From positions 62,001 through 126,000 of the forward strand of contig OU342634.1 of assembly GCA_910589415.1 (NCBI GenBank): 64,000 nt of DNA, written 5' to 3'. A program made the translations under genes and the position numbers. Below are positions 1 to 64,000 of this stretch, in pieces (position 1 is the stretch's first letter; every line of letters begins with the position of its first letter). Source of the DNA: Malachius bipustulatus. Lineage: Eukaryota > Arthropoda > Insecta > Coleoptera > Melyridae. A model generated the notes under the pieces. That model had not been told where the DNA came from, did no database searches, and saw only the letters and a program-made list of their open reading frames with translations.

Positions 1-2
1 TG

Positions 3-1154
3 AAGTCTCGACTACCAGAATTGGCCCTTGATGCAGAGAAATGGAAAGTTGTGGTGCCAAAGGACCACCGCAAGGACATTCTCCACACCTACCACGATGA
101 CGTAACTTCCGGTCATCTTGGATCATATAAGGTGTATTGGAAGCTGTACGAAAAGTACACTTGGCCGAAGATGCAGGCGGACGTTGCGAAGTATGTCCGC
201 TCTTGTCAAGTCTGTGCGGCGAATAAGCCCGAACAAAAAGCACCTGCAGGCCTGATGGGAAGTAGACCGGTCGTCACGCAGCCATGGCAGACCATTAGTT
301 TGGATTTTGTGGGCCCACTGCCAAGGTCCAGCAAAATGAACACCCATATGTTAGTGGTCAGTGACTACTTCAGTAAATATGTCCTCTTATTTCCGGTACG
401 TTCCGCCACCTCCAAAGTGCTTTGCCGTTGTGTTGAAGAGGGTGTCTTCCTGGTATATGGAGTCCCTAAAAACATTATTTGTGATAATGGAGTGCAAATG
501 AAGAGTAGAGAGTTCCAGAAATTATGTAGTCAGTATCATGCGGATTTGATGTTTACCCCTCTGTATTATCCCAGAGCCAACCCGTGTGAAAGGGTCAATA
601 AGACGGTGAAGACGATGATAGCCTGCTACGTTAAGGATAACCATCGGAAGTGGGATGACAATTTAGCGGCACTAGGTTGCGCTCTACGAACAGCTCGCAG
701 CGAGGTTACGGGATACTCGCCGTTCTTTGTCAATTTTGGTCGGAACTATATCGGTGATGGCCAAGGGCATCAATCGGGGAGTGATACTGCTGAGACTCTC
801 ACCGTGGACTCGGAAGTGGAAAAGCGACGGGTAGGGTTTCAAAAGATGTATAGCGAAGACATAGCGAAGCGTTTGAGAGCTGCAAATGAACGCTACCAGA
901 AGACCTACAACCTACGCCGAAGACCTGTCCACTTTCAGCAAGGAGACCAGGTATGGAGGAGGACTAAGATACTCTCTGATGCCGCACAAGCCATCAACGC
1001 GAAGTTAGCTCCTAAATATCAAGGGCCGTTCACCGTGAAGGAGAAGGTGGGCCGTTGGACCTATGAATTGAGCGATGACAATGGAAGATCAAAGGGAATT
1101 TGGAACGTGCAGGACTTGAAACCGTACATCACTAAAGAATTTGAACCAGGGTAA
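3..1154 (+). CDS. Gypsy-1 integrase, C-terminal part of Pol (partial at window edge)
   Basis: The frame is open from the left edge, so this is the tail of a longer Pol and no start codon belongs to it. Numbering from the leucine codon at base 21, an HHCC zinc-binding module comes first (H near residues 25-32, C62, C65). The retroviral-type integrase core follows, with D95 in LDFVGP, D155 in CDNG and E190 in NPCERVN, a DDE triad with 34 residues between the last two. A GPY/F-like module (KYQGPFTV, about residue 340) closes the domain. In Ty3/gypsy elements this enzyme inserts the cDNA into chromosomes. A polypurine tract and a TGTAAC LTR start follow 70-90 bases downstream, confirming orientation. 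The catalytic residues are intact, but the rest of the element lies outside the window. Confidence 0.9.
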   Translation, partial: KSRLPELALDAEKWKVVVPKDHRKDILHTYHDDVTSGHLGSYKVYWKLYEKYTWPKMQADVAKYVRSCQVCAANKPEQKAPAGLMGSRPVVTQPWQTISLDFVGPLPRSSKMNTHMLVVSDYFSKYVLLFPVRSATSKVLCRCVEEGVFLVYGVPKNIICDNGVQMKSREFQKLCSQYHADLMFTPLYYPRANPCERVNKTVKTMIACYVKDNHRKWDDNLAALGCALRTARSEVTGYSPFFVNFGRNYIGDGQGHQSGSDTAETLTVDSEVEKRRVGFQKMYSEDIAKRLRAANERYQKTYNLRRRPVHFQQGDQVWRRTKILSDAAQAINAKLAPKYQGPFTVKEKVGRWTYELSDDNGRSKGIWNVQDLKPYITKEFEPG

Positions 1155-1225
1155 ATTATCACCACCAACACTCGGGTCATCCCATTCTCCGGAAAATCTT
1201 CACCTGATGAAGTTTTTCCTCTGTC

Positions 1226-1240
1226 GAAGAGGAGGTGGGG
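1226..1240 (+). promoter_or_regulatory. Polypurine tract of Gypsy-1
   Basis: GAAGAGGAGGTGGGG is a 15-base stretch, nearly all purine, abutting TGTAACAC at 1241. In LTR retrotransposons this tract primes plus-strand DNA synthesis and sits directly before the 3' LTR. Confidence 0.75.
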
Positions 1241-2190
1241 TGTAACACTTGTAAAATTATAATAAGAACTGAAAAAAAAAGGAAGCATTATTTATGAGTT
1301 TAATTCTGTGATTTATTTTATTTATGTTTGGTTAATTGATATTAGAGTCAAGCTTAGGGTTTAGGACCATCCTGTATATCACCTCCTGGATAGTATAGCA
1401 ATTGTTGTATTTTCTTTCTGTCTTGCTTTTCATTCATTTTCTCTCTTGTTGGACAGTCCATGCTCACCTCCGTATTCAGATTTCTCTTTATCAGTGTTAT
1501 CTGCAAGAGATAATTGGAATTAATAATTATTATAATTTGATATATTCATTTTTGGAGATTTTTCAATTCTCAGTAATTATTAACTAATTACTGCGGGCAT
1601 AATAGACCAGAGCAGCTAGTGTTGGCCTTGTGTAACAATTTGTTCAATTGTACCTTCGGGGATTTAGTAGGCCCACACGAGAATTGGTTCATCGGTTATC
1701 CTTGGTTGTTTTAAGGATAGTTTAAGGGAACCATTCCTGTACAGGGATAGAAAAGCTGTTGTTTGTGTCTTCTTACACCACCTAAAGTGCCTAAACAAAA
1801 CTCCCTAGGGACTAGGGGTAAGTTCGATTGAGCAAAGTCTCCATTACAGACCACTGTCTAATATTCTAATTTGTTCTTGTAGAGTTTTGTTTTTCCTTTT
1901 CGTTGAATTTTGGGGAGCTGTCTTACCTCATCTCGAGCTTCGGTGATACTACTCGGGACCGAACACCTGGTACCTGTCCAACCTCCTGGTATCGACCTCG
2001 TCTTCACAGAAGGGGCTACTCCTTGTCGGCAGATAGTTGGTCCGGGCCACATCAACTGCGCCCCAGGCCACCGCTTCCCTAGAAGTCTTGTTCGTAAGCG
2101 GTCCAGTCGTTCAAGGTAGGAACGTTCCAATTATTTAACCACCGTCAATTCTGCCACTAAAAGTGCGACGTTAAAAACTATCCAGTCATA
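1241..2190 (+). repeat. Probable 3' LTR of Gypsy-1 (right end unresolved)
   Basis: It begins TGTAACAC directly after the polypurine tract. The 5' LTR is outside the window, so the right end cannot be set by comparison; 2190 is a guess based on where a ...ACA ending could fall. Its second half (about 1900-2130) is GC-richer than the surroundings. Confidence 0.4.
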
Positions 2191-2608
2191 CACGGACTAC
2201 AGTCATTGGGGCCATACTAGCCTCGGGAAGAATTCCGACGTCAGTGATGAACTTGATTTTCCTAATGTTTGTTATTATTTATTAATTTATAAGTACTTAC
2301 CGGTTATTCTATCATTTCAATTAGGCTGATATACCTAGGTAGGTAGATACCTACTCAATGTTGTAAACCATCGAGGTAGCGCTGCTCCGGAGGTATTAAT
2401 AAACAACCGAATTTTATAGTATATAATAGTTGTTATCATCGCGTTCATAGAGAATAAATTATCAAAATAGTGATAGGTAAATAAGGGAGAAATTTTAGAT
2501 CCTATAACCAAAGATAATAAAAGCTCTTGTTTTCTTTTCTCTTCCTTGTTTTGTTTTTTTTTTTGTTTAGCAGGACAGACGATATCGTGGCCTGCCGTAA
2601 TCGGGGCT
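2191..2608. other. AT-rich spacer, no gene seen
   Basis: Low-complexity AT-rich DNA with a long T run near 2550-2568. It lies downstream of the minus-strand gene at 2609 and may contain its 3' flank. No coding pattern was recognised. Confidence 0.4.
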
Positions 2609-3868
2609 TTACCCTTTATTACTTAAGAGTCTCTGAGCTCTAATTATTTTCTTTATTTGTGTACTTAATTGTATGGTTTTAAGTGACGTAGGTGAAAACC
2701 AAACGTTACATAGGGCAATGTTTAAGGTATATAAATAATCTTGTAATTGACGTATCTGGTCTATAGTAGCCCCCTGAGATAAGTCGATACCCGATAACTG
2801 ACAAAGCCGACGACCCCGCTCTTCAATTAAGCTTTTATTTTTAACCAGCTTATCGTAATCGACTTTGTCAGTTTTATACGCAACTCCTAAGACTACCGCA
2901 TATGCTAAGCACATATTATCAGTGTTACTAACCTCCAACACCCCGCGCTTTTTCTTGCAGAAATCTTGAAATGTTGCCCCAGGCAGTTTAATTCCAGCGC
3001 GAAGACGGGGCATCTCGACTCTATCGATGGCTAGTGTCAGCACTCCCGTGGTGAAGAATGCCGCATTTGACTGGAATATCTTGGCTAGGGTGGCCAATAT
3101 TACATCCGCCGACAATCTGTCCTTGCGACGGAATGATATAGCCACTGGCCTTTCCGGGAAGTCTTCGTTGCTGAACAATAGCCCGACTGTCGTCGTTGTT
3201 GAAATCCCGCATCCCTTGCTGCAGCACCTCGTCTAAGCCTCTCTAGAAAAATAACACACTTTTAGTATTGTTGTATATATTTTATTTTTATTTTGCATTT
3301 TTCTCACCTGAATATAAACCAACGGATTCATTGTGGCGTCGTAAGGGTTATATTTGAATGTTATACGACGCCCTGTTTGTTTAAATTTCTTGAAGGTTCT
3401 GCAGCTCTCGCCTAGAAGAGTTACGACGCTTCCAGAGGGCCGCGGGGCTCTTCCAATGCCACTTCCAGAGGGCTGCGGGGCTCTTCCAATACCACTTCCA
3501 GATGGGTGCGGGACTGAATCATTATTGCTCCGCCCTGGAGCCTCTTGGAGGTGCGTGGTGGTTTCTTCAGCCATAATCAGTCTGTCGATGTCATCCAACA
3601 TCCTGCTGCACCCCGCTTCGTAATTGCTGCCTTCACCCTCGAATGCTATTTTATTTAATACACCCTGAAAAAAAAACAAAAAGAAATTGCGTACATGTTT
3701 TCATCATGTGCTATGCTATATTACCTCTCGGACTATTCGCAGTTGGGGCCCGTTCACAAACACACCCTGCCGGAACATGTTTATTATTTGGGGCAATGTA
3801 TACACTTGCAATATTTGCTTATACACAGCCATAATTTGCGACATTGTTAGTCCCTCAACTGTTTCCAT
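2609..3868 (-). CDS. Three-exon gene resembling N-terminal part of Maverick/Polinton-type polymerase proteins
   Basis: Reading leftward, exon 1 runs 3868-3725 from an ATG and ends at a GTAATA donor. Exon 2 runs 3664-3308, after a T-rich CAG acceptor, and ends at a GTGAGA donor. Exon 3 runs 3232-2609 after a TTAG acceptor. All three junctions are phase 0, giving about 374 residues. Exon 2 has a low-complexity tract with three PSGSxIGRAP-like repeats. Exon 3 has a block centred on NTDNMCLAYAVVLGVAY followed by an IDQIRQLQDYL segment. That block resembles the region before DNA polymerase B in uncharacterised Maverick/adintovirus-like proteins of animals; this is recalled family similarity, not a search. 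No polymerase palm motifs follow, and the frame stops at 2609, so the gene is truncated or separate. It may equally be an arthropod-specific protein. Confidence 0.45.
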
Positions 3869-4018
3869 TGTTTTATAATTTTAATTACTGAAAAACAATA
3901 ATTGTAATATTTATAACTAATATATATGCCTTACTTACAATTCGTATTTTAAATCCAATAAACTGTTGGCACTTGTTTCGCGGTTGCAAATGACGAACTA
4001 TGATGTAATAGTAATCAC

Positions 4019-4180
4019 TACCCAAGCAACACCCCATAGTCTAATTGACGTCTATATATGGTCGATCACGTCTAAAACACGTTTCGGTCTAGTCGTCGAT
4101 TAGTAATAGATGTGTTTTAGATGCCACCATAATTACATCTAACTTGTACACATTTATTAGATGTATTTTTTACATATACT
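4019..4180. mobile_element. Left terminal fragment of a TIR element with AGACGT/AGATGT subrepeats
   Basis: The end sequence ACCCAAGCAACAC is the inverse, with one mismatch, of GTGTTACTTGGGT near 28916-28930. Both ends carry clusters of GACGTCTA and TAGATGT words inside the terminus. The interior runs directly into the satellite that follows, which shares the same words, so the satellite probably grew from this element. Confidence 0.45.
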
Positions 4181-7003
4181 TTTAGATGAACAAATAGCAA
4201 CATATCATTATACATAAGAGTTATTAGTTTTCTCTGATGAAACACAACAAAATATGTGTATTTCATATGGAAATTCTCTCAATTTAATTAGATTGAAATA
4301 TGGTAGATCAATCGGTATCTAATAGACATATCTTAGATGTCCTCATTATTACGTCTACGGCTATTCATTTAATAGATGCATTTTGAATATTTTCTTTTAA
4401 ATATACAAAATAGCAACAAATCATTATACATAAGATTTATTTGTTATGTCCGATGAAACACAACAAAATATGTGGATTTTATATGAAAATCTGTCAATTT
4501 AATTAAATTGAAATGTGATAGATCGATCGGCATTAAATAGACATATCTTAGATGTCCACATTATTACGTCTACGTGTATACATTTTCTAGATGTATTTTG
4601 TAATTTTATTTTTGGATACACAAATAGCAACAAATTATTAGACACATAAGAGTTTATTTGTTATATCCGATGAAACACAACAAAATATGTGTATTTGATA
4701 TAAAAATTCCCTCAATTTAATTAAATTGAAATGTGGTAGATCGATCGACATATAATAGACATATCTTAGATGTCGACATTATTACGTCTATGAGTATACA
4801 TTTTCTAGATGTATTTTGTAATATTATTTTTGGATATACAAAACAGCAACAAATTATTATGCATATAAGAGTTTATTTGTTATATCCGATGAAATACAAC
4901 AAAATATGTGTATTTTATATGAAAATTCCCTCAATTTAATTAAATTGAAATGTGGTAGATCGATCGACATATAATAGACATATCTTAGATATCGACATTA
5001 TTACGTCTATGAGTATACATTTTCTAGATGTATGTATTTTGTAATTTTTTTTTGGATATACAAAGCAGCAACAAATTATTATGCATATAAGAGTTTATTT
5101 GTTATATCCGATGAAACACAAAAAAATATGTGTATTTTATATGAAAATTCCCTCAATTTAATTAAATTGAAATGTGGTAGATCGATCGACATATAATAGA
5201 CATATCTTAGATGTCGGCATTATTACGTCTATGAGTATACATTTTCTAGATGTATGTATTTTGTAATTTTTTTTTGGATATACAAAGCAGCAACAAATTA
5301 TTATGCATATAAGAGTTTATTTGTTATATCCGATGAAATACAACAAAATATGTGTATTTTATATGAAAATTCCCTCAATTTAATTAAATTGAAATGTGGT
5401 AGATCGATCGACATAATAATAGACATACCTATCTTAGATGTCGACATTATTACGTCTATGAGTATACATTTTCTAGATGTATGTATTTTGTAATTTTTTT
5501 TTTGGATATACAAAGCAGCAACAAATTATTATGCATATAAGAGTTTATTTGTTATATCCGATGAAATACAACAAAATATGTGTATTTTATATAAAAATTC
5601 CCTCAATTTAATTAAATTGAAATGTGGTAGATCGATCGACATATAATAGACATATCTTAGATGTCGACATTATTACGTCTATGAGTATACATTTTCTAGA
5701 TGTATTTTGTAATTTTTTTTTTGTATATACAAAGCAGCAAAAAATATTATGCATATAAGAGTTTATTTGTTATATCCGATGAAACACAACAAAATATGTG
5801 TATTTTATATGAAATATCCCTCAATTTAATTAAATTGAAATGTGGTAGATCGATCGACATATAATAGACATATCTTAGATGTCGGCATTATTACGTCTAT
5901 GAGTATACATTTTCTAGATGTATGTATTTTGTAATTTTTTTTTGGATATACAAAGCAGCAACAAATTATTATGCATATAAGAGTTTATTTGTTATATCCG
6001 ATGAAATACAACAAAATATGTGTATTTTATATGAAAATTCCCTCAATTTAATTAAATTGAAATGTGGTAGGTCGATCGACATAATAATAGACATACCTAT
6101 CTTAGATGTCGACATTATTACGTCTATGAGTATACATTTTCTAGATGTATGTATTTTGTAATTTTTTTTTGGATATACAAAGCAGCAACAAATTATTATG
6201 CATATAAGAGTTTATTTGTTATATCCGATGAAATACAACAAAATATGTGTATTTTATATAAAAATTCCCTCAATTTAATTAAATTGAAATGTGGTAGATC
6301 GATCGACATATAATAGACATATCTTAGATGTCGACATTATTACGTCTATGAGTATACATTTTCTAGATGTATTTTGTAATTTTTTTTTTGGATATACAAA
6401 GCAGCAAAAAATATTATGCATATAAGAGTTTATTTGTTATATCCGATGAAACACAACAAAATATGTGTATTTTATATAAAAATTCCCTCAATTTAATTAA
6501 ATTGAAATGTGGTAGATCGATCGACATATAATAGACATATCTTAGATGTCGGCATTATTACGTCTACGAGTATACATTTTCTAGATGTATTTTGTAATTT
6601 TTTTTTTGGATATACAAAGCAGCAACAAATTATTATGATAAGAGTTTTTTTTTGTTATATCCGATGAAATACAACAAAATATGTGTATTTTATATAAAAA
6701 TTACTTCAATTTAATTAAATTGAAATGTGGTAGATCGATCGACATATAATAGACATATCTTAGATGTCGGCTTTATTACGTCTACGAGTATACATTTTCT
6801 AGATGTATTTTGTCATTTTATTTTTAGATGTACAAAACAGCAACAAATTATTATGCATATAAGAGTTTATTTGTCATATCCGATGAAACACAATAAAATA
6901 TGTGTATTTTATATGAAAATTACCTAAATTTATTTTGATTGAAATGTTGTAGATTAATCGTATCTCATAGACATATCTTAGATGTCTGCATTGTCAGCAT
7001 TAT
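4180..7003. repeat. ~219-bp tandem satellite array, about 13 monomers
   Basis: The marker GATCGATCG (or a variant) recurs at 4306, 4521, 4739, 4958, 5180, 5402, 5630, 5848, 6070, 6297, 6515, 6733 and 6952, giving periods of 215-228 bp. Outer monomers are the most diverged and inner ones nearly identical, the usual sign of unequal exchange. Each monomer holds AATTTAATTAAATTG, TAGACATATCTTAGATGTCG and TTTTCTAGATGTA blocks. Short reading frames here are by-products of the repeat and not genes. Confidence 0.9.
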
Positions 7004-8037
7004 TACATCTATATAGGTATACAGTTACTAGACGTATTTAGTATGTATTTACTTTTTTTAAGGCAAATGAATTCCATCTTATATTCATTTCTTGATTCAG
7101 CCGAAGTCAAGACCACAACGGAAAAAAAGGCAAAAAACTTTAATCAAAAATTTATGACAACAAAACTAATAAGCTTTTAGAGGAATTCAAAACTATAATA
7201 ATTTTATTCGCGAATACAATAAATTGAAAAATTAAATACCTACATTGGTAGGTATCTAGGAATATTAGGAATATTATACCTATCCATATTATCCCCGTCC
7301 ATTTAAAACATTTTCAAACCCCTTTAGATACCTGGGTTTTCATAGTACACCTTTGGTTTTTTTTATAGCCAAAATCTAAAAACCAACTTTCCTAAAAACC
7401 AAAAATCTATCACATTCAAAATTTTTTTTTTCAAAAGTTTCTTCTTTTTTAAAAAAAGAAAATTATTTCACCGAATGACATCGCGACATGAAATTTCTTG
7501 ACTTCTGGATTTTTTATGACATTTGGCTAAAGAAAAGTATTTTTTTCGAAAAATGAAGAATAAAATTTTGGAAACTTTCTTTTTTCAATGTGATAGTTTT
7601 TTTGTTTCCTTGATTTTTTTAATGTCGAATGACGCGGAAAAAAATATGGCGGCTATAAGAAAAACAAAATAAGTTAGCTATGGAAACTCCGAGATCTGTT
7701 CCGGCATTAAAATCTTTGAAATATCAAATAACCTCTTGACGACTTACCTATGTAAGCCCGCAAAAAATAATATACATACTTAACTATCTATTTTCAATAA
7801 TAAAAAAGATATGGCTAAAATAAGAAATCGCGATTTTTCATTTTTTTTCAGGATATTTCAGCAATGACTGAAAATATCGTAATTTTTTTTTCAGATTATT
7901 ATTAAGCGTAAAATTGTGCAGCTTTTATCTAATTTAACCGACCTTGTATCTCTAACGGTTTCCGAGATCCTGAACCACCTGTTATCTGGGACACCTGTAT
8001 AATATTTATAGTTAATTTTGTTTTTTTTTATCAAAAT
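7003..8037. mobile_element. Decayed foldback element (right part), otherwise no gene
   Basis: AT-rich DNA. Around 7400-7600 an inverted pair (CTATCACATTC and GAATGTGATAG-like blocks, both beside AAAGTTTC) centres near 7500. The right edge, GGGACACCTGTATAAT near 7989-8004, looks like the TACAGGTGTCCC type of insect foldback terminus. The matching left terminus was not found. Confidence 0.3.
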
Positions 8038-10262
8038 TGTAGTGTAACATGGGTCGCCTTTTACATCCTGGTCACGGCACCAAATCTGTAGTGTAAACTA
8101 CCTTTAAAAATTGAGATCCTGCGTCATGCGCAGTAAATTCAGTAATGTGGCCCCCTTAAATTGAATGACTGAAAAAGAAGAACCTCTTTGGCGTTTGAAA
8201 AATCAACTGGTCTGTCATGAATGACTGTTTGGATCCCCGCTCTAATGTTTGATTTGAATTTTGAGGTTTTCTCGCCCTGAATTCTTGAATGTTTGAATTT
8301 AAAGATTAACCCGCCCTGATTTCAAATAAATGGCCACATTACTTTACTTACGTTTGGTGATTCGTCGTTTACCTTGGCTCGTGACATTATATTGGCTCGT
8401 GTTCGTCTAGTTTTTCACCTCGTTTGGACCATCCGTTGTGTTCGTAGTAACCTCTTACCTTGTTATTGGTTCTTTTATACACAGACATGAAGCAAAAGGT
8501 GGGAGATTTGAGATTAGTGAAACAAATGCATTTTAAAAACACCTACTTTATTCTAAGAGAAACCTAGCAGTGCCTTTTTACGCTCACCTGGGACTCCCGA
8601 GTAAAAAGAGCGTGGCCAAGAAAAACCTCGATCAGCATCCCGAAATGAAAAGAATCAATGGTGGCCTGAAAAGTTCAATCAATCGTCTCGACAACCGTCA
8701 CCAAACTAATTGGACCCTCATTCATGACTCATTTGCGCGAATCATCTAAAACTGAAGCATTTTTACAGAAAGCTGGGATTGCCAGATTTCAACGAAAATG
8801 GGTTTAAGCATAATCCCTGAAAGCTGGGTGCCAGATTTTAGCAAAAATGGGTTTTGTTAGTAAAGACAGTGTAGTGGAGTCTGATTAAGATACTTTCCAC
8901 CTATAGTTGGAGGAACCCCTGGTCCGGAGTCTGACTAAGATACTTTCCAGTGGCTGTTTGAATGGCTCCCCTGGCAAGGGCGAAAATGTTAGTTAGATTC
9001 ACATAAGGCCCATACGTTCGCGGTTCAACAGTTCGGTAAACAATTAGCAATCAGAATGATCCACCCTTTTGAATTGAGTTTGACGAAGAACGAGAAATGA
9101 CCTTGACGTTGATTGGTTTCACAGAAAAATGAGAGAACCTGACTTTACAATTACATAGATCAATTTGAAATCAAGATAAACAATAATCAATTGTACAGTT
9201 TCGTTGAATAAATATGTTCATGAAATATAAGTAAATAATCAAAATAGCATAAGTTAATAAACAGCAATTGAAAATAAAAAATGTTCAGTAGACAATTTAA
9301 ATAAGACATCAATTAAATAAGCGATCAAAGAAATGGTTAAATAAACGGCATAAAAATAAGAATAAAGAACGAACATGTGACCTGAGCTAAATAGCGTGAC
9401 AAAACATAATAAATAAGTACGTGGTTATAAAATGTGGACGGTAGCAATTGATGATCAGAAAATGGTTAAAACATATACAATAAAAATGAGGCGGGTCGAC
9501 TAAATATTATTCTGGAGACACAAAATGGTTGTTTCGATAAATGGTTCAGTTTTGATACGTTCTCAGAAAATTATCATTAAGTAAAATGTGGAAGAATTAA
9601 ATAAACATTTTGACACACACAGGTTAATAAATGCAGGCGTGAATTGTAAAAATATATAAATAGAGCAGTCATGTGAATCGTAAAATTATGATAAAATATA
9701 AAAAGGTGGCCCTATAGCACATGTTTAGAATCATACAGAAAATATAGAATTATGAGAAAGAAATCCTTTATAGTTTGTTAATCCATTTCTAATAAAAAAC
9801 CATGCACGTGTATGAGAGATGTGATTAAAATAAGATCGTTAAGATATAAATAGCCCCTCGTAGGTACCTACCTACCTAATACAGGAATGTGAAGTTAAAT
9901 TATTCAATAAACTTTACTTTAAACCAATTTAGAATTTACCCTTATTTTATAAATTATCCCTTAATCAAAACTCATTATTTAGAAAAGGTGAAATAATTAA
10001 TTTAAACAAATCAGCTGAATGAACTGTAGGTAAAAATAAAGCATGGCATTTAAAACGTGATGAGGTTCAACCCTATTGTATTGAAAGAATAACAATTTTT
10101 GCTTTAAGATCTGGAGGTTCAAATTAATTAATTTACTTACGGTAGGTAGGTAGGTACTACAAAGGATAATGATTAAACAGACAGAACCAATTAAACAATA
10201 AGTAGTTGTATGCAAAATGGAAAATATGATTTCAATAACACGTGACTACTTACTTACAAACA
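8038..10262. repeat. Long dispersed repeat, copy 1
   Basis: It begins TGTAGTGTAACATG. The first ~440 bases match 43018-43460 closely (for example GCGCAGTAAATTCAGTAATG, ATGGCCACATTACTTTAC), in the same orientation. Beyond that the two copies resemble each other only loosely, as AT-rich non-coding DNA, and both end near an ACTTACTTACA-type sequence. The TG start suggests a solo LTR or a non-coding LTR element, but no second LTR, primer site or coding frame was seen. Internal short duplications occur near 8760-8950. Confidence 0.5.
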
Positions 10263-10914
10263 AGAAATCAATACAGACCTTTGTTTTCTTTCGGAAATGA
10301 CACCGACTGCTTCTCTCGACGACCCAGATAAAAGTGCCTTCAGGAACCCGTAACCCAACAAAAACGAGGCCTACTAAAATGACATCTGACGTTTTTAGGT
10401 TTGAAAGCTTGACGACTGACACATCGAATACACAGAATATCAGTGAATGGTTGAAACTTTACGTTTTCGATTTTAACATGCGCATTGTTGACATTTGTAA
10501 AGGCAATCTGGGTCACTTCAAAATGATCAATTAATAATAAGAAGTAAGAATCGTATCACACCTGAGGAGCTGAAAATGCTAAAGATAACATTCATAGATA
10601 GGTAGAAATAAAAAATACAGGTACCTATGTACCTATAAAAAATATATTATTATTATAAATAAGTCACGTTTGTCTTCCGTGCAACGTGTTTATTTTATAG
10701 AGCTGAGAAATAGAATAGAAATGATTTGAAATGAATGAATGGAATAATAGAATGGAATGTCTCATGCAGTCAGAGAGCGACCACCACAGCAGAAGACATT
10801 GAAGACAAAAGAATAAAACAAAGCGTAGCATCAACATCCAACATCTGGTTTATATAAAATATGGCCCAGCCATTGAAATTATAAGGAATGCATTTCTGGA
10901 CCTGGACTAGCATT
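10263..10914. other. No gene seen
   Basis: AT-rich intergenic DNA. A 66-codon open stretch at 10334-10534 has no recognisable motif and is probably chance. Confidence 0.4.
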
Positions 10915-12110
10915 AGTGTTGCCAGCTTGGTAGATTTTCTACCGGATCTAGTAAAATTCTTAACAGCCCTAGCAGTACTTAGTCAAAATTTATATCTAGT
11001 GGCTAGTGGATTTTCTAGTAGATTTGAATTTTTCTGATAGAAAATCTAATGAAAATGACAATGAAGGAAAAAAATAAAAGCGAATAACACCTCATCCAAT
11101 ATGAACTACATATACATATATTATGTATTACACCGACTTATTATTAATCTATTATAATCAGTAGTAACTAGTAAGTACCCAGAGTGTTTAATAATAATAA
11201 TTGTATGTCAATATTTAAGTAATAATGACGTCAAATAAATCATGTGTTAAATATTCTTGGGCTGAAGTTAAAACAAAAGGTAATTATATACATCCGCGGC
11301 TCCTAAGTTTCATTAATTTTTTCGGGACCGAGGAGCGAAATAGGGATGCTGGGTGGGTAAGAAGCTAAAAACAGCCATTGCAAACTAATATTAAGGTCAC
11401 AACTAAGGCCTCTTTGGCACTACGGTCGAATTTCTATTTTTTTTCACTTTCAGGGCAAGGAAAATCTTCGAGATTAACAGTAGCACGATTTTTATTTTGA
11501 ATTTTACATTTATTTTGCATTTATATTCCAAAAATCGTAACATCATTCCCTGTCGTCTTTTCACGATATGAAAAAGCGGATATAATGCGAATACGTGACT
11601 GTATACGTTTCAAAGCGCTTGGCATTGTCCTCAAGTGGTTACTTCCCAAACTCGACGTATGTAATCATCGCATCTACCAGGTCCGTACTTTCATTGCACT
11701 CTCAAAATCGGTTTTTAACGCCGTTTTGTTGCCTTTCCTTTCATTTGCAAAGCAAATGACTACCTTCCTGGTGTTACTATAGGTATGTTCTCCACCCCTA
11801 TATAAGGTGCCATAGTGAAACTGTAGGAGCCGCGGATGTATATAATGACCAAACTGCTGGCAAAATTCATGACCTTGAATGTTGGAACATTTTTTATTTT
11901 TTCCGTGTGCATAAATTTTAATGTACCTGGGGAAAATGTGTGACCTTGAGTTGTTAAAAAACACTGTTTCTGGGGGGGGGACTCCTTCCAATACCCCCCC
12001 CCCCCCATCACCTCGCGATGGGATTTTCCTGTAAAAATTTAATCAAATAGAATTTTTTGTAGAAAATCATTGATGATTAGTGAGTAGAATAAATTTAACC
12101 TGGCAACACT
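10915..12110. mobile_element. Possible short-TIR element enclosing a MITE
   Basis: AGTGTTGCCAG at 10915 has an exact inverse, CTGGCAACACT, at 12100-12110, and TAGATTTTCTAC/GTAGAAAA-like words sit just inside both ends. No target duplication could be read. The region carries homopolymer runs (G run near 11972, C run near 11995). Confidence 0.3.
11279..11850. mobile_element. MITE with ~25-bp terminal inverted repeats
   Basis: The left end GGTAATTATATACATCCGCG and the right end are inverse to each other with one mismatch over about 25 bp, including the GC-rich CCGCGGCTCCTA block. The element is 572 bp. No transposase is encoded, so it would depend on an autonomous relative. The target duplication is unclear. 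Confidence 0.7.
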
Positions 12111-12804
12111 GGCGAGCAGTGCTAGCAGGAGCAGTTAGGGTAGGACGGGGAAAAGGAACTAAAACTAAACCGTTTTAAACCGTAAATATATAGAGTCAGG
12201 GTGACTAAACTAACTAGACTAGAACTAGAATTAGTAAGTAGAGGATGTAGATAAGTTGAAAAGAAATTGGAAATTGTTTATTATTGTTATTCTTCTGTGA
12301 AGTGTGAAGTAAGACTAAGAAGTGGTTCGTTATTGTGTTATCAGTAAAAAGCCGACATCGATATTAACTAATCATTTTTTAGAAATAAATGAGCAGGTAA
12401 GTTAAGTACCTACTAACTTTTATTACTTATAATATTTTTTAATCGTATCTACATACCGGGTGCACAGAATAAAACAATGTGCCGGGTGACTGACCATACT
12501 CCTGTTCATAGAACACTACCTATAATAATATAATTAATATAAATAACAACCTACGTCAAAATATCTACTTTGACAATGGGCAACAAAATTAATTTCGTTA
12601 ACATTAAAAATATTTTGGATTATGAATTAGGCAATGTCCTTTATACCTACCTACATTATATAGGTGTATGGTCAGCCACCCGGTATAGGTATTTTATACA
12701 GTCTACAAACAAAAATATTGCATACATATAAATTTTTTTAACTTAAAATGGTTAATACACATTTAACGTTTAATTGAAAAATAACAACAATAATTACGTT
12801 AGTC
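12111..12804. other. AT-rich spacer, no gene seen
   Basis: No coding pattern or repeat boundary was recognised. It ends in AATATGCAATAT (12805-12816), the target duplication of the array that follows. Confidence 0.4.
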
Positions 12805-12816
12805 AATATGCAATAT
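12805..12816. repeat. Target-site duplication, left (450-bp array)
   Basis: AATATGCAATAT, identical to 17360-17371. Confidence 0.85.
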
Positions 12817-12977
12817 CGTAGGTAGGTAGGTCTTAATGAGTATAAAGACAAATCAATAGCCTGTCGTATTGGAGTCGGGTTTTAACCCATCGTCCTGACA
12901 GTTGTCAAGTCTGGAGCGCCCGAGAACCCAAATAAAGAGCTTCAGACTCAGGCAGCAACACACATCCAACCAGACTA

Positions 12978-13034
12978 CCAAAAGCACGGACGGCCGTTTC
13001 GGTCTCATTAGACCTCGTCAGCGTACTATATTGG
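12978..13034 (-). ncRNA. Hammerhead ribozyme, family 1, inverted copy 1
   Basis: Reverse complement of the motif described at 13952. All core residues are present. Confidence 0.85.
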
Positions 13035-13427
13035 AGAGTCCGGAAGGATATGAATCGCTGCATGAATCGAAAACCCTATATGGAATCTCATTCAACCGGT
13101 TACCAGTGACCTCGAGACAGAGCGACATCTATCAAGAGAAACAACAGGCTCCCAGCAAAATAAAACTCCAGTGTGTATCATGGGTTGCAGACACTCCAGG
13201 GGCTACAAGACTGACATCAAATATGCATATTAAAAAGCCGAAGTATACTCAAAAGTCACAACAAACCGTAGGTAGGTAGGTCTTAATGAGTATAAAGACA
13301 AATCAATAGCCTGTCGTATTGGAGTCGGGTTTTAACCCATCGTCCTGACAGTTGTCAAGTCTGGAGCGCCCGAGAACCCAAATAAAGAGCTTCAGACTCA
13401 GGCAGCAACACACATCCAACCAGACTA

Positions 13428-13484
13428 CCAAAAGCACGGACGGCCGTTTCGGTCTCATTAGACCTCGTCAGCGTACTATATTGG
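13428..13484 (-). ncRNA. Hammerhead ribozyme, family 1, inverted copy 2
   Basis: Identical to the inverted copy at 12978, 450 bp downstream. Confidence 0.85.
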
Positions 13485-13951
13485 AGAGTCCGGAAGGATA
13501 TGAATCGCTGCATGAATCGAAAACCCTATATGGAATCTCATTCAACCGGTTACCAGTGACCTCGAGACAGAGCGACATCTATCAAGAGAAACAACAGGCT
13601 CCCAGCAAAATAAAACTCCAGTGTGTATCATGGGTTGCAGACACTCCAGGGGCTACAAGACTGACATCAAATATGCATATTAAAAAGCCGAAGTATACTC
13701 AAAAGTCACAACAAACCGTAGGTAGGTATACTTTTGAGTATACTTCGGCTTTTTAATATGCATATTTGATGTCAGTCTTGTAGCCCCTGGAGTGTCTGCA
13801 ACCCATGATACACACTGGAGTTTTATTTTGCTGGGAGCCTGTTGTTTCTCTTGATAGATGTCGCTCTGTCTCGAGGTCACTGGTAACCGGTTGAATGAGA
13901 TTTCATATAGGGTTTTCGATTCATGCAGCGATTCATATCCTTCCGGACTCT

Positions 13952-14008
13952 CCAATATAGTACGCTGACGAGGTCTAATGAGACCGAAACGGCCGTCCGT
14001 GCTTTTGG
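13952..14008 (+). ncRNA. Hammerhead ribozyme, family 1, sense copy 1
   Basis: Type I hammerhead read directly from the sequence. The core is CUGACGA. Stem II is GGUCU/AGACC with an AAUG loop. GAA follows, and then the 8-base palindrome ACGGCCGU, which gives a 3-bp stem III with a 2-base loop or a longer stem in a dimer. C17 follows, with predicted cleavage after position 13997. Stem I is AGUACG paired with CGUGCU (one G-U pair). It continues through a small internal loop into CCAA/UUGG, the place where the stem I-stem II loop contact normally forms. Self-cleavage would cut array transcripts into ~450-nt units. Confidence 0.88.
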
Positions 14009-14401
14009 TAGTCTGGTTGGATGTGTGTTGCTGCCTGAGTCTGAAGCTCTTTATTTGGGTTCTCGGGCGCTCCAGACTTGACAACTGTCAGGACGATGGG
14101 TTAAAACCCGACTCCAATACGACAGGCTATTGATTTGTCTTTATACTCATTAAGACCTACCTACCTACGGTTTGTTGTGACTTTTGAGTATACTTCGGCT
14201 TTTTAATATGCATATTTGATGTCAGTCTTGTAGCCCCTGGAGTGTCTGCAACCCATGATACACACTGGAGTTTTATTTTGCTGGGAGCCTGTTGTTTCTC
14301 TTGATAGATGTCGCTCTGTCTCGAGGTCACTGGTAACCGGTTGAATGAGATTCCATATAGGGTTTTCGATTCATGCAGCGATTCATATCCTTCCGGACTC
14401 T

Positions 14402-14458
14402 CCAATATAGTACGCTGACGAGGTCTAATGAGACCGAAACGGCCGTCCGTGCTTTTGG
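14402..14458 (+). ncRNA. Hammerhead ribozyme, family 1, sense copy 2
   Basis: Core, stems and cleavage position (after 14447) as at 13952. Confidence 0.87.
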
Positions 14459-14850
14459 TAGTCTGGTTGGATGTGTGTTGCTGCCTGAGTCTGAAGCTCT
14501 TTATTTGGGTTCTCGGGCGCTCCAGACTTGACAACTGTCAGGACGATGGGTTAAAACCCGACTCCAATACGACAGGCTATTGATTTGTCTTTATACTCAT
14601 TAAGACCTACCTACCTACGGTTTGTTGTGACTTTTGAGTAACTTCGGCTTTTTAATATGCATATTTGATGTCAGTCTTGTAGCCCCTGAAGTGTCTGCAA
14701 CCCATGATACACACTGGAGTTTTATTTTGCTGGGAGCCTGTTGTTTCTCTTGATAGATGTCGCTCTGTCTCGAGGTCACTGGTAACCGGTTGAATGAGAT
14801 TCCATATAGGGTTTTCGATTCATGCAGCGATTCATATCCTTCCGGACTCT

Positions 14851-14907
14851 CCAATATAGTACGCTGACGAGGTCTAATGAGACCGAAACGGCCGTCCGTG
14901 CTTTTGG
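14851..14907 (+). ncRNA. Hammerhead ribozyme, family 1, sense copy 3
   Basis: Intact. The monomer around it carries a small deletion near 14640 outside the ribozyme. Cleavage predicted after 14896. Confidence 0.87.
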
Positions 14908-15300
14908 TAGTCTGGTTGGATGTGTGTTGCTGCCTGAGTCTGAAGCTCTTTATTTGGGTTCTCGGGCGCTCCAGACTTGACAACTGTCAGGACGATGGGT
15001 TAAAACCCGACTCCAATACGACAGGCTATTGATTTGTCTTTATACTCATTAAGACCTACCTACCTACGGTTTGTTGTGACTTTTGAGTATACTTCGGCTT
15101 TTTAATATGCATATTTGATGTCAGTCTTGTAGCCCCTGGAGTGTCTGCAACCCATGATACACACTGGAGTTTTATTTTGCTGGGAGCCTGTTGTTTCTCT
15201 TGATAGATGTCGCTCTGTCTCGAGGTCACTGGTAACCGGTTGAATGAGATTCCATATAGGGTTTTCGATTCATGCAGCGATTCATATCCTTCCGGACTCT

Positions 15301-15357
15301 CCAATATAGTACGCTGACGAGGTCTAATGAGACCGAAACGGCCGTCCGTGCTTTTGG
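15301..15357 (+). ncRNA. Hammerhead ribozyme, family 1, sense copy 4
   Basis: Intact; cleavage predicted after 15346. Confidence 0.87.
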
Positions 15358-15750
15358 TAGTCTGGTTGGATGTGTGTTGCTGCCTGAGTCTGAAGCTCTT
15401 TATTTGGGTTCTCGGGCGCTCCAGACTTGACAACTGTCAGGACGATGGGTTAAAACCCGACTCCAATACGACAGGCTATTGATTTGTCTTTATACTCATT
15501 AAGACCTACCTACCTACGGTTTGTTGTGACTTTTGAGTATACTTCGGCTTTTTAATATGCATATTTGATGTCAGTCTTGTAGCCCCTGAAGTGTCTGCAA
15601 CCCATGATACACACTGGAGTTTTATTTTGCTGGGAGCCTGTTGTTTCTCTTGATAGATGTCGCTCTGTCTCGAGGTCACTGGTAACCGGTTGAATGAGAT
15701 TCCATATAGGGTTTTCGATTCATGCAGCGATTCATATCCTTCCGGACTCT

Positions 15751-15807
15751 CCAATATAGTACGCTGACGAGGTCTAATGAGACCGAAACGGCCGTCCGTG
15801 CTTTTGG
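15751..15807 (+). ncRNA. Hammerhead ribozyme, family 1, sense copy 5
   Basis: Intact; cleavage predicted after 15796. Confidence 0.87.
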
Positions 15808-16200
15808 TAGTCTGGTTGGATGTGTGTTGCTGCCTGAGTCTGAAGCTCTTTATTTGGGTTCTCGGGCGCTCCAGACTTGACAACTGTCAGGACGATGGGT
15901 TAAAACCCGACTCCAATACGACAGGCTATTGATTTGTCTTTATACTCATTAAGACCTACCTACCTACGGTTTGTTGTGACTTTTGAGTATACTTCGGCTT
16001 TTTAATATGCATATTTGATGTCAGTCTTGTAGCCCCTGGAGTGTCTGCAACCCATGATACACACTGGAGTTTTATTTTGCTGGGAGCCTGTTGTTTCTCT
16101 TGATAGATGTCGCTCTGTCTCGAGGTCACTGGTAACCGGTTGAATGAGATTCCATATAGGGTTTTCGATTCATGCAGCGATTCATATCCTTCCGGACTCT

Positions 16201-16257
16201 CCAATATAGTACGCTGACGAGGTCTAATGAGACCGAAACGGCCGTCCGTGCTTTTGG
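16201..16257 (+). ncRNA. Hammerhead ribozyme, family 1, sense copy 6
   Basis: Intact; cleavage predicted after 16246. Confidence 0.87.
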
Positions 16258-16650
16258 TAGTCTGGTTGGATGTGTGTTGCTGCCTGAGTCTGAAGCTCTT
16301 TATTTGGGTTCTCGGGCGCTCCAGACTTGACAACTGTCAGGACGATGGGTTAAAACCCGACTCCAATACGACAGGCTATTGATTTGTCTTTATACTCATT
16401 AAGACCTACCTACCTACGGTTTGTTGTGACTTTTGAGTATACTTCGGCTTTTTAATATGCATATTTGATGTCAGTCTTGTAGCCCCTGGAGTGTCTGCAA
16501 CCCATGATACACACTGGAGTTTTATTTTGCTGGGAGCCTGTTGTTTCTCTTGATAGATGTCGCTCTGTCTCGAGGTCACTGGTAACCGGTTGAATGAGAT
16601 TCCATATAGGGTTTTCGATTCATGCAGCGATTCATATCCTTCCGGACTCT

Positions 16651-16707
16651 CCAATATAGTACGCTGACGAGGTCTAATGAGACCGAAACGGCCGTCCGTG
16701 CTTTTGG
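16651..16707 (+). ncRNA. Hammerhead ribozyme, family 1, sense copy 7
   Basis: Intact; cleavage predicted after 16696. Confidence 0.87.
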
Positions 16708-17100
16708 TAGTCTGGTTGGATGTGTGTTGCTGCCTGAGTCTGAAGCTCTTTATTTGGGTTCTCGGGCGCTCCAGACTTGACAACTGTCAGGACGATGGGT
16801 TAAAACCCGACTCCAATACGACAGGCTATTGATTTGTCTTTATACTCATTAAGACCTACCTACCTACGGTTTGTTGTGACTTTTGAGTATACTTCGGCTT
16901 TTTAATATGCATATTTGATGTCAGTCTTGTAGCCCCTGGAGTGTCTGCAACCCATGATACACACTGGAGTTTTATTTTGCTGGGAGCCTGTTGTTTCTCT
17001 TGATAGATGTCGCTCTGTCTCGAGGTCACTGGTAACCGGTTGAATGAGATTCCATATAGGGTTTTCGATTCATGCAGCGATTCATATCCTTCCGGACTCT

Positions 17101-17157
17101 CCAATATAGTACGCTGACGAGGTCTAATGAGACCGAAACGGCCGTCCGTGCTTTTGG
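17101..17157 (+). ncRNA. Hammerhead ribozyme, family 1, sense copy 8
   Basis: Intact; cleavage predicted after 17146. It is the last one before the array ends at 17359. Confidence 0.87.
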
Positions 17158-17359
17158 TAGTCTGGTTGGATGTGTGTTGCTGCCTGAGTCTGAAGCTCTT
17201 TATTTGGGTTCTCGGGCGCTCCAGACTTGACAACTGTCAGGACGATGGGTTAAAACCCGACTCCAATACGACAGGCTATTGATTTGTCTTTATACTCATT
17301 AAGACCTACCTACCTACGGTTTGTTGTGACTTTTGAGTATACTTCGGCTTTTTAATATA

Positions 17360-17371
17360 AATATGCAATAT
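17360..17371. repeat. Target-site duplication, right (450-bp array)
   Basis: AATATGCAATAT, identical to 12805-12816. Confidence 0.85.
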
Positions 17372-18060
17372 TTTTGTCCTTCAGTGTTATTTTTTTGCTT
17401 TGCGAATTTTTACGTTTTTGTGTAAGAATTTAAGGCCAAGAATCAAATATTTAGGTAATGGAGACTATAATGTAAACCCGAGTGTAAACCACTGTGGTTT
17501 AATTTATTACAGTTCAACTCACTTGATATACAGGTGTGTTCTATAAGCTTCTATGACAAAATTTTGCTGATAGCAGGTCACTTAATTTTAAACATTTTTT
17601 TCTTTATAAACATGTGTTTGATTCGCTTTTGTTTAGATTAGATGTTGTAAGTAAGTATTAAAAAAAATTCTATATTTTAGCAACAGAGAGTACGCTGAAT
17701 AAAAATTGTCATCAGTTGACATATGACAATAATTAATTTTTGGTCACGTTTTAAACGCGTTGAATTCAGGGAACGATAGTAAATCGAAAAATAATATGTA
17801 GGTATAGGTATGGGTAAAAATAATATTTCAAAAATAAGAATTTTTTCCACTGTATTTTCTCAACGAAGCATAATTATTTCATTATTTCCTGAATATAGTT
17901 CATAAAGCAAACTCCGAGGCAAGAAACTCATTTATTATTTTTCGATTCTCTATCATTCCCCGAATTTAACGCATTTTTAAAATTGAATTACGTGTAGGTA
18001 TATTCCTCAGTTCAGAATATGTACATAAATGCATTTTTAATGCAAAACTTTCACTCTATA

Positions 18061-18915
18061 TACAGGGTGGCCAATTAGTGCGACAAAGGTCAATATCTCC
18101 TGTACCATTGAAGATAGCGGAAAACTTTTTTCAAGAAAGTTATTAAGGGTTAAGAGATGCATCTTTTAAAATTATTTTCGACTATACAGGGTGCTCCATA
18201 AAGGCGGGACGGTAAAAAGTTCATGTTTTTTAAATGGGACGCCCTATATTTTATTGCATTTTCAGATTGTCTGAGAAAATGTAATAACAATAATGTTTAT
18301 AGTTGCATTTTAAATTGAGTAGGCTATGAGTTATAAACAAGTGAAAATCGCAATTTTCCAACTTTAAACCCATTTACCACAAAAACGGCCCATAATATCA
18401 AAAAACGGCTTACATGTTCCTATCTTAACTTTTTATAAGGCATCCAATTATGCAGTTGAAATGTTTATACAAGGTGGTGAAAATTATCAGATTTTCCATC
18501 ACCCTGCATAAACATTTAAACTATACAGTAGGATACCAGATAAAAATTTAAGATAGGGTCATGTAAGCCGTTTTCTGATATCTTGAGCCGTTTTTGTGGT
18601 AAATGGGTTTAAAGTTGGAAAATTGCGATTTTCACTTGTTTATAACTCATAGCCTACTCAATTTAAAATGCAACTATAAACATTATTGTTATTACATTTT
18701 CTCAGACAATCTGAAAATGCAATAAAATATAGGGCGTCCCATTTAAAAAACATGAACTTTTTACCGTCCCGCCTTTATGGAGCACCCTGTATAGTCGAAA
18801 ATAATTTTAAAAGATGCATCTCTTAACCCTTAATAACTTTCTTGGAAAAAGTTTTCCGCTATCTTCAATGGTACAGGAGATATTGACCTTTGTCGCACTA
18901 ATTGGCCACCCTGTA
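18061..18915. mobile_element. Foldback (palindromic) element, 855 bp
   Basis: TACAGGGTGGCCAATTAGTG at the left is exactly inverse to the right end, and the arms pair almost throughout around a centre near 18490. It is bounded by TA, as for Tc1/mariner-type insertions. No coding capacity. Internal words such as ACAGGGTGCTCC repeat the terminal motif. Confidence 0.85.
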
Positions 18916-19111
18916 TGTGTCAAACAAATAATTAAAACGACTCAAAAATTAATTATCGTCTTATGACAACTGGCATTTTATTTATTCATTAGCCTACTTT
19001 TGTTAAAACATGGAAATATAAATCTTTTTTTAATGCTTGCAACTTCTAAATAAAAGCGAATCGAACCCATGTTTATTGAAAAAGAATATGTTTAAAATTA
19101 AGTGACCTATA

Positions 19112-19640
19112 TACAGTGTGTTTCACTTTAAATGTAATCACCTCAATAACTTTTTTTTTATGAATTTAAAAAAGTTTTTTTTTTTCTTTATATGTAAAGC
19201 TCCCGAAGCTTTCTTAACTGAGCAAACAACATTTTAGCCGTAACAAATCACTATAGCCTACTATGATCAAAATTAGAGCTGAAAAAAAAACATATTAGGC
19301 ATTTTTTTTTCTGGAAAATTTTATTTAAAAAAGTTGTTCAAAATAAATAACCTCAAACCCCTAAATCTCGAGTTTCATTGAACACAAAATATCCCAAAAA
19401 AAATTTCAAGACTATTATTTCAATTTTATTCTTACAAGATTGCCATGATTTATGAACAATAGGTAGGTATAATAGGAGATATTTAATAAAAATTATGAGA
19501 ACACCGTCATAATATTTATGCTAATTATCTTGTGTTTCTTTTTTTTTCAACCAACTTTGAGATTTAGGGGTTTGAGGTTATTTCATAGAAACTTTTTTAA
19601 ATAAAATTTTCCGAAAAAAAAAATCCTGAAAACATGACTG
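19112..19640. mobile_element. Truncated foldback, TACAGTGTGTTTCAC family
   Basis: The left end TACAGTGTGTTTCACTTTAA is the same as in the complete element at 21390. An inverted pair, CCTCAAACCCCTAAATCTCG near 19350 and its inverse near 19560, marks the arms. The expected right terminus is missing. Confidence 0.6.
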
Positions 19641-19969
19641 AACAAATTTTCAGACTTGTAGTCTAATTATTTTACCATTTAATTGTTACTTAATTGCCCA
19701 AAGGTTCTAGCGCCGCACCCTATTATCTGCCAAAGTTTGTCTTAGAGCTAACAGAACAACCTGTATAATAAGTCTTGAATTAATAATAATAACTTTTAAT
19801 TAAACGTTTTGTTTTATAAGTTTTAAATCTTACTGTTTGCATTTGTGGAAAATTCAAAGGAAAAAAAAATTAATGGATAATATGAATCGAAATAATATTT
19901 GAAATTGAAATATTTTTCGTAACACTTTTATTGTTATAAAATTCTCTTTGAAATGAAGTTTATTTCTAG

Positions 19970-20128
19970 CTGCAGTTTCTCAAATTGTCCGACGGAGCAA
20001 AATCCAAGGATGCCTTTAGAAAACATGCATTTTCTATTTATTTGGGACAATGTACCTACTGTTCTTGGACCGCAAAGAATGGAAATAATTTCAAGCTGAG
20101 CCATTTAAATGTTACGAATCATGAATAG
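19970..20128 (+). pseudogene. Candidate exon with a C2-H2 (BED-like) zinc finger
   Basis: An acceptor-like TTTATTTCTAG precedes a 52-codon frame ending in TAG. The frame carries CTYC, 13 residues, then H-x5-H (LSHLNVTNHE), a spacing compatible with BED-type or similar zinc fingers. The in-frame stop just before the acceptor supports an intron there. GTAAGA overlaps the stop and could be the donor, but joining to the exon at 21125 would then give a stop codon. The piece is therefore either terminal or decayed. The parent gene is not recognised. Confidence 0.35.
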
Positions 20129-20297
20129 TAAGACGTGATTTTAAGTTTACCTATAAAAAATAGTTCAATTTACAATTAAGTGAGATACCTAAGTATGGAA
20201 TGCGTGAAACTTTTAATAAAGTAATTATTGTATTATTAGAAAGTCATTTATTGTAACTATGTGTTATTAATAATATTTAATGCTATAAGTAATAATA

Positions 20298-21073
20298 TAC
20301 AGGGTGAGTCATTTCAATTTTCAGACCCGGATATCTCTGTTGGTAAGCCAGATACAAAAAAACTGTGCAGACAAAAGTTGTTCAGGACAATGGGGGTCAT
20401 CTGACTGTACTAATGACTTTGACCTTGTGAACCAATTTCAATATTTTTGTTTTTTCATATTTCCCGAGAAAATCCAATAAGAATGGTTTTTACAGTTGCA
20501 GTCTAAAATGAGTGGGTTATAAGTTATAAACAACTGAAAATCGCAGTTTCTCATTTTAAAAGCATTGTACATCGGAAACGTCTCCAACTATCGGAAAACG
20601 GCTTACATGTCCCTATCCTAATTTTTCATGTAGTATACTATTGTGTGGATGAAATTTTTATACAGGGTGATTAAAAATCTGGTAATTTTCTTCACTCTAT
20701 GTATTAAAATTTAAACCACGTCACTCTGTATTAAAATTTAAACCACGTAGTAGGATACCACATGAAAACTGAAAAACTGCGATTTTCAGATGTTCATAAC
20801 TCATAACCTACTCATTTTAGACTGCAACTGTAAAAACTATTATTATTGATTTTCTCAGGGAATATGAAAAAATAATAATATACTTTGTAGTGTCCTTTTT
20901 TTAAAAATTATCTTGACTTTCGTGTGTACCATGAAATTGGTCTACAAGGTCAAAGTTATTAGTACAGTCAGATGACCGCCCTATTATTGTCCTGAGAACA
21001 ATTTTTGTCTGCAAAATGTTTTTGTATCTGGCTTACCAACAGAGATATATCTGGGTCTGAAGATTGAAATCAT
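20298..21073. mobile_element. Foldback element, 776 bp, right tip degraded
   Basis: TACAGGGTGAGTCATTTCAA at the left is followed by an arm that pairs with CCAACAGAGATAT...GGGTCTGAAGATTGAAAT at the right; the outermost right bases have diverged. It lies between the two candidate exons at 19970 and 21125. Confidence 0.75.
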
Positions 21074-21124
21074 GATTGAAATTATATTTTCATATTTTTA
21101 ATTAGCTGTATGTATGATTTTCAG

Positions 21125-21288
21125 AGGCCGAGCATTTTCCACAATTAAAGGACAGTGAATTCGAGAGGGACGTCACGGCTTGGTTCCAACATGCATCTAC
21201 AAGATATGAAAGCAGCAAAAATATTCAATGTGAAAAATGGAGTATGGATATTACGTGTATAATTATGCAAAACAATTATTTAGTGTAA
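21125..21288 (+). pseudogene. Candidate terminal exon
   Basis: An acceptor-like GATTTTCAG leads into 53 open codons with protein-like composition (HFPQLKDSEFERDV, then AWFQHASTRYE). The frame ends in TAA, with AATAAA about 15 bases after the stop, which would serve as a poly(A) signal. It stands on the same strand as the zinc-finger exon at 19970 and may be the last exon of the same gene, with a foldback element in the intron. No family was recognised. Confidence 0.35.
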
Positions 21289-21389
21289 AAGAAAACGCCA
21301 AGCAAATAAAAAATCATGTTAAAGTATATCTGTTGTCATTATATTTTCAGTCATCATAGTTTACCTGCTCACACCCCTTGTCCATATCT

Positions 21390-22163
21390 ACAGTGTGTTT
21401 CACTTTAAATGGAATCACCTCAATAACTTTTTTCATTTTTTGATGAATTTAAAAAAAAACTTTTTTGCTTTATGTAAAGCTCACGAAACTTTCTTAAATG
21501 GGTAAACAGCATTTTTTCCGTAGCAATAAATAACTAGACTAACTGATGCGCGATCAAAAATTAGCGCTGAAAATTGAAAAACATATTAGGCCTTTTTTCG
21601 AAAAATTTTATATAAAAAAGTTGTTTGAAATAACCTCAAACCCCCAAATCTCAAGTTTGGTTGAAAACAAAACAATTCCCAAAAAAATTTCAAGACTATA
21701 TATTTGAAAAAACATAGGAATTAGGCATTTTTAATCCGGAAAATTTCATTTGAAAAAGTTGTTTGAAATAACCTCAAACCCCCAAATCTCGAGTTTGCTT
21801 GAAAACAAAAATCCCCAAAAAATTTTCAAGTAAGGTAAGGTACCTACTCAGGTGGTCTTGAAAATATTTTGGGGATTTTTTGTTTTCAACCAAACTCGAG
21901 ATTTGGGGGTTCGAGGTTATTTCAAACAACTGTTTTGAATAAAATTTTCCGGGAAAAAAAGCCTAATATATTTTTTCAATTTTCAACGCTAATTTTGGTC
22001 ATAGTATAGGCTAGTTATTTGCTACGACTAAAATGTTTTCTACCCATTTAAGAGAGCCTCGAGAGCTTTACATAAAGAAAAAAAAAACTTTTTTTTAATC
22101 AATCAAAAAATAAAAAAAGTTCGCGTGATTCATGTGATTCCATCTAAAGTGAAACACACTGTA
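21390..22163. mobile_element. Foldback element, TACAGTGTGTTTCAC family, 774 bp
   Basis: The left TACAGTGTGTTTCACTTTAA and right AAAGTGAAACACACTGTA ends are inverse, with paired arms inside. The left arm contains a ~95-bp direct duplication (around 21590 and 21715). The right flank is the AGACGTCT-rich element, which this insertion appears to interrupt. Confidence 0.8.
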
Positions 22164-22340
22164 GATGTTTCATCAATGCATATTATAGACCCATAGACGC
22201 AAAGTGTCGTCATCTCAAAGATACATATTGTAGATGTCTCATAGATATGTAATAAGACGTCTCATAAATACATATAGTAGGCATCTTATTGATGTATAAT
22301 GAGCACGTCTATTAGATGCATCTTGTAGATGCTTAATAGA
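21712..22340. repeat. Left copy of the ~630-bp duplication flanking Gypsy-2
   Basis: It spans the end of the foldback and part of the AGACGTCT-rich element. It matches 27881-28511 with only a handful of differences (one substitution near 21754, a 3-base difference near 22190 and a few others). Confidence 0.85.
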
Positions 22341-22658
22341 AAGAAACCCTTGCACACTTTAGCAAACCCCCTTGAGGATTCAATTAAACAAGAAGGACTT
22401 GATAAATAATATATTACGCAGTATAAGTATACGTAACAATGCGTCGTCAGACTATCCGGCATATAGCTACTCAACACTCGCTCGTCATTCTTTTCACACT
22501 GTCCGTCTACCAGTCCCAGTCCCGCTCTTCGCTGGGTCCTTCGCTCATCTCTCCCTTGCACCGTCGCACTCCGTTCAGCATCATCCTGATGGATTCCGTC
22601 CACCAGCGACTCGTCTCGATACCAGTGGTGGAGGTGCTAACAGGGGAACACCTAACAC
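22339..22658 (-). repeat. 3' LTR of Gypsy-2
   Basis: Matches 27563-27882 base for base as far as read. The element strand begins TGTTAGG and ends GGGTTTCTTTC. Confidence 0.9.
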
Positions 22659-22891
22659 GGCCATCCTGGAAAGCTGATCGCCCTCGGTCAGCATTCTTGA
22701 GAGGAAGACTCTGAAATACAAGGTAGTGACCTGTCTAGGTCTCCTGGAGATATGACTTGTCAAAGTCTTTTAACTTGCTGACCTGTCAAGGTTTAAGGAA
22801 TTTGTAGGAGAATACATACGAAAAGGAACCTGTCAGGGTCAATGCTCAGATACGGAAAAGTGATTGAACATGATAGTCGGAGAAATACGGA

Positions 22892-23340
22892 GAACGTACC
22901 TGTCAAGGTCACTGAAATGGGTCGGAGAATGATCTGTCAAGATATACTAAGAATTTGCCTGTCAAGGTCACTGAAATGGGTCGGAGAATAATCTGTCAAG
23001 ATATACTGAGAATGTGCCTGTCAAGGTCACTGAAATGGGTCGGAGAATGATCTGTCAAGATAAACTGAGAACATGCCTGTCAAGGTCACTGAAATGGGTC
23101 GGAGAATGATCTGTCAAGATATACTGAGAATGTGCCTGTCAAGGTCACTGAAATGGGTCGGAGAATGATCTGTCAAGATATACTGAGAATGTGCCTGTCA
23201 AGGTCACTGAAATGGGTCGGAGAATGATCTGTCAAGATAATACTGAGAACGTGCCTGTCAAGGTCACTGAAATGGGTCGGAGAATGATCTGTCAAGATAA
23301 TACTGAGAACGTGCCTGTCAAGGTCACTAAGGAGATGTAA
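22892..23340. repeat. 59-60-bp tandem repeat in the 3' part of Gypsy-2, eight copies
   Basis: TGTCAAGGTCACT recurs at 22901, 22960, 23019, 23078, 23137, 23196, 23256 and 23316. The block lies between the Gag-Pol stop and the 3' LTR and is non-coding in the element sense. Similar minisatellites are known in untranslated parts of some LTR elements; a role here is not shown. Confidence 0.9.
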
Positions 23341-23392
23341 AGAAGGAGACATCAAGGTCGCTGGAGAATACAGTGATTGGAACTGTTACGGT

Positions 23393-26300
23393 CTATTGGT
23401 GAGAAGTTTGTTGGTCAAACCCCCTCAAAGTGAAGGGTTTCAAGTGTTCAACGCCAATTACGCCCTCATACGGAATCTGACTTCTGGAGGAGTGTCGTGA
23501 CTCCTTGACCCTATATCTGTCGTTTGGAAGTACTTCAGCTATGACAAAGGGCCCCTTATATTTCGGTAAAAGCTTAGTACTTTGTCCTTGGGCGGAGAAA
23601 CCGGACACTTTTGTCAATACTAAGTCGCCAACTTTATACCGACGTGGTGAACAGCGTTTGGAGTTAAATCGGACACCCTGTACTTCTTGATTCTCTTGGA
23701 GATGCCTAGCGGCCTCAGCCCGAGCCCGAGTTACGTCAACAACTGGTTCGGTCTCGGTATCAGGGAAGTCATGGTCTGCACTTAGGTGCGTACCAAACAT
23801 TAATTCTGCAGGTGTAACTTTTGTGGTTGCGTGTCTGGTGCTATTAATACCTTGTTGAACGGCGATCAGACGGTTGTCCCATTTGGTCGAAGCCACATCG
23901 GCACCCATAGCAGCCAACGAATCTAATATAGTACGATTGCACCGTTCAACTTGTCCATTGGCTCGTGGAAGACCCGTGGCGATCACATGCAGTCTTATAT
24001 TTCTTTTTGCACAGAAATCTTCGAACATTTTGGATGTGAACGGTCGGCCAGCATCAGTAATTATACGACGGGGATTACCAAATATGGAGAATATTTCCTT
24101 CAAGTGTCTGGTGATGTACTTTGTCTTGGTACTAGGTACGGCCCGTAAGAAATTAAATTTGGTGAATCCGTCAACTATTACCAGTAGGTGATTGTTTCCT
24201 TTGTCAGATTTTACGAAGGGACCCAAATGGTCAATGTGCAGGGTGTGGAAGGGACGTGCAAACTTCGGAATAGAGTGTAAATATCCAGGCCTCCGGCCCG
24301 CGGGAACCTTGTGGTAGAGACAATTTAAACAGGACTGGATATATTTCTGTACAAATCTCTTCATATGCGGAAACCAATACTTCTCTTTAATACGGGACAA
24401 TGTCTTTTCCACTGCGAAATGTCCTACGTCATCATGATTAATCTTCACTATATGCCATCTACCTTTCTTTGGCACGACAATTCTTCGCCCATAATCAGTA
24501 TTTCGGTAAAGGATATTTCCTCGAAGGTCATAGTCATGGAACGTGGCTTTATTGTCGTCCCGGTTGCCTGAAAGCAGAATGTCTTTCAGATGTTTAAGAG
24601 ATCCATCCTTATCTTGAGCCTCCCTCATCCAATCATTCTCAGCTATCAAATTGATATGAAATTCAGTAGTCTCCGTCTCAGTTCGATCTTGGTCAGACAA
24701 ATTTGCATTCCGGCTCAATGCATCTACATGCTGGATCTGGAATCCGGAACGGTGTATGATATTAAATGTAAATGATTGCAGACTCAGTACCCATCTCGCT
24801 ATCCTCGGAACGATTGTATGTTTTGCCATTGCATTCTTAACCGAATTACAGTCCGTTATAAGAGTAAATTGCTTCCCAGCTAAATAATGACGAAACTTCT
24901 CTAGCGTCTTAACAACCGCCAACATTTCCAACTCAAAGGAGTGGTAGTTCTTTTCCGCATCGGATGTCTGTCTGCTGAAATATGCGACAGGCTGTTCGCC
25001 CACTTCGGATTTCTGTGTCAATATACCCGCCAACCCATCTTGACTGGCATCGGTATAAACAAATGTTTCTAGTTCTGGATTGAAAATTCGAAGGATTGGA
25101 TCTGCACATATAGCTTCCTTCAGGGTAACAAACAATTCATCGTGATCTTTGGTCCATTCCCATGTTACGTTCTTCCTTAGTAGTCTAGTCAATAGAGCCG
25201 TTTTTTGCGAAAAGTTGTTAATGAACTTTCGAAAATAACCAACCAATCCTAAAAACTGCCTAAGCCGATGTTGATTGGTTGGACTTGGAAAATTCTTAAC
25301 CGCTGTAATTTTGCTTTCGTTTATACTGACACAATTTTCTCGTATAGTATAACCAAGATAGGAAATCTCTGTCTGAAGAAAAGTAGACTTCGATAGTTTC
25401 GCCGTCAATCCATATTTTCGGAGTGTCTCCAGTACTCGTTGGAGGAGAAGCAACCCTTCCTGTATGGTCTTTGATGGAATCAGGACATCGTCCAGGTATG
25501 GAATAATCTTATTTTCTTTGAACGGTTCGAATACAGAATTCATCATTGTCTGGAAGACAGCACCGGCGTTACATAGTCCCATCGGCATTCGCAGATATTC
25601 ATACAGCCCTATTGGAGTAATAAAGGCTGTTTTGGGCACTGAGTCCGGATGCATGGGAATTTGGTGGTACCCGGATGTTAAATCTAGGGTGGTGAAATAT
25701 TTAAACCCGCGCAAACCGTCGATTAGATCTTCAATCAGGGGAAGCGGGTATTTATTTTTCACAGTTATTTTATTAAGTGCCCTGTAGTCGCAAACCAGAC
25801 GAATCTCGTTGTTCTTCTTAGCCAGCATCAAGGCCGGGCTAGCATACGGGGAGGTACTTTTTCTGATGATACCGGCCTTCAACATACGGGAAATAATTTT
25901 TTCAAGGTTAGCTTTTTCCGATTCAGATAATCGGTATGGGCGAAAATGAATTGGGGTATCGGTGGTGGTCTGAATTTGCATACTAATGGAATTAGTTTTG
26001 CCCAAAGTCTCGTAACTTGACGCAAAGCAGTCCTCAAATCTTTCGAGCAATTGAAACAGCTGAGTCAGGTTTTCTTGAGAAAGTTCTCCATGCGATACAG
26101 TGGATTTAGTTACAGCTTTTCGAGCGAAAATTAACTCATCATCAATTCTTTGGTAAACAATTTCACCTTTTTCCGTGAAATCCCTGCCTATAATCAGTGA
26201 ATGGTTAGGAGATAAAAAGTCAAGAACATATATCCTAATTGTCTGGCAAACTCGGTCGATTTCAACTGAACATTCAATAAATTCTGTCACCGTCGTGCCC

Positions 26301-27535
26301 ACTCCAAGGAACCCAGTGAGCTTTATTTCTTCCGGTAATTTGTGCACTGACCAACCGTATTTTGTTACCAAATTCCGTTCAATAAGAGAACAGTCGCTTC
26401 CAAGATCTATAAAAACTTGTAAACGAACATTATTAATGATAGCCTCTTTATAAAATTTTCGAGCATCAACATTAGCAATCATATTAACCGTTTGTTTATT
26501 TTTATTTACGGCGACCTTCTTTTTACGACATGCCACCTCTATGTGACCTTCTATTTTGCAAAAATTGCATCGTTTGTTTCGATGTATGCAGGAACTTTTT
26601 GCGTGACCTACTTTGCCGCAAGAATGGCACTCGAGCTGTAATTTATTGTGTCTTCCCGCACCGGAAATAAGCTCTTGATATTGTACACGTCTGGGGCTCG
26701 ACCTAGTAAGCGACTGCTCATGCCGGATCGCTGGCGAAGGCGAATACGTTTTATTTCGGAGATACGTTCCTAACGCATTTGGTAGGACAATGCCGGCAGC
26801 TTCTGCCGCTGCGGTGATGTTTTCGTCTCCGATGGCCCCTAGCACCAAGGAAACCTTATCAGCAGCAGAGAAATTAACCTTCAACCGATTGATCTTGGCG
26901 ATATGCTGAAAGTAAAATTCATACAGAGAACAACCAGGCGTAGGGCGATGTGTTGCAACATCCATTAGTAGCTGGTAGGTATTTCGAGGTGCTTCAAACG
27001 ATTCGAGCAACAGAGTTTTCCATTGTTGCCAATTATAACCCGACCATCCGGGCTCACTCGACACATAGGTATCATACCAGATTTTTGCTGGCCCGCTTAA
27101 CTTATTGAGGGCTTGGAAGATTAGTTCGCTGTCGTTGAGCCCGTAAGTTTTTGCGTGGCTCTCTACTATTTCCACCCACTCGGTGATGGAATCTTGCATG
27201 GGGTTAAAAGGTGGAAAAGCTAACAATAAATTGCTCATGCGTTGGACGGGGATAGCCCACAATTCATTTGAACAAGGCTGACTTACCCCTGCAGAACCTT
27301 TCGACACCGATGATTGAATTGCGCCCTCAGTTACAGGTGGTTGAGGTTGAGCAAGTAGCTTCGAGCTTCCACGTCCTCTTTCCGTAGACTGGAACGGAGC
27401 CACGTCGTCATCACTTAACTCACTTTCACTCGATGTCGGAGATCGTTTGGGACGCGATGAATGTCCCTTATGGTATTTTCGCGGTGATCGTTCGTGTCGC
27501 GACGAATGGCCTTTATGGTACTTCCTTTTGGGCAT
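23393..27535 (-). CDS. Gypsy-2 Gag-Pol polyprotein
   Basis: One uninterrupted frame of 1380 codons. The ATG at 27535 is chosen because the open frame above it lies in the primer site and LTR. Order of domains: a basic N-terminus with KYHKGHSSR repeats; Gag; two CCHC zinc knuckles (about 303-316 and 323-336); aspartic protease with DLGS at 377 and LIIGRDF; reverse transcriptase with YLDD near 680; RNase H with YTDAS near 828; HHCC zinc module near 1034-1072; integrase core D1102, D1161, E1197 (D-59-D-35-E); and GPY/F (KYKGPF, about 1326). All catalytic motifs are present and no frameshift separates Gag from Pol. Together with identical LTRs this suggests a recently active, possibly autonomous element. 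The protease has DLG where DSG or DTG is usual. Confidence 0.93.
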   Translation of the reverse strand: MPKRKYHKGHSSRHERSPRKYHKGHSSRPKRSPTSSESELSDDDVAPFQSTERGRGSSKLLAQPQPPVTEGAIQSSVSKGSAGVSQPCSNELWAIPVQRMSNLLLAFPPFNPMQDSITEWVEIVESHAKTYGLNDSELIFQALNKLSGPAKIWYDTYVSSEPGWSGYNWQQWKTLLLESFEAPRNTYQLLMDVATHRPTPGCSLYEFYFQHIAKINRLKVNFSAADKVSLVLGAIGDENITAAAEAAGIVLPNALGTYLRNKTYSPSPAIRHEQSLTRSSPRRVQYQELISGAGRHNKLQLECHSCGKVGHAKSSCIHRNKRCNFCKIEGHIEVACRKKKVAVNKNKQTVNMIANVDARKFYKEAIINNVRLQVFIDLGSDCSLIERNLVTKYGWSVHKLPEEIKLTGFLGVGTTVTEFIECSVEIDRVCQTIRIYVLDFLSPNHSLIIGRDFTEKGEIVYQRIDDELIFARKAVTKSTVSHGELSQENLTQLFQLLERFEDCFASSYETLGKTNSISMQIQTTTDTPIHFRPYRLSESEKANLEKIISRMLKAGIIRKSTSPYASPALMLAKKNNEIRLVCDYRALNKITVKNKYPLPLIEDLIDGLRGFKYFTTLDLTSGYHQIPMHPDSVPKTAFITPIGLYEYLRMPMGLCNAGAVFQTMMNSVFEPFKENKIIPYLDDVLIPSKTIQEGLLLLQRVLETLRKYGLTAKLSKSTFLQTEISYLGYTIRENCVSINESKITAVKNFPSPTNQHRLRQFLGLVGYFRKFINNFSQKTALLTRLLRKNVTWEWTKDHDELFVTLKEAICADPILRIFNPELETFVYTDASQDGLAGILTQKSEVGEQPVAYFSRQTSDAEKNYHSFELEMLAVVKTLEKFRHYLAGKQFTLITDCNSVKNAMAKHTIVPRIARWVLSLQSFTFNIIHRSGFQIQHVDALSRNANLSDQDRTETETTEFHINLIAENDWMREAQDKDGSLKHLKDILLSGNRDDNKATFHDYDLRGNILYRNTDYGRRIVVPKKGRWHIVKINHDDVGHFAVEKTLSRIKEKYWFPHMKRFVQKYIQSCLNCLYHKVPAGRRPGYLHSIPKFARPFHTLHIDHLGPFVKSDKGNNHLLVIVDGFTKFNFLRAVPSTKTKYITRHLKEIFSIFGNPRRIITDAGRPFTSKMFEDFCAKRNIRLHVIATGLPRANGQVERCNRTILDSLAAMGADVASTKWDNRLIAVQQGINSTRHATTKVTPAELMFGTHLSADHDFPDTETEPVVDVTRARAEAARHLQENQEVQGVRFNSKRCSPRRYKVGDLVLTKVSGFSAQGQSTKLLPKYKGPFVIAEVLPNDRYRVKESRHSSRSQIPYEGVIGVEHLKPFTLRGFDQQTSHQ

Positions 27536-27548
27536 TATTTTGGTCTTT

Positions 27549-27562
27549 ATCCCACTTCTGAT
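27549..27562 (-). promoter_or_regulatory. Primer-binding site of Gypsy-2
   Basis: On the element strand ATCAGAAGTGGGAT follows the 5' LTR. It matches most of the complement of an insect leucine-tRNA 3' end (usual form TGTCAGAAGTGGGAT). Confidence 0.6.
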
Positions 27563-27882
27563 GAAAGAAACCCTTGCACACTTTAGCAAACCCCCTTGAG
27601 GATTCAATTAAACAAGAAGGACTTGATAAATAATATATTACGCAGTATAAGTATACGTAACAATGCGTCGTCAGACTATCCGGCATATAGCTACTCAACA
27701 CTCGCTCGTCATTCTTTTCACACTGTCCGTCTACCAGTCCCAGTCCCGCTCTTCGCTGGGTCCTTCGCTCATCTCTCCCTTGCACCGTCGCACTCCGTTC
27801 AGCATCATCCTGATGGATTCCGTCCACCAGCGACTCGTCTCGATACCAGTGGTGGAGGTGCTAACAGGGGAACACCTAACAC
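27563..27882 (-). repeat. 5' LTR of Gypsy-2
   Basis: Pair of 22339-22658. It would supply the promoter for the minus-strand transcript. Confidence 0.9.
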
Positions 27883-28511
27883 ATAGGAATTAGGCATTTT
27901 TAATCCGGAAAATTTAATTTGAAAAAGTTGTTTGAAATAACCTCAAACCCCCAAATCTCGAGTTTGCTTGAAAACAAAAATCCCCAAAAAATTTTCAAGT
28001 AAGGTAAGGTACCTACTCAGGTGGTCTTGAAAATATTTTGGGGATTTTTTGTTTTCAACCAAACTCGAGATTTGGGGGTTCGAGGTTATTTCAAACAACT
28101 GTTTTGAATAAAATTTTCCGGGAAAAAAAGCCTAATATATTTTTTCAATTTTCAACGCTAATTTTGGTCATAGTATAGGCTAGTTATTTGCTACGACTAA
28201 AATGTTTTCTACCCATTTAAGAGAGCCTCGAGAGCTTTACATAAAGAAAAAAAAACTTTTTTTTAATCAATCAAAAAATAAAAAAAGTTCGCGTGATTCA
28301 TGTGATTCCATCTAAAGTGAAACACACTGTAGATGTTTCATCAATGCATATTATAGACGTCCCATAGACGCAAAGTGTCGTCATCTCAAAGATACATATT
28401 GTAGACGTCTCATAGATATGTAATAAGACGTCTCATAAATACATATAGTAGGCATCTTATTGATGTATAATGAGCACGTCTATTAGATGCATCTTGTAGA
28501 TGCTTAATAGA
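27881..28511. repeat. Right copy of the ~630-bp duplication flanking Gypsy-2
   Basis: Near-identical to 21712-22340. It starts directly at the LTR edge (ACATAGGAATTAGG) and continues past the duplicated part into the rest of the AGACGTCT-rich element. Confidence 0.85.
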
Positions 28512-28930
28512 TGCATACTGTAGGCATCTAATCGATGCATATTGCAAGACATCTCAAAGATGTATAAATGTAGACGTCGCATAGACGATCTACGCCGCGG
28601 ACATTTCGCTTCAAAATTGTAGTCTATAAGCTACCGTATATAGACGTCTATGCTATACACCCTATAGATTCACCAATAATCTATGTTATAGATGCACATT
28701 GTAGACATCTAATAGATGCATATGGTAGACGTCTCATAGATGCATACTGTAGGCATCTTATCGATGTATATTGGAAGATATCTAATAGATGCATAATGTA
28801 GACGTCGCATAGACGGTCTACGCCGCGGACATTTTGCTTCTTAATTATAGTCTACAAACTACCGTCTATAGACGTATATGCTGGACGTAAAAAATACATC
28901 TTTTAGATGAAACTGTGTTACTTGGGTATT
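28320..28930. mobile_element. Right end of AGACGTCT-rich TIR element
   Basis: Dense alternation of TAGACGTC, TAGATGCAT and TGTAGGCATCT words ends in GTGTTACTTGGGTA near 28930, the inverse of the terminus at 4019. A ~90-bp unit ending GACGATCTACGCCGCGGACA is repeated near 28580 and 28810. No coding capacity. The same type of sequence, interrupted by Gypsy-2, appears at 22163-22340. Confidence 0.5.
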
Positions 28931-30029
28931 TAATTACTACACGTAATAACTATCACAACACTTGTTTCAACAATAAATGTAGACTCGTAATGATTACTCT
29001 GTACTATCATCCCTGCCTTTATATCCCTCTCGGTTCCCCCACCACTCTACAAGCTTCGACTTGCCGAATTCCAGAATCGGCGCCGCTGGGCCGGTTACTA
29101 CCTGACACGCATTGACTTGTCGGTAGCCGCACACTTTGCGCCTATTACCGATACATGGGAACGGCTGCTTTTTAAAAGGGCCTTTTGTGTTAGTATATTT
29201 TATTACCTGCACGCTATGTATAGGGGTCCCATTACAGCTGTACATTATTAATACCCCTGTACCTACTTATTATAATCATGATTTAATTTGAAAGATTTAT
29301 TGCTATGATGTGGCCGGGTCAGAGCCTGTCGGCTCAGCATTATTATAATGATGATGAATTAGGCATAGGTACCTACTTATAATTATTTAGGTATTTAATT
29401 AATATGAATTTGCGTTGAAGTAACGACTGAAATAATTATATTAATAATAATGATAATGATAATAATATTGACGGTAATTAGAAAAAAAAATAATTATTGT
29501 AATTAGGGATATACGTAATTAGTGTTGTTCCGTTCCCATGTTTTCCTTTTCCATATAATTCCCTCCTTATTTTGAATTATGCACGGGGGGGAGAGGAACG
29601 TGACAACATGGTGCGCGAGACCATGTCCTATGGGCATACAGCCAGAGGGTGCCTACCACTTACCACTTCACCCAAGAGAATGAGATAAACCGCCGTGGCA
29701 TTCGGTCCATGTCTGTCTATACAGACAAGAAGTGTTTACATTGCAATCCACAAGTGCTATGCGACGCGATAGTATCTTCGGCCCTGGTCGCCAAATGAAA
29801 GCTCACTAAGCTGTCTACATGGGAAATTTAAGGTAGGTGCATAATTATCATCCTAGAAATTATACCCCTTAATTGCTCCCCTAATTATTTTCCCGCTGGT
29901 CCTTCGAGTAATTAAATTAATCCAAATTCCAAACCGCGTGACTTACTATACAAATAGAACAATTGAGTTCTTGGCAGTAAGTCTATACGCAACAAGTGTA
30001 TTGACATAACTGATGTACTTTTGGTGCAC
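28931..30029. other. No gene seen; unclassified repeat sequence
   Basis: Mixed AT-rich and moderately GC-rich DNA. TTAGGCATAGGTACC blocks near 29362 recur at 30045 and 31004, so it belongs with the repeat block that follows. No coding motif was found. Confidence 0.4.
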
Positions 30030-32160
30030 CCCATTATAATCATGATTAGGCATAGGTACCTATAGGTACTTAATTTATAAGTTAGTGTATTTGACGGTAA
30101 TTAGAACAGTAATTGATATTAGGGGGAAAGGTAATTAGTGTATTTGACGTAACTGTACTTTTGTTGCACCTCATTTGGCTTATTATTAGAAATAATAACC
30201 GGTTTTCGCCGAAGGTGGTCGTTTTCAGACGTGTCGAAACTTGTCGATGCATACCTCGGCATAACTATCTTATAACCATGAATAACAACCGGATTTCGCC
30301 GTTGGTGGCCGTTTTCAGACGTGTCGAAGCTTGTGGATACGTACCTCTGCATTATTAATGATGCAGGTGTGCAGCGTGCTTCCGAACAAAGGACCGGATG
30401 CAGGTGTGCCATTTTCAGACGTGTCGAAACTTGTCGATACGTGCCTCTGCATAATTAATGATGCAGGTGTGCAGCGTGTTTCCGAACATAGGACCTGATG
30501 CAGGTGCGCCGTTTTCAGACGTGTCGAAACTTGTCGATACGTGCCTCTGCATAATGAATGATGCAGGTATGCAACTCTATTGTATTCCACACAAAGGACC
30601 TGAATCAGGTGCTCCGTTTTCAGACGTGTCGAAGCTTGTCGATATGCGCCTCTGCATAATTATTGACGCAGGTGTGCAGCTCTATTGTATTTCAGAATAA
30701 GGAACGCCGACAAAGGGCCGCCGAACAAAAGAGTGACAGGTGGGCGTGATTAATGACCCCCGATTTCTAAGAACTCATTAGTCTATTAAAATAAAAAAAT
30801 CTTATAAAACTTGACTTTTATTTTTATTGACTTATTTAATAATAATGTTATAGACATCGCAAGGCGTGTCTAGTCATAACGGATATGTTAGCTTATTACA
30901 TCTGTAGGGCCCATACGGAGTATTTAAAACTGCTACCTACTCACCTACCTACCTACCTACCTCCATAATTACCTATTATGATGATGATGATGATTTAGGC
31001 ATAGGTACCACTTATAATTATTTAGGTATTTAATTAATAAGAATTGGTGTTGATGAAATAAAAATATTATTAATAATATATATTAATGATAATGATAATC
31101 ATAATCATAATATTATCACACTATTTCCGCCGAACGAATCTCTATAATGTAATTAGAGAAGTAATTAGTGTATTTGACGGTAATTAGATTAGGGTGACGG
31201 TAATTGTAATTAGGGATAGACGTAATTAGTGTATTTCACGTAACTGTACTTTTTGTTGTACCTCATTAGTACCTACCGCCACTGACTTATTAATAGAAAT
31301 AAGCGGGTTTCACCGTTGGTGGTCGTTTTCAGACGTGTCGAAACTTGTCGATACGTGCCTCTGCATAACTATCTTATTACCATGAATAACAACCGGGTTT
31401 CACCGTTGGTGGTCGTTTTCAGACGTGTCGAAGCTTGTGGATACGTGCCTCTGCATAATTAATGACGCAGGTGTGCAGCGTGTTTCCGAACATAGGACCT
31501 GATGCAGGTGCGCCGTTTTCAGACGTGTCGAAACTTGTCGATACGTGCCTCTGCATAATTAATGATACAGGTGTGCAGCTCTATTGTATTCCCTACAAAG
31601 GAATGCCGACAAAGGGACGCCGATCAAAGGAGTGACAGGTGGGCGTAATTGATGACCCCCGATTTCTAAGAACTCATTAGTCTATTGTGTTTCCGAACAA
31701 AGGACCGGATGCAGGTGTGCCATTTTTCAGACGTGTCGACGCATGTCGATACGTGCCTCTGCATAATTAATGATACAGGTGTGCAGCTCTATTGTATTCC
31801 ATACAAAGGAACGCCGACAAAGGGCCGCCGAACAAAGGATTGACAGGTGGGCGTGATTAATGACCCCCGATAACAAAAGAACTCATTAGTCTAGACAAAG
31901 GAACGCCGACAAAGGGTCGCCGAACAAAGGAGTGACAGGTGGGCGTGATTAATGACCTTGATAACAATAGAACTCATTAGGCTATTGTGTTTCCCAACAA
32001 AGGGCCCGATGCAGGTGTCCCCATAAATCAAGTACACCCCATTGTTTCGATGACAAGTGGGCGTGATTAATGACCCCGATAACAATAGAGCTTGACAGGT
32101 GGGCGTGATTAATGACCCCGATAACAATAGAGCTAATTTGAATAAAAAACCCATTAAGGG
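30030..32160. repeat. Complex repeat block upstream of LINE-C
   Basis: Two kinds of unit repeat irregularly. CAGACGTGTCGAA, followed by CTTGTCGATACGTGCCTCTG, occurs nine times (near 30221, 30311, 30411, 30511, 30615, 31324, 31414, 31514, 31722). GACAGGTGGGCGTGATTAATG occurs about six times, mostly after 31600. The segments 30030-30770 and 30990-31690 are related as larger units. The block runs straight into the start of LINE-C and may be its monomeric 5' untranslated region; this is inference from position. Confidence 0.6.
30940..30962. repeat. CCTA microsatellite
   Basis: Tandem ACCTACCTACC run. Confidence 0.8.
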
Positions 32161-32214
32161 CCCTACCGACCCATCTTCTACTTAAGGTCAGAGGTAAGTA
32201 CTCCATCCCCAGCG

Positions 32215-32918
32215 ATGAGTGCAACCAAAGCCCTGGCCAAAAAGCCAAAGCACGAAGGGGAGACTGTGACCTCCGAGCCTGGCGCATCCTCACAGGGCGC
32301 TACTGGCTCCGGAGTAAGCTACAGTCAAGCCCTGACAGCTTTCAAAATGGCGGTGGTAATGGAAAGTTACCCCGAAGAGCGGCTGGATCAACACCAGGCA
32401 AAACTTGTCCAGCAATCCATCATGGAGCAGGTGATGGGGGCGTGCCTGGACTGGGGCCACAATTCAAGGGCACCAGGTTTGAGAAGGGCGTGGTCTTCGT
32501 CACCTGCGCCAATGAAAAATCCAAGAGGTGGCTGGTGGACTTGGTACCGAAGCTACGGCCTTGGGATGGGGCCGCACTACGTGTGGGCCCGTCCAGAGAA
32601 GTGGTGAAAGCCACTAAGGTCGTGGTCTTCATTCCTGCAGACACACCAGGCCTCGAGGAACCAACAAAAGCCTTTCGTCTGTTGGAAAACCAGAATCTGG
32701 GCATTAAAACAGACGAATGGTCTATCATCACACAGCACAGGGAGAGGGACGGTAAGGGTACCACACTTGTGCTGTGGATCGATGAAGAGTCTCTGAAGGC
32801 TCTCGCCGGAAGGGGGTACAAAGCGTACCTCGGTTTTGGTGAGGTAACCTTCAGAGTGATGGGAGGAAAGAACACACCCTGCAATGCTGCGGGCTCTCCA
32901 GATCAACCTGCAGCATAG
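32215..32918 (+). pseudogene. LINE-C ORF1 (DUF4780-like), frameshifted
   Basis: The ATG at 32215 opens a frame (MSATKALAKK) that runs to about 32440. A one-to-two-base frame change then leads into the frame continuing to the stop at 32918. Conserved-looking blocks are YPEERLDQHQ, VVFVTCANEKSKRWL and VVFIPADTPG, typical of the DUF4780 domain found as ORF1 in insect R1/LOA-type LINEs and as a retroelement-derived gene family. The product would be an RNA-binding nucleocapsid-like protein. The end overlaps the ORF2 start (32884) by 35 bases in another frame, as is common in this clade. Confidence 0.7.
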
Positions 32919-32976
32919 CAAAGCTGCCTCAGCATCTCTGTGCAGACTTCTAGCTGCCGGAGATGTAGACGTAGCC

Positions 32977-32988
32977 CTAATTCAGGAA
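32977..32988. repeat. Target-site duplication, left (315-bp array)
   Basis: CTAATTCAGGAA, the LINE-C codons for LIQE; repeated at 34485. Confidence 0.88.
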
Positions 32989-33274
32989 ACAAAAATTTTA
33001 CAATTTCCACCCCTGACTCACAGCATGAAATCAATGAATGACGTATCGTTTTACGATATGTCGTTCATCTTTTTGTTAAACTTTGGAAGTAGGCCTTTCC
33101 TACCTTTACGCACATCGGGAGGCACTGCACTCAGTTGTTGGCATGCGTTTTAGCTGCCTGGGGTTGCATCCTATGGCGAAAGCCGAACCCACCGTGCTAT
33201 TTTTATTTTAATTTATTTTTATCATTTTTCTCACTATTAAGTGACTAAGATTGTGCTGTGTGTTAGCAAGATAC

Positions 33275-33319
33275 ATTGTACTGAAGAGTCCCAATTAGGA
33301 CGAAACACGTGTCTACAAT
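33275..33319 (+). ncRNA. Hammerhead ribozyme, family 2, copy 1
   Basis: Stem I is AUUGUA/UACAAU. The core is CUGAAGA. Stem II is GUCC/GGAC with a CAAUUA loop. GAA follows, and then the palindrome ACACGUGU (3-bp stem III with a 2-base loop, or a dimeric stem). C17 precedes the predicted cut after 33313. All invariant hammerhead positions are met. Its stem and loop sequences are unrelated to family 1. Confidence 0.88.
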
Positions 33320-33595
33320 TTCCACCCCTGACTCACAGCATGAAATCAATGAATGACGTATCGTTTTACGATATGTCGTTCATCTTTTTGTTAAACTTTG
33401 GAAGTAGGCCTTTCCTACCTTTACGCACATCGGGAGGCACTGCACTCAGTTGTTGGCATGCGTTTTAGCTGCCTGGGGTTGCATCCTATGGCGAAAGCCG
33501 AACCCACCGTGCTATTTTTATTTTTATTTTAATTTATTTTTATCATTTTTCTCACTATTAAGTGACTAAGATTGTGCTGTGTGTTAGCAAGATAC

Positions 33596-33640
33596 ATTGT
33601 ACTGAAGAGTCCCAATTAGGACGAAACACGTGTCTACAAT
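33596..33640 (+). ncRNA. Hammerhead ribozyme, family 2, copy 2
   Basis: Identical motif; cut predicted after 33634. Confidence 0.88.
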
Positions 33641-33910
33641 TTCCACCCCTGACTCACAGCATGAAATCAATGAATGACGTATCGTTTTACGATATGTCGT
33701 TCATCTTTTTGTTAAACTTTGGAAGTAGGCCTTTCCTACCTTTACGCACATCGGGAGGCACTGCACTCAGTTGTTGGCATGCGTTTTAGCTGCCTGGGGT
33801 TGCATCCTATGGCGAAAGCCGAACCCACCGTGCTATTTTTATTTTCATTTATTTTTATCATTTTTCTCACTATTAAGTGACTAAGATTGTGCTGTGTGTT
33901 AGCAAGATAC

Positions 33911-33955
33911 ATTGTACTGAAGAGTCCCAATTAGGACGAAACACGTGTCTACAAT
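33911..33955 (+). ncRNA. Hammerhead ribozyme, family 2, copy 3
   Basis: Identical motif; cut predicted after 33949. Confidence 0.88.
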
Positions 33956-34225
33956 TTCCACCCCTGACTCACAGCATGAAATCAATGAATGACGTATCGT
34001 TTTACGATATGTCGTTCATCTTTTTGTTAAACTTTGGAAGTAGGCCTTTCCTACCTTTACGCACATCGGGAGGCACTGCACTCAGTTGTTGGCATGCGTT
34101 TTAGCTGCCTGGGGTTGCATCCTATGGCGAAAGCCGAACCCACCGTGCTATTTTTATTTTAATTTATTTTTATCATTTTTCTCACTATTAAGTGACTAAG
34201 ATTGTGCTGTGTGTTAGCAAGATAC

Positions 34226-34270
34226 ATTGTACTGAAGAGTCCCAATTAGGACGAAACACGTGTCTACAAT
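34226..34270 (+). ncRNA. Hammerhead ribozyme, family 2, copy 4
   Basis: Identical motif; cut predicted after 34264. Confidence 0.88.
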
Positions 34271-34484
34271 TTCCACCCCTGACTCACAGCATGAAATCAA
34301 TGAATGACGTATCGTTTTACGATATGTCGTTCATCTTTTTGTTAAACTTTGGAAGTAGGCCTTTCCTACCTTTACGCACATCGGGAGGCACTGCACTCAG
34401 TTGTTGGCATGCGTTTTAGCTGCCTGGGGTTGCATCCTATGGCGAAAGCCGAACCCACCGTGCTATTTTTATTTTAATTTATTT

Positions 34485-34496
34485 CTAATTCAGGAA
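34485..34496. repeat. Target-site duplication, right (315-bp array)
   Basis: CTAATTCAGGAA. The LINE-C endonuclease reading continues directly after it. Confidence 0.88.
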
Positions 34497-35872
34497 CCCT
34501 GGCTGGTAGCCGGCCGCGTAGCAGGTTTAGGAGCAGCCAAAGGTAAGATCATTTACAATAGGGCCTAAGGTAACAGCAGAACATGCATTTACGTGAAAAA
34601 CGAACTAAAAGTCCTGGTTATAACACAATTATGTTTCAGAGACTTGACCACAGTAATAATGAAATATCATATGGATGGGCCAGCCAAGGAGTAGCTTCAT
34701 TATACCTACCATATGATTCCACCAGTCCTCCTCCGTCACAAGAAATGGGACTACTGGTTAAGTACTGCGAGGACCATAACCTCCAGGTCATTATCGGTGT
34801 CGATGCAAACTCCCATCACGCAGTGTGGGGCAGCAGCGACACAAACAACAGAGGTGTGTCACTGTTACAGTTTATGGTATCCAGGAAACTGGAACTTCTG
34901 AATAGGGGCAGGGAACCCACCTTTGTAACATCGAGACGGAAAGAAATAATTGACATCACCTTAGCTTCCCCTCGTATCGGCGCCCGGGTAGTCAAGTGGC
35001 GTGTATCTGATGAACCGTCTCACTCAGATCACAGATACATTCAGCTGGAAATCAACTCCGTTGATAAGACAGCAGAGCTGTATCGCAATCCACGAAAGAC
35101 TGACTGGGCGAGGTACAGGGCGGAGTTGAGGGCAAATCTAACCAATGTCAAAAGCAACATTGCATGCATATACGATATCGAGGTAGCTACAGAACAACTC
35201 CAAGTAGCCATTACAACCTCATATCACAACAACTGTACTCAGACACCCCGTCGGAAAGGTGGGGATGTCAGTTGGTGGAACCCCAAACTGGCGGAAATGA
35301 GACAGAAAACACGTAAGCTTTTTAACAAAGCCAAGAAAACAGGAAAGTGGGACGAATATAAGACCACCATTACTGAATACAACAAGAAGATCAGATTTGC
35401 AAGAAGAGCTGCGTGGAGGAAGCTCTGTCAGGATGTGGAAACGACATCCGAAGGAGCAAGACTCTACAAACTCATGGCAAAAGATCCCCTGAACCCCATT
35501 GGTACCTTAAAAAATAGCAATGGTAATTACACAGAAACCGGAAGGGAAACTCTTAAGGTACTCCTCAGAGCACACTTTCCGGACTGCAGTGTAATTGAAG
35601 TGGAAGATGGCCTACACAACACCCTGGAAAACCTGAATCACAGGGTCACCAGGGAGGACTGGAGGACATCAAGACACATAATTACATATGAAAAAGTTAA
35701 ATGGGCCATAAGCTCATTTGAGCCTTACAAGTCACCTGGCCCGGACGGGATCTATCCTGCCCTTTTAGAGCAGGCGAGTGAAGATCTCACGCCGGTGCTT
35801 TGTAGGATATTCAGAGCCAGTTTGGCACTTGGTTACATCCCACTGGCCTGGAGAGAAATAAAAGAGGTCTTT

Positions 35873-36372
35873 NNNNNNNNNNNNNNNNNNNNNNNNNNNN
35901 NNNNNNNNNNNNNNNNNNNNNNNNNNNNNNNNNNNNNNNNNNNNNNNNNNNNNNNNNNNNNNNNNNNNNNNNNNNNNNNNNNNNNNNNNNNNNNNNNNNN
36001 NNNNNNNNNNNNNNNNNNNNNNNNNNNNNNNNNNNNNNNNNNNNNNNNNNNNNNNNNNNNNNNNNNNNNNNNNNNNNNNNNNNNNNNNNNNNNNNNNNNN
36101 NNNNNNNNNNNNNNNNNNNNNNNNNNNNNNNNNNNNNNNNNNNNNNNNNNNNNNNNNNNNNNNNNNNNNNNNNNNNNNNNNNNNNNNNNNNNNNNNNNNN
36201 NNNNNNNNNNNNNNNNNNNNNNNNNNNNNNNNNNNNNNNNNNNNNNNNNNNNNNNNNNNNNNNNNNNNNNNNNNNNNNNNNNNNNNNNNNNNNNNNNNNN
36301 NNNNNNNNNNNNNNNNNNNNNNNNNNNNNNNNNNNNNNNNNNNNNNNNNNNNNNNNNNNNNNNNNNNNNNNN
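35873..36372. other. Assembly gap (500 N)
   Basis: Exactly 500 undetermined bases, a conventional placeholder size. LINE-C stops on the left and LINE-A begins mid-endonuclease on the right, so the true content and length are unknown. Confidence 1.
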
Positions 36373-38790
36373 ACATAACATCAACTGGCTTAATTACTCA
36401 AACTTCACTGACGAAGAAGGCCGTGAAGCGGAATCGTTTGCGATCAGCTATGGTTTTACCCAGCTCGTTGATGAACCAACACGCATTCCCGATCGCGAGG
36501 GAGAGTTTGCTAGCCTGTTGGATCTGTTTTTGACCACGAACCCTCAAATGTATACTAGTACGGTGAAAGCCCCACTAGGTTCCTCAGACCATAAACTAGT
36601 CTCAACATCTTGTGTCCTACCAATTACTAGTGTTAAAGAAGCAAGTAAACCTCGTGTAGTCTGGCACTATAGATCTGCTAAATGGGAAGAACTCAGGGAA
36701 TATTATCGAGATTTTCCATGGAGGAGTGTTTGTTTCGGCTCTAATCATCCATCTGTTTGTGCTAGGGAAGTTGCTCAAGTCATCCTAACAGGCATGGAAG
36801 CATTCCTACATTCCCTTTTCAAAAAAACAGCCCTCAAACAGCAAACCTTGGTTCAACAAAAGATGCAAGGAAGCTGTCGCCTCCAAACAACTGGCTTTAC
36901 GCCAATGGCGAGAGAGCCCCGACAGCATAAACCACCACAATTTCATCCTTGCTCGAAACAGATGCAAGGAAATAATAGATCAAACCAAGGAAACTCACAA
37001 CCAAAGAATTAGGAACAAACTTCTCTCCTGCCCTAACGGTTCGAAATCCTTTTGGTCTGTAACTAAGGCAGTCAGCCAGAACTTCACCAGATCCACGATT
37101 CCACCACTTACACGGACAGATGGGACTATCGCATCCACATCTACTGAGAAGGCGAACTTGTTGGCGGGAGTCTTTTCTTCATACTCTTCCGTCGACTTTC
37201 ATGGAAGAACTCCGCCAATAATCCCTACCGTGGAGCCCAAAATGTCAGACATTCTTTTCCGACAGCGTGTCATAAAGAGCATTATGTTAGCCTTAGACCC
37301 AAACAAAGCTTCTGGGCCCGATGACGTACCTGTTATCGTACTAAAAAAATGCGCCACTGAGCTGTCATATCTGTTTTCTGTAGACTTTTCAACTTGTCGT
37401 ATAAAAAGGGAATATTTCCTTCTTGCTGGAAATGTGCACGGATCCAACCTATTCCCAAGAAAGGCAAAAAGACTATACCAAGTAACTATCGACCAGTGGC
37501 ACTGCTTTCAGTAATATCCAAGATTATGGAGAAAGCTATTAACCAACATCTTTTAAAATACTTGGAAGGAGCTAATATTATCAGCGACCGCCAAAACGGA
37601 TTCCGTAAACAGAGCAGGTCAACTGGTGACCTCCTCACTTACGTCACCGAGTTGTGGAACAGCTCAATCGAGCACCATGGGGAGTCTCGAGGGGTTGCGC
37701 TTGATATTTCTAGAGCTTTCGACCGTGTTTGGCATGATGGACTGTTGGCAAAACTGCAGGCCTATGGTATGCCCGAGAAATTCTGCTTGTGGCTTGCGAG
37801 TTATCTCGGAGATCGTTCATTACAGGTGGCAGTCGATGGAGTCATTTCTGAGACCTTTTCCATCAATGCCGGTGTGCCTCAGGTATTCATTTTAATATTT
37901 ATAAACGACTTGCTTGAAACGACAAAAAATCCAATATACAGTTTTGCCGACGACAGTACCCTCATATCTTCTTATACGTTAGATGCGCGAACATCTGCCA
38001 TCGACGCACAGACTCGCAGGGAGCAAGAAGTTGCCATACTTAACAATGACTTGCAAGACATTCTAATTTGGGGCGATAGAAACCAAGTCCAATTTAATGC
38101 TGTAAAAACCCAAGCAGCCATCTTCTCCAAAAAGACCAACGTTTTGGAGCCAGATATGATGATGGCGGGACACTCTCTTACCCCAGCGTCATCTCTTCGT
38201 TTACTTGGAGTGAACCTTGGAGCGAACATGTCTTGGCATGATCATGTTGCAGGTCTGGCGAAGAGTGCTTCTCAAAAACTTGGAACACTCTTCCGCACGA
38301 AGAAATTTTATACACCACAACAGCTTCTCCTCTTATACAAGGCTCAAATCCGACCATCCTTGGAATACTGCTCACATATTTGGAGCTCAGCTCCGAAACA
38401 TACGCTGAGACTACTCAACTCTAACGAACATCGAAGAAGAGTAGCTGACCTGAGTCTGTTTTACAGATATTTTAATGGAAAGTGTTCAAAAGACGTGGCC
38501 CGCTTGATCCCACCAAGATCAAGACCGGGCAGAAATACACGCCGAGCCGCAGACGCTCATCCGTATCAGGTTCAGCTCGTTACACCTCGGACCACCCTAT
38601 TTCAGACCTCTTTTATGTATAGAACCGCTCACTTTGGAATAGCATTCCAAAGGGCGTGTTTCCCGAAGTATACAACCTACAGAGATTCAAGGCCAACGTG
38701 AATCGACATCTATCTCCGCTCATGCACCGCTCCCAGAGCGTCATAGGGATTTCCCTGCAGTGCATGTACATTTTCAATTAAAAAAAAAAA
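36373..38790 (+). pseudogene. LINE-A copy 1 (jockey/CR1-type), decayed
   Basis: It is homologous to LINE-A copy 2 from 51404 onward and starts at the gap edge within the endonuclease (HNINWLNYSNF; SSDHKLVS). A 4-base insertion near 36810 shifts the frame. A TAG lies in the region near 37383. In the reverse transcriptase, the block after GVPQ is shortened by a deletion (VFILIFINDLL; the GYILSPTLFL seen in copy 2 is lost). The catalytic FADD is still visible near 37944. A second deletion (about 60 bp) falls near 38415. The element ends in an A-rich tail near 38780. Confidence 0.85.
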
Positions 38791-40337
38791 ATACTATTAT
38801 TTATTATTTACTTTTGTGTATTTGTATTAGTATTATTATTGAATACTAATTTAACACAATTACAATACAATTTAAAACACAATATTCGTCCAAGAGTTTG
38901 TCCCGGGTGCGAGATTTTTTTCATGTTAAATAAAGTTTAATTTTTAATGGATCGTTTTGTGGAGGAAATTATTTTAAAGGCATGTACCTAATTAAAAATT
39001 GAATAAAAAAAATATAACTAAAAAATAAATTTTAGGACTTACTATATAGAACCGAATAACTTATATCAATATCAATAACAATAATTATTGACAAGTTATT
39101 CCTGTTTCAGAGTCCAAAATAGTTAGTTCTTTATTGCTTTCCATTTTCTCTATTTTCAAATTACTTTCGACACGGTATACTGCTGGGTGTTGATTTTCAA
39201 AGCGGGCCATAGGGGATTAGCATTGCGAAAGTGGTTTTTGAGGATTCCTGCTCGCCGTTTAAACTGACAGAAATGGTTTTGGTATCAAAATGAAGCTAAA
39301 ATTATTGCGCATAACGCTTGACATCAGAAATTAATTTAATTTCACGTTTTCTAAAATTATCAGTAAAAATTCAAGTAATTGTTAATGTTTAATCACAAAA
39401 TAGCATGCCTTGCCTAAACAATAATGACGTTTTTACTTTTTGACAATCCAATAATAAAACTTTATAAGTCAGTAGGGTAATAATAAAGTCTGGTTCTATT
39501 ATTGGATTGTCAAAACGTAGAAACGTCATTATTGTTTCTGATGGGTTATTGCACTGATGGTCACAGGCGCAGGCGCAGGTATCAAATGGAAAAAAGCGAA
39601 GTTTGAAAAATGAAACAAAGTATGTAATAACACGATTAGAATTCAAGAAAGCCTCTTTCAGTGGGTATTAAAAACATAATTACGGGTTTATAGGATCACG
39701 AAGCTATAGACTTTTAGTATTAGGTATAATTTTTATCTCGATATATCTAACGTAGTTACTGATAAAATGTTGAATTGCGTGTAGCAGCAATACCAAAACC
39801 AACTGAAGCCACTTCTACTACCACCCAAGAGAAAAAAGAAGAACAATAATAAGAGTGGTGAACATAAGAAGAAATTAAGAATCAAGATTCTATAATAATT
39901 ATTCATTGTGTAATGCATATAATATGGTGTAATATGTAATACTTTATTTAGACAGTTATTATTGTATTAATAAAGGATAATACAATTATTCATCAAACTA
40001 CGTACTACTTTATCGCTACGATTATAACATAAAAAGCGTCTTGGTAGACACGCGAACGGTAGCGTGATCTTAGTACCCATACAATCCATACTACTGATCC
40101 TTAAAAATAAGATTCATCAAGATGTAATAAAACATACCTGACCAACTTTTAGGAATACGGAAATTCTGAGTCCAGTATATTTTCTGCAATCATAACTGTC
40201 TGCTGGAGCTGGATGCATTTTTTGTTTAGAAGATCATAGTAACAGGTACTTAAGTATTGATAGAGGACTATAATAATGAGTTTAAACTACTATAAAATAT
40301 TAAATTTGATTATTTTTATGGAACCTTGCTTCTTATT
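38791..40337. other. No gene seen
   Basis: AT-rich DNA with one small hairpin (see 39417). No recognisable coding sequence. Confidence 0.4.
39417..39538. mobile_element. Small inverted repeat (MITE-like)
   Basis: AACAATAATGACG and GACAATCCAATAATA at 39418-39455 have inverses at 39493-39537, making arms of about 44 bp around a 35-bp centre. Confidence 0.6.
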
Positions 40338-40908
40338 AGTTGTTAAATGTTCTTCTTTATTTGGGTTTTAGGTTCGATATTAAAATATTATTTTTCAAAA
40401 ATATTTTTATAAAATTGAAACGTTTCGAGACCGATTGGTCTCTTGTTCACTCATAAATAATTGTAAAAAATATGTAAAACTTAAAAATACTTTAAAAAAT
40501 CATAATTATTATATTAAAATGTCGCAAATGGTGTGTTTTTAAATTTTAGAAAAAATATAAGTAAATTAATTTTGATTTTGATTTTAAAATCAAAATCAAA
40601 ATCAATGGTGTGTTTTTAAATTTTAGAAAAAATATAAGTAAATTAATTTTGATTTTGATTTTAAAATCAAAATCAAAATTAATTTACTTATGTTTTTTCT
40701 AAAATTTAAAAACACCATTTGCGACATTTTAATATAATAATTATGATTTTTTAAAGTATTTTTAAGTTTTACATATTTTTTACAATTATTTATGAGTGAA
40801 CAAGAGACCAATCGGTCTCGAAACGTTTCAATTTTATAAAAATATTTTTGAAAAATAATATTTTAATATCGAACCTAAAACCCAAATAAAGAAGAACATT
40901 TAACAACT
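40338..40908. mobile_element. Foldback element, 571 bp
   Basis: AGTTGTTAAATGTTCTTC at the left is inverse to the right end, and the arms pair through GAAACGTTTCGAGACC and its inverse. A ~75-bp segment (TGGTGTGTTTTTAAATTTTAG) is duplicated at 40530 and 40605. The centre is a run of TTTTGATTTTGATTTTAAAA with its inverse. Confidence 0.8.
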
Positions 40909-41330
40909 CATAAAATATTAAGAAAGTATCCTTTAGGCAACGCGAACAAGTGGAAAGCCCACTTTTTATTGTTAAAACATCTTCTAACGCATCAAAAGTT
41001 TACTATTTTTATAAAATACGCAGATTTAATAACAAATAATTATGTGAATTTTTAGACAGTTGTACGTTCATGGAAAATCTGACGTTTATGAAGTTAAATT
41101 TGACATTCCCAACTTTTTTCCCAACTTTTTGTGAGAATGAGAATACGCTACCCTAGTAAAGCGGTAATACAGATTCCCTAAAACATCCGATACTTACTTA
41201 TTAGCGTATAACCGCAAGTTGTATAACTTCAGACGTTGATTTATTGTTTAATGTTTTTTCGTTTATTATTGTATATTGTGATTGGTCTTTTTTGTCTTAA
41301 ATTGTTATTGTTTTATTGTTATACCGTGTG
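40909..41330. other. No gene seen
   Basis: AT-rich spacer between two foldback elements. Confidence 0.4.
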
Positions 41331-42071
41331 TCCCCGGATAGGTGAAACGACTCTTATAAAAGACAAAAATTTTTTGATTTCAATTTTAATTTTTTGGGGT
41401 TCAGCCCTGCTTGACTAAAGAATAATTTCTAACAAAATTTTAGTTTTGAAAAATCAAGCATGCCTTGGAAATTTCCAAGAAACCGGTTTTTCTGTTGAGT
41501 AAAGTGCCTTTTTTGTGGCAAATATGACAAAATGTTATTTGAAAAAGTTGTTCAGAATCAACATTTAGGTCCGTATACCAAATTTCAAAATCATAGATCA
41601 ACTTTAATTTTTTAAATTTATTTTTATGTTTTATTTCACAAATCAAAGAATTTCATTTTGTAACAATGACTGCCATGGAAAAACCAAATTGTACCCATAG
41701 CAATAGCAATTTGTCAATATCAGTCTTTGTTACAAATGAAATTCTTTGATTTGTGAAATAAACATAAAAATAAATGTAAAAGATCAAAGTTGGCCTATGA
41801 TTTTGAAATTTGGTATACGGACCTAAATGTTGATTCTGAACAACTTTTTCAAATAATATTTTGTCATATTTGCCACAATAAAAGGCACTTTACTCAACAG
41901 AAAAACCGGTTTCTTGGAAATTTCCAAGGCATGTTTGATTTTTCAAAACTAAAATTTTGTTAGAAATTATTTTTTAGCCAAGCAGGGCTGAACCCCAAAA
42001 AATTAAAATTAAAATGAAAAAAAATTTGTCTTTTATAAGAGTCGTTTCACCTATCCGGGGACACACGGTAT
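41331..42071. mobile_element. Foldback element, ATACCGTGTGTCCCCGG family, 741 bp
   Basis: ATACCGTGTGTCCCCGGATA and its exact inverse bound the element, with arms paired almost to the centre near 41700. TA stands outside both ends. Confidence 0.88.
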
Positions 42072-42105
42072 ATTTAAAGTTATTGTTGAAATATGAGTGA
42101 ATTTT

Positions 42106-42284
42106 ATGGATCTGTTGAAAGCACTCAAACCATATAACAACTGCGCATGTTAAAAATTGTAAACTTTAGAGTCGAGAAACGCACCCAATTTTTATTTTTA
42201 TCTGTCAAGCTTTCAAAGCTAGAAGCGTCAGTTCTGTCAATGTCATAAAACCACATGTAGCAGGTAGCGAGAGTCAAGTCAAGT
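42106..42284 (+). pseudogene. LINE-B 5' region, part 1 (left of P-type insertion)
   Basis: It matches, in reverse orientation, 46615-46795 (for example TCGAGAAACGCACCCAATTT; CTTTCAAAGCTAGAA). That reversed copy continues without a break into sequence like 48353-48480. The two flanks of the P-type element were therefore once contiguous. Non-coding. Confidence 0.6.
42277..42284. repeat. 8-bp target duplication, left (P-type element)
   Basis: AGTCAAGT; the local sequence is itself a GTCAA direct repeat, which slightly weakens the match. Confidence 0.75.
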
Positions 42285-42315
42285 CACGATACACATATAC
42301 ACGGTATGCCGATAG
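42285..42315. repeat. Left 31-bp TIR of the P-type element
   Basis: Exact inverse of 48322-48352. Confidence 0.9.
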
Positions 42316-42408
42316 ACGATGACGCGCAGGCTGCGTTCCGGTCTTGTGACGTCACTGGTTCAAATATTACACATGAGATTGCTCATATCTATTTTATTGT
42401 CGGGGGTA

Positions 42409-42589
42409 ATTACACGAGAGCTTATTTTTTATCCGGATAAAGATGCAGTTTTAACGAAAATTTGTTTTTTATTGGAAGGACGAGTCGTTTTATCTGACAA
42501 TTTGACGAGTTGAATTGCCAAAGAAAAAACAAATTTGAGTTTAAAAGTGCATCTTTATCCGGATAAAAATAATAAGTTCGTGTGTAATT
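42409..42589. mobile_element. Small foldback inside the P-type element
   Basis: AATTACACGAGAGCTTATTT and TTTATCCGGATAAAGATGCA are inverse to the block at 42548-42588; about 180 bp. Confidence 0.7.
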
Positions 42590-42622
42590 TAGGGAGATAA
42601 TTTAACGAATAACAAAATTTAT

Positions 42623-42828
42623 TTATTTATTGGAAAAAGTACAGTTATTAAATACACAATTGGAGTAAATGATTTTATTTTCTTCGCTGCTGCTTTCACA
42701 GACACTCATTGTAGTATTTTCACTTCTTGTTATTGACGAAGAAGAAGATTTTTCTCTTAAAGCTGCTACTACCTTTGCATGGTGTTCGTTAATAATTAAT
42801 ATCACCTTGGTAACTACTTACTTGATTT
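42623..42828 (-). CDS. Possible 3'-terminal exon of the P-type element gene
   Basis: An open frame of 60-68 codons ends in TAA with overlapping AATAAA signals directly after it. It has a serine-rich tail (SSSSS, SSSEENK). It lies close inside the left TIR, where the 3' end of a right-to-left gene starting with the THAP exon would fall. No transposase motif was recognised, and the splice acceptor is uncertain (CCAAG near 42828). Confidence 0.25.
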
Positions 42829-43017
42829 TGCGTCTAAAAAGCTAGCTTACATTTTATCCAGATGCAAAGTTAGGGCTAACTTTATCCGATGTCAAAGTGA
42901 CAAAAACACTATTCCTTATGTCATTTTTAATACATGAGTTAAATTATCAGAAATAAATAATTAATTTTTTGTACACATTGCTTTTATGGCTATTTCTGAT
43001 ATTCAGTTGTAGTGTAA

Positions 43018-45718
43018 CATGCCTAAAATCCTGAATCCTTGTTGACGGTAAGAATGGTGATGTAAACTACCTAACCTCTCAAAATGGAGGTTCTGCGTCT
43101 TGCGCAGTAAATTCAGTAATGTGGCCCCCTTTGATTGAATGACTGAAAAAGAAGAACCTCTTTGACGTTTGAAATGTCACCTGGTCTGTCATGAATGACT
43201 GTTTGGATCCCCGCTCTAATGTTTGATTTGAATTTGAGGTTTTCCCGCCCTGAATTCTTGAAAGTTTGAATTTAAAGATTAACCCGCCCTGATTTCAAAT
43301 AAATGGCCACATTACTTTACTACGTTTTTGTGATTCGTCGTTTACCTTGGCTCGTGATTTACCTGTGTTTGTAGTTTTGGCTCGTGATCTGTCTAGTTTT
43401 CACTTTGTTTGGACCTTGTTGTTGTGTGTGTAGTAACCTTATTTTGGTTCGTTCGTAGCAAACGCTACGAAAATACTTTGAGCTAGTCTTTTGTTGAGAG
43501 ATAGGAGATTTAATTTAAAAGACAGAGTTTCCCCTTTGAATGAATCGATTTATTGACTTTTGAAATGATTTGAATATTTAGTCTGTTTACCCAGTGATCC
43601 CAAAAAGGGTTTTCCTCCTAAGAAAGTTTATAGTCACGAGGAAAAAAAGAAAACCCAGTAAAAACAACCACCTCGGACTTGCAAAGTGCCCAAAAATAAA
43701 ATACAAAAACATACAAGAAAAACATACAATGCAAAAGACACAACACATATAAAATCGTCACCGTTTTGGTGTAAAATTGACATTGATAAACAAATCTGTT
43801 ATATTCAGGAAGACCCCATTTTATCTTTCTATTTCAAGAACTCATACCTCCTGAAAAGAAAACAAAACACACAAAAATGCAAATAAAAACACAAAACACA
43901 TAAATATAAATCACGCCTTGAGTCAACACATAGTGCTTGCTATGTGCCAACGACGTAGGTTAAGTAAATGCACCCCTTGTTGCCGGTCTAATGCTTGTTA
44001 GCACCAGCGAGGTTAAAATGTAAAGAGTAAAATAGATTGTTGGCAAGTAAATAAATAGTTTAGAGTTCAGAAAATAGGAAATACAAAATGAAACCAAACA
44101 TATTATATAACAGGGGCATTATCGAGCCGTAAAAGGACGGTCAACGATAACAAATTGGAAATAAAATAAATTCATCAAGACCACAGTGCATAAATAAATA
44201 AAACAAATCAATTATGAAATTTAAAGAAACAAATACGGTTATAAGTTTGAAATAACGTTAGGGTAATGCATTGTTAAAAATTATGACATGACCTGAAAAC
44301 AAAATATCGTTTACAGCTCAGATAAACTTATCATTAGTCTCCGTACCCCAAACACATATAAATAAAATAAACAGTGGGGAAATAATATATCCAATCGAAT
44401 GCCCAGTGCTTGCTGGCACACCGACAGATCTTAAGTGGGAAGGGTAAAATGGGCTACAGGCACTATTAATGAAATCAATTGAACTGTCACCGATAGGCGA
44501 ACTCGAATTAAAGTTCTTTCGTTACAGTTTAAAACCAAAAATACCACCATCGCTACCTCATGATTATAAGTCGTTTATCGCAGGTTACTCTCCTGGACTT
44601 GCTCGTGAATGAAATCAAATAAAGCACATTATGCAGTTCGATGAAGCATTCGAAATAAATATCAGTGTGTGTCAGTCGCATTGCAAATGAAATGAAATAG
44701 GAATATAAATAATGATTAATGATCAAACAAGTCACAAGTGAAATTAATTTAGCACAAACAAATGTAAATCATGAAAAACACATGTTCAACCCTTTTGACT
44801 ATAATAATTTAGAAATAAATACAGATCGGAAATAATAATAATAAATAATCGAAGCAAGCATTCTCACAAATGAAATAAAGTCACATGAGGTTTTATGTAC
44901 AAATTAGTTCAATCAAAATAAATAAATTGTTTAAATAATTTCATGAATAAAAGAATGAGAAAAGAAATGGTAACGAGTAAAAAGAAAGGTTAAATAAGTG
45001 AGCAGTGTGAATATCGTTAAAATAGAATGTGCTTCGATAAAATAATAATAACCACAATAATAAATATTAGTCAAAAGGCATGTGCTGGTTCAAGATCTCG
45101 ATAAATAATAATTACCTCAAATTCAAGTATAAGTTTCTCAAAAAGTAATAAACGGTTAGGTTAATTTGAATAATGCAAAATGACAATGGAAATTAGATCG
45201 AGCATGCTTCTACGGTTTGAATTGATTCGCTGAAAATTCCAATTTATAAAATAGTGGTATGGAGGTCACATGTTTAAACAATTTGAAATTAGACAATAAA
45301 ATAAAATATTGAAACTAGCGTGTCTCCAAAAGCATTGAAATAAACTTTGTTAGTGCACGTGCGTATGAGTACCTACATAGGGCCCTATTCTTAAAATCCT
45401 TTCAATTTACAAAACGTGCAGTTTCAAATTATACATGCTGGTTGGAATAAAATATCAGTACTTGTAACCTCCTGTTTGAATACAAAACAATTAATTAAAA
45501 CTTAATTAGGCCCTACTTGAAATAATTAATTTACTTGACCACCAAACACGTGTTTTACATGAGTGTTTTCCTAAATGAACAAATTGAAACAAAATTGAAT
45601 AATACAAATGAATAAACTAATTAAACGATATGAACTGATCTCTTGAGATATAATAATGCCTAACCGATATTAATAAATTAGAAATATTGGAATAAACGAA
45701 CAGTAGTTGTTACTTACA
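43018..45718. repeat. Long dispersed repeat, copy 2
   Basis: It begins TGTAGTGTAACATG like copy 1 at 8038, and the first ~440 bp are closely similar. The rest is AT-rich, non-coding and only loosely alike. It has TGCTTGCTATGTGCC and TGCTTGCTGGCACAC words near 43934 and 44407. Confidence 0.5.
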
Positions 45719-46492
45719 TACAGTGCTTCCCAAAAGTAACGGCGGATAAATTCAATAAAATCGTATGAAGACGTTTTTTTTTGCTCGGACACGTCAATCG
45801 TTATTTTTGATTTGCAATCCAAGCATCTTTTTCGACCCTCCAAGGGGTAGCTAGCTACCTCAACTGTAAAAATTCAAATGGCAAGGTACCCCTTACGATA
45901 CCTTGATTGATAGGTTTTTCATCCCGAATAAAACAAGAAAATTGTTTTCAAATCCTTGTTCATAATCAACGAAAATATTCACCAAAATGTCATCGAATAA
46001 GGAAATAAAGAAAATAAATATAAAAATAAATAAATAAAATAAAAAATAATAAATTCAAATGATTTTCTTTCCTTCTGTAATTTCTCGAAGATCTGTTTAA
46101 AATTTAATACCCTTATTTATTTCCTTATTCGATCACATTTTGGTGAATATTTTCGTTAATAATTATGAAGCGATTTGAAAAAAAAATTCTTGCTTATTTG
46201 AGATGAAAAAACCTATCAATCAAGGTATCGTAAGAAGTACCTTGCCATTTGAATTTTTACAGTTGGGGTAGCTACCCCTTGGGATACAATAAGCGCAAGC
46301 TTCAGTACAAGGGCTTTGAACCTACCTTAGAAGTAATAATAATAATAATACCCCTTGGGAGGGAAAGGGGGGGGGGGGGGCGAAAAAGACATGCTTGCAA
46401 ATAAATAATAACGATTGACGTGTCCGAGCAAAAAAAAAAACGTCTTTATACGATTTTATTGAATTTATCCGTTACTTTTGGGAAGCACTGTA
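45719..46492. mobile_element. Foldback element, CAGTGCTTCCCAAAAGTAAC family, 774 bp
   Basis: CAGTGCTTCCCAAAAGTAAC and its inverse end the element, with TA outside each. The arms pair through GAATTTTTACAGTTG and GTACCTTGCCATTTG blocks. It contains an AAT microsatellite (near 46337) and a run of 14 G near 46366. Confidence 0.85.
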
Positions 46493-46499
46493 TGTAGTT

Positions 46500-46795
46500 G
46501 GGTTATGTTATAAGATTCGATTGTTTAAAATAACAACAAAGACCAGCTGATCGGACTGTTGGTCCGACTCGCACCACTGCCACTTGAAAAGTCAAGTGAA
46601 GTGAAATGACTGACTCACTGAATTTCTCGCTCACTGATACATGTGGTTTTACGACATTGACAGAACTGACGTTTCTAGCTTTGAAAGCTTGACAAATAAA
46701 AATAAAAATTGAGTGCGTTTCTCGACTCTAAAGTTTACAATTTGAACCATGCGCAGTTGTTATATGGTTTGGGTCCTTTCACAGTTAAAGGTAGT
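46500..46795 (-). pseudogene. Inverted copy of LINE-B 5' region inside the P-type element
   Basis: Its reverse complement aligns first with 42106-42284 and then, without a break, with 48353-48480. It serves as a natural 'empty site' for the P-type insertion. Confidence 0.6.
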
Positions 46796-46851
46796 TAATT
46801 ATTTAAAAGGGAATATTTTAAAGAAATATAGGACATAAATATCAATATGTA

Positions 46852-47745
46852 TACAGGGGTGTCCCGCAGCTTATTCGAAGCGGTCTCTGTAGGCCAAACG
46901 ATGGACTTTTTCAAAAAACTTTTTGAAAATTCAAGTACAGAATCACAATGACCATAATTTAAAATTCTTTTGGAGTATATACAGAGTGTCCCATATGACA
47001 GTGGCATATCAAAGTTATATGTGTTTTTAAATGGAATGCTCCTATGTTATTGCATTTTTAGATTGCCTGAGAAGAGAAAATAAGATTGGCTTTTACAGTT
47101 GGTGTTTAAATTCAGAAGTTTTTGAGTTATAAACAAGTGAAAATCGTCATTTTTCAAGTTCAAGGCCCTGTACATTGAAAACGGTTCAAGATAGAGAAAA
47201 ACATCTTACATGTCCCTATTTTAACTTTTATGTACTATCCTATGGATTTAAAAACATTTAGTACTTTCTTTGATTTTTTTTTTATTTGGCGACGCGTGGA
47301 GAAATCTCAGAATTTTTCAAATTTTTTATCAGCCTGTATAAACATTTCGTCGACATCATAGAGGATAGTACATAAAAAGTTAAAATAGGGACATGTAAGC
47401 CGTTTTTCTCTATCTTGAACCGTTTTCAATGTACAGGGCCTTGAACTTGAAAAATGACGATTTTCACTTGTTTATAACTCAAAAACTTCTGAATTTAAAC
47501 ACCAACTGTAAAAGTCAATCTTATTTGTTCTTCTCAGACAATCTAAAAATGCAATAACATAGAAGCATTCCATTTAAAAAAACATAACTTTGATATGCCA
47601 CTGTCATATGGGACACTCTGTATACTCCAAAATAATTTTAAATTATGGCCATTGTGATCCTGTACTTGAATTTGTAAAAAGTTTTTGGAAAAAATCCATC
47701 TTTTGGTCTACAGAGACCGCTTCGAATAAGCTGGGACACGCTGTA
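46852..47745. mobile_element. Foldback element, TACAGGGGTGTCCCGC family, 894 bp
   Basis: TACAGGGGTGTCCCGCAGCT pairs with the right end GCTGGGACACGCTGTA. A second terminal-like motif, TACAGAGTGTCCCATATGAC, occurs inside each arm (near 46979 and 47605). No coding capacity. Confidence 0.85.
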
Positions 47746-47957
47746 TACATTTATATAATGAAAAAAATATAAAAACAAATGGATACACAATGAATATGAA
47801 TATAAAGTTGTATAACAAACCTTTTGATAATTTTATTGTTTTAATTTACAGTTTATAAATTTTGACAATTATTTTCTGTCCAACTTCTTTTTACAATTAT
47901 TATCAAAACTTATTTTACGATTAATATCTCTTAAGTAATTGAAGTAGGTATACTTAC

Positions 47958-48111
47958 CATTTTTTAAATTAATTTTGTCTCCTCTACAGCATGCATCAAC
48001 CCACTGTTTCATCATATTTTCCTCTGCTGGAAATCCAAAGGATTTAATTGGACTGCCTTTAGTCACGTAATAATTATTGTTCTTGCAGTTCGAAATTGCA
48101 CAACAAGGCAT
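47958..48111 (-). CDS. THAP zinc-finger exon (first exon of P-type transposase gene)
   Basis: From the ATG at 48111 the frame reads MPCCAISNCKNN, then IKSFGFPAEENMMKQWVDAC. This has the THAP pattern of an early Cys pair with x4 spacing, a short F-x-FP segment and the conserved W. The exon ends in AAATG followed by a consensus GTAAGTATA donor at 47957, in phase 1, so the second half of the C2CH finger must lie in a missing exon. THAP domains bind DNA. In P elements this domain recognises the transposon ends. A host THAP gene is possible but unlikely, given that the exon sits inside matched TIRs. Confidence 0.7.
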
Positions 48112-48321
48112 GTTTATCAGATGTAATAACACTTTTAACACAATGATAAAACAGTAATACTCATAACAATCTAATACATAATATTTTATAGCTCCGGCAC
48201 AAAGAAAAACACAAGCAACCATCAACCAAGGAAGGAAGCATTAAAATTTGACGTTTAAACCATCTCTTCGCGTTTAAACCACATGACGTCATTGCGCAGT
48301 AGTTGACCAAAATAGGAAACG

Positions 48322-48352
48322 CTATCGGCATACCGTGTATATGTGTATCGTG
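48322..48352. repeat. Right 31-bp TIR of the P-type element
   Basis: Exact inverse of 42285-42315, followed by AGTCAAGT at 48353-48360. Confidence 0.9.
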
Positions 48353-48360
48353 AGTCAAGT
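48353..48360. repeat. 8-bp target duplication, right (P-type element)
   Basis: AGTCAAGT, same as 42277-42284. Confidence 0.75.
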
Positions 48361-48672
48361 CACTTATTTTTCAACCGTCAGAGAGTGCAGGTCAGAGGGT
48401 CCGGTCAGCTGTTCTTTATTATTTTTAAACAATTGAATTTAACTTAACTGTTTAACGATAAAACCAGGCAACAACGAGAAAACCTTGCTAAACTTCGTAA
48501 GGAGCTCGACAGGAGACTTCGTTCGGGTGAAAATTCACTCACAATAAAGTATATCCGAGGACAACCACAGAGTGAGTCAGAGTGAGAACACAGTATAGAG
48601 CCAGGTCAGGTCAGGTGAGAATGTCCCTTTAAACTAAATAAACCCAATAGAGTAAGTAAACTTCAATTATTA
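48353..48672 (+). pseudogene. LINE-B part 2: 5' region with ORF1 remnant
   Basis: Around 48469-48570 the sequence reads QQRENLAKLRKELDRRLRSG, then ENSLTIKYIRGQPQ. This pattern of a basic helix plus a short hydrophobic stretch is seen in the N-terminal part of insect jockey-type ORF1 predictions. It stops soon after, and the element goes on to its endonuclease across the foldback at 48673. Confidence 0.5.
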
Positions 48673-50360
48673 TACAGGGTAACTGGTAACTGGATACATT
48701 CCTTTGGTGATCTGATAAAACAAGAAGTAAGGAGTAAATTAACCCCAACATGCACTATACAAAACTCAATAGATTTTGAGATATTTCGATTTTCAACTTT
48801 TCTTAAAAAAATGGTTTCAAATGTCTTGAAATGTAATTTTCAAAAAATCTACTTTAACTTTTTGATTTTTTTTTTTGCTGGAATACTTGTCCAATACTAT
48901 GCTTCCTTCTGGAATAAAAAATATCCTGAGGTATTTCGATCGTGTGAAAATTTCAAAGAAAAACTTTCACAAACTATTTTTTTTAAATAAGATTTAAAAG
49001 TTTTTACAAGTTATTTTCGCAAAATTGTCAAGGCAACTTGCGTACAAATTGTTTTAAAAACTTTCTTAGTGTAGTACCTATCTAACAAGGTACGAATCTT
49101 GTACAAGAATAACAGAATATCCCCGCTATGTACCGTTACCGAGGAACAAATCCTTAAGTCGGGACGTTTTAAAAAAATACGGCCCCGAACGGGGGTCTTA
49201 AAATTCTCTGATCCGGCCCATTTTCAATAGGTCGTATTTGGGGGTGACGAGCTTCGTCCCTACCAAGTTTCGTCCCGATCGGTAAAACTTTCAGACACTT
49301 TAGTGGCTATTACTAGGCTATTCCCGAAAAATCCCGAAATTCCCGAAAAAATGACACTTCCCGGGAACGGATCCCGCTCATTTTCAATAGGCATCGTGCC
49401 ACGGTGCGCCTCTTCAATCGAGTCAAATTTCAACTTTCCCACATGAAAACTGGCGGCTCTTGAGTTAGCAAAGTCACAGAAGTTTCGTAAGTATACGTAT
49501 TCTTGTGCCAGAAAAATGTCTGTCTGTCGGTCTGTCTGTCTGTTACTTTGCTAGGAAACACTCTAGAGCCGCCAGTTTTCATGTGGGAAAGTTGAAATTT
49601 TGCTCAATTGAAGACGCGCACCGTGGCACGATGCCTATTGAAAATGAGCGGGATCCGTTCCCGGGAAGTGTCATTTTTTCGGGAATTTCGGGATTTTTCG
49701 GGAATAGCCTAGTAATAGCCACTCTAAGTGTCTGAAAGTTTTACCGATCGGGACGAAACTTGGTTGGGACGAAGCTCGTCACCCCCAAATACGACCTATT
49801 GAAAATGGGTCGTATTTGAATTTGAATTTAAGACCCCCGTTCAGGGCCGTATTTTTTTTAAAACGTCCCGACTTAAGGATTTGTTCCTCGGTAACGGTAC
49901 ATAGCGGGGATATTCTGTAATTCTTGTACAAGATTCGTACCTTGTTAGATAGGTACTACACTAAGAAAGTTTTTAAAACAATTTGTACGCAAGTTGCCTT
50001 GACAATTTTGCGAAAATAACTTGTAAAAACTTTTAAATCTTATTTAAAAAAAAATAGTTTGTAAAAGTTTTTCTTTGAAATTTTCACACGATCGAAATAC
50101 TTCAGGATATTTTTTATTCCAGAAGGAAGCATAGTATTGGACAAGTATTCCAGCAAAAAAAAAAAATCAAAAAGTTAAAGTAGATTTTTTGAAAATTACA
50201 TTTCAAGACATTTGAAACCATTTTTTTAAGAAAAGTTGAAAATCGAAATATCTCAAAATCTATTGAGTTTTGTATAGTTCATGTTGGGGTTAATTTACTC
50301 CTTACCTCTTGTTTTAATCAGATCACCAAAGGAATGTATCCAGTTACCAGTAACCCTGTA
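48673..50360. mobile_element. Large foldback element, 1688 bp
   Basis: TACAGGGTAACTGGTAACTG at the left is mirrored by CAGTTACCAGTAACCCTGTA at the right, and nearly the whole element is one palindrome centred near 49500-49515. Arm differences are few, so it is young. The centre holds a CTGT microsatellite. It inserted at a TA in LINE-B just before YYQNVRSLRNKL. Confidence 0.9.
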
Positions 50361-50477
50361 TTATTATCAGAATGTCAGAAGCTTGAGAAATAAACTGGAA
50401 GACTGATTAGTGTCCTTTACATGCTCCGGATTTGATATAGTGGCCTTCACCGAAACATGGCTAAAAGACGATGTATA
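50361..50477 (+). pseudogene. LINE-B part 3: endonuclease N-terminus
   Basis: It reads YYQNVRSLRNKLED, a TGA stop, then FDIVAFTETWLKDDVY, the start of an AP-type LINE endonuclease including the ETWL motif with its catalytic glutamate. It breaks at the TIR element that follows. Confidence 0.8.
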
Positions 50478-50559
50478 CTTTATTTTTTATTTAGATGGAT
50501 TCCACTAAGTCAAAATTCTAGGGGAACGATTGGCAACAAGACTGATTAGGTTGGTTATA

Positions 50560-50963
50560 GTGATAGTTGTTACCCCGTGTCGGGGTTGCTGGTCCCCCAT
50601 CGGGAGCCTCCCCGGGTGGCGGATAGGGGAATGTCGTCCATATAGATGACACCGGGGAAATTAAATACCCCGGGGCTGACCAAAACTAGCAAACCAGATG
50701 GTAGAGGACATAGAACCCACACAGCCTCGCCCGGTGCGATACCATCTTTCTGGCTTAGGCGACGTGAAGTTGCTTTAAAGAGCTGACGTTTCGTTGCTGT
50801 GCCAGAGATTCCGGTCCTTGGGGTAAGAAACAATTAATATGCATGGATGGCGTTCCCGGGGTTAAAATTTTCCGGAGTTAAAACGACCCCCCATTCGGAT
50901 CTCCGGGCGGGGGCTAATCCAGGGGCACATTCATGCAAGAGAAAGAATATTAACACCACCAGA
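50560..50963 (+). promoter_or_regulatory. GC-rich leader of LINE-A copy 2
   Basis: This block is much richer in GC than its surroundings, with nested complementary runs (CCCCGTGTCGGGG; TCCCC near 50591 with GGGGA near 50653; GTCGTC/GATGAC around a CATATA loop near 50633-50650). It precedes the first endonuclease ATG and is taken as the LINE's structured 5' untranslated region. Confidence 0.45.
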
Positions 50964-53882
50964 ATGGAAAAATTTATAGTCGACTTTTGTAATATTAGAG
51001 GTTTAAATACGAATATCAATTCAGTACACCAACATCTTCAGACAAATAAACCTCACATTCTAGCACATTCTAGAAACAAAAGTCCAAGCGTCATCAAGCA
51101 CAGTTAATTATCTCTATCCAGGATATGACTTTCATTCCCGATTTAGACGTAACTTCGGAATTGGCATTTTTGTCAGAAGTGACCTCTCCTGCCAACGTGA
51201 GGAAGACTTTGAGCCCAATGACTTTGACGTCATGTGGCTTAGGATAAGAGACCGACAAACGACGAGATTTATCTGTTGTTTATACCGGCCACCCAGCGAT
51301 ACACAGTATAGGACAATTTTTTTGTCCCTCACAAAAACTGTTGAATTCATACAGATAAACTACCCTAAAGCTGAGATATCCATCTTGGGTGATTTTAATG
51401 TACATAACATCAACTGGCTTAAATACTCAAACTTCACTGATGAAGAAGGCCGTGAAGCGGAATCGTTTGCGATCAGCTGTGGTTTTACCCAGCTCGTTGA
51501 TGAACCAACACGCATTCCCGATCGCGAGGGAGAATTCGCTAGCCTGTTGGATCTGTGTTTGACCACGAACCCTCAAATGTATACTATTACGGTGAAAGCC
51601 CCACTAGGTTCCTCAGACCATAAACTAGTCTCAACATCTTGTGTCCTACCAGTTACTAGTGTTAAAGAAGCAAGTAAACCTCGTGTAGTCTGGCACTATA
51701 GATCTGATAAATGGGAAGAACTCAGGGAATATTATCGAGATTTTCCGTGGAGAAGTGTTTGTTTCGGCTCTAATGACCCATCTGTTTGCGCTAGGGAAGT
51801 TGCTCAAGTCATCCTAACAGGCATGGAAGCCTACATTCCCTTTTCAAAAAAACAGCCCTCAAACAGCAAACCTTGGTTCAACAAAAGATGCAAGGAAGCT
51901 GTCGCCTCCAAACAACTGGCTTTTCGCCAATGGCGAGAGAGCCCCGACTGCATAAACCACCACAATTTCATCCTTGCTCGAAACAGATGCAAAGAAATAA
52001 TAGATCAAACCAAGGAAACTCACAGCCAAAGAATTAGGAACAAACTTCTCTCCTGTCCTAACGGTTCGAAATCTTTTTGGTCTGTAACTAAGGCAGTCAG
52101 CCAGAACTTCACCAGATCCACGATTCCACCACTTACACGGACAGATGGGACTATCGCATCCACGGCTACTGAGAAGGCGAACTTGTTGGCGGGAGTCTTT
52201 TCTTCATACTCTTCCGTCGACTTTCATGGAAGAACTCCGCCAATAATCCCTTCCGTGGATTCCAAAATGTCAGACATTGTTTTCCGACAGCGTGTCATAA
52301 AGAGCATTATGTTAGCCTTAGACCCAAACAAAGCTTCCGGGACGGATGACGTACCTGTTATCGTACTAAGAAAATGCGCCACTGAGCTGTCATCTGTTTT
52401 CTGCCGACTTTTCAACTTGTCGTATAAAAAGGGAATATTTCCTTCTTGTTGGAAATGTGCACGGATCCAACCTATTCCCAAGAAAGGCAAAAAGACTATA
52501 CCAGGTAACTATCGACCAGTGGCACTGCTTTCAGTAATATCCAAGATTATGGAGAAAGCTATTAACCAACATCTTTTAAAATACTTGGAAGGAGCTAATA
52601 TAATCAGCGACCGCCAATACGGATTCCGCAAACAGAGGTCAACTGGTGACCTCCTCACTTACGTCACCGAGCTGTGGAACAGCGCAATCGAGCACCATGG
52701 GGAGTCTCGAGGGGTTGCGCTTGATATTTCTAGAGCTTTCGACCGTGTTTGGCATGATGGACTGTTGGCAAAACTGCAGGCCTATGGCATGCCCGAGAAA
52801 TTCTGCTTGTGGCTTGCGAGTTATCTCGGAGATCGTTCATTGCAGGTAGCAGTCGATGGAGTTCTTTCTGAGACCTTTTCCATCAATGCCGGTGTGCCTC
52901 AGGGATACATTTTATCTCCGACTCTCTTTCTAATATTTATAAACGACTTGCTTGAAACAACAAAAAATCCAATATACAGTTTTGCCGACGACAGTACCCT
53001 CATATCTTCTTATACGTTAGATGCGCGAACATCTGCCATCGACGCACAGACTCGCAGGGAGCAAGAAGTTGCCATACTTAACAATGACTTGCAAGACATT
53101 CTAACTTGGGGCGATAGAAACCAAGTCCAATTTAATGCTGGAAAAACCCAAGCAGCCATCTTCTCCAAAAAGACCAACGTTTTATAGCAAGATATGATGA
53201 TGGCGGGACACTCTCTTACCCCAGCGTCATCTCTTCGTTTACTTGGAGTGAGCCTTCGAGCGACCATGTCTTGGCATGATCATGTTGCAGGTCTGGCGAA
53301 GAGTGCTTCTCAAAAACTTGGAACACTCTTTCGCACGAAGAAATTTTATACACCACAACAGCTTCTCCTCTTATACAAGGCTCAAATCCGACCATCCTTG
53401 GAGTACTGCTCACATATTTGGAGCTCAGCTCCTAAACATACGCTGAGACTACTCGACTCTATTCAAAAAGAGCCATCCGCTTGATTGGGGACCCAGATTT
53501 GACAAAAAATTTAGACACTCTCGAACATCGAAGAAGAGCAGCTGACCTGAGTCTGTTTTACAGATATTTTAATGGAAAGTGTTCAAAAGACGTGGCCCGC
53601 TTGATCCCACCAAGATCAAGACCGGGCAGAAATACACGCCGAGCCGCAGACGCTCATCCGTATCAGGTTCAGTTCGATACACCTCGTACCACCCTATTTC
53701 AGACTTCTTTTATGTATAGAACACTTTGGAATAGCATTCCAAAGGGCGTGTTTCCCGAAGTATACAACCTACAGAGATTCAAGGCCAACGTGAATCGATA
53801 TCTCCGCTCATGCACCGCTCCCAGAGCGTCATATGGATTTCCCTGCAGTGCATGTGCATTTTCAATAAAAAAAAAAGAATAG
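50964..53882 (+). pseudogene. LINE-A copy 2: endonuclease plus reverse transcriptase, nearly intact
   Basis: The ATG at 50964 opens FIVDFCNIRGLNTN, the endonuclease start. A small duplication near 51060 (CACATTCTAG twice) shifts the frame, which then stays open from about 51070. Endonuclease: ILGDFNVHNINW, SSDHKLVS. Reverse transcriptase: NYRPVALLSVISK, QYGFRKQRST, DISRAFDRVWH, GVPQGYILSPTLF, and FADD near 52981. A TAG at 53185 interrupts the frame where copy 1 has GAG. A one-base loss in an A run near 53470 shifts it again before IGDPDL and HRRRAADLSLFYRYF in the C-terminal domain. The element ends with AATAAA and an A tail. Jockey/CR1-related; three lesions make it inactive. Confidence 0.88.
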
Positions 53883-54700
53883 TCACTAGAATAGTTCCTA
53901 AACTAATTCAGGTTATGTCTATTACTTTTGAGATGTCATTTAATTTCAAAGTGATACCTAAAGGCAATTTTTTCATAAAATTTTAGAGGCATTTATTAGT
54001 GTAAGCACCTATATTTACTTTTGGATTATACCGTTCCCTCCTTAGTTTACCGTAAAAACATTGAAAATAGGAGATTTATTGACCAATAGGTACTTACATT
54101 ATTCAATCATTTTTTAAACAATTATCTCTAGATATTTAAAGGAATCAGATTGCACTGTATTGTTATTTGATTTCAGAAAACATCTTTTAATAAGAATAAT
54201 TATTGTTCATAGCATTTGAGCATTCATTCTTTTCTTTCTTTTGAAATGAATTTACCTCTGCTTCAGCATTTTATTAATTTAATTTAATTTGTCAGTTTGA
54301 CAACTTCAACAAACTGTTCAATAAATTCCTTGGCGCTTTCGCTGTGACTAGAGTAGCGACTGAGGAGCCCGACTCTGTTTTCGCAAAACGTCATTAGATA
54401 AAGTCATTCTAAACAACAGGTAAATTTATGCTCAAAAGATGAATAACTACTAGAAAGAAATGAACTATTTCCAAAGAATATTGAGAAAAAATGTTTAAAT
54501 TTCCATTTTATAACAGTGCAACAAGGAAATATGTTTTGCAGGTGACGTCATAGCCTGTACCCGAGTCGGGGAGTGTTGCCGTAACTCTAGTCACAATGTA
54601 AATTTTTTGTCAAGGTTAAGGAAACAGGCAACCATCAGAGAATATCAAAATTACTGTTTAGAGATTGTACAGGCTACCAACTTGACAGCTGTTTGACAAG
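53883..54700. other. AT-rich interior of the TIR element, no gene seen
   Basis: No coding pattern; contains the small MITE at 54344. Confidence 0.4.
54344..54595. mobile_element. Possible small MITE
   Basis: TGTGACTAGAGT at the left and ACTCTAGTCACA at the right are inverse. CGACTC/GAGTCG-like words lie further inside. About 252 bp. Confidence 0.5.
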
Positions 54701-54722
54701 TCCATCTAAATAAAAAATAAAG

Positions 54723-54870
54723 TATAATATGATGCTGAATTTATTTCAAATTATATAGTTATACCTAATGTTTTTAGAAAAGATAGAGATTTTTTGTCGA
54801 CTGGTGCATCGAAGGGGGGGAGGTGTTCTTCTTGCTGTCAGAAATAATATAAAAGTCGAACAACTATAAT
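54723..54870 (+). pseudogene. LINE-B part 4: endonuclease continuation
   Basis: It reads NYIVI-like residues, then YRKDRDFLSTGASKGGGV (with a frame slip in the G run near 54815) and SEIIKVEQL-like sequence. These correspond to the endonuclease segment following ETWL in part 3. Confidence 0.7.
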
Positions 54871-55327
54871 AATAGTCCAATAAAGTCTAAAAAGTCATAC
54901 GTATCGATTAAGAATGCACATCCTTTTGATAGTTCGATTTATTTTGTTTCATATACTGGTTCTCGTAGAAACCGTCCAGTTTGTCTAAACACTCCATCCC
55001 GCATAAATAAGTATACGTCAACATTGGTTTTGAATGAAAATTAAATGCACAAAACAGAGGATAGAATGTCATTACGTGAATAAATTTCATGTAGTTGTCA
55101 GTGGCTCTCAAACTGACGTAAGCGATTCAATTCATTGTTTGAATGATTTTTTCAATAATTTACGCTCCTTTACAACTTGACAATTAACTGTTTGACATTT
55201 TCTGGTGAAATTAAAAATATTAATTCGGACGGTTAGTGTGACGTCACATCTGACTTTTTAAAGTTAATCCTACTATATCTGTACCAGACAGAATAAGGGA
55301 GGAGTGCCCTGCCCTTGACGTACTAGC
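54871..55327. other. Unassigned sequence, no gene seen
   Basis: It belongs to neither the LINE-B reading frame nor, visibly, the TIR element that starts near 55328. Possibly an additional insertion. Confidence 0.35.
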
Positions 55328-55807
55328 ATATATCGTGTGAGCAAATGAAAACATAATTTAGGTAGGCCCTGAAAAAAAATTTCATGTCTTAGATTGAATC
55401 CTACGATAAAATCACTGTCATTAATTTTAAAAATCTTATTTTTCTTATTTTGTGATTTTGAGTGGTCTGGGGTGCGTTCATGAATTACAGTTTGCATCAT
55501 ACATGAAAAACTCTGGATGCGTTCATAAAATAACCAGTTCGCTTGATTGGATAAAAATCTAGCATCGTTCATAAATTGCCGATGACGACGCTTGAAGTGC
55601 TCTCGCAGAGTTTTGAAGAAACACATGGGTGAATCAATTCTGTGCATAATATTAGCAAATTACAAAAATTAGTATTAAATTAAAAAAAAAGTGTGAATCT
55701 GACAGTTACACATAATCTATTACTTTGGAATTATTATTTCCTTTGCTTTCTCGTTCGAATTACGTTCATAAAATGGAACAATCTGACAATATTCTACCTA
55801 CTGTACC

Positions 55808-56266
55808 CAGTGATGCGAATTGTATTATACACGTTGTATTATACACTTGTATAATACGTATTTTTTGTATTATACCAGCACATTTTATACCGGTATTAAA
55901 AACAAAAAGAAGAACTCTCTGAAATAGACCTTCTCAAATGACAGAACTTACAGAAGTGACAGAACCGAGACCATCCATACAATGATTACCATGTGTGATT
56001 GTGTCATTGTTGAAATTAAACAAAATTATAATAATTAAAAAAATATCACTACTTATCTTGAAGTACTTAATAAAACTAAATAACAAAAATAAAAGCTTGG
56101 TTAAGAATAATTTGTAGTCTGGATAATGAATTGATCAATGACAGGAGACAACTGACAAGTGACTGTAATTTTTGGTAACCTTCAAATTTGTATTATACGG
56201 TATTTTAAACCGTATTATACACTGTATAATACAAAAAAAATAAAATACCGTATTTTTGCATCACTG
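55808..56266. mobile_element. hAT-type MITE with 8-bp target duplication
   Basis: CAGTGATGC at the left and GCATCACTG at the right are inverse, and GTATTATACAC/GTGTATAATAC blocks pair inside. ACTGTACC is repeated at 55800-55807 and 56267-56274. An 8-bp duplication with CAGTG-type ends is the hAT signature. Confidence 0.82.
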
Positions 56267-56483
56267 ACTGTACCACCTACCTTTATTAACGACAACCGTA
56301 CCACCTATCTGGACTTTTTTAGGTAAGGGTGTGACAAGGCAAGATTCCGTTGGCACAGCTATTTAGGAGAAGCACGGACATACCGACTTTATGAGAATAG
56401 TTTTTCGAAAAAAAAAATGGGCGAGCGACTGTCCGCCAAAAATTTATAAACATTATTTCCAGAAGAGTTTGTCCTCTTAAAAA

Positions 56484-56729
56484 ATGGCCACCACTAGAGC
56501 CACAGATCACAGACCTTACTTTTATCATGAGCATGAGTGCATAGTAGGAAGAAAGTTCCTAATATATGGTGTAAACATCTCTGGATTTATTCCCATTTTC
56601 ATTGGTTATGTTACTTTATTCTTGTTTGATTTTATTTTTATATCTTGTGGTGGATTCTTTCTGGTGTGTGGTTATGTTACCCTCAGGTGCAAATACTTAA
56701 TAAATGACTTTACTATAATTAATAAGTAG
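56484..56729 (+). CDS. Small hypothetical membrane-type ORF
   Basis: The ATG (AAAATGGCC, a fair start context) opens 81 codons: a His/Tyr-rich N-terminus (YFYHEHE) and then two hydrophobic stretches around residues 33-50 and 53-68, as in a two-pass membrane protein. It lies inside the TIR element. It could equally be a chance frame in T-rich DNA; no family was recognised. Confidence 0.2.
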   Translation: MATTRATDHRPYFYHEHECIVGRKFLIYGVNISGFIPIFIGYVTLFLFDFIFISCGGFFLVCGYVTLRCKYLINDFTIINK

Positions 56730-57146
56730 ATAGATAATTGGGCCTTAAACATAAATACCTACCATTTTACAAAGGGCAAACTGCAGACTAAGGAAAACTA
56801 TTATTAGATATTAATCCTTTATTGCTTTGGTTTGAACATGACATTTTTTTTTACGGGGTTTGCAGTGTCAATAATCCAATAAACTTCACGGTAACTGGAA
56901 CAATCTGTGATAATTTATGTCCGCGTTATCACAAAACTAATTTTAACAACCTGATGCACCTTATTTCAGCAAATGTCAAAATAATTATTATTTGACAATA
57001 AAATTGGAAAACAAGAAGAAGGCAATATCAGAATGAGTTTACGATTTTACAAACCAAAATTTTCATTTTACAGTTTTACAGATCCAATCTAAGACATGAA
57101 ATTTTTTTCCAAGGCCTACCTAAATTATGTTTTCATTTGCTCACAC

Positions 57147-58732
57147 GAGATAGATTGGAGACTGACTGTGTGAATCTTTTTGTCTTTGTCATCTACTTTC
57201 CGAGGACCCCAAGTTTGGGGGAGCTGGAATTGATTTTTGGATATTCAGAGGGGTTTTTGAATGATGATAGACAGATACTGATTTGTGGGGATTTTAATTT
57301 GCCTTCTTACATTGAACGCTCTGAGGCAGATCAACGTTATTCCAGACTTTTAAATTTTTTCGAATTTTCAAATCTTGAGCAGTTTAATTTTATTGGGAAT
57401 GCTGACGGGCGGATACTGGATCTTGTTATCTCTAATGCAGGATGCACAGTCGAGAGGGAGATCTTGCCTTTTGTTGCAGAGGACAAGTATCATCCCTCCT
57501 TATCGGTTCATATGACTTTCGCGGCCAGAGGCACTAATGATTTTCCGTTGTATCACGGAGAGAGAGCTTTTAACTTCAGAGGGGCCGATTACAATGCTCT
57601 ATTTAGAGATATATTAGATACAGACTGGGATTTTTTGACGGTTGTTACAGATGTTAATGTGGCTTGTGGTTTATTTTATGATAAGCTATACTCCATATTC
57701 GAAAACAGTGTTCCATATCATAGAGCCAAGGTTTCTAAACGAAGATATCCACCATGGTTTACTAAAGAAATTATTAATCTGATTTATGCTAAAGAAAGAA
57801 TCTATAAACTCAATAGAAGGGCACCGAATGATGGATATCTAGAACTGATTAGTAGGTTAAGGAAGGAAATCAAGGGACACATACGGAAGTCTTATAGTGA
57901 ATACATAGCCAACACTTCAAATAATTTCAAACGTGATCCCAAGAGTTTCTGGAGTTTCATTCATGGCAGAAATAGGAACACTCGTATACCAGGACACATG
58001 AGATGTAGTAATAATGCTTCTTATACTAATCCAAGTCAAATAGTGGAGGGTTTTAAATCATACTTTGAAAGTGTGTATGCGATAGATCCTTTTAACATGA
58101 CCACTTCTGTATGCAAGCTCGACAGTTCATCCTCCTTGCCCAGCTTTCATATAGGGCTTGTTAATGTTACCGAGGCTGATTTAAGGATGGCTTCCAGAAA
58201 GTTGAGGAATAAGAACACCCGAGGTCCTGACCAGGTCCCAGGATTTTTGGTCCATGACTGCATGGCTTCGTTTTCTGTTCCATTGGCCTATATCTTTAAT
58301 TTAAGCATCAAAACGAAAACTTTTCCCACTGTCTGGAAGCGGGGTCGGGTTTGTCCAATTCTAAAGTCCGGAGATCCTGGCTTGGTCGATAACTCTAGGC
58401 CAATAACTATTCTGTCAAATTTTTCGAAACTTTTTGAAACCGTAATTTATGGTAAATTATATTCCCAAGTTAAGCCACTGATTTCAGAGTTCCAGCATGG
58501 CTTTGTGGAGAGGAGGTCTACTTCCACGAATCTGTGTTGCCTATCCCAGTATTGCGCTGAGGTCTTGGATGAGGCTGGTCAAGTTGATATTATCTTTACA
58601 GACTTTTCCAAGGCTTTTGATAAAATCAGTCATGAAATACTTTTGTGTAAGCTGTCTCTCTGTGGTTTCTCGGATGATTTGATGTTGTTCGTGGAGTCAT
58701 ATCTATCTGGACGTCAGCAGTTTGTAACATAT
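57147..58732 (+). pseudogene. LINE-B part 5: endonuclease C-terminus and first half of RT
   Basis: A clean frame from ETDCVNLFVFVIYF. Endonuclease motifs are ICGDFNLPSYIE and RILDLVISN. The linker follows (PPWFTKEIINLIYAKERIYK, then RDPKSFWSFI). Reverse transcriptase motifs are RGPDQVPGFLVHDC, SRPITILSNFSKLFE, FQHGFVERRSTSTN and FTDFSKAFDKISH. The frame is cut after FVTY by Gypsy-3; the few residues beyond are LTR sequence. The type is jockey-clade and distinct from LINE-A. This part itself has no stop or frameshift. Confidence 0.88.
58729..58732. repeat. 4-bp target duplication, left (Gypsy-3)
   Basis: ATAT; repeated at 62785-62788. Removing the element restores the LINE-B codons for V-T-Y-N-G-F. 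Confidence 0.8.
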
Positions 58733-59342
58733 TATAACGAACACCGCTCTGGAAAAATTCTAGTAATTGCTTCTTCAACCTTTAACATTCTAGTCCACGA
58801 ATTTGCTTGTTTGTTTACATTCTTTTTTTATACTGAGTTAGTCAATGACATGTTCGCGACAGTTCCAGTCACATGTCATGTGACACATCGACAGACAGAC
58901 GTTAGTTCTATGGATTTCTGGAGTGGGATCGCCGAACAATCTGACATTTCCAGAATCCATGAATCGACGGCTGGTGCGCCGGTGCGACGTTCGAGAATGT
59001 ACCTGCTAGAACGGAGTAGAACGTACCTACTGTTGCGTCGGGGGACTATAAAAGGACCACCGCGCGGCTGCGTGTTTGAGATTAGTTCGGAACGTGAAGT
59101 AGTGAAGACAGAGAGCACTGAGCAGAGCAGTAACTAGTGGAAGCTGAACAGAGCAGTAGTGAAGTGAAGTGTGAAGTAAGGGAGCCAGTAGTGACAGTAT
59201 AGCGAATTATAAAGAGAACAGCTGTGTTTAGTGTGTTTGATTATTTAGAATAATTATTAGAGGTTATAATTTGGATTAGTGATGAATAAAGTAATTTGTA
59301 AGACTTTTTGGTGGTGATTTATTTATTGCGAGACCCGTAACA
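58733..59342 (+). repeat. 5' LTR of Gypsy-3
   Basis: Starts TATAACGAACACC and ends CCCGTAACA. It contains a TATA box (59047) and an AATAAA (59285). Confidence 0.92.
59047..59055 (+). promoter_or_regulatory. TATA box in the Gypsy-3 5' LTR
   Basis: TATAAAAGG; the same motif is at 62492 in the 3' LTR. Likely the core promoter of the element transcript. Confidence 0.7.
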
Positions 59343-59344
59343 AC

Positions 59345-59362
59345 TGGTGTCAGAAGCGGGAT
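59345..59362 (+). promoter_or_regulatory. Primer-binding site of Gypsy-3
   Basis: TGGTGTCAGAAGCGGGAT two bases after the LTR, complementary to a leucine-tRNA-type 3' end including CCA. Confidence 0.8.
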
Positions 59363-59392
59363 ACGGATTCCAGCGAGAAGATTAATTAGTTA

Positions 59393-62137
59393 ATGGGTAG
59401 ATTAAGAAGTGGAAAGGAAATAGGAAGCGACAAAATGTCTGAGAAAATGTTGGAGGATATGATGTTACTGCTCAAAAACGGCCAGGAGGAGCAGAAAAAT
59501 ATCATGAAGAAGCTTGAAGACGGCCAGGAGGAGCAGAAAAATATTGTGAAGAAGCTCGAAGACTCTGAAGAAAAGCTTCTGCAGCAACAAAAAGACTCTG
59601 AAGAAAAGCTTCTGCAACAACAAAAAGATAGTGAAGAAAAGCTGATGCAACAGCAGAAGGATAGTGAAGAGCAGCTGCTAAAAGTTATCCTGCAGCAAAG
59701 AGACGATTATGTTTGTGAACTAAACAAAGTGAAACCACCAGCGTACGACGGAACAACTCCTTGGACTGCGTACAAGATGCAGTTTCAGGCTGCATGCATG
59801 GCCAACGGGTGGAACGACACAGAGAAGGCAACGGCACTGGTTCTTGCGCTTCGAGGGCAAGCTGTGGACATGCTGCAAACACTGCCGGTAGAACTGCACT
59901 CGAATTACAACCAATTGAGTGCAGCATTAGAACTTCGGTTTGGTAATCGCCATATGGAGCAGGTGTTCCAAAATCAGTTAATGAGCAGAGTGCAGAAGCC
60001 GAACGAGTCGCTACAGGAGTTCGAAGCTGATGTCAACAGGATTGTCCATCAAGCCTACCCAGACTCGCCGCAGAACTTCAAGGAACAACTAGCCTCGCAA
60101 ACATTTGTCAACGGGATACGAGACACTGAAATACAGAAGATCCTGCGCATGTCACATTTGACAAAGTCCAGCGAAGCGTTAGTTAGAGCGCTTGAGATAG
60201 ACGCAGCAATAAAGGCGTCCAATGGTAGGAACTTCTCCAAGGTACGAGCAGTGGCAATTAATGAAGATAAAGAAGAGAATGTGACTACCATATTGGAAAA
60301 GTTGAATAAGATGATGGATAAGATCTCTGAGCAGTTTAATAATGGGAAAAGAGGTTGGACTCCGAGGAGGGACGAAAACAGGAAACAATGCTACCGTTGC
60401 GGTTCCAGTTTTCATTTCATACGCAATTGTAAGGCTGGTGAGCAGATTCATCGAAGTAGTGGATCCCTGCTAGAACAAAGACCAGACAGGGAAAGGAGTA
60501 GAACCAGAGATAAAGGTTTCTCGAGGAGTGAGCGAGACTTTAGACGGGGCGGTGGCTGCTGGCGGTTTGGTAATGATAATGGTTATGGTCGCAACCATGA
60601 GCGGAACTGGGAGGGAGAAAGACGCCCGTTCAGGCGATTCGAGCACCGGAGTGACAGTCAGGGCAGTTTCATCAGAAACCCGCCACCGGCAAATGATGAG
60701 CAGGAGAGCAGGTCATCGGAGCATCGTCAGAGGCCCAAGCTGATGTTGGCGCCTCGTGTTAAGCCGATTGAGGATAGCCAGAAGGAAGAGTGCGTTCGAA
60801 GGATCGTGATCAATGAAGATACAGCATGGACGATAGAAGCATGCAGGAAAGAGCAAGAAAAAGACGAAGACATCGGAGACATTTTAAAACGTAAAGAAGA
60901 GAATGGACCGAGACCAACGTGGGCAGAGGTTTCTCCACGTAGCCCAGAATATAAAGCTCTATGGTCACAATGGGAGTCGCTGCAAATCGAAAATGGTCTG
61001 CTGAAGAGAGCCTGGGAGAGTGCCGACGGAAAGAAGATCGTCATGCAGTTGGTGGTTCCAAGGAGTAAAGTTTCGAAGATTCTCGAAGTGATCCATGGAG
61101 GTACATCAGGAGCTCACTTCGGAGTGAACAAAACACTAGCGAAAGTTCGAGAGAGGTTCTACTGGGTGAACTGCAAGGACGATGTCGAAGCCTGGTGCCG
61201 TAAGTGCGAGAAATGTGCTGCAAGCAAGGGCCCAAGCAGAAGACTGACAGGCGCTATGAAGCAGTACAACGTTGGAGCCCCATTCGAGAGGATAGCCATA
61301 GATGTAGCAGGTCCTTTTCCAATCAGCGACAGCGGCAATCGCTTTATCCTGGTTGCCATGGATTATTTCAGCAAGTGGCCTGAAGCATACGCCATACCGA
61401 ACCAAGAAGCTGCTACAGTTGCGAGAGTCTTGGTGGATAATTTAATTAGCAGATTTGGCGTACCTTTAGAGTTGCATTCAGATCAAGGACGAAACTTTGA
61501 ATCCCAAGTTTTCGCAGAAATGTGTAAACTGCTCGGGATAAACAAGACAAGGACTACACCTCTCCATCCACAATCTGACGGTATGGTAGAACGGTTTAAT
61601 CGAACAATGGAGGAACATCTGTCGAAGGTGGTGAGCAATAATCAGCGAGACTGGGACCAGTACCTGCCTTTGTTGCTGATGTCGTACAGGGCAGCCATCC
61701 ATGAGACTACAGGGCAGACACCAGCCAAAGTTGTATTCGGTAAGGAGATTCGGCTACCCTGTGATTTGGTGTACGGTTCACCAAGCAGTCCACCATCGGA
61801 GATCAGAAATTATGTCGACGAATTAAGAAACTCCATGGCAGAAGTGCATTCCCTAGTCAGGAGGAAGATCAAGTTGGCCAGCGACCGAATGAAGGCGAGG
61901 TACGACTTGAAGGCAAACTCCGGTGGCTTCACAGAAGGAGACAAAGTGTGGTTTTATAATCCAACTAGGAAGAAGGGTTTGTCGCCTAAGTTTATGCCAT
62001 CCTGGGAAGGGCCTTACACAATTATTAAAAGGATAAACGACGTGGTGTATAGGATACAGCGGAGCGGAGCCCCCAAGTGCAAGATGAAGGTAGTCCACCT
62101 GAATCGTCTGGCACCCTACTGTGGAGACAGCGAATAA
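59393..62137 (+). CDS. Gypsy-3 Gag-integrase fusion polyprotein (PR, RT and RNase H absent)
   Basis: One open frame of 914 codons from an ATG 50 bases past the LTR. Residues 28-97 form a coiled-coil-like Gag N-terminus with 11-residue repeats (KDSEEKLLQQQ). The Gag core follows (PPAYDGTTPWTAYKMQF, ETFVNGIRD-type end). A CCHC knuckle lies at 333-346 and an Arg/Gly-rich tail at 360-450. Near residue 450-475 the sequence passes directly into the integrase N-terminus (WTIEACRKEQEKDEDIGDIL). The zinc module comes next (HGGTSGAHFGVNKT, then WCRKCEKC at 601-608), the core with D637, D697 and E733 (D-59-D-35-E), and a GPY/F module (WEGPYTI, 871-877). Normally about 700 residues of protease, reverse transcriptase and RNase H lie between. 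Family resemblance is to 412/mdg1-type pol. All catalytic integrase residues are kept. Confidence 0.93.
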   Translation: MGRLRSGKEIGSDKMSEKMLEDMMLLLKNGQEEQKNIMKKLEDGQEEQKNIVKKLEDSEEKLLQQQKDSEEKLLQQQKDSEEKLMQQQKDSEEQLLKVILQQRDDYVCELNKVKPPAYDGTTPWTAYKMQFQAACMANGWNDTEKATALVLALRGQAVDMLQTLPVELHSNYNQLSAALELRFGNRHMEQVFQNQLMSRVQKPNESLQEFEADVNRIVHQAYPDSPQNFKEQLASQTFVNGIRDTEIQKILRMSHLTKSSEALVRALEIDAAIKASNGRNFSKVRAVAINEDKEENVTTILEKLNKMMDKISEQFNNGKRGWTPRRDENRKQCYRCGSSFHFIRNCKAGEQIHRSSGSLLEQRPDRERSRTRDKGFSRSERDFRRGGGCWRFGNDNGYGRNHERNWEGERRPFRRFEHRSDSQGSFIRNPPPANDEQESRSSEHRQRPKLMLAPRVKPIEDSQKEECVRRIVINEDTAWTIEACRKEQEKDEDIGDILKRKEENGPRPTWAEVSPRSPEYKALWSQWESLQIENGLLKRAWESADGKKIVMQLVVPRSKVSKILEVIHGGTSGAHFGVNKTLAKVRERFYWVNCKDDVEAWCRKCEKCAASKGPSRRLTGAMKQYNVGAPFERIAIDVAGPFPISDSGNRFILVAMDYFSKWPEAYAIPNQEAATVARVLVDNLISRFGVPLELHSDQGRNFESQVFAEMCKLLGINKTRTTPLHPQSDGMVERFNRTMEEHLSKVVSNNQRDWDQYLPLLLMSYRAAIHETTGQTPAKVVFGKEIRLPCDLVYGSPSSPPSEIRNYVDELRNSMAEVHSLVRRKIKLASDRMKARYDLKANSGGFTEGDKVWFYNPTRKKGLSPKFMPSWEGPYTIIKRINDVVYRIQRSGAPKCKMKVVHLNRLAPYCGDSE

Positions 62138-62160
62138 GTCCGTTCGAGCGGGACGCTCGA

Positions 62161-62174
62161 AAATAGAAAGGGGG
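62161..62174 (+). promoter_or_regulatory. Polypurine tract of Gypsy-3
   Basis: AAATAGAAAGGGGG, three bases before the 3' LTR. Confidence 0.7.
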
Positions 62175-62177
62175 CAG

Positions 62178-62784
62178 TATAACGAACACCGCTCTGGAAA
62201 AATTCTAGTAATTGCTTCTTCAACCTTTAACATTCTAGTCCACGAATTTGCTTGTTTGTTTACATTCTTTTTTTATACTGAGTTAGTCAATGACATGTTC
62301 GCGACAGTTCCAGTCACATGTCATGTGACACATCGACAGACAGACGTTAGTTCTATGGATTTCTGGAGTGGGATCGCCGAACAATCTGACATTTCCAGAA
62401 TCCATGAATCGACGGCTGGTGCGCCGGTGCGACGTTCGAGAATGTACCTGCTAGAACGGAGTAGAACGTACCTACTGTTGCGTCGGAGGACTATAAAAGG
62501 ACCACCGCGCGGCTGCGTGTTTGAGATTAGTTCGGAACGTGAAGTAGTGAAGACAGAGAGCACTGAGCAGAGCAGTAACTAGTGGAAGCTGAACAGAGCA
62601 GTAGTGAAGTGAAGTGTGAAGTAAGGGAGCCAGTAGTGACAGTATAGCGAATTATAAAGAGAACAGCTGTGTTTAGTGTGTTTGATTATTTAGAATAATT
62701 ATTAGAGGTTATAATTTGGATTAGTGAATAAAGTAATTTGTAAGACTTTTTGGTGGTGATTTATTTATTGCGAGACCCGTAACA
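62178..62784 (+). repeat. 3' LTR of Gypsy-3
   Basis: Same start and end as the 5' LTR. ATAT follows and then LINE-B resumes. Confidence 0.92.
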
Positions 62785-63180
62785 ATATAATGGCTTCAAA
62801 TCAACACATTATGAACCGATAACCGGTGTGCCTCAGGGGTCCAATTTGGGTCCGCTGTTGTTTTTGCTATTTATCAACGATCTACCTGATGTAATTACAT
62901 CATGTAAGTTACTCTTCGCTGATGATCTCAAGCTTTTTAGAAGGATAGTGGATGACACTGACTGTGATGCAGAGGGATACTGATTCTGTTGGCTCTTGGT
63001 GTAAAAAAACTGTTTACTTTTAAATACTGGCAAATGTAGTGTAATGTCAGTCACTAGAGAGAAGTGTTGCTTAACTCATACCTATACTGTAAATGGAGTT
63101 AATTTAAACAGAAAGAGCACTGTCAGGGATCTTGGTGTTTTAATTGATAGGGAACTCAGATATGGTGAGCATATGATCTC
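62785..63180 (+). pseudogene. LINE-B part 6: second half of RT, truncated
   Basis: It continues the frame broken at 58732: [20 protein letters not shown] and [10 protein letters not shown], with the catalytic FADD at 62916-62927. A TGA near 62981 and frame slips near 63000 follow, then TVRDLGVLIDRELRYGEHM. It ends at the junction with LINE-A copy 3. Confidence 0.85.
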
Positions 63181-64000
63181 ACATTCTAGCACTGTGCGAA
63201 ACAAAAGTCCAAGCGTCATCAAGCACAGTTAATTATCTCTATCCAGGATATGACTTTCATTCCCGATTTAGACGTAACTTCGGAATTGGCATTTTTGTCA
63301 GATGTGACCTCTCCTGCCAACGTGAGGAAGACTTTGACTTTGACTTCATGTGGCTTAGGATAACAGACCGACAAACGACGAGATTTATTTGTTGTTTATA
63401 CCGACCACCCAGCGATACACAGTATAGGACACTTTTTTTTGTCCCTGACAAAAACTGTTGACTTCATACAGATAAACTACCCTAAAGCCGAGATATCAAT
63501 CTTGGGTGATTTTAATGTCCATAACATCAACTGGCTTAAATACTCAAACTTCACTGATGAAGAAGGCCGTGAAGCGAAATCATTTGCAATCAGCTGTGGT
63601 TTTACCCAGCTCGTTGATGAACCAACCCGCATTCCCGATGGTGAGGGAGAGTTCGCTAGCCTGTTGGATCTGTTTTTGACCACGAACCCTCAAATATATA
63701 CATACTATCACGGTGAAAGCCCCACTAGGTTCCTCAGACCACAAACTCGTCTCAACATCTTGTGTCCTACCAATTACTAGTATTGAAGAAGCAAGTAAAC
63801 CGCGTGTAGTCTGACACTATAGATCTGCTAAATGGCAAGAACTCAGGGAATATTATCGAGATTTTCCATGGAGGAGTGTTTGTTTCGGCTCTAATGATCC
63901 ATCTGTTTGTGCTAGGGAAGTTGCTCAAGTCATCCTAACAGGCATGGAATCCTACATGCCATATTCAAAAAAACAGCCCTCAAACAGCAAACCTTGGTTC
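63176..64000 (+). pseudogene. LINE-A copy 3, 5'-truncated, runs off the window
   Basis: It aligns with copy 2 from about 51055. Differences include loss of six bases near 63330, a duplicated TACA near 63700 that shifts the frame, and a TGA near 63811. Endonuclease motifs (ILGDFNVHNINW; DEPTRIPD) are readable. The reverse transcriptase lies beyond the right edge. Confidence 0.85.

What the first reader, a model, noticed from the sequence alone, without database searches (positions are those of the whole stretch)
32977..34496. A second, unrelated hammerhead retrozyme array inside a LINE endonuclease, starting at the self-cleavage nucleotide
Seen: 4.7 monomers of ~315 bp, four complete hammerheads and a 12-bp duplication (CTAATTCAGGAA) that splits LINE-C codons. 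Homology of the first monomer begins at the first base after the predicted cut (U of UACAAU at 32999), not at a random point. Inference: the RNA template was an oligomer whose 5' end was made by ribozyme cleavage, then reverse-transcribed and inserted by target-primed synthesis. This directly links self-cleavage with integration.
Basis: partly seen in the sequence, partly recalled or inferred. Interest (0 to 1): 0.92.

Follow-up and report, generated by a model that had tools for sequence, protein, structure and literature searches.

The report
Penelope-style two-armed retrozyme insertions
A short repeat that encodes a predicted self-cutting RNA sits inside a LINE gene as a two-armed insert whose two ends fall at two fixed points of the repeat, the same end pattern that Penelope elements show in this genome, so a Penelope-type enzyme likely pastes such RNAs into DNA by copying them from both cut strands, which would answer how these repeats move.

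Summary
The array is real: four type I hammerheads in 4.7 units of 315 bp, inside a LINE endonuclease frame, with a 12-bp target duplication. Its plus-strand homology does begin at the predicted cleavage nucleotide. But the bases before it are not just filler: AACAAAAA (32988-32995) is the start of a second, inverted arm. I examined 37 arrays of this family and of the window's 450-bp family in the same genome. In all 29 with both ends resolved the arms lie head to head, with one outer end at fixed site A and the other at fixed site B of the unit; 28 arrays show 12- or 13-bp duplications; the target tends to GWC-N12-GWC with an A/T-rich middle. Inner 5' ends are spread evenly: 1 of 85 lies at the cleavage site (this array; 0.22 expected). 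One Penelope-like family in this genome follows the same plan: one A end and one full (B-type) end in 13 of 14 head-to-head pairs. A published Penelope enzyme cuts and extends both strands and starts at two internal RNA sites. Best reading: Penelope-type two-site, two-strand target-primed copying of retrozyme RNA, probably circular. The helper is not identified.

The parts
32977..32988 (.). left copy of the 12-bp target duplication CTAATTCAGGAA
32988..32995 (-). 8-nt left arm AACAAAAA: minus strand of the unit, positions 79-72, i.e. a cDNA started at site A (first A shared with the duplication)
   Evidence: exact match; position equals A ends 77-80 of other arrays; same stub in L042
32996..32998 (.). 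three filler bases TTT between the arms
32999..34484 (+). right arm: 4.7 units of 315 bp (second unit 321 bp); inner 5' end at unit position 1 (first base after the predicted hammerhead cut), outer 3' end at position 220 (site B)
33275..33319 (+). hammerhead 1, predicted cut after 33313
   Evidence: Rfam RF00163, 53.5 bits
33596..33640 (+). hammerhead 2, predicted cut after 33634
33911..33955 (+). hammerhead 3, predicted cut after 33949
34226..34270 (+). hammerhead 4, predicted cut after 34264
34485..34496 (.). right copy of the 12-bp target duplication
34583..35761 (+). part of the host LINE frame with Exo_endo_phos_2 domain (the interrupted gene)
   Evidence: E 7.9e-24
12805..12816 (.). left 12-bp target duplication AATATGCAATAT of the 450-bp array
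12817..13728 (-). left arm of the 450-bp hammerhead array, outer end at unit position 172 (site A' region), inner end at 161
13730..17359 (+). right arm of the 450-bp array, inner end at unit position 183, outer end at 212 (site B')
17360..17371 (.). right 12-bp target duplication of the 450-bp array

Best explanation
The 315-bp array is one two-armed insertion with a 12-bp target duplication, likely made by a Penelope-type (GIY-YIG plus reverse transcriptase) enzyme that is predicted to have copied retrozyme RNA from both cut strands of the target, one strand starting at fixed RNA site A and the other at fixed RNA site B. Shown from sequence: in 29 of 29 resolved arrays of two families the arms are head to head, one outer end at A and one at B; duplications are 12 or 13 bp in 28 arrays; the target tends to GWC-N12-GWC with an A/T-rich middle; inner 5' ends are spread evenly; one Penelope-like family in the same genome ends by the same plan. 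Inferred: a dimeric enzyme makes two nicks 12 bp apart; each 3' end primes one cDNA at its own start site, on one RNA; the RNA is probably a ribozyme-made circle, so each cDNA can run round it several times; the cDNAs stop anywhere and are joined by microhomology or filler. In the window one arm stopped after 8 nt and the other after 4.7 rounds, probably by chance at the cleavage nucleotide. The hammerhead would then serve to make the circle, not to set the insertion end.
For: Outer ends at 77-80 or 219-224 (315 family) and 176-182 (172 in the window) or 211-215 (450 family) (W315 and L042, L061 and L063 from BLAST limits); one A and one B in 11 of 11 and 18 of 18 resolved arrays of 16 and 21 examined, about 2 in a billion if ends were drawn independently at 1/2 (one search prints the value for 28 arrays). 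Duplications: 25 of 12 bp, 3 of 13 bp. GWC outside the 12 bp in 15 and 10 of 31 sites, background 2.55%. Stub AACAAAAA in the window and in L042. Arms share array-specific variants. Penelope-like GIY-YIG frames, head-to-head 23 against 2; Penelope ends at A or 34 nt further, 13 of 14 head-to-head pairs with one short and one full end, P 0.0009. Published Penelope protein: both strands cut and extended, two internal start sites (PMC11167929).
Against: The one Penelope family whose ends I read does not share the target motif: 0 matches for its A end + 12 nt + GWC; with the retrozyme rate of 10 in 31, 0 of 14 has odds of about 0.004, so that family is probably not the helper. Full-length Penelope matches may be internal; B was read directly at one insertion only, in a TA repeat where the duplication is ambiguous. 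Rotifer Penelope duplications are 8-10 bp, not 12. The published enzyme starts in an AC-rich stem-loop and shows no strand preference for its start sites; here the sites are U-rich and pairing is strict. In the 315 family A and B lie about 142 nt apart, not 30-40. 8 of 37 arrays are unresolved and four of those show no duplication. The arrays fetched were the best matches, not a random sample. Circularity is not shown; L054, L040 and the window's 450-bp array carry patterns that suit multimers.
Confidence: 0.77

Rival explanations
1. One reading: the template was a linear oligomer whose 5' end was made by hammerhead cleavage; synthesis ran off at that end, so insertion ends mark the cleavage site.
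For: The right arm of the window's array ends exactly at the first base after the cut, followed by TTT that could be untemplated. In L068 the left arm jumps from a short B start to the sequence just 5' of the cut. 7 of 85 inner ends lie within 7 nt of the cut, 3.2 expected, P 0.047.
Against: 1 of 85 inner ends at the cut, 0.22 expected; even spread. In none of the 30 junctions shown do the two arms end at the same unit position, as run-off on one linear RNA would predict.
Confidence: 0.06
2. LINE twin priming: a LINE enzyme nicked the target, and the second strand primed on the same RNA, giving an inverted 5' part.
For: Gives head-to-head arms with duplications (established for L1, recalled).
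Against: Twin priming fixes one end, the RNA 3' end or poly(A) tail; here both outer ends are fixed, inside the unit, without poly(A), in 29 of 29 resolved arrays. Two-strand cutting and extension has not been shown for R2Bm or human LINE-1 according to PMC11167929.
Confidence: 0.07
3. Penelope-type insertion as above, but the template is a linear multimeric transcript of an existing array, not a circle.
For: L054 has variants at a period of three units; the window's 450-bp array and L040 have variants in non-adjacent units. A uniform donor array would also give uniform copies.
Against: Many arrays are perfectly uniform, up to 26 units in L033, and the two arms share array-specific variants; long uncut multimers would have to survive several hammerheads (inference).
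Confidence: 0.3
4. A DNA satellite amplified by recombination and inverted duplication, not a retroelement.
For: Long uniform tandem arrays look like satellites.
Against: 12- to 13-bp target duplications in 28 arrays, fixed outer ends, a target motif, and an 8-nt arm that recombination does not explain.
Confidence: 0.02

Closest known systems
Animal non-LTR retrozymes (Cervera and de la Pena 2020, PMC7229834; abstract and passages seen)
   Same: Tandem repeats of 150-450 bp with a type I hammerhead, low GC, no long frame, target duplications longer than 4 bp; a circular RNA is proposed as the intermediate.
   Different: Head-to-head arms, two fixed ends, constant 12-bp duplication and a palindromic target are not mentioned in the passages seen; the mover was left open, with Penelope as the favoured candidate.
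Penelope-like elements (PAc protein, PMC11167929; abstract and the first two of four text parts seen; rotifer Penelope, PMC3846280; passages seen)
   Same: Head-to-head inverted ends, a second 3' end further on (tail) on one side only, tandem copies, hammerhead in the repeat, both target strands cut and extended, two internal start sites.
   Different: The retrozyme array encodes no protein; its duplication is 12 bp; A and B are about 142 nt apart in the 315 family (33 nt in the 450 family); start sites are U-rich.
R2 and other LINEs with a self-cleaving ribozyme at the 5' end (mentioned in PMC7761336, passages seen)
   Same: A ribozyme is thought to set the 5' end of the element RNA.
   Different: Here the inner ends do not mark the cleavage site.
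L1 twin priming (recalled)
   Same: Inverted 5' part within one duplication.
   Different: Only one outer end is fixed there; both are here.

Membership tests
animal non-LTR retrozyme | type I hammerhead in tandem repeats of about 150-450 bp | tested here: met
   4 hammerheads at 53.5 bits, period 315
animal non-LTR retrozyme | GC below 50% | tested here: met
   unit GC 0.410; 450-bp unit 0.456
animal non-LTR retrozyme | non-coding | tested here: met
   no ORF above 75 aa wholly inside the array; an 89-aa ORF only overlaps its left part
animal non-LTR retrozyme | target duplication longer than 4 bp | tested here: met
   12 bp
animal non-LTR retrozyme | self-cleavage and circular RNA in tissue | not testable with these tools
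   no RNA data at hand
animal non-LTR retrozyme | no LTR, primer binding site or polypurine tract | not tested
   not searched for as such
Penelope-like element (as a member) | encodes reverse transcriptase and GIY-YIG endonuclease | tested here: not met
   no ORF above 75 aa wholly inside the array
Penelope-type insertion (works like) | head-to-head arms | tested here: met
   29 of 29 resolved arrays of 37 examined, two of them with an 8-nt left arm
Penelope-type insertion (works like) | two fixed 3' ends, one per arm | tested here: met
   A and B, 29 of 29; Penelope family in this genome 13 of 14 pairs
Penelope-type insertion (works like) | same target preference as a Penelope family of this genome | tested here: not met
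   one family tested: 0 matches of A end + 12 nt + GWC; other families not tested
LINE-mobilised element | poly(A) or LINE-like tail at the sense 3' end | tested here: not met
   no poly(A): the 3' end reads ATTTTTATTTTAATTTATTT, inside the unit; likeness to LINE tails not tested

The most novel reading that the evidence does not exclude
Double rolling-circle target-primed reverse transcription: the two subunits of a Penelope-type enzyme sit on one ribozyme-made RNA circle, one at site A and one at site B, nick both target strands 12 bp apart at a palindromic GWC-N12-GWC site, and drive two cDNAs round the same circle at once, so that a 315-nt RNA becomes a head-to-head array of up to 8.9 kb in one event.
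Probability: 0.45. Interest if true: 0.9.

Novelty: new variant of a known kind. Interest (0 to 1): 0.78.

Why it matters
Animal retrozymes are widespread circular RNAs with no proven mover; a review states that their repeats show no conserved motif that helps deduce which autonomous element they use (PMC7761336, passage). The end rule found here supplies such a signature and makes the question testable with one protein and one RNA. It also suggests what two-strand initiation by a Penelope enzyme, seen in vitro, leaves behind in a genome, offers an alternative to the antisense self-priming idea for head-to-head Penelope copies (PMC3846280), and shows how a very short RNA could become a long DNA array in one event.

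Tried and rejected
Cleavage-site rule: rejected as a general rule. I first took the ten bases before 32999 as untemplated filler; two searches showed an inverted stub. The 218-bp array at 4146-6986 was considered as a third retrozyme: the strict core pattern CTGANGAG...CGAAAC has no match there. A scan of viral contigs for an exact hammerhead piece found 0. Junction positions called by BLAST for L040, L054 and L061 were corrected by exact matches. L069-L077 were read at the inner junction only. L081 did not contain the expected Penelope end; later placed it at C2:13683566-13683675, further left. A genome-wide count of A end + 12 nt + GWC in the 320-bp relatives, with controls at other spacings, did not complete, nor was the control spacing for the Penelope pattern. 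One search stopped with an error after printing part of its table; one search is the mended run. The 85 inner ends include single-arm arrays and junction-only loci; some may be one to a few bases off through microhomology. Duplications of 13 bp (L042, L043, L057) were read in one 12-bp register chosen by me. The duplication given for L049 lies about 30 bp beyond its last unit sequence and may be chance; that for L036 is judged spurious because it lies in unit sequence. An earlier count said 13 Penelope matches stop at 76-82; the correct count is 14.

Full report
What is there. Bases 32999-34484 hold 4.7 head-to-tail units of 315 bp (one of 321 bp), with four complete type I hammerheads at 53.5 bits, flanked by the 12-bp repeat CTAATTCAGGAA. 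The frame after the right repeat carries an Exo_endo_phos_2 domain, E 7.9e-24, so the host is a LINE endonuclease gene. The unit has GC 0.410, and no frame above 75 aa lies wholly inside the array. It shows no BLAST match at E 1 or better to the 450-bp unit of the window's other hammerhead array.

The ten bases. But 32988-32995, AACAAAAA, equals the minus strand of the unit at positions 79-72, the place where inverted arms start in related arrays. So this is a two-armed insertion: a very short left arm, three bases TTT, and a long right arm. L042 has the same stub, ending at the same unit position 72.

Other copies. The genome that holds the window (544 Mb, 52 contigs, not named) has 393 scored matches of the 315-bp unit and 209 of the 450-bp unit, both lower bounds and printed only in part. 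I fetched 15 further arrays of the first family and 20 of the second, 37 with the two in the window. They were places with the best matches, not a random sample; at least two more arrays of the first family appear and 18 further loci of the second were not fetched as arrays. Outer ends fall at 77-80 (A) or 219-224 (B) in the 315 family and at 176-182 (A'; 172 in the window) or 211-215 (B') in the 450 family (the window array and L042; L061 at 179 and 215 and L063 at 212 and 183 by BLAST limits). Both ends are resolved in 11 of 16 and 18 of 21 arrays. All 29 are head to head, minus arm left and plus arm right, with one end of each kind. Unresolved are L031, L036, L041, L044, L045, L049, L050 and L054: L031, L041, L050 and L054 show no duplication, L036 only a spurious one, L044 a 14-bp repeat with an inner end at one side, L049 one arm only, and L045 runs off the fetched stretch. 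Duplications in the other arrays and L049: 25 of 12 bp and 3 of 13 bp, 28 in all; L061 and L063 have none recovered. Three small arrays of a 320-bp relative (about 80% identical) show the same plan by eye.

Target. In the A-left orientation, 31 empty sites (28 plus the three 320-bp arrays) show GWC directly outside the 12 bp in 15 of 31 on the left, 10 of 31 on the right, 19 on at least one side and 6 on both; the background is 2.55% per position in the window. The 12 bp are 84% A+T against 67% in the flanks and 62% in the window. GWC is its own reverse complement, so the site is palindromic, which suits a two-fold symmetric endonuclease cutting both strands 12 bp apart (inference). The window's own site lacks GWC on both sides (GCC and CCC).

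Inner 5' ends. I mapped 28 and 57 inner ends (counts). They are compatible with an even spread (KS p 0.42 and 0.46). Exactly at the cut: 1 of 85, 0.22 expected, P 0.19. Within 3 nt: 1, 1.5 expected. Within 7 nt: 7, 3.2 expected, P 0.047; six of these are from the 450 family, at positions 6-7 and 445, and may reflect stalling at a folded hammerhead (inference). In none of the 30 junctions do the two arms end at the same unit position; the closest are 9 nt apart (L037). Junctions: 13 filler, 9 microhomology, 9 blunt of 31.

Template. Units of one array are nearly identical, and the two arms share array-specific variants: 0.15 differences within an array and 0.15 between its arms, against 0.83 between arrays (315 family); 1.66 and 1.25 against 4.88 (450 family). 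L033 has 26 identical units. A single small circle copied many times explains this simply. A uniform donor array would too, and L054 (period 3), the window's 450-bp array and L040 carry patterns that suit multimers. So the circle is favoured, not shown.

Who moves it. The genome has many GIY-YIG frames of Penelope size: 150 matches scored out of 775 candidates, many in frames of about 820-855 aa, tandem at 3.3-3.5 kb. Of neighbouring matches within 10 kb, 23 pairs are minus-plus, 2 plus-minus, 33 plus-plus and 14 minus-minus; both plus-minus pairs join matches with different profile spans and scores, so probably different families. I read both ends of one Penelope insertion (C1:76.885-76.888 Mb): one arm stops after ...GTGTAATCGTT, the other runs 34 nt further; its target is a TA repeat, so its duplication (12-14 bp) is ambiguous. 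With 110 bp of that end as query, 40 places match: 25 reach the last base (one at 83% identity), 14 stop at 76-82 (10 exactly at 76), 1 at 65. Of 14 head-to-head pairs in that list, by my reading of neighbours, 13 have one short and one full outer end; C16:3.547 Mb has two full ones (P 0.0009). Full matches can also be internal, so B was read directly only once. The A-to-B step, 34 nt, resembles the 33 nt between A' and B' of the 450 family, and both A sites lie at GUU before GU; in the 315 family the step is about 142 nt, with hairpins predicted between.

Published frame. A purified Penelope protein cuts and extends both strands, starts internally at two adjacent sites, the step between them being the tail of genomic copies, and inserts RNA whether or not its hammerhead works (PMC11167929; abstract and the first two of four text parts seen). 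Rotifer Penelope copies have head-to-head inverted ends, a 31-bp tail optionally on one of them, and 8-10-bp duplications in the copies named (none in some); the authors suggest self-priming on an antisense template (PMC3846280, passages). Animal retrozymes were proposed to use Penelope elements because both carry type I hammerheads, occur in tandem and co-exist (PMC7229834), and a review says that no motif reveals the mover (PMC7761336). Of 74 papers with two of the terms retrozyme, Penelope and head-to-head, the 15 listed include none with both retrozyme and head-to-head; the listings and the passages read showed no report of two-ended retrozyme insertions. Subscription papers and preprints are not held, so this does not prove absence in print.

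Against. The Penelope family tested does not share the target motif: 0 matches for its A end, 12 nt and GWC, odds of about 0.004 if it did. The helper is therefore probably another family or still unknown. The published enzyme showed no strand difference in start site and starts in an AC-rich stem-loop, while here pairing is strict and the sites are U-rich; a dimer holding one RNA would explain the pairing (inference). The species is unknown; I take it for an insect from LINE and repeat types (recalled, not tested).

Verdict. A retrozyme array whose reported 5' end is most likely a coincidence, but which led to a strong and, as far as searched, unreported rule for how retrozymes of this genome are inserted.

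Noticed in passing
window 12805-17371: The window's other hammerhead array (450-bp unit) is a single head-to-head insertion with a 12-bp duplication AATATGCAATAT; two non-adjacent units share one variant.
   Followed up: yes
L042:1653-1674: Second array with the same 8-nt inverted stub (AACAAAAA, ending at unit position 72) as the window array.
   Followed up: yes
L068:286-330: In this small 320-bp-family array the left arm starts with about 10 nt of B sequence and then jumps to the sequence just 5' of the hammerhead cut, as if onto the 3' end of a cleaved RNA.
   Followed up: partly
L047, L050, L054, L069: Four inner ends of the 450-bp family stop at unit position 6 or 7, just outside hammerhead stem I; L051 and L059 stop at 445.
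   Followed up: partly
L054:1375-5698: Nine 450-bp units with variants at a period of three units, as from a trimeric template or later exchange.
   Followed up: no
L051:2619-6018: About 3.4 kb of other sequence lies inside the plus arm of a 450-bp array.
   Followed up: no
L041: The left and right parts of the stretch hold further short matches to the hammerhead region in opposite orientation, away from the main array.
   Followed up: no
window 4146-6986: 218-bp tandem array, 12.9 copies, with no match to the strict hammerhead core pattern.
   Followed up: no
window 34583-37012: The LINE frame downstream of the insertion contains a long run of undetermined residues (X) and continues into sequence like the LINE at 51232-53187.
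   Followed up: no
G000 C11 3382-82839: A contig made largely of GIY-YIG (Penelope-type) frames: six minus-strand, then eighteen plus-strand, head to head at about 3.3-kb spacing.
   Followed up: partly
G000 C1:2206015 and many other places: A 320-bp hammerhead relative, about 80% identical to the 315-bp unit, appears to be very abundant: most of the 74 scored RF00163 matches have one and the same score.
   Followed up: partly
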